A DNA stretch of 11,435 bases, from NCBI GenBank assembly GCA_028868455.1, contig JAGWUK010000041.1, forward strand, positions 1 to 11,435, given 5' to 3'. The DNA is from Burkholderiales bacterium. Its GTDB lineage: Bacteria; Pseudomonadota; Gammaproteobacteria; Burkholderiales; Burkholderiaceae_D. The translations under genes and the position numbers were made by a program. Below, in pieces: positions 1 through 11,435 of the stretch (positions are counted from its first letter, which is position 1; every line of letters begins with the position of its first letter). Below the pieces are notes generated by a model that was not told the origin of the DNA, searched no databases, and saw only the letters and a program-made list of their open reading frames with translations.

Positions 1-1
1 C

Positions 2-406
2 ATGGGCGGGCGCATCGGCTTGCTTACCCAGACCAGTCTGCAAGCGATGCCGTCGGCAAGCGGTCTGGTTACGCAGGCTGTTCCGGCAAACGGTCAATGG
101 CAAACTGTGCTGACTGGTTTAAACGCCTGCTACGCCTTTGAATTGCTGGCCTGTGCGCAGGGCCCTAACGGTAGTAAGAACAAGGCAATGGTCCACGCCA
201 TTATTCTGACGACATTTTCGGGTAAGCCATGTTCCATACGGTGTACGCATACCTATCAGGGATGGAATATTTTTCGACGTATGCGGGTGAAATGGAAAAA
301 GTCGGCAACTGGCTACGATTTGCTTATGCGTAGTGGGCATGATTTCGGCAAGGACGAGAATGGCAAACCCGTTCAGATTCAGTTTCATTTGAGCAGATTG
401 TGGTGA
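2..406 (+). CDS. C-terminal part of an unidentified protein, possibly an eCIS fibre or baseplate accessory (cut by window edge)
   Basis: The frame is open from the left edge to the TGA at 404-406, so the ATG at position 2 is probably internal and only about 134 C-terminal residues are visible. The segment looks like a compact beta-rich domain: the first ~35 residues are small and polar, then come the runs ACYAFELLACAQGP and MVHAIILTTFSG, an aromatic/basic stretch (TYQGWNIFRRMRVKWKKS), and a C-terminus of alternating hydrophobic residues ending in SRLW. No signal peptide, membrane segment or catalytic motif is visible. The stop lies 4 bp before the baseplate gene at 411, so it is probably in the same operon. 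Because no fibre gene sits between the baseplate and tape-measure genes here, a fibre or other particle-surface role is plausible, but that is inference from position. I do not recognise the family with certainty. Confidence 0.6.
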   Translation: MGGRIGLLTQTSLQAMPSASGLVTQAVPANGQWQTVLTGLNACYAFELLACAQGPNGSKNKAMVHAIILTTFSGKPCSIRCTHTYQGWNIFRRMRVKWKKSATGYDLLMRSGHDFGKDENGKPVQIQFHLSRLW

Positions 407-410
407 GACG

Positions 411-3293
411 ATGAGCAGCGAAACACATATTTCCAATGCCGCACCACCACTGCTGAGTATGCAGTTTTCAACACTGTTGAATAACGGCATCAGCGCCTGT
501 CAGGAAATGGGAGGCGATATATGGACAGACTATAACGAGCATGATCCCGGCGTTACCTGTCTGGAACAATTGTGTTACGCCTTGACCGATCTTGGCTATC
601 TTCTGGAGTTCAACGTCGCTGATGTGCTGGCAGAGTGCCCGCAGCAGCTCAAGGAAGGAAACACCAGTCTTTATACCGGTAATCGCATACTGACCTGCAA
701 CCCCTTAACCGCGCACGATTATCGCAAATTAATACTGGATTTCATGCGCTTTGATCGTGAGGGGGCAAACCGAAATTTCAAAAACGTCTGGCTGCAAGTG
801 CTTAGAGATGACACTGGCAAGTCCAGTGGACTGTATCAGATACAAGTCGAGGTCTACCAAACTGGCGATGGCTACGATAGCGGCAATATCGCCTTGCTGA
901 GCGATGTTATGTCGATATACCAGCAACACCGGAATCTGGCCGAAGATGCCGCGATGCCAGTCTTGCTGGAAATACTTGAAGTGACTGTCAAAGCGCAGCT
1001 TCAGATAGAGCCACTGGCAGACCCGAACCAGGTCATGGCAGATGTACTGTATGCGATACAGGAAAGCTTTTCTCATACGCCGCAAGTGCAGACGGTCGAT
1101 CAGCTGATACAAAAAGGCGTTCCACTGGATCAGATTTTTGATGGTCCTCTGCTGAAAAATGGGGTGGTTGATAACGCAGAATTGCAAGCTCTGCCAACCA
1201 TGATTACCGCGCAAAATCTGGCTGACATTATTCTCGCGACGCCAGGGGTACTGGCGATAGATAGTCTGGGTTTGTCGCTGTCAGATGGTATTCCCTGCTC
1301 CAGTATTGTTATACCGCCTTGCAATGTTGCGCGATTGCAGCCGGATATTTACCAGAAACCCGGCTCTGCAGATTGCTATCCGTTCACCTTAATACGTAAC
1401 GGATATACCTGTGCTTACGACGCTTTACTCGTCAGTCAAAAACTGATGCAAAGAGTGATCGATGAAGAAAAGGCGATGGCCTACGCCAGAATCACTATGG
1501 AAAGAGAGGACTACTGCCAGCTGGCGCCCGGATCGCGGCGTGACGTGGCGCAATATTTTTCTATCCAGAGACAGTTCCCCTTAACGTACGGTATTGGTGA
1601 ATATGGCGTTGCCCAGTTTGGCACAACGACGGAGTTGGAGGGCGACTTGCTCATGCGGCGTCAGGCGCAAGCCAAACAGCTCAAGGCTTACTTACTGTTT
1701 TTCGAGCAATTGCTGACCAACGCACTGAAACAATATCAACAGGCTGGTACCTTGCTCTCGCTCGACGCCAACCTGCATCAGAGCTATTTTTCACAATCGC
1801 TGGTGGGTGCAGCGACAGCAGAGATCGGGCCACCAGACATTGAAGAACTTTTCCGCGGACCGCAAGTGCAGCCCGCTTCATCAAGCATCTTCCTTGTGTA
1901 TCTGAAAGACCAAATCGCTCCGCACGAAGTCTTGCTGAGAAGCCGTGAAACTTCGTCGGCCGGCGCAGTGCAGGCTATCCGGGCCAACATGATTCAGTCA
2001 GGGCAATCTGACGAACACTTCAGCATACGTGCATTGCCAAATGCCGAATACCAGATTCTGTTGCACGCCGAAGGTGACCGCCAGGTGATCGCCTTCGGTG
2101 CTCAAAGATTCAATAGCCGCACTGCCGCAAGGGCGCAGATAGAGCAGATATGCACTTGTTTAAAAAATGCGACGGCAGAAGAACTTGCGCGCTGGGTCAA
2201 TATTCAGGAACGTGGAAAACTCGGCTTACGTCTAGTGAATGAAAATCTGGTTTTATTGGCTGCCTATGGCATGAACAAGCCACAGCAAGACCAATGTCTG
2301 ACGCAATTGATACGCTTCGGCGTTCATCCGGACAACTATAGGATTGAAAACGAAAGTAGAGGCGGATATCGTTTAACACTCTGCGACCGGCATCGTCAGG
2401 AGTTCATGCGCGGCGAAGAGGTTTTTGCCAGCGAAGACGATGCGGCACTGGCCGTGACGAGCCTGATCGCTTTGATACAAAGTCTTTGCTGCAATGCGGA
2501 TTTACAAGCAAAGCATATACAACGCTGGCCGGACACGGGCTCAGGTGGAGGGATATCACCGGTCGATTATTACGAACAGCAATTGACACGACTCGTGGCG
2601 GACTTCGATCCTTACACGCAAAGAAGAAATCAATTTCTGGATCATTTGTTAGCGCGTTTTTCCGAGGCATTTTATGACTCTGAGCTTGAGACGTTTGATC
2701 GCCGTTTTTCCAGACATCCTGATCAATTTCAGAAAGATCTGATCCGCAATAAAATCGATTTCCTGAAAAATTATGTCTACCCTTTGAATGATGAGGATAG
2801 TCCGATTTGTGCGGGAGCAGGGCGAAGTCAAGGTGCATATTTCGATACTGTCGATGTGTATCGCGAGCCGGGATTGGCACTGCGCTTACGCAAACTTTTA
2901 TGTATTCCTGATTCACCGGTACCGCAAACAGACGACGCCGATCAGCATTACGCCGGCGAAGAATTATTTGTTCTCGAACATATTTTATTGCGCACTTCTG
3001 ATGACGCCGAAAGCAAAATTTCAACGGGAACATCGTATCGGGTGTCCGTCGTCTTTCCTGGCTATCCGCTACGTTTCAGTAATCCGGAATTTAGGAACTT
3101 TGCCCATGACGTCGTGGCACAAAATTGCCCGGCACATCTGACCTGCACTTGCTCATGGATCAATCAGGCTGACATGGCGCAGTTTAAATCCCTATTTCAG
3201 CAGTGGACACGTTGCAAAGCCGCAGGACATAGCGACAAGTTAAATCAGCTGTCGTCTGAATTGAGTATGTTTTTGCAGCAGGTGGCCGTATGA
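411..3293 (+). CDS. eCIS baseplate protein, Afp12/PVC12-like (960 aa)
   Basis: Likely a large baseplate (wedge) subunit of the contractile particle. The strongest evidence is near the N-terminus: residues 37-48 read IWTDYNEHDPGV and are followed by a LEQLCYALTDLGY stretch, a signature of large baseplate proteins in phage-tail-like systems. Around residues 738-750 is RRNQFLDHLLARF. The C-terminus carries FVLEHILLR (about 853-861), YRVSVVFPGYP (876-886) and a PAHL motif (about 907-910), which I recall as conserved in the C-terminal part of eCIS baseplate proteins. Between these are two related segments (about 542-590 and 639-693), each a beta strand-rich stretch ending in an Ala-rich helix. No signal peptide or membrane segment is seen, as expected for a particle subunit. 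A GGTGAG at 402-407 is a closely spaced ribosome-binding site. The stop overlaps the tape-measure start (ATGA). Baseplate identity is well supported; the specific Afp12 equivalence is inferred from size, motifs and position. Confidence 0.85.
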   Translation: MSSETHISNAAPPLLSMQFSTLLNNGISACQEMGGDIWTDYNEHDPGVTCLEQLCYALTDLGYLLEFNVADVLAECPQQLKEGNTSLYTGNRILTCNPLTAHDYRKLILDFMRFDREGANRNFKNVWLQVLRDDTGKSSGLYQIQVEVYQTGDGYDSGNIALLSDVMSIYQQHRNLAEDAAMPVLLEILEVTVKAQLQIEPLADPNQVMADVLYAIQESFSHTPQVQTVDQLIQKGVPLDQIFDGPLLKNGVVDNAELQALPTMITAQNLADIILATPGVLAIDSLGLSLSDGIPCSSIVIPPCNVARLQPDIYQKPGSADCYPFTLIRNGYTCAYDALLVSQKLMQRVIDEEKAMAYARITMEREDYCQLAPGSRRDVAQYFSIQRQFPLTYGIGEYGVAQFGTTTELEGDLLMRRQAQAKQLKAYLLFFEQLLTNALKQYQQAGTLLSLDANLHQSYFSQSLVGAATAEIGPPDIEELFRGPQVQPASSSIFLVYLKDQIAPHEVLLRSRETSSAGAVQAIRANMIQSGQSDEHFSIRALPNAEYQILLHAEGDRQVIAFGAQRFNSRTAARAQIEQICTCLKNATAEELARWVNIQERGKLGLRLVNENLVLLAAYGMNKPQQDQCLTQLIRFGVHPDNYRIENESRGGYRLTLCDRHRQEFMRGEEVFASEDDAALAVTSLIALIQSLCCNADLQAKHIQRWPDTGSGGGISPVDYYEQQLTRLVADFDPYTQRRNQFLDHLLARFSEAFYDSELETFDRRFSRHPDQFQKDLIRNKIDFLKNYVYPLNDEDSPICAGAGRSQGAYFDTVDVYREPGLALRLRKLLCIPDSPVPQTDDADQHYAGEELFVLEHILLRTSDDAESKISTGTSYRVSVVFPGYPLRFSNPEFRNFAHDVVAQNCPAHLTCTCSWINQADMAQFKSLFQQWTRCKAAGHSDKLNQLSSELSMFLQQVAV

Positions 3294-6200
3294 GAAACGC
3301 GCCTGCACTGATCGTACAAACGCAGCGATTTGATTTGATTTTCGCGACCAAAGATGCGGCACGGCGTATCAGTGACAGGGTTAGTCGCTACGCCAGCAAT
3401 GAAATGCAAAAGGTGCTCGATGATGCCTGTCGTCCTTATCTATCAAAATCGTATTCCATTCCTTTGCTGGAGCTGGACATCGAACTGATTTCTGAAAATG
3501 CGCTTGAACAGGAGATGAGCGAAAAAATCAGAAAGGCGCTGACGACTTATCTGGCAGGTAAATTTGGTTTTCCATTGTCGCCTTATTCGGAAAGGCCAGA
3601 TGCTAAATCGACGGACGAAGTTTTATCGCAACTGTCTGCGTTGCTGCAGGGGCATATCAGCAAAGGGGAGTCGGACGATATCGGACATTTGCTGGTAACG
3701 GCGATCAGCACACAACCGCGGGATCTGATGCGTTTGTTGTATGCAATTGGGAAAAAACAAAATGTCCGTAACCGGCTTGCGCGCATGTTCGCCACGGAAC
3801 ATATGTATCGTTTGCTACGCCTATTGGCACCGGAGCAAGCCGCACTGATTATTGACTATAGCCTTGATGTGCTGGAAATCCATAGGAAAAAACCGATTGT
3901 TGCTGAATCAAGAGCAGAGTTCTCTCATGTTTTGTGGGAGTTTATCTTTACTTATATCTTGCTGGAAGAAGGTTCCTACTTCAACACCAAATCGCTGGTG
4001 ATGCACAGTTTGCGCAATATCGCTGCGCGTTACCGGATCTCTTATGCGCAACTGCTGCAGGATTTAAACCAGTGCATACAAATCCATCAAATTTCATTTT
4101 CGCAAAAACTCAGCCTGCCCAAAATATTATTGGATTTACAGAGCGAAGCACAGGCACCGGCAACAACAGCGACTTTGATTGTCAGTGATGCGCAAAGCAA
4201 ACTGGATCAGCTGGAATCATTTTTATTGCACGGCGTTTTCTCATGGCAACAAGGGACAACAGATCGCGCTACGCTGCACAATTTGTTGCAGGAGTTGATA
4301 GAACACATTCCCGATCAATTGCTGGCCAGTCTCCTTCGTCTTGGCGTCAATCCATCGGTACGTATGCGTATTGCGCAAAGCTGGGGATTTTCTGTGCAGG
4401 CGGCGTTGACCGGGCTAGTCGAACCCGCCCATGCGCGCGTGATTGTCAAATTGGTTCAAGCGCTGGCCGCATTGCAAATCAAACGACCTCTGGTGCAGCG
4501 GTCACATCGTCAGTTGATGGTGGATTTGTGGGAATTCGTCTGGACAAATTTGCTGTCGGACCGAGGATCCTATTTTAATCAGCGCAGTTTTGCCAAGGGC
4601 CTGCTGATGCAGATGGCAGCGCGCTACAACCTGGATTATGAACAACTGCTGTCAGATTTTTTTTCGATGGCCAGCCAGGAATTGGCGTCGAAAATAAGTC
4701 CCTCCAATGCTCCCGATTCCTTATTGAATATTCTGCTTTCGCTGAAAAAAGAACTTAATCACGACAGCGATAAGGTTTTGAATTTTGCTACGTCAGTTTC
4801 CTCCCCATCGGGGAAAAATCTGCAGTCGATGAACGATGTTAAGAGTGGTTTTGCTTTAGCGATGCGGGCGGTATTACTACGCCAGCATCTGTTGGCTGCC
4901 AGGTCTTATCTTGAGTTACGCGATCAACTCCGTTTGCTGGTGCAGTCGATGGCGGCACGCCATCATGTTGATGCCCGGCATTTGCTGTCGGCACTTGTCA
5001 CTGAACCGTCGCAAGTCCACGATCTTGCTTATCTGGACAGGGATGCCGTGAGCCAGATTCTGTTAGCGCTGCAAGATGACTATATCCAGGAGCATCGTGC
5101 CAAACACGCGCAACAAGAACTACAGGCGCCAGTGCCGACCGCCGTTCCGGATTGGAATCGTCCTTATCAATCCGCTGCCAGAGAATTTGTCGTGCAAAGT
5201 CTGATTTTGGACAGGGGCTCGTATTTCAACAATCGCTCGTATATCAAAAATCTGCTGCAAAAAATCGCCGCAAAACATGGCCTTCAATACCACTTTTTAC
5301 TGATGGGATTGAATGCCCGCAACAGCAATGCGGCTGTTTATCCGACGCGTCAGGATGAGTTACGCCGGATATTGGCGGATCTCGATGCCGAGAATAAATT
5401 GGAAGTCGTCACGCAGCAAGACTGGTTTGATTTTTATGAATTTGGAGAATTGCGTAACGGAACAATTTCCTATGCACAGCTGAAAAAGCATCATGCCGCA
5501 TTTTTTTCTAATACCGGCAATTTGCTTCTCTGGTTCAGACGCGCACAACACCAGCCACAAAAAATCCGCCACCTTCTGCGTTATATGAAGCAAGCAGATT
5601 TACTCCGCCTGCTGCAACTACTGAGTCCTGATTATGCCGGGTTCATCCACACCTTTTTGATGGCATGTGAAGACATGTCGCCACATCGAAAAGGGGCGGG
5701 AGCGGGTTTGCCGTGGGCGATCGTTTTGTATTCGTCGTCAGATGACCATTCGCCCAGGGTTTTTGACATGGTGCGTCAATGGACTGCGATGCTGGCAAGA
5801 GAGTTGAACTTGAGCAGGCGGACTTATTGCGAGGCCATGCTGCATGTGATCAGACAAAGGGAGGTATTGGAACCGCGCTTTATGCCCTTGAACGAAGCAC
5901 TGACGCAATTGTTGTCCGATGCTGCTCAAAATGAGGCCGAAGCATTTGCGCAGCAGCACGTTGCCGATGTTGACGGCGCGGGCGATACGGCTCAGCGGGA
6001 AATCCTGACTGATCAATCCGTCGATATGGTGGATGTCGCGGATGCTGGATACACCGATCAGGACGGTTTCACGACTTTGCCGTTGCTGCAATTTTATTTG
6101 CAATTCGGCAGTTTCCCGGAATCGGAAGTCCGGTCAAAACGTCAGGTCTGGGCCGCGATTGAAGCGGCAATGGATTTATCTCCGTCTGCGTTCCGCGCCA

Positions 6201-7189
6201 TGTTACATGCGGCGACGCGCCACGCAATGGAACGTCACAGGATGATCTCTGATGTGCCGGTTGCTGTCCTGGATAAATTGATGCGTGTGCTATTTGCTGC
6301 GGACTATGCATTGGTCATCGCGAATATCCGCTTGTGGCGGACGGTTCACGCAACATTGAAATGCCAGTTGCCCGCCTTGCAGATTGAGGAAGAAGTCGTG
6401 CGGCATGCTGGTCTGAACGAAGGCTGGGATGTGAAACAGTTTTCTTTGACAATGCTGTCCAGAACGTATCAAAAATACGCCAGCGACAAAGACAGGAAAC
6501 GCATTCTTCCTGCTGTGCTGTCGAGCCTGGAAAACCTGGATTTTCCAGAAAATATTTCTGGGCGTTTGCGTGCGGTCGTGCAGTCGATATCGCATGAACA
6601 TGTTGTCTCGTCGGCGCCAGAGGAAGACAGACCGCTTGCGGCCACACGTGCCAAACAAGTCGAAAAAGAAGAAAGTTTGCCAGCTGGCGAGAGTTTTTAT
6701 GTGGCCAATGCCGGTCTGGTCTTGCTATGGCAATTTTTGCCGGTGTTCTTTGAGCGCAGCGGTCTGGTACGCGAGCGACAGTTCATCGATTTTGAGTCGC
6801 AATGTCGCGCCGTCCTGTTGAGCCAGTTATTGGTGACGGGTGAGTTCGACGCCGAAGAGCATACGTTGTTGTTGAACAAAATTCTATGCGGAGTCGCGGA
6901 AACGGCGCCACTAGTCAGTTGTGCGGCGGTGACCGAGGCTGAGCAAACACTGGGTGAAGCCTTGCTACAGGCTGTCTGTCAGCACTGGGAAAAACTCAGC
7001 AATACCAGCATAGAGGGTTTGCGGCAAACCTTTTTGATGCGAAACGGCCGCTTGCAGAAAAAAGACGATGACTGGACATTGCTGGTCGAAAAAGGACCGT
7101 TCGACGTATTGCTGCAATCACTTCCCTGGACGATATCGACCATTCGCCTGCCGTGGATGAAGGGTAATTTATGGGTGGACTGGAAATGA
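3290..7189 (+). CDS. Contractile injection system tape-measure protein, Afp14-like (1299 aa)
   Basis: Expected to set the length of the inner tube during assembly. The C-terminal region is the best evidence: NAGLVLLWQFLPVFFERSGL begins at residue 1140, RAVLLSQLLVTGE at about 1172, HTLLLNKILCG at about 1190, and the last residues contain LPWTISTIRLPWMKG. This is the pattern of the CIS tape-measure family. The body is built from repeated helical units marked by a GSYFN motif at residues 228, 426 and 643, with a degenerate copy near 538. Two long units (about 110-266 and 307-461) align over their whole length. Residues about 877-924 form an Asp/Glu/Ala-rich linker. No membrane segment or signal peptide is evident. 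The start overlaps the preceding stop as ATGA with AGGTGG just upstream, so translation is probably coupled. Unlike Afp, where a fibre gene lies in this position, nothing separates it from the baseplate gene. An 8-T run occurs at 4657-4664. Confidence 0.9.
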   Translation: MRNAPALIVQTQRFDLIFATKDAARRISDRVSRYASNEMQKVLDDACRPYLSKSYSIPLLELDIELISENALEQEMSEKIRKALTTYLAGKFGFPLSPYSERPDAKSTDEVLSQLSALLQGHISKGESDDIGHLLVTAISTQPRDLMRLLYAIGKKQNVRNRLARMFATEHMYRLLRLLAPEQAALIIDYSLDVLEIHRKKPIVAESRAEFSHVLWEFIFTYILLEEGSYFNTKSLVMHSLRNIAARYRISYAQLLQDLNQCIQIHQISFSQKLSLPKILLDLQSEAQAPATTATLIVSDAQSKLDQLESFLLHGVFSWQQGTTDRATLHNLLQELIEHIPDQLLASLLRLGVNPSVRMRIAQSWGFSVQAALTGLVEPAHARVIVKLVQALAALQIKRPLVQRSHRQLMVDLWEFVWTNLLSDRGSYFNQRSFAKGLLMQMAARYNLDYEQLLSDFFSMASQELASKISPSNAPDSLLNILLSLKKELNHDSDKVLNFATSVSSPSGKNLQSMNDVKSGFALAMRAVLLRQHLLAARSYLELRDQLRLLVQSMAARHHVDARHLLSALVTEPSQVHDLAYLDRDAVSQILLALQDDYIQEHRAKHAQQELQAPVPTAVPDWNRPYQSAAREFVVQSLILDRGSYFNNRSYIKNLLQKIAAKHGLQYHFLLMGLNARNSNAAVYPTRQDELRRILADLDAENKLEVVTQQDWFDFYEFGELRNGTISYAQLKKHHAAFFSNTGNLLLWFRRAQHQPQKIRHLLRYMKQADLLRLLQLLSPDYAGFIHTFLMACEDMSPHRKGAGAGLPWAIVLYSSSDDHSPRVFDMVRQWTAMLARELNLSRRTYCEAMLHVIRQREVLEPRFMPLNEALTQLLSDAAQNEAEAFAQQHVADVDGAGDTAQREILTDQSVDMVDVADAGYTDQDGFTTLPLLQFYLQFGSFPESEVRSKRQVWAAIEAAMDLSPSAFRAMLHAATRHAMERHRMISDVPVAVLDKLMRVLFAADYALVIANIRLWRTVHATLKCQLPALQIEEEVVRHAGLNEGWDVKQFSLTMLSRTYQKYASDKDRKRILPAVLSSLENLDFPENISGRLRAVVQSISHEHVVSSAPEEDRPLAATRAKQVEKEESLPAGESFYVANAGLVLLWQFLPVFFERSGLVRERQFIDFESQCRAVLLSQLLVTGEFDAEEHTLLLNKILCGVAETAPLVSCAAVTEAEQTLGEALLQAVCQHWEKLSNTSIEGLRQTFLMRNGRLQKKDDDWTLLVEKGPFDVLLQSLPWTISTIRLPWMKGNLWVDWK
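3971..5321 (+). repeat. Diverged internal repeats in the tape-measure gene (GSYFN units)
   Basis: Three clear copies of a unit of about 37 residues start with GSYFNxxS at protein residues 228, 426 and 643 and continue through an AA(R/K)(Y/H)-containing helix to a LL stretch. A degenerate fourth copy (RSYLELRDQL) lies near residue 538. Distances of 198, 112 and 105 residues fit a basic period of about 100-110 residues with one unit skipped. The repeats are diverged at the DNA level, so this is an old duplication. Confidence 0.75.
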
Positions 7190-8502
7190 ATGCGCTGGCG
7201 AAAACTTTAGCCGCCGAACTGGATTGGGCTGCCAGGTTGATTGATGTTGCAATTCATCTGTATTTCGGACAGGAATGTGCCGAGCACGAAATTACCGACG
7301 TATTGCCTCCTGTTGTGGCGGCAGAAGAATCGGTCTACGCGGATTGCGTTCATGCGCTGAACTTTGATGCCAGGGCAGTATTGATCCTGGCCTTGATCCC
7401 GTATTTGCGCCCGCAATTGCTTGATCCATTCCTGATGAAAAACGAATTATATGGACGCAGCTTCACCGAATTTGGCGGAACGGTCAGTCCGGCTGGCTTT
7501 GCTCCTACGCTGGAAACAGCGGCGTTTGTTTTGGCAGGAAATAATCTGGAGCGCCGATTGCAATTGCAGCGCGCATTGAGTGATGCGGCGTTTTTTGACG
7601 GTCAGCTTTTGCTGGAAGATCTACCGGGACAGGTCGTTTTTTCGACACCACTGGTGGTGCGCAAGGAGCAACTGGCGCGGCTGACGACGGGCGAAAATTA
7701 TCATCCGGCATTCAATAATCATTTTCCTGCGCAGGCATTGACGACGGCGTTTGAATGGAGCGATCTGGTTCTCGACGATAACGTTATGGACGAGGTGGAA
7801 GACATTCGCGCATGGATACAGCATGGTACTTCGCTAATGGACGACTGGCATCTGCGGCGACAGATTAAACCGGGTTTTCGCAGCCTGTTTTATGGGCCGC
7901 CAGGTACGGGGAAGACCATGACTGCCGCCTTGCTTGGCAAGGTCTGCGGACGTGATGTATATCGCATTGATCTTTCTCTGGTCGTTTCTAAATACATCGG
8001 CGAAACGGAGAAAAATCTGGCTGGCGTATTTGATCTGGCGGCGCATCACGACTGGATTTTATTCTTCGATGAAGCCGATGCCTTATTCGGCAAGCGTACC
8101 CAGACTTCCAGCTCACATGATCGATATGCGAATCAGGAAGTCGCTTTTCTGCTGCAAAAACTGGAAGATTTTCCGGGCATCGTCATTCTGGCTTCTAACC
8201 TTAAAAGCAATATGGATGAGGCATTCGCCCGACGCTTTCAATCGATGGTGCAATTTCATTTGCCTGGCGTGGAAGAACGTTTGCGACTTTGGCGTCAGGC
8301 TTTTCAGGACACCGGGCGACTTGATGAGGCTGTCGATTTGCACAAACTGGCGCGGGAACACGAAATGAGTGGCGGCGCAATTATCAATGTGTTGCGTTAT
8401 TCCGCATTGATGGCTTTGCGCAGAAATGCAGACAAGGTGGGGTGGACGGATATCCAGCATGGTATCCGTCGTGAACAAAGAAAGGAGGGCAAGTTGGTGT
8501 AG
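7171..8502 (+). CDS. AAA+ ATPase of the eCIS, Afp15/PVC15-like (443 aa)
   Basis: A cytoplasmic AAA+ ATPase of the type found in nearly all eCIS loci, thought to act in particle assembly rather than being part of the finished particle. Walker A is GPPGTGKT at residues 242-249. Walker B is ILFFDE at 296-301 and is followed by ADALFGKR. Sensor 1 is probably Asn343 in the LASNLKSN segment, and the paired arginines at 354-355 (AFARRF) are the likely arginine finger. The run RIDLSLVVSKYIGETEKNL after Walker A is typical of this group. The N-terminal ~200 residues are a family-specific helical region with no recognised enzyme fold. Two in-frame starts are possible: ATG 7171, preceded by AGGG with 6-nt spacing, and ATG 7186, which overlaps the tape-measure stop as ATGA and is preceded by GGTGGA with 6-nt spacing. 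Either start gives a coupled gene. All key catalytic residues are present. Confidence 0.95.
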   Translation: MGGLEMNALAKTLAAELDWAARLIDVAIHLYFGQECAEHEITDVLPPVVAAEESVYADCVHALNFDARAVLILALIPYLRPQLLDPFLMKNELYGRSFTEFGGTVSPAGFAPTLETAAFVLAGNNLERRLQLQRALSDAAFFDGQLLLEDLPGQVVFSTPLVVRKEQLARLTTGENYHPAFNNHFPAQALTTAFEWSDLVLDDNVMDEVEDIRAWIQHGTSLMDDWHLRRQIKPGFRSLFYGPPGTGKTMTAALLGKVCGRDVYRIDLSLVVSKYIGETEKNLAGVFDLAAHHDWILFFDEADALFGKRTQTSSSHDRYANQEVAFLLQKLEDFPGIVILASNLKSNMDEAFARRFQSMVQFHLPGVEERLRLWRQAFQDTGRLDEAVDLHKLAREHEMSGGAIINVLRYSALMALRRNADKVGWTDIQHGIRREQRKEGKLV

Positions 8503-8779
8503 GCGGGTCAGCGCATATGGATGTCCCGGTGGAATAGGTTTCAAACGCAGTTGAAAAGGGGTGTAAGCAAAAGCACCTCAGCCACGTTATCGCGTCCGGT
8601 CGTATTTTTATGCCATCGCCGCTGTAGCTTGCTGGAGATATTTTGCTTAAGCCTCGGTAAACCAGAAGGCAGTTCTGATGTAGGGCGGTATGTTCACTGA
8701 GATTTTTCTCAGGTTTGTCTGTGATGTGAAGGCGTGGTTTTACTTTTAATTTTGCAGTAATTTTCAATGGAGAATGGAT
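8503..8779 (+). promoter_or_regulatory. Intergenic leader before the beta-propeller gene
   Basis: About 277 bp without a credible gene, the longest non-coding gap in an otherwise compact locus. The last ~60 bp are AT-rich. A -10-like TTTAAT lies at 8745-8750, but the matching -35 region is poor. An alternative pair is TTGTCT (8715-8720) with TTTACT (8739-8744), 18 nt apart and 4/6 on each element. A perfect 6-bp inverted repeat (CTGAGA-TTTT-TCTCAG) lies at 8697-8712 and could be a small hairpin or operator. There is no clear Rho-independent terminator for the upstream operon. An own promoter for the next gene is inferred mainly from the length of the gap. Confidence 0.35.
8769..8772 (+). promoter_or_regulatory. 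Ribosome-binding site deciding the start of the propeller gene
   Basis: GGAG at 8769-8772 abuts the ATG at 8774 almost directly, which is too close for initiation there. It is 7 nt upstream of the in-frame ATG at 8780, which is ideal. The 8780 start is therefore preferred. Confidence 0.75.
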
Positions 8780-9697
8780 ATGGCAACGACGAATACAGTT
8801 TCGACCAGTGCGTTTACGAAAATCACTGGCAGCATACCTACCGGAAAATCCGGCTCACCAGCAATCATTGCTTTGTACAACAACCAGGTCGTCAGCCTGG
8901 ACAATACGGCACCGGGTACGCAGTGGCGCAGCTCCAGTTCCGTGCCCGGCGCGGTTGGCGTGCCTGCCGGTATTACCGGTGATTACACCAATGGTGTCGT
9001 TGTCTATAGCGGCGCCAATGTCGCCTATCTGACAGGTGTCGGCGTCCCGGGTGCTAACTGGAACATCCTTCCTTCTCCGTTTGATAGTGACGGTAGTTCA
9101 GCCATACAAGGCATTACCGGCGATCTGATCAATGGGATCGTGGTCTACAGCGGGCGCAATTTGTATTCCCTGGTTTTAAACGGCGCGACGCCGGAATGGA
9201 ATCTGATGACGGTTGCTCCTGGCACAGTAACCGCAATTGCCGGTGATCCGACCAACGGTGTATTGATTGCGGTTGATCCAAGTGGTACAGGAACCGGGCC
9301 GTCTTCTTTGTATTCCGGTCAAGGCGGATGCCTGTGCCAATGGGCGCCGCTGACAGGGCAGGGATTACCTGTCGCTAAAGTAAAAATTGATTTCCTGTCT
9401 GGGAATTTCACCAATAATTTTATTTTCTATGGCGAAAATCAATTGTTTTCACTGACCGTCAAAAGTGGCGCCGGTACGCAGGCTAAATTATCGGCCTTGC
9501 CGTTCCAGGTCAAAGCGCTGTGCGGTGCCGCTGCCAACGGCATATTGGCAATCGCCGGTTCCGGTGATCTGATCGTTAGCAATGCTGATTCCAGCGCTGC
9601 TTCGTGGACAGTTGTGACGGTGAAATCAGCACCGCATTCTTCCAGCAAAGTGGGGCAACTGGCGAGCAATGAGTCTGCGGCAGTCAGCGTTGCCTGA
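8780..9697 (+). CDS. Putative small beta-propeller protein of the eCIS locus (305 aa), unassigned
   Basis: I do not recognise this protein as a standard eCIS component. It shows at least five related strands-and-turn repeats marked by an I-T/A-G-D/N-x-x-N-G-x-x-x-x-x-G pattern: ITGDYTNG at residue 65, ITGDLING at 112, IAGDPTNG at 153, LSGNFTNN at 206 and LCGAAANG at 247. A weaker copy lies around residues 29-50. Most units contain a strand such as VVVYSG or IFYGE, a following LYSL-like strand, and usually a Trp before the next unit. Unit length is 41-53 residues, consistent with a five- or six-bladed beta-propeller. The protein is rich in Gly, Ser, Thr and Ala, with no signal peptide, membrane helix or enzyme motif. 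The N-terminal ~20 residues and C-terminal ~25 residues are Ser/Thr/Ala-rich and probably flexible. It sits between the ATPase and cap genes. A role as binding protein, surface decoration or payload is inference. Confidence 0.75.
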   Translation: MATTNTVSTSAFTKITGSIPTGKSGSPAIIALYNNQVVSLDNTAPGTQWRSSSSVPGAVGVPAGITGDYTNGVVVYSGANVAYLTGVGVPGANWNILPSPFDSDGSSAIQGITGDLINGIVVYSGRNLYSLVLNGATPEWNLMTVAPGTVTAIAGDPTNGVLIAVDPSGTGTGPSSLYSGQGGCLCQWAPLTGQGLPVAKVKIDFLSGNFTNNFIFYGENQLFSLTVKSGAGTQAKLSALPFQVKALCGAAANGILAIAGSGDLIVSNADSSAASWTVVTVKSAPHSSSKVGQLASNESAAVSVA

Positions 9698-9715
9698 CCT
9701 GACGTAAACCAGGTG

Positions 9716-9761
9716 GCAAATCCGCCGATGACTGGTGGATTTGCTCTTGGATTTCTTTTTT
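9716..9761 (+). terminator. Possible Rho-independent terminator or attenuator after the propeller gene
   Basis: An 11-bp stem with one G-T wobble is formed by GCAAATCCGCC (9716-9726) and GGTGGATTTGC (9734-9744), with a 7-nt loop. A run of six T lies at 9756-9761. The T run starts about 11 nt after the stem rather than directly, so termination may be partial. It lies before the cap gene's ribosome-binding site and could lower readthrough into it or stabilise the upstream message. Confidence 0.5.
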
Positions 9762-9773
9762 GAGAGGCAAGAA

Positions 9774-10346
9774 ATGCTGGATCAGGCAATAAATTTACTG
9801 GTAGCCGAATTAAATGGTTTTCTGGGGGCACGTTTTCCGGGAAACGCCAATGTCGTCATTGCCTCGTCATTATGTAGTCCGGATGGTACGGTCTTGCCTG
9901 CCATCGACAACAAGGTCGTGCTGACGCTGGTGAACGTGGAACGCGAGACCGTCGTGGCACTGTCTAACTTTACGCCGTCCAGCGGCAGTGGATATGTGCG
10001 TTCCAGTCCACCTTTGTACTTGAATCTGTATGTACTGGTATCTGCATCCTTTGCGAGCCACTATACGACAGCGTTGCAATTATTAAGCAAAGTGCTGGGG
10101 TTCTTTCAGATCAAACCTAATTTTGATGCGCAGAATGCGCCGGAATTTCCGCCACAACTCAGTAAGCTCAGTGTTGAGCTGGTTAACCTGAATCTGACGG
10201 AGTTGAGCACTTTGTGGTCCACGCTGGGCATGGACTATATGCCTTCCATGTTATACAAAGTGCGCATGTTGACGATTCAGGATGGCTGGATTTCAGAGCC
10301 TGTTCCGCAGGTCAGTGCGCCCGACGCCAGCATCAACGGATCATGA
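9774..10346 (+). CDS. DUF4255 / Pvc16_N family protein, probable eCIS tail-terminator (cap), Afp16-like (190 aa)
   Basis: Proteins of this family cap the distal end of the tube and sheath and fix particle length. The start MLDQAINLLVAELNGFL is typical, followed by NKVVLTLVNVERE at residues 46-58, a hydrophobic strand LYLNLYVLVSASF at about 81-93, the helix TTALQLLSKVLGFFQ, and the C-terminal core LSTLWSTLGMDYMPSMLYKV (about 144-163). The last ~20 residues are a variable tail. An upstream GTG at 9735 would add 13 residues, but it lies inside the hairpin's right arm and lacks a ribosome-binding site; the ATG at 9774 has GAGAGG 6 nt upstream and matches the family's N-terminus. The length is normal for the short form of the family. 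The stop overlaps the next start as ATGA. Family assignment is strong; the cap function follows from Afp16/PVC16. Confidence 0.9.
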   Translation: MLDQAINLLVAELNGFLGARFPGNANVVIASSLCSPDGTVLPAIDNKVVLTLVNVERETVVALSNFTPSSGSGYVRSSPPLYLNLYVLVSASFASHYTTALQLLSKVLGFFQIKPNFDAQNAPEFPPQLSKLSVELVNLNLTELSTLWSTLGMDYMPSMLYKVRMLTIQDGWISEPVPQVSAPDASINGS

Positions 10347-11389
10347 GCTCATATACGCCCTGGATAAGTCTGCAAATTCAGCATGGTTATTATGCAGATA
10401 ATCTGGCTTCGCCTTTGCAGATCGCGCCGACTTCGGCGTGTGTGCAGTGGATGGCGCAGTATGGTTTGTTATTCCGCGCAGGCAAAGCGGGCGGGCAGTT
10501 GTATTACGCAGATGCGGATTTGCTTTTAAGCTTTGATACTCTTCAGCCGCTGGATTTTCAGGTGACTTGCACGGCGCCGGAATTTTTAAATCTGAGCGAT
10601 TTCGATGCAATGACACTCGGTGATCTCACTTTGGGATCAAGTATTTTTTATTTTGATAATCGGCAAAACAACAAACCGCAATTGTCGCCGTCTCTGAACG
10701 ACAGCGTATTGAAAGTACGTCCGCCGCAATTTGCCATACAACTGCAGGCCGGCCAGGCCGTCACTTACTCAATACGCGATAGTCTGGTGCAGGCCAGCGT
10801 CTGGAGCGGTGTTGCCGATGCCAATCATGTCTTGTATATAGACTTGCGAGAGCAGCCAGATGGGCGCTACCAGTTGTATGCTGGCGATCACTTGCAGGAA
10901 AATTTTTATCTGTGCCGGATACCGGCCAGCCAATGCTGGGGCGTCATCGCGATCTATCCCGGCGGCAGTGAGCAGCTTCCTTATTTGCAGCAAGGCTGTC
11001 CGGCAATTGTTAACGCTGATTTATTGAACCTGGCGTATGTTCTTACGTTGCAGGCGCGTACCTGTTTTTGGCGTTACAGAATATTTAGCCAATCGCAGGA
11101 CACGCATCATTATGACGATTATCAGGTGACCGGTAAGCAAAAAAATGGTTCAGGTCAGATTGCATTTTCGATGACAAAACCGGATGGCGACGGCGCACCA
11201 TGGATATTTGAGTCGGCGCTGCCTATTGCGATGGCGCAGCGGCCCGGAGACTGGGAGTTTTTTCTGTCCCGAAAACATGCCAGCAGTCGCCATAAGATCA
11301 GATTGCCTTATGCACAAGGCAAGTTACTGATATTGCCAGATGCCTCTGTACCAGCAAGAAAATACGCGGACATTTACGTTTATTTGTAA
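10343..11389 (+). CDS. Conserved-looking eCIS-locus protein of unknown function (348 aa)
   Basis: I cannot name this protein. The start at ATG 10343 overlaps the cap gene's stop (ATGA); an in-frame ATG at 10214 lies deep in the cap gene and is rejected. The sequence is beta-rich and soluble, with no signal peptide, membrane segment or coiled coil. The N-terminus WISLQIQHGYYADN, then YGLLFRAGKAGGQLYY and a strand-rich middle, suggests beta-sandwich domains. The C-terminal part has PGDWEFFLSRKHASSRHKIR and ends in ADIYVYL. Cysteines occur at scattered positions without a metal-site spacing. Tight coupling to the cap gene argues for a structural or assembly role in the same particle, for example in the collar, cap or sheath region. 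I have a vague memory of similar N-termini beside DUF4255 genes in other eCIS loci, but cannot confirm it. Confidence 0.8.
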   Translation: MSSYTPWISLQIQHGYYADNLASPLQIAPTSACVQWMAQYGLLFRAGKAGGQLYYADADLLLSFDTLQPLDFQVTCTAPEFLNLSDFDAMTLGDLTLGSSIFYFDNRQNNKPQLSPSLNDSVLKVRPPQFAIQLQAGQAVTYSIRDSLVQASVWSGVADANHVLYIDLREQPDGRYQLYAGDHLQENFYLCRIPASQCWGVIAIYPGGSEQLPYLQQGCPAIVNADLLNLAYVLTLQARTCFWRYRIFSQSQDTHHYDDYQVTGKQKNGSGQIAFSMTKPDGDGAPWIFESALPIAMAQRPGDWEFFLSRKHASSRHKIRLPYAQGKLLILPDASVPARKYADIYVYL

Positions 11390-11435
11390 TGAGCGACGAT
11401 GCACTGCATCCCTTATTTCCGCCTATGGCTGTCTG
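11389..11435 (+). CDS. Start of the next gene, cut by the right edge
   Basis: An ATG at 11389-11391 shares its first base with the preceding TAA (TAATG). The frame stays open to the window end, giving 15 residues beginning MSDDALHPLFPPMAV. The junction style matches the other coupled genes of the locus, which makes a real start likely. An alternative in-frame ATG follows at 11425, and too little is visible to name the product. It does not look like the usual N-terminus of a sheath or tube protein. Confidence 0.5.
   Translation, partial: MSDDALHPLFPPMAV

What the first reader, a model, noticed from the sequence alone, without database searches (positions are those of the whole stretch)
8780..9697. 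Beta-propeller-like protein inserted between the eCIS ATPase and cap genes
Five or six repeats of 41-53 residues with a G-D/N-x-x-N-G turn point to a small propeller. Such folds often bind sugars or proteins. It is the only gene here with its own long leader and a downstream hairpin, so expression may be independent. It could be a receptor-binding lectin, a decoration protein or a payload.
Basis: partly seen in the sequence, partly recalled or inferred. Interest (0 to 1): 0.75.

Follow-up and report, generated by a model that had tools for sequence, protein, structure and literature searches.

The report
Propeller protein in injection-particle gene cluster
This gene encodes a small protein with a predicted six-bladed propeller shape, of a new and narrow family seen so far only beside genes of bacterial contractile injection machines, and it is probably an optional part of a released syringe-like particle.

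Summary

All 13 distinct loci whose context could be read lie beside contractile-injection genes. Eight are eCIS loci: six between ATPase and cap, two (Trinickia) ahead of the sheath. Five are Hcp cassettes in one genus, inferred to be Janthinobacterium. In the family sample it occurs in 5 of 6 eCIS loci with a nearby cap gene and 0 of 24 with a distant one.

Best reading: an accessory particle component on the exterior, perhaps a decoration or adhesin. The members closest to the window are very poor in charge (others are not), conservation is like that of structural parts, and it has its own ribosome site and often a hairpin behind it. Cargo and tube/cap-end roles remain open. No lectin activity, location or partner is shown.

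The parts
8780..9697 (+). Stand-alone six-bladed beta-propeller gene, 305 aa (alternative start 8774)
8810..8962 (+). Blade 1 (residues 11-61)
   Evidence: AF2 strand order, limits by hand
8963..9103 (+). Blade 2 (residues 62-108), GDYTNG
9104..9217 (+). Blade 3 (residues 109-146), GDLING
9218..9385 (+). Blade 4 (residues 147-202), GDPTNG
9386..9502 (+). Blade 5 (residues 203-241), with Glu219, identical in all 24 aligned sequences
9503..9628 (+). Blade 6 (residues 242-283)
9629..9694 (+). C-terminal tail, low confidence (pLDDT below 50 from residue 286)
8503..8779 (+). 277-bp leader with Shine-Dalgarno GGAG at 8769-8772; no promoter-like site on this strand
9715..9745 (+). Hairpin between propeller and cap genes (13 pairs with G-T allowed in the scan; 12 pairs at 9716-9744 in the fold); gap 9698-9773 has z -5.14
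7171..8502 (+). eCIS AAA+ ATPase (Cis15/Afp15 type by position)
   Evidence: Pfam AAA E 1.1e-26; synteny
9774..10346 (+). Tube cap, Cis16A type (Pvc16_N), 190 aa
   Evidence: profile hits to four solved cap-type chains (9r9n_B, 7adz, 9wt1, 7b5i)
10343..11389 (+). Cap adaptor, Cis16B type
   Evidence: profile hits All3326 E 2.9e-17, SalCis16b E 3.5e-8, AlgoCIS cap adaptor E 0.012
3290..7189 (+). Tape-measure protein (CIS_TMP), 1299 aa
   Evidence: PF19268 E 3.1e-107
411..3293 (+). Probable baseplate protein (Afp12-like by position), 960 aa
   Evidence: homologues at the same place in relatives; TIGR02243 only far below its cut-off

Best explanation
The gene encodes a rigid six-bladed beta-propeller that is an accessory, attached component of one subtype of eCIS particle, the subtype whose cap and cap adaptor are encoded directly behind the ATPase. 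Shown here: propeller fold (predicted), position inside eCIS operons, restriction to this subtype and to Hcp cassettes in the genomes sampled, very low charge in the members nearest the window, conservation like that of structural proteins. Inferred: the protein is made as a separate cistron at its own dose, folds in the cytosol, attaches to the particle (possibly by its flexible C-terminal tail) and sits on the exterior, where its nearly uncharged surface shields the particle or binds a surface molecule of the target. The cap end is the likeliest site, by gene order only.
For: Context: 10 of 294 sampled genomes of the window's family have the gene; in all 10 it is beside a CIS gene, 5 in eCIS and 5 in Hcp cassettes. 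It is in 5 of 6 eCIS loci with a cap gene under 6 kb from the tape-measure gene and 0 of 24 with a more distant cap (Fisher 4e-5, not corrected for relatedness). In two Trinickia eCIS it is the gene before the sheath, and ATPase and cap are then adjacent. Mean identity (best local alignment) in the five systems nearest the window is 0.49, between sheath 0.64 and cap adaptor 0.42 / tape measure 0.41. Charge: the five propeller entries (four genomes, one gene listed twice) are the five lowest of 187 protein entries (4.6-8.3% K+R+D+E, median 19.3%); the window's is 7.9%. Over 8 systems its charge fraction follows the sheath best of 13 proteins (r 0.95), not the ATPase (-0.30) or tape measure (0.29). 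Downstream hairpin with z -2.49 or lower in 5 of 8 systems. In one Hcp cassette (G179) an eCIS-type sheath gene lies about 2 kb away, so these cassettes may derive from an eCIS.
Against: Low charge is not a family property: G054, both Trinickia and all five Hcp-type members have 14.7-17.9% charged residues. The charge correlation is mainly a contrast between groups; inside the five nearest systems it is 0.37, and 13 proteins were tried. Hcp cassettes have no cap gene nearby, and 4 of the 5 with a propeller have no eCIS-type sheath nearby, so an exterior eCIS role does not explain why the gene is kept there. Downstream folding is weak or absent in 3 of 8 systems (z -1.7, -0.7, +1.0). A similar eCIS (G037) lacks the gene, so it is dispensable. 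There are no data on particle content, location or ligand.
Confidence: 0.44

Rival explanations
1. Cargo: the propeller is loaded into the inner tube and delivered into the target cell, where it binds a host molecule; the Hcp-linked form travels with Hcp.
For: In the genus inferred to be Janthinobacterium it is encoded near an Hcp gene, and the cassette varies between genomes at one site: Hcp+TMPc+propeller in L021, L022 and (TMPc broken) L023; Hcp+propeller in L024, L025; Hcp+TMPc without propeller in L040, L042. Such variation is common for effectors (general knowledge). The genomes carry T6SS genes. The gene is dispensable in eCIS too: G037 lacks it.
Against: No catalytic domain or toxin family was matched. 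It lies inside the core operon; eCIS toxins tend to lie downstream of it (PMC11297309, passage). No shared N-terminal leader is visible in A2. The G844-type cargo candidates have ordinary charge (16.5-24.8%). In G179 a sheath gene lies near the cassette, so the cassettes may be eCIS leftovers rather than effector cassettes.
Confidence: 0.25
2. Tube- or cap-end assembly part: a pseudo-sixfold propeller docks on a sixfold ring (tube end, cap or Hcp) as plug, spacer or chaperone.
For: The settings share a hexameric tube or cap system: eCIS cap, start of the eCIS sheath/tube genes, Hcp. Six blades would fit a sixfold axis. AlgoCIS ends in a hexameric cap and cap adaptor (PMC8894135 passages), and genes of these two types follow the propeller here. 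One fold match is the assembly factor Ycf48 (its role recalled).
Against: Symmetry is an argument from shape only; no complex was modelled. G037 has tape measure, ATPase, cap and cap adaptor in the same order without it. The cap gene is adjacent in 6 of 8 eCIS loci only.
Confidence: 0.2
3. Immunity protein: the propeller neutralises a co-encoded effector, as a predicted propeller does in an hcp-vgrG operon of Proteus mirabilis (PefE).
For: PefE is a predicted propeller with immunity function in an Hcp operon (PMC5714391 and PMC3764213, passages). The Hcp-linked copies are in a similar setting.
Against: No effector gene is next to it in the window. In G054 and Trinickia dinghuensis no relative of the G844 cargo candidate was found in the stretches held (similarity to one query only). 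It goes with the particle operon, not with one effector.
Confidence: 0.05

Closest known systems
eBAP3 eCIS tail fibres with beta-propeller lectin domains (PMC12923769, passages seen)
   Same: Beta-propeller encoded in an eCIS locus, thought by the authors to bind glycans
   Different: There the propeller is a domain of a fibre with a shaft; here it is a separate 305-aa protein without a fibre part, between ATPase and cap genes
AlgoCIS cap module Alg16A/Alg16B (PMC8894135, passages seen)
   Same: The window has a cap and a cap-adaptor gene of these types directly behind the propeller
   Different: No propeller component is named in the passages seen; the AlgoCIS plug Alg6 is a strand and helix protein in the spike
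PefE, predicted propeller in a Proteus mirabilis hcp-vgrG operon (PMC5714391; PMI0756 of PMC3764213 taken to be the same; passages seen)
   Same: Propeller encoded with Hcp
   Different: PefE is an immunity protein with variable regions, predicted 7-bladed in one paper; its sequence was not compared here; no eCIS setting is described in the passages
Ycf48, kelch (Keap1, KLHL12), NHL and LRP-type propellers
   Different: 7-15% identity and no convincing profile match to any such family; fold only

Membership tests
Six-bladed beta-propeller fold | Six four-stranded blades round an axis | tested here: met
   [not shown]
Pfam propeller families (kelch, NHL, BNR/Ycf48, WD40, PQQ) | Profile match at the curated cut-off | tested here: not met
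   0 families for the window protein at E up to 1; of 24 members at E up to 0.1, 2 match PQQ_2 (best E 0.021), 1 NANM (0.016), 1 DsbC_N (0.06)
eCIS particle component | Gene within an eCIS structural operon | tested here: met
   sheath-to-baseplate genes of the same genome on contig C753, not shown to adjoin the window
eCIS particle component | Protein present in purified particles | not testable with these tools
   needs mass spectrometry
eBAP3 propeller-lectin fibre | Propeller fused to a fibre shaft | tested here: not met
   The model is one propeller plus short disordered ends
Glycan-binding lectin | Binds sugar | not testable with these tools
   needs glycan array
eCIS cargo (DUF4157 / ATPase-loaded) | DUF4157 (eCIS_core) domain | tested here: not met
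   No Pfam match at E up to 1; none in 24 members at E up to 0.1
eCIS cargo (DUF4157 / ATPase-loaded) | N-terminal loading signal | tested here: inconclusive
   N-termini differ in length and share no motif in A2; the published signal score was not run
T6SS Hcp-operon immunity (PefE-like) | Cognate effector beside it | tested here: inconclusive
   Neighbours in the window are ATPase and cap; in the Hcp cassettes DUF6150, Hcp and often a CIS_TMP C-domain, of which DUF6150 has no known function

The most novel reading that the evidence does not exclude
The propeller is a portable accessory of contractile tubes as such: one small family serves both a released eCIS particle and a T6SS Hcp tube by docking its six-bladed ring on the sixfold end or lumen of the tube, often together with the C-terminal domain of the CIS tape-measure protein. 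That would be a component shared between extracellular and cell-bound contractile machines.
Probability: 0.13. Interest if true: 0.75.

Novelty: new variant of a known kind. Interest (0 to 1): 0.5.

Why it matters
How eCIS particles choose targets and what closes or decorates their distal end is poorly known for most subtypes. A gene that marks one subtype, is missing from one close relative, sits in two places of the operon and also turns up beside Hcp gives natural presence/absence pairs for testing by deletion, particle mass spectrometry and cryo-EM. If exterior, it is a small binding module separate from the tail fibre; if luminal, it is a cargo or plug that eCIS and T6SS may share.

Tried and rejected
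Family libraries: Pfam, PHROGs, NCBIfam and PADLOC gave nothing convincing for the propeller or the relatives tested. PDB sequence search gave two chance hits at E about 1 with the single sequence and none with the 24-row profile. Viral contigs: 21 pattern matches but no relative, and no pattern match for an Hcp-type member. Plasmids: no match. Order sample of 399 genomes with A2: only the window's own genome. These genome searches score only a few first-look candidates per genome (7, 5), and the second protein search scored only the 7997 candidates sharing most words, so the counts of relatives are lower bounds. Rfam: nothing at E up to 1 in 8450-9850.

Considered and put aside: an unrelated passenger gene (rejected: same place in six eCIS loci); a Tsi1-like or PefE-like immunity protein (no effector recognised beside it); a sialidase-type enzyme (no such family matched; catalytic residues not tested). 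My first gene-calling script picked antisense frames in GC-rich loci and was replaced by a codon-usage caller. Some ORFs in the charge table are extended at the 5' end, mainly in the ATPase, cap and adaptor rows, so those rows are rough. The window propeller was not assigned; its charge value comes. The 187 entries include genes held in two overlapping loci.

Rows left out of the count: of 45 genomes with CIS_TMP, I entered the best long match of 34. The 11 left out have only a short, orphan or broken match (G146, G125, G182, G157, G110, G237, G253, G009, G244, G256, G262). Of the 34, 4 have no cap match on that contig (G005, G186, G192, G287), leaving 6 + 24.

The same check showed a sheath gene beside the cassette of L024, followed up; for that I moved the exterior reading from 0.42 to 0.44, cargo from 0.27 to 0.25 and the novel case from 0.15 to 0.13.

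Full report

Neighbours. Upstream are an AAA ATPase (Pfam E 1.1e-26) and a CIS_TMP tape measure (E 3.1e-107); downstream is a 190-aa Pvc16_N protein. A profile of that protein from eight loci hits four solved chains of cap type, among them AlgoCIS cap and Anabaena All3327 (E 1.3e-33 to 3e-21). A profile of the next gene hits Anabaena All3326 (E 2.9e-17), SalCis16b (3.5e-8) and, weakly, the AlgoCIS cap adaptor (0.012). So the order is ATPase - propeller - cap - cap adaptor. The window appears to be a whole contig of its assembly. Sheath, two tube genes, LysM tube protein, spike, PAAR, gp25 and a baseplate gene lie on another contig of the same genome, C753. The eCIS therefore looks complete, although the two contigs are not shown to adjoin.

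Names. G171 and G230 have contigs of the same length as the records Massilia sp. TS11 and Janthinobacterium sp. 344, and G219 as that of a protein named Massilia endophytica. The Hcp-cassette genomes share the genus code g6 with G230, so I call them Janthinobacterium by inference.

Relatives and their settings. Of 294 sampled genomes of the family, 10 have the gene and 45 have CIS_TMP. Five of the ten, the window included, have it between ATPase and cap. The other five, all g6, have it in a cassette at one chromosomal site: DUF6150 - Hcp (PF05638) - CIS_TMP C-terminal domain - propeller (Pfam on L021; Hcp also on L022 and L024; others by similarity). The parts vary: L021 and L022 hold all four; in L023 the TMP domain is broken; L024 and L025 lack it; L040 and L042 have it but no propeller. 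Of 13 genomes tested, 12 have the T6SS gene TssF, the exception being the window's own. In L024 (G179) an eCIS-type sheath gene (43% identical to the Trinickia sheath; best PDB match E 1.9e-159) lies about 2 kb from the cassette. That genome has no CIS_TMP, Pvc16_N or eCIS spike match, and G146, G237, G092 and G157 have no match to this sheath at all. The cassettes may thus be relics of, or recruits from, an eCIS. A pattern scan of 84,980 species genomes found five loci, two of them the same as family loci. The three new ones are Massilia rhizosphaerae (between ATPase and cap) and two Trinickia species, where the gene lies 77-79 bp before the sheath and the cap follows the ATPase by 8 bp. That makes 13 distinct loci, all beside contractile-injection genes. 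An order sample of 399 genomes added none.

Subtype. In 30 genomes a cap match lies on the contig of the best long tape-measure match. In 6 the two lie within 6 kb, and 5 of those have the propeller; in 24 they lie 9.8-22.6 kb apart and none has it there (Fisher 4e-5; genomes are related, so this is indicative; 15 of the 45 CIS_TMP genomes dropped out, as listed under Tried and rejected). The one exception, G037, has tape measure - ATPase - cap - cap adaptor without a propeller.

Clues to function. (1) Charge. The five propeller entries (four genomes) are the lowest of 187 protein entries: 4.6-8.3% against a median of 19.3%; the window's is 7.9%. The database members P0001-P0014 have 3.8-9.3%, but G054, Trinickia and the Hcp-linked members have 14.7-17.9%, which is not unusual. 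Over eight eCIS systems the propeller's charge fraction follows the sheath's (r 0.95) better than that of 12 other proteins, and not the ATPase's (-0.30) or tape measure's (0.29). This is mostly a contrast between the five systems nearest the window and the other three; within the five it is 0.37. I read it as weak evidence for exposure on the particle. (2) Conservation. Mean identity among those five systems is 0.49, within the range of the particle's own proteins (0.38-0.90), which is not what a fast-changing toxin would show. (3) Expression. Three of the four other junctions in the window overlap, but this gene has a 277-bp leader and a 76-bp trailer with a strong hairpin. In eight systems the downstream gap folds at z -5.14, -3.37, -3.12, -2.99, -2.49, -1.68, -0.68 and +1.02. 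The six upstream ATPase-propeller gaps give z -0.88 to 1.41. A dose set apart from ATPase and cap is plausible; a promoter was not seen. (4) Glu219 in one B-C loop is identical in 24 of 24 rows and breaks the blade repetition, so it is a candidate contact residue. (5) Of 19 members outside the Hcp cassettes 13 end in Ala, several after a long Ala/Pro stretch, which could be a docking tail.

Weighing. An exterior accessory component explains the low charge of the nearest members, the conservation and the subtype restriction. It does not explain why the gene is kept beside Hcp, which fits cargo or a tube-end part better unless those cassettes are eCIS relics. I give the exterior reading 0.44, cargo 0.25, tube/cap assembly 0.20 and immunity 0.05. 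That it is a propeller belonging to contractile-injection loci I hold at about 0.9.

Literature. Beta-propeller lectins are described as domains of eCIS fibres (PMC12923769, passages). A predicted propeller in an Hcp operon is the immunity protein PefE (PMC5714391, PMC3764213, passages). Tsi1 resembles a fragment of a propeller (PMC3391265, passages). The loading ATPase and N-terminal signals of cargo are described in PMC11495950 (passages). The eCIS surveys PMC8213781 and PMC11297309 have no occurrence of the word propeller in the main text. Searches for contractile injection with propeller, with tape measure and Hcp, T6SS Hcp effectors with propeller and DUF6150 listed no paper whose title or start of abstract describes this family; only open-licence papers are held, and I saw listings and passages, not whole texts.

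Noticed in passing
L021:9007-9537, L022:10467-10997, L040:9240-9779, L042:9459-10013; solitary in L038, L039, L041, L043: Stand-alone C-terminal domains of the CIS tape-measure protein (154-205 aa), four of them directly behind an Hcp gene, with no other eCIS gene found in the roughly 20 kb held.
   Followed up: partly
L024:12778-14589 (G179): A solitary eCIS-type sheath gene about 2 kb from the Hcp-propeller cassette, in a genome without CIS_TMP, Pvc16_N or eCIS spike match; a DUF4394 gene lies between.
   Followed up: partly
[not shown]
   Followed up: partly
window 3290-7189: The tape-measure gene gives three separate CIS_TMP matches, and long relatives have open frames of about 1100 to 2600 aa, many with several matches, as if repeat number set ruler length.
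   Followed up: no
L079-L082 and L085 against L078, L083, L084: In the five eCIS systems nearest the window the sheath is low in charge (10.6-13.6% against 16.6-18.3% in the other three with a propeller), and one baseplate protein too, while tape measure and ATPase hardly differ.
   Followed up: partly
L002:15385-20757: A protein of 1791 aa or more, close behind the eCIS of Massilia rhizosphaerae, matches a ubiquitin hydrolase (UCH) and a poly(A) polymerase head domain: a candidate cargo aimed at eukaryotes.
   Followed up: no
window 2-406: C-terminal 134 aa of a protein cut by the contig end; relatives of about 280 aa sit near baseplate genes in L069 and L075. Unknown function.
   Followed up: partly
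G219:C1:1537789-1539465: A match to the T6SS gene TssF lies about 17 kb from the eCIS propeller gene of Massilia endophytica, with a weak VgrG-like match in the same region (L045).
   Followed up: no
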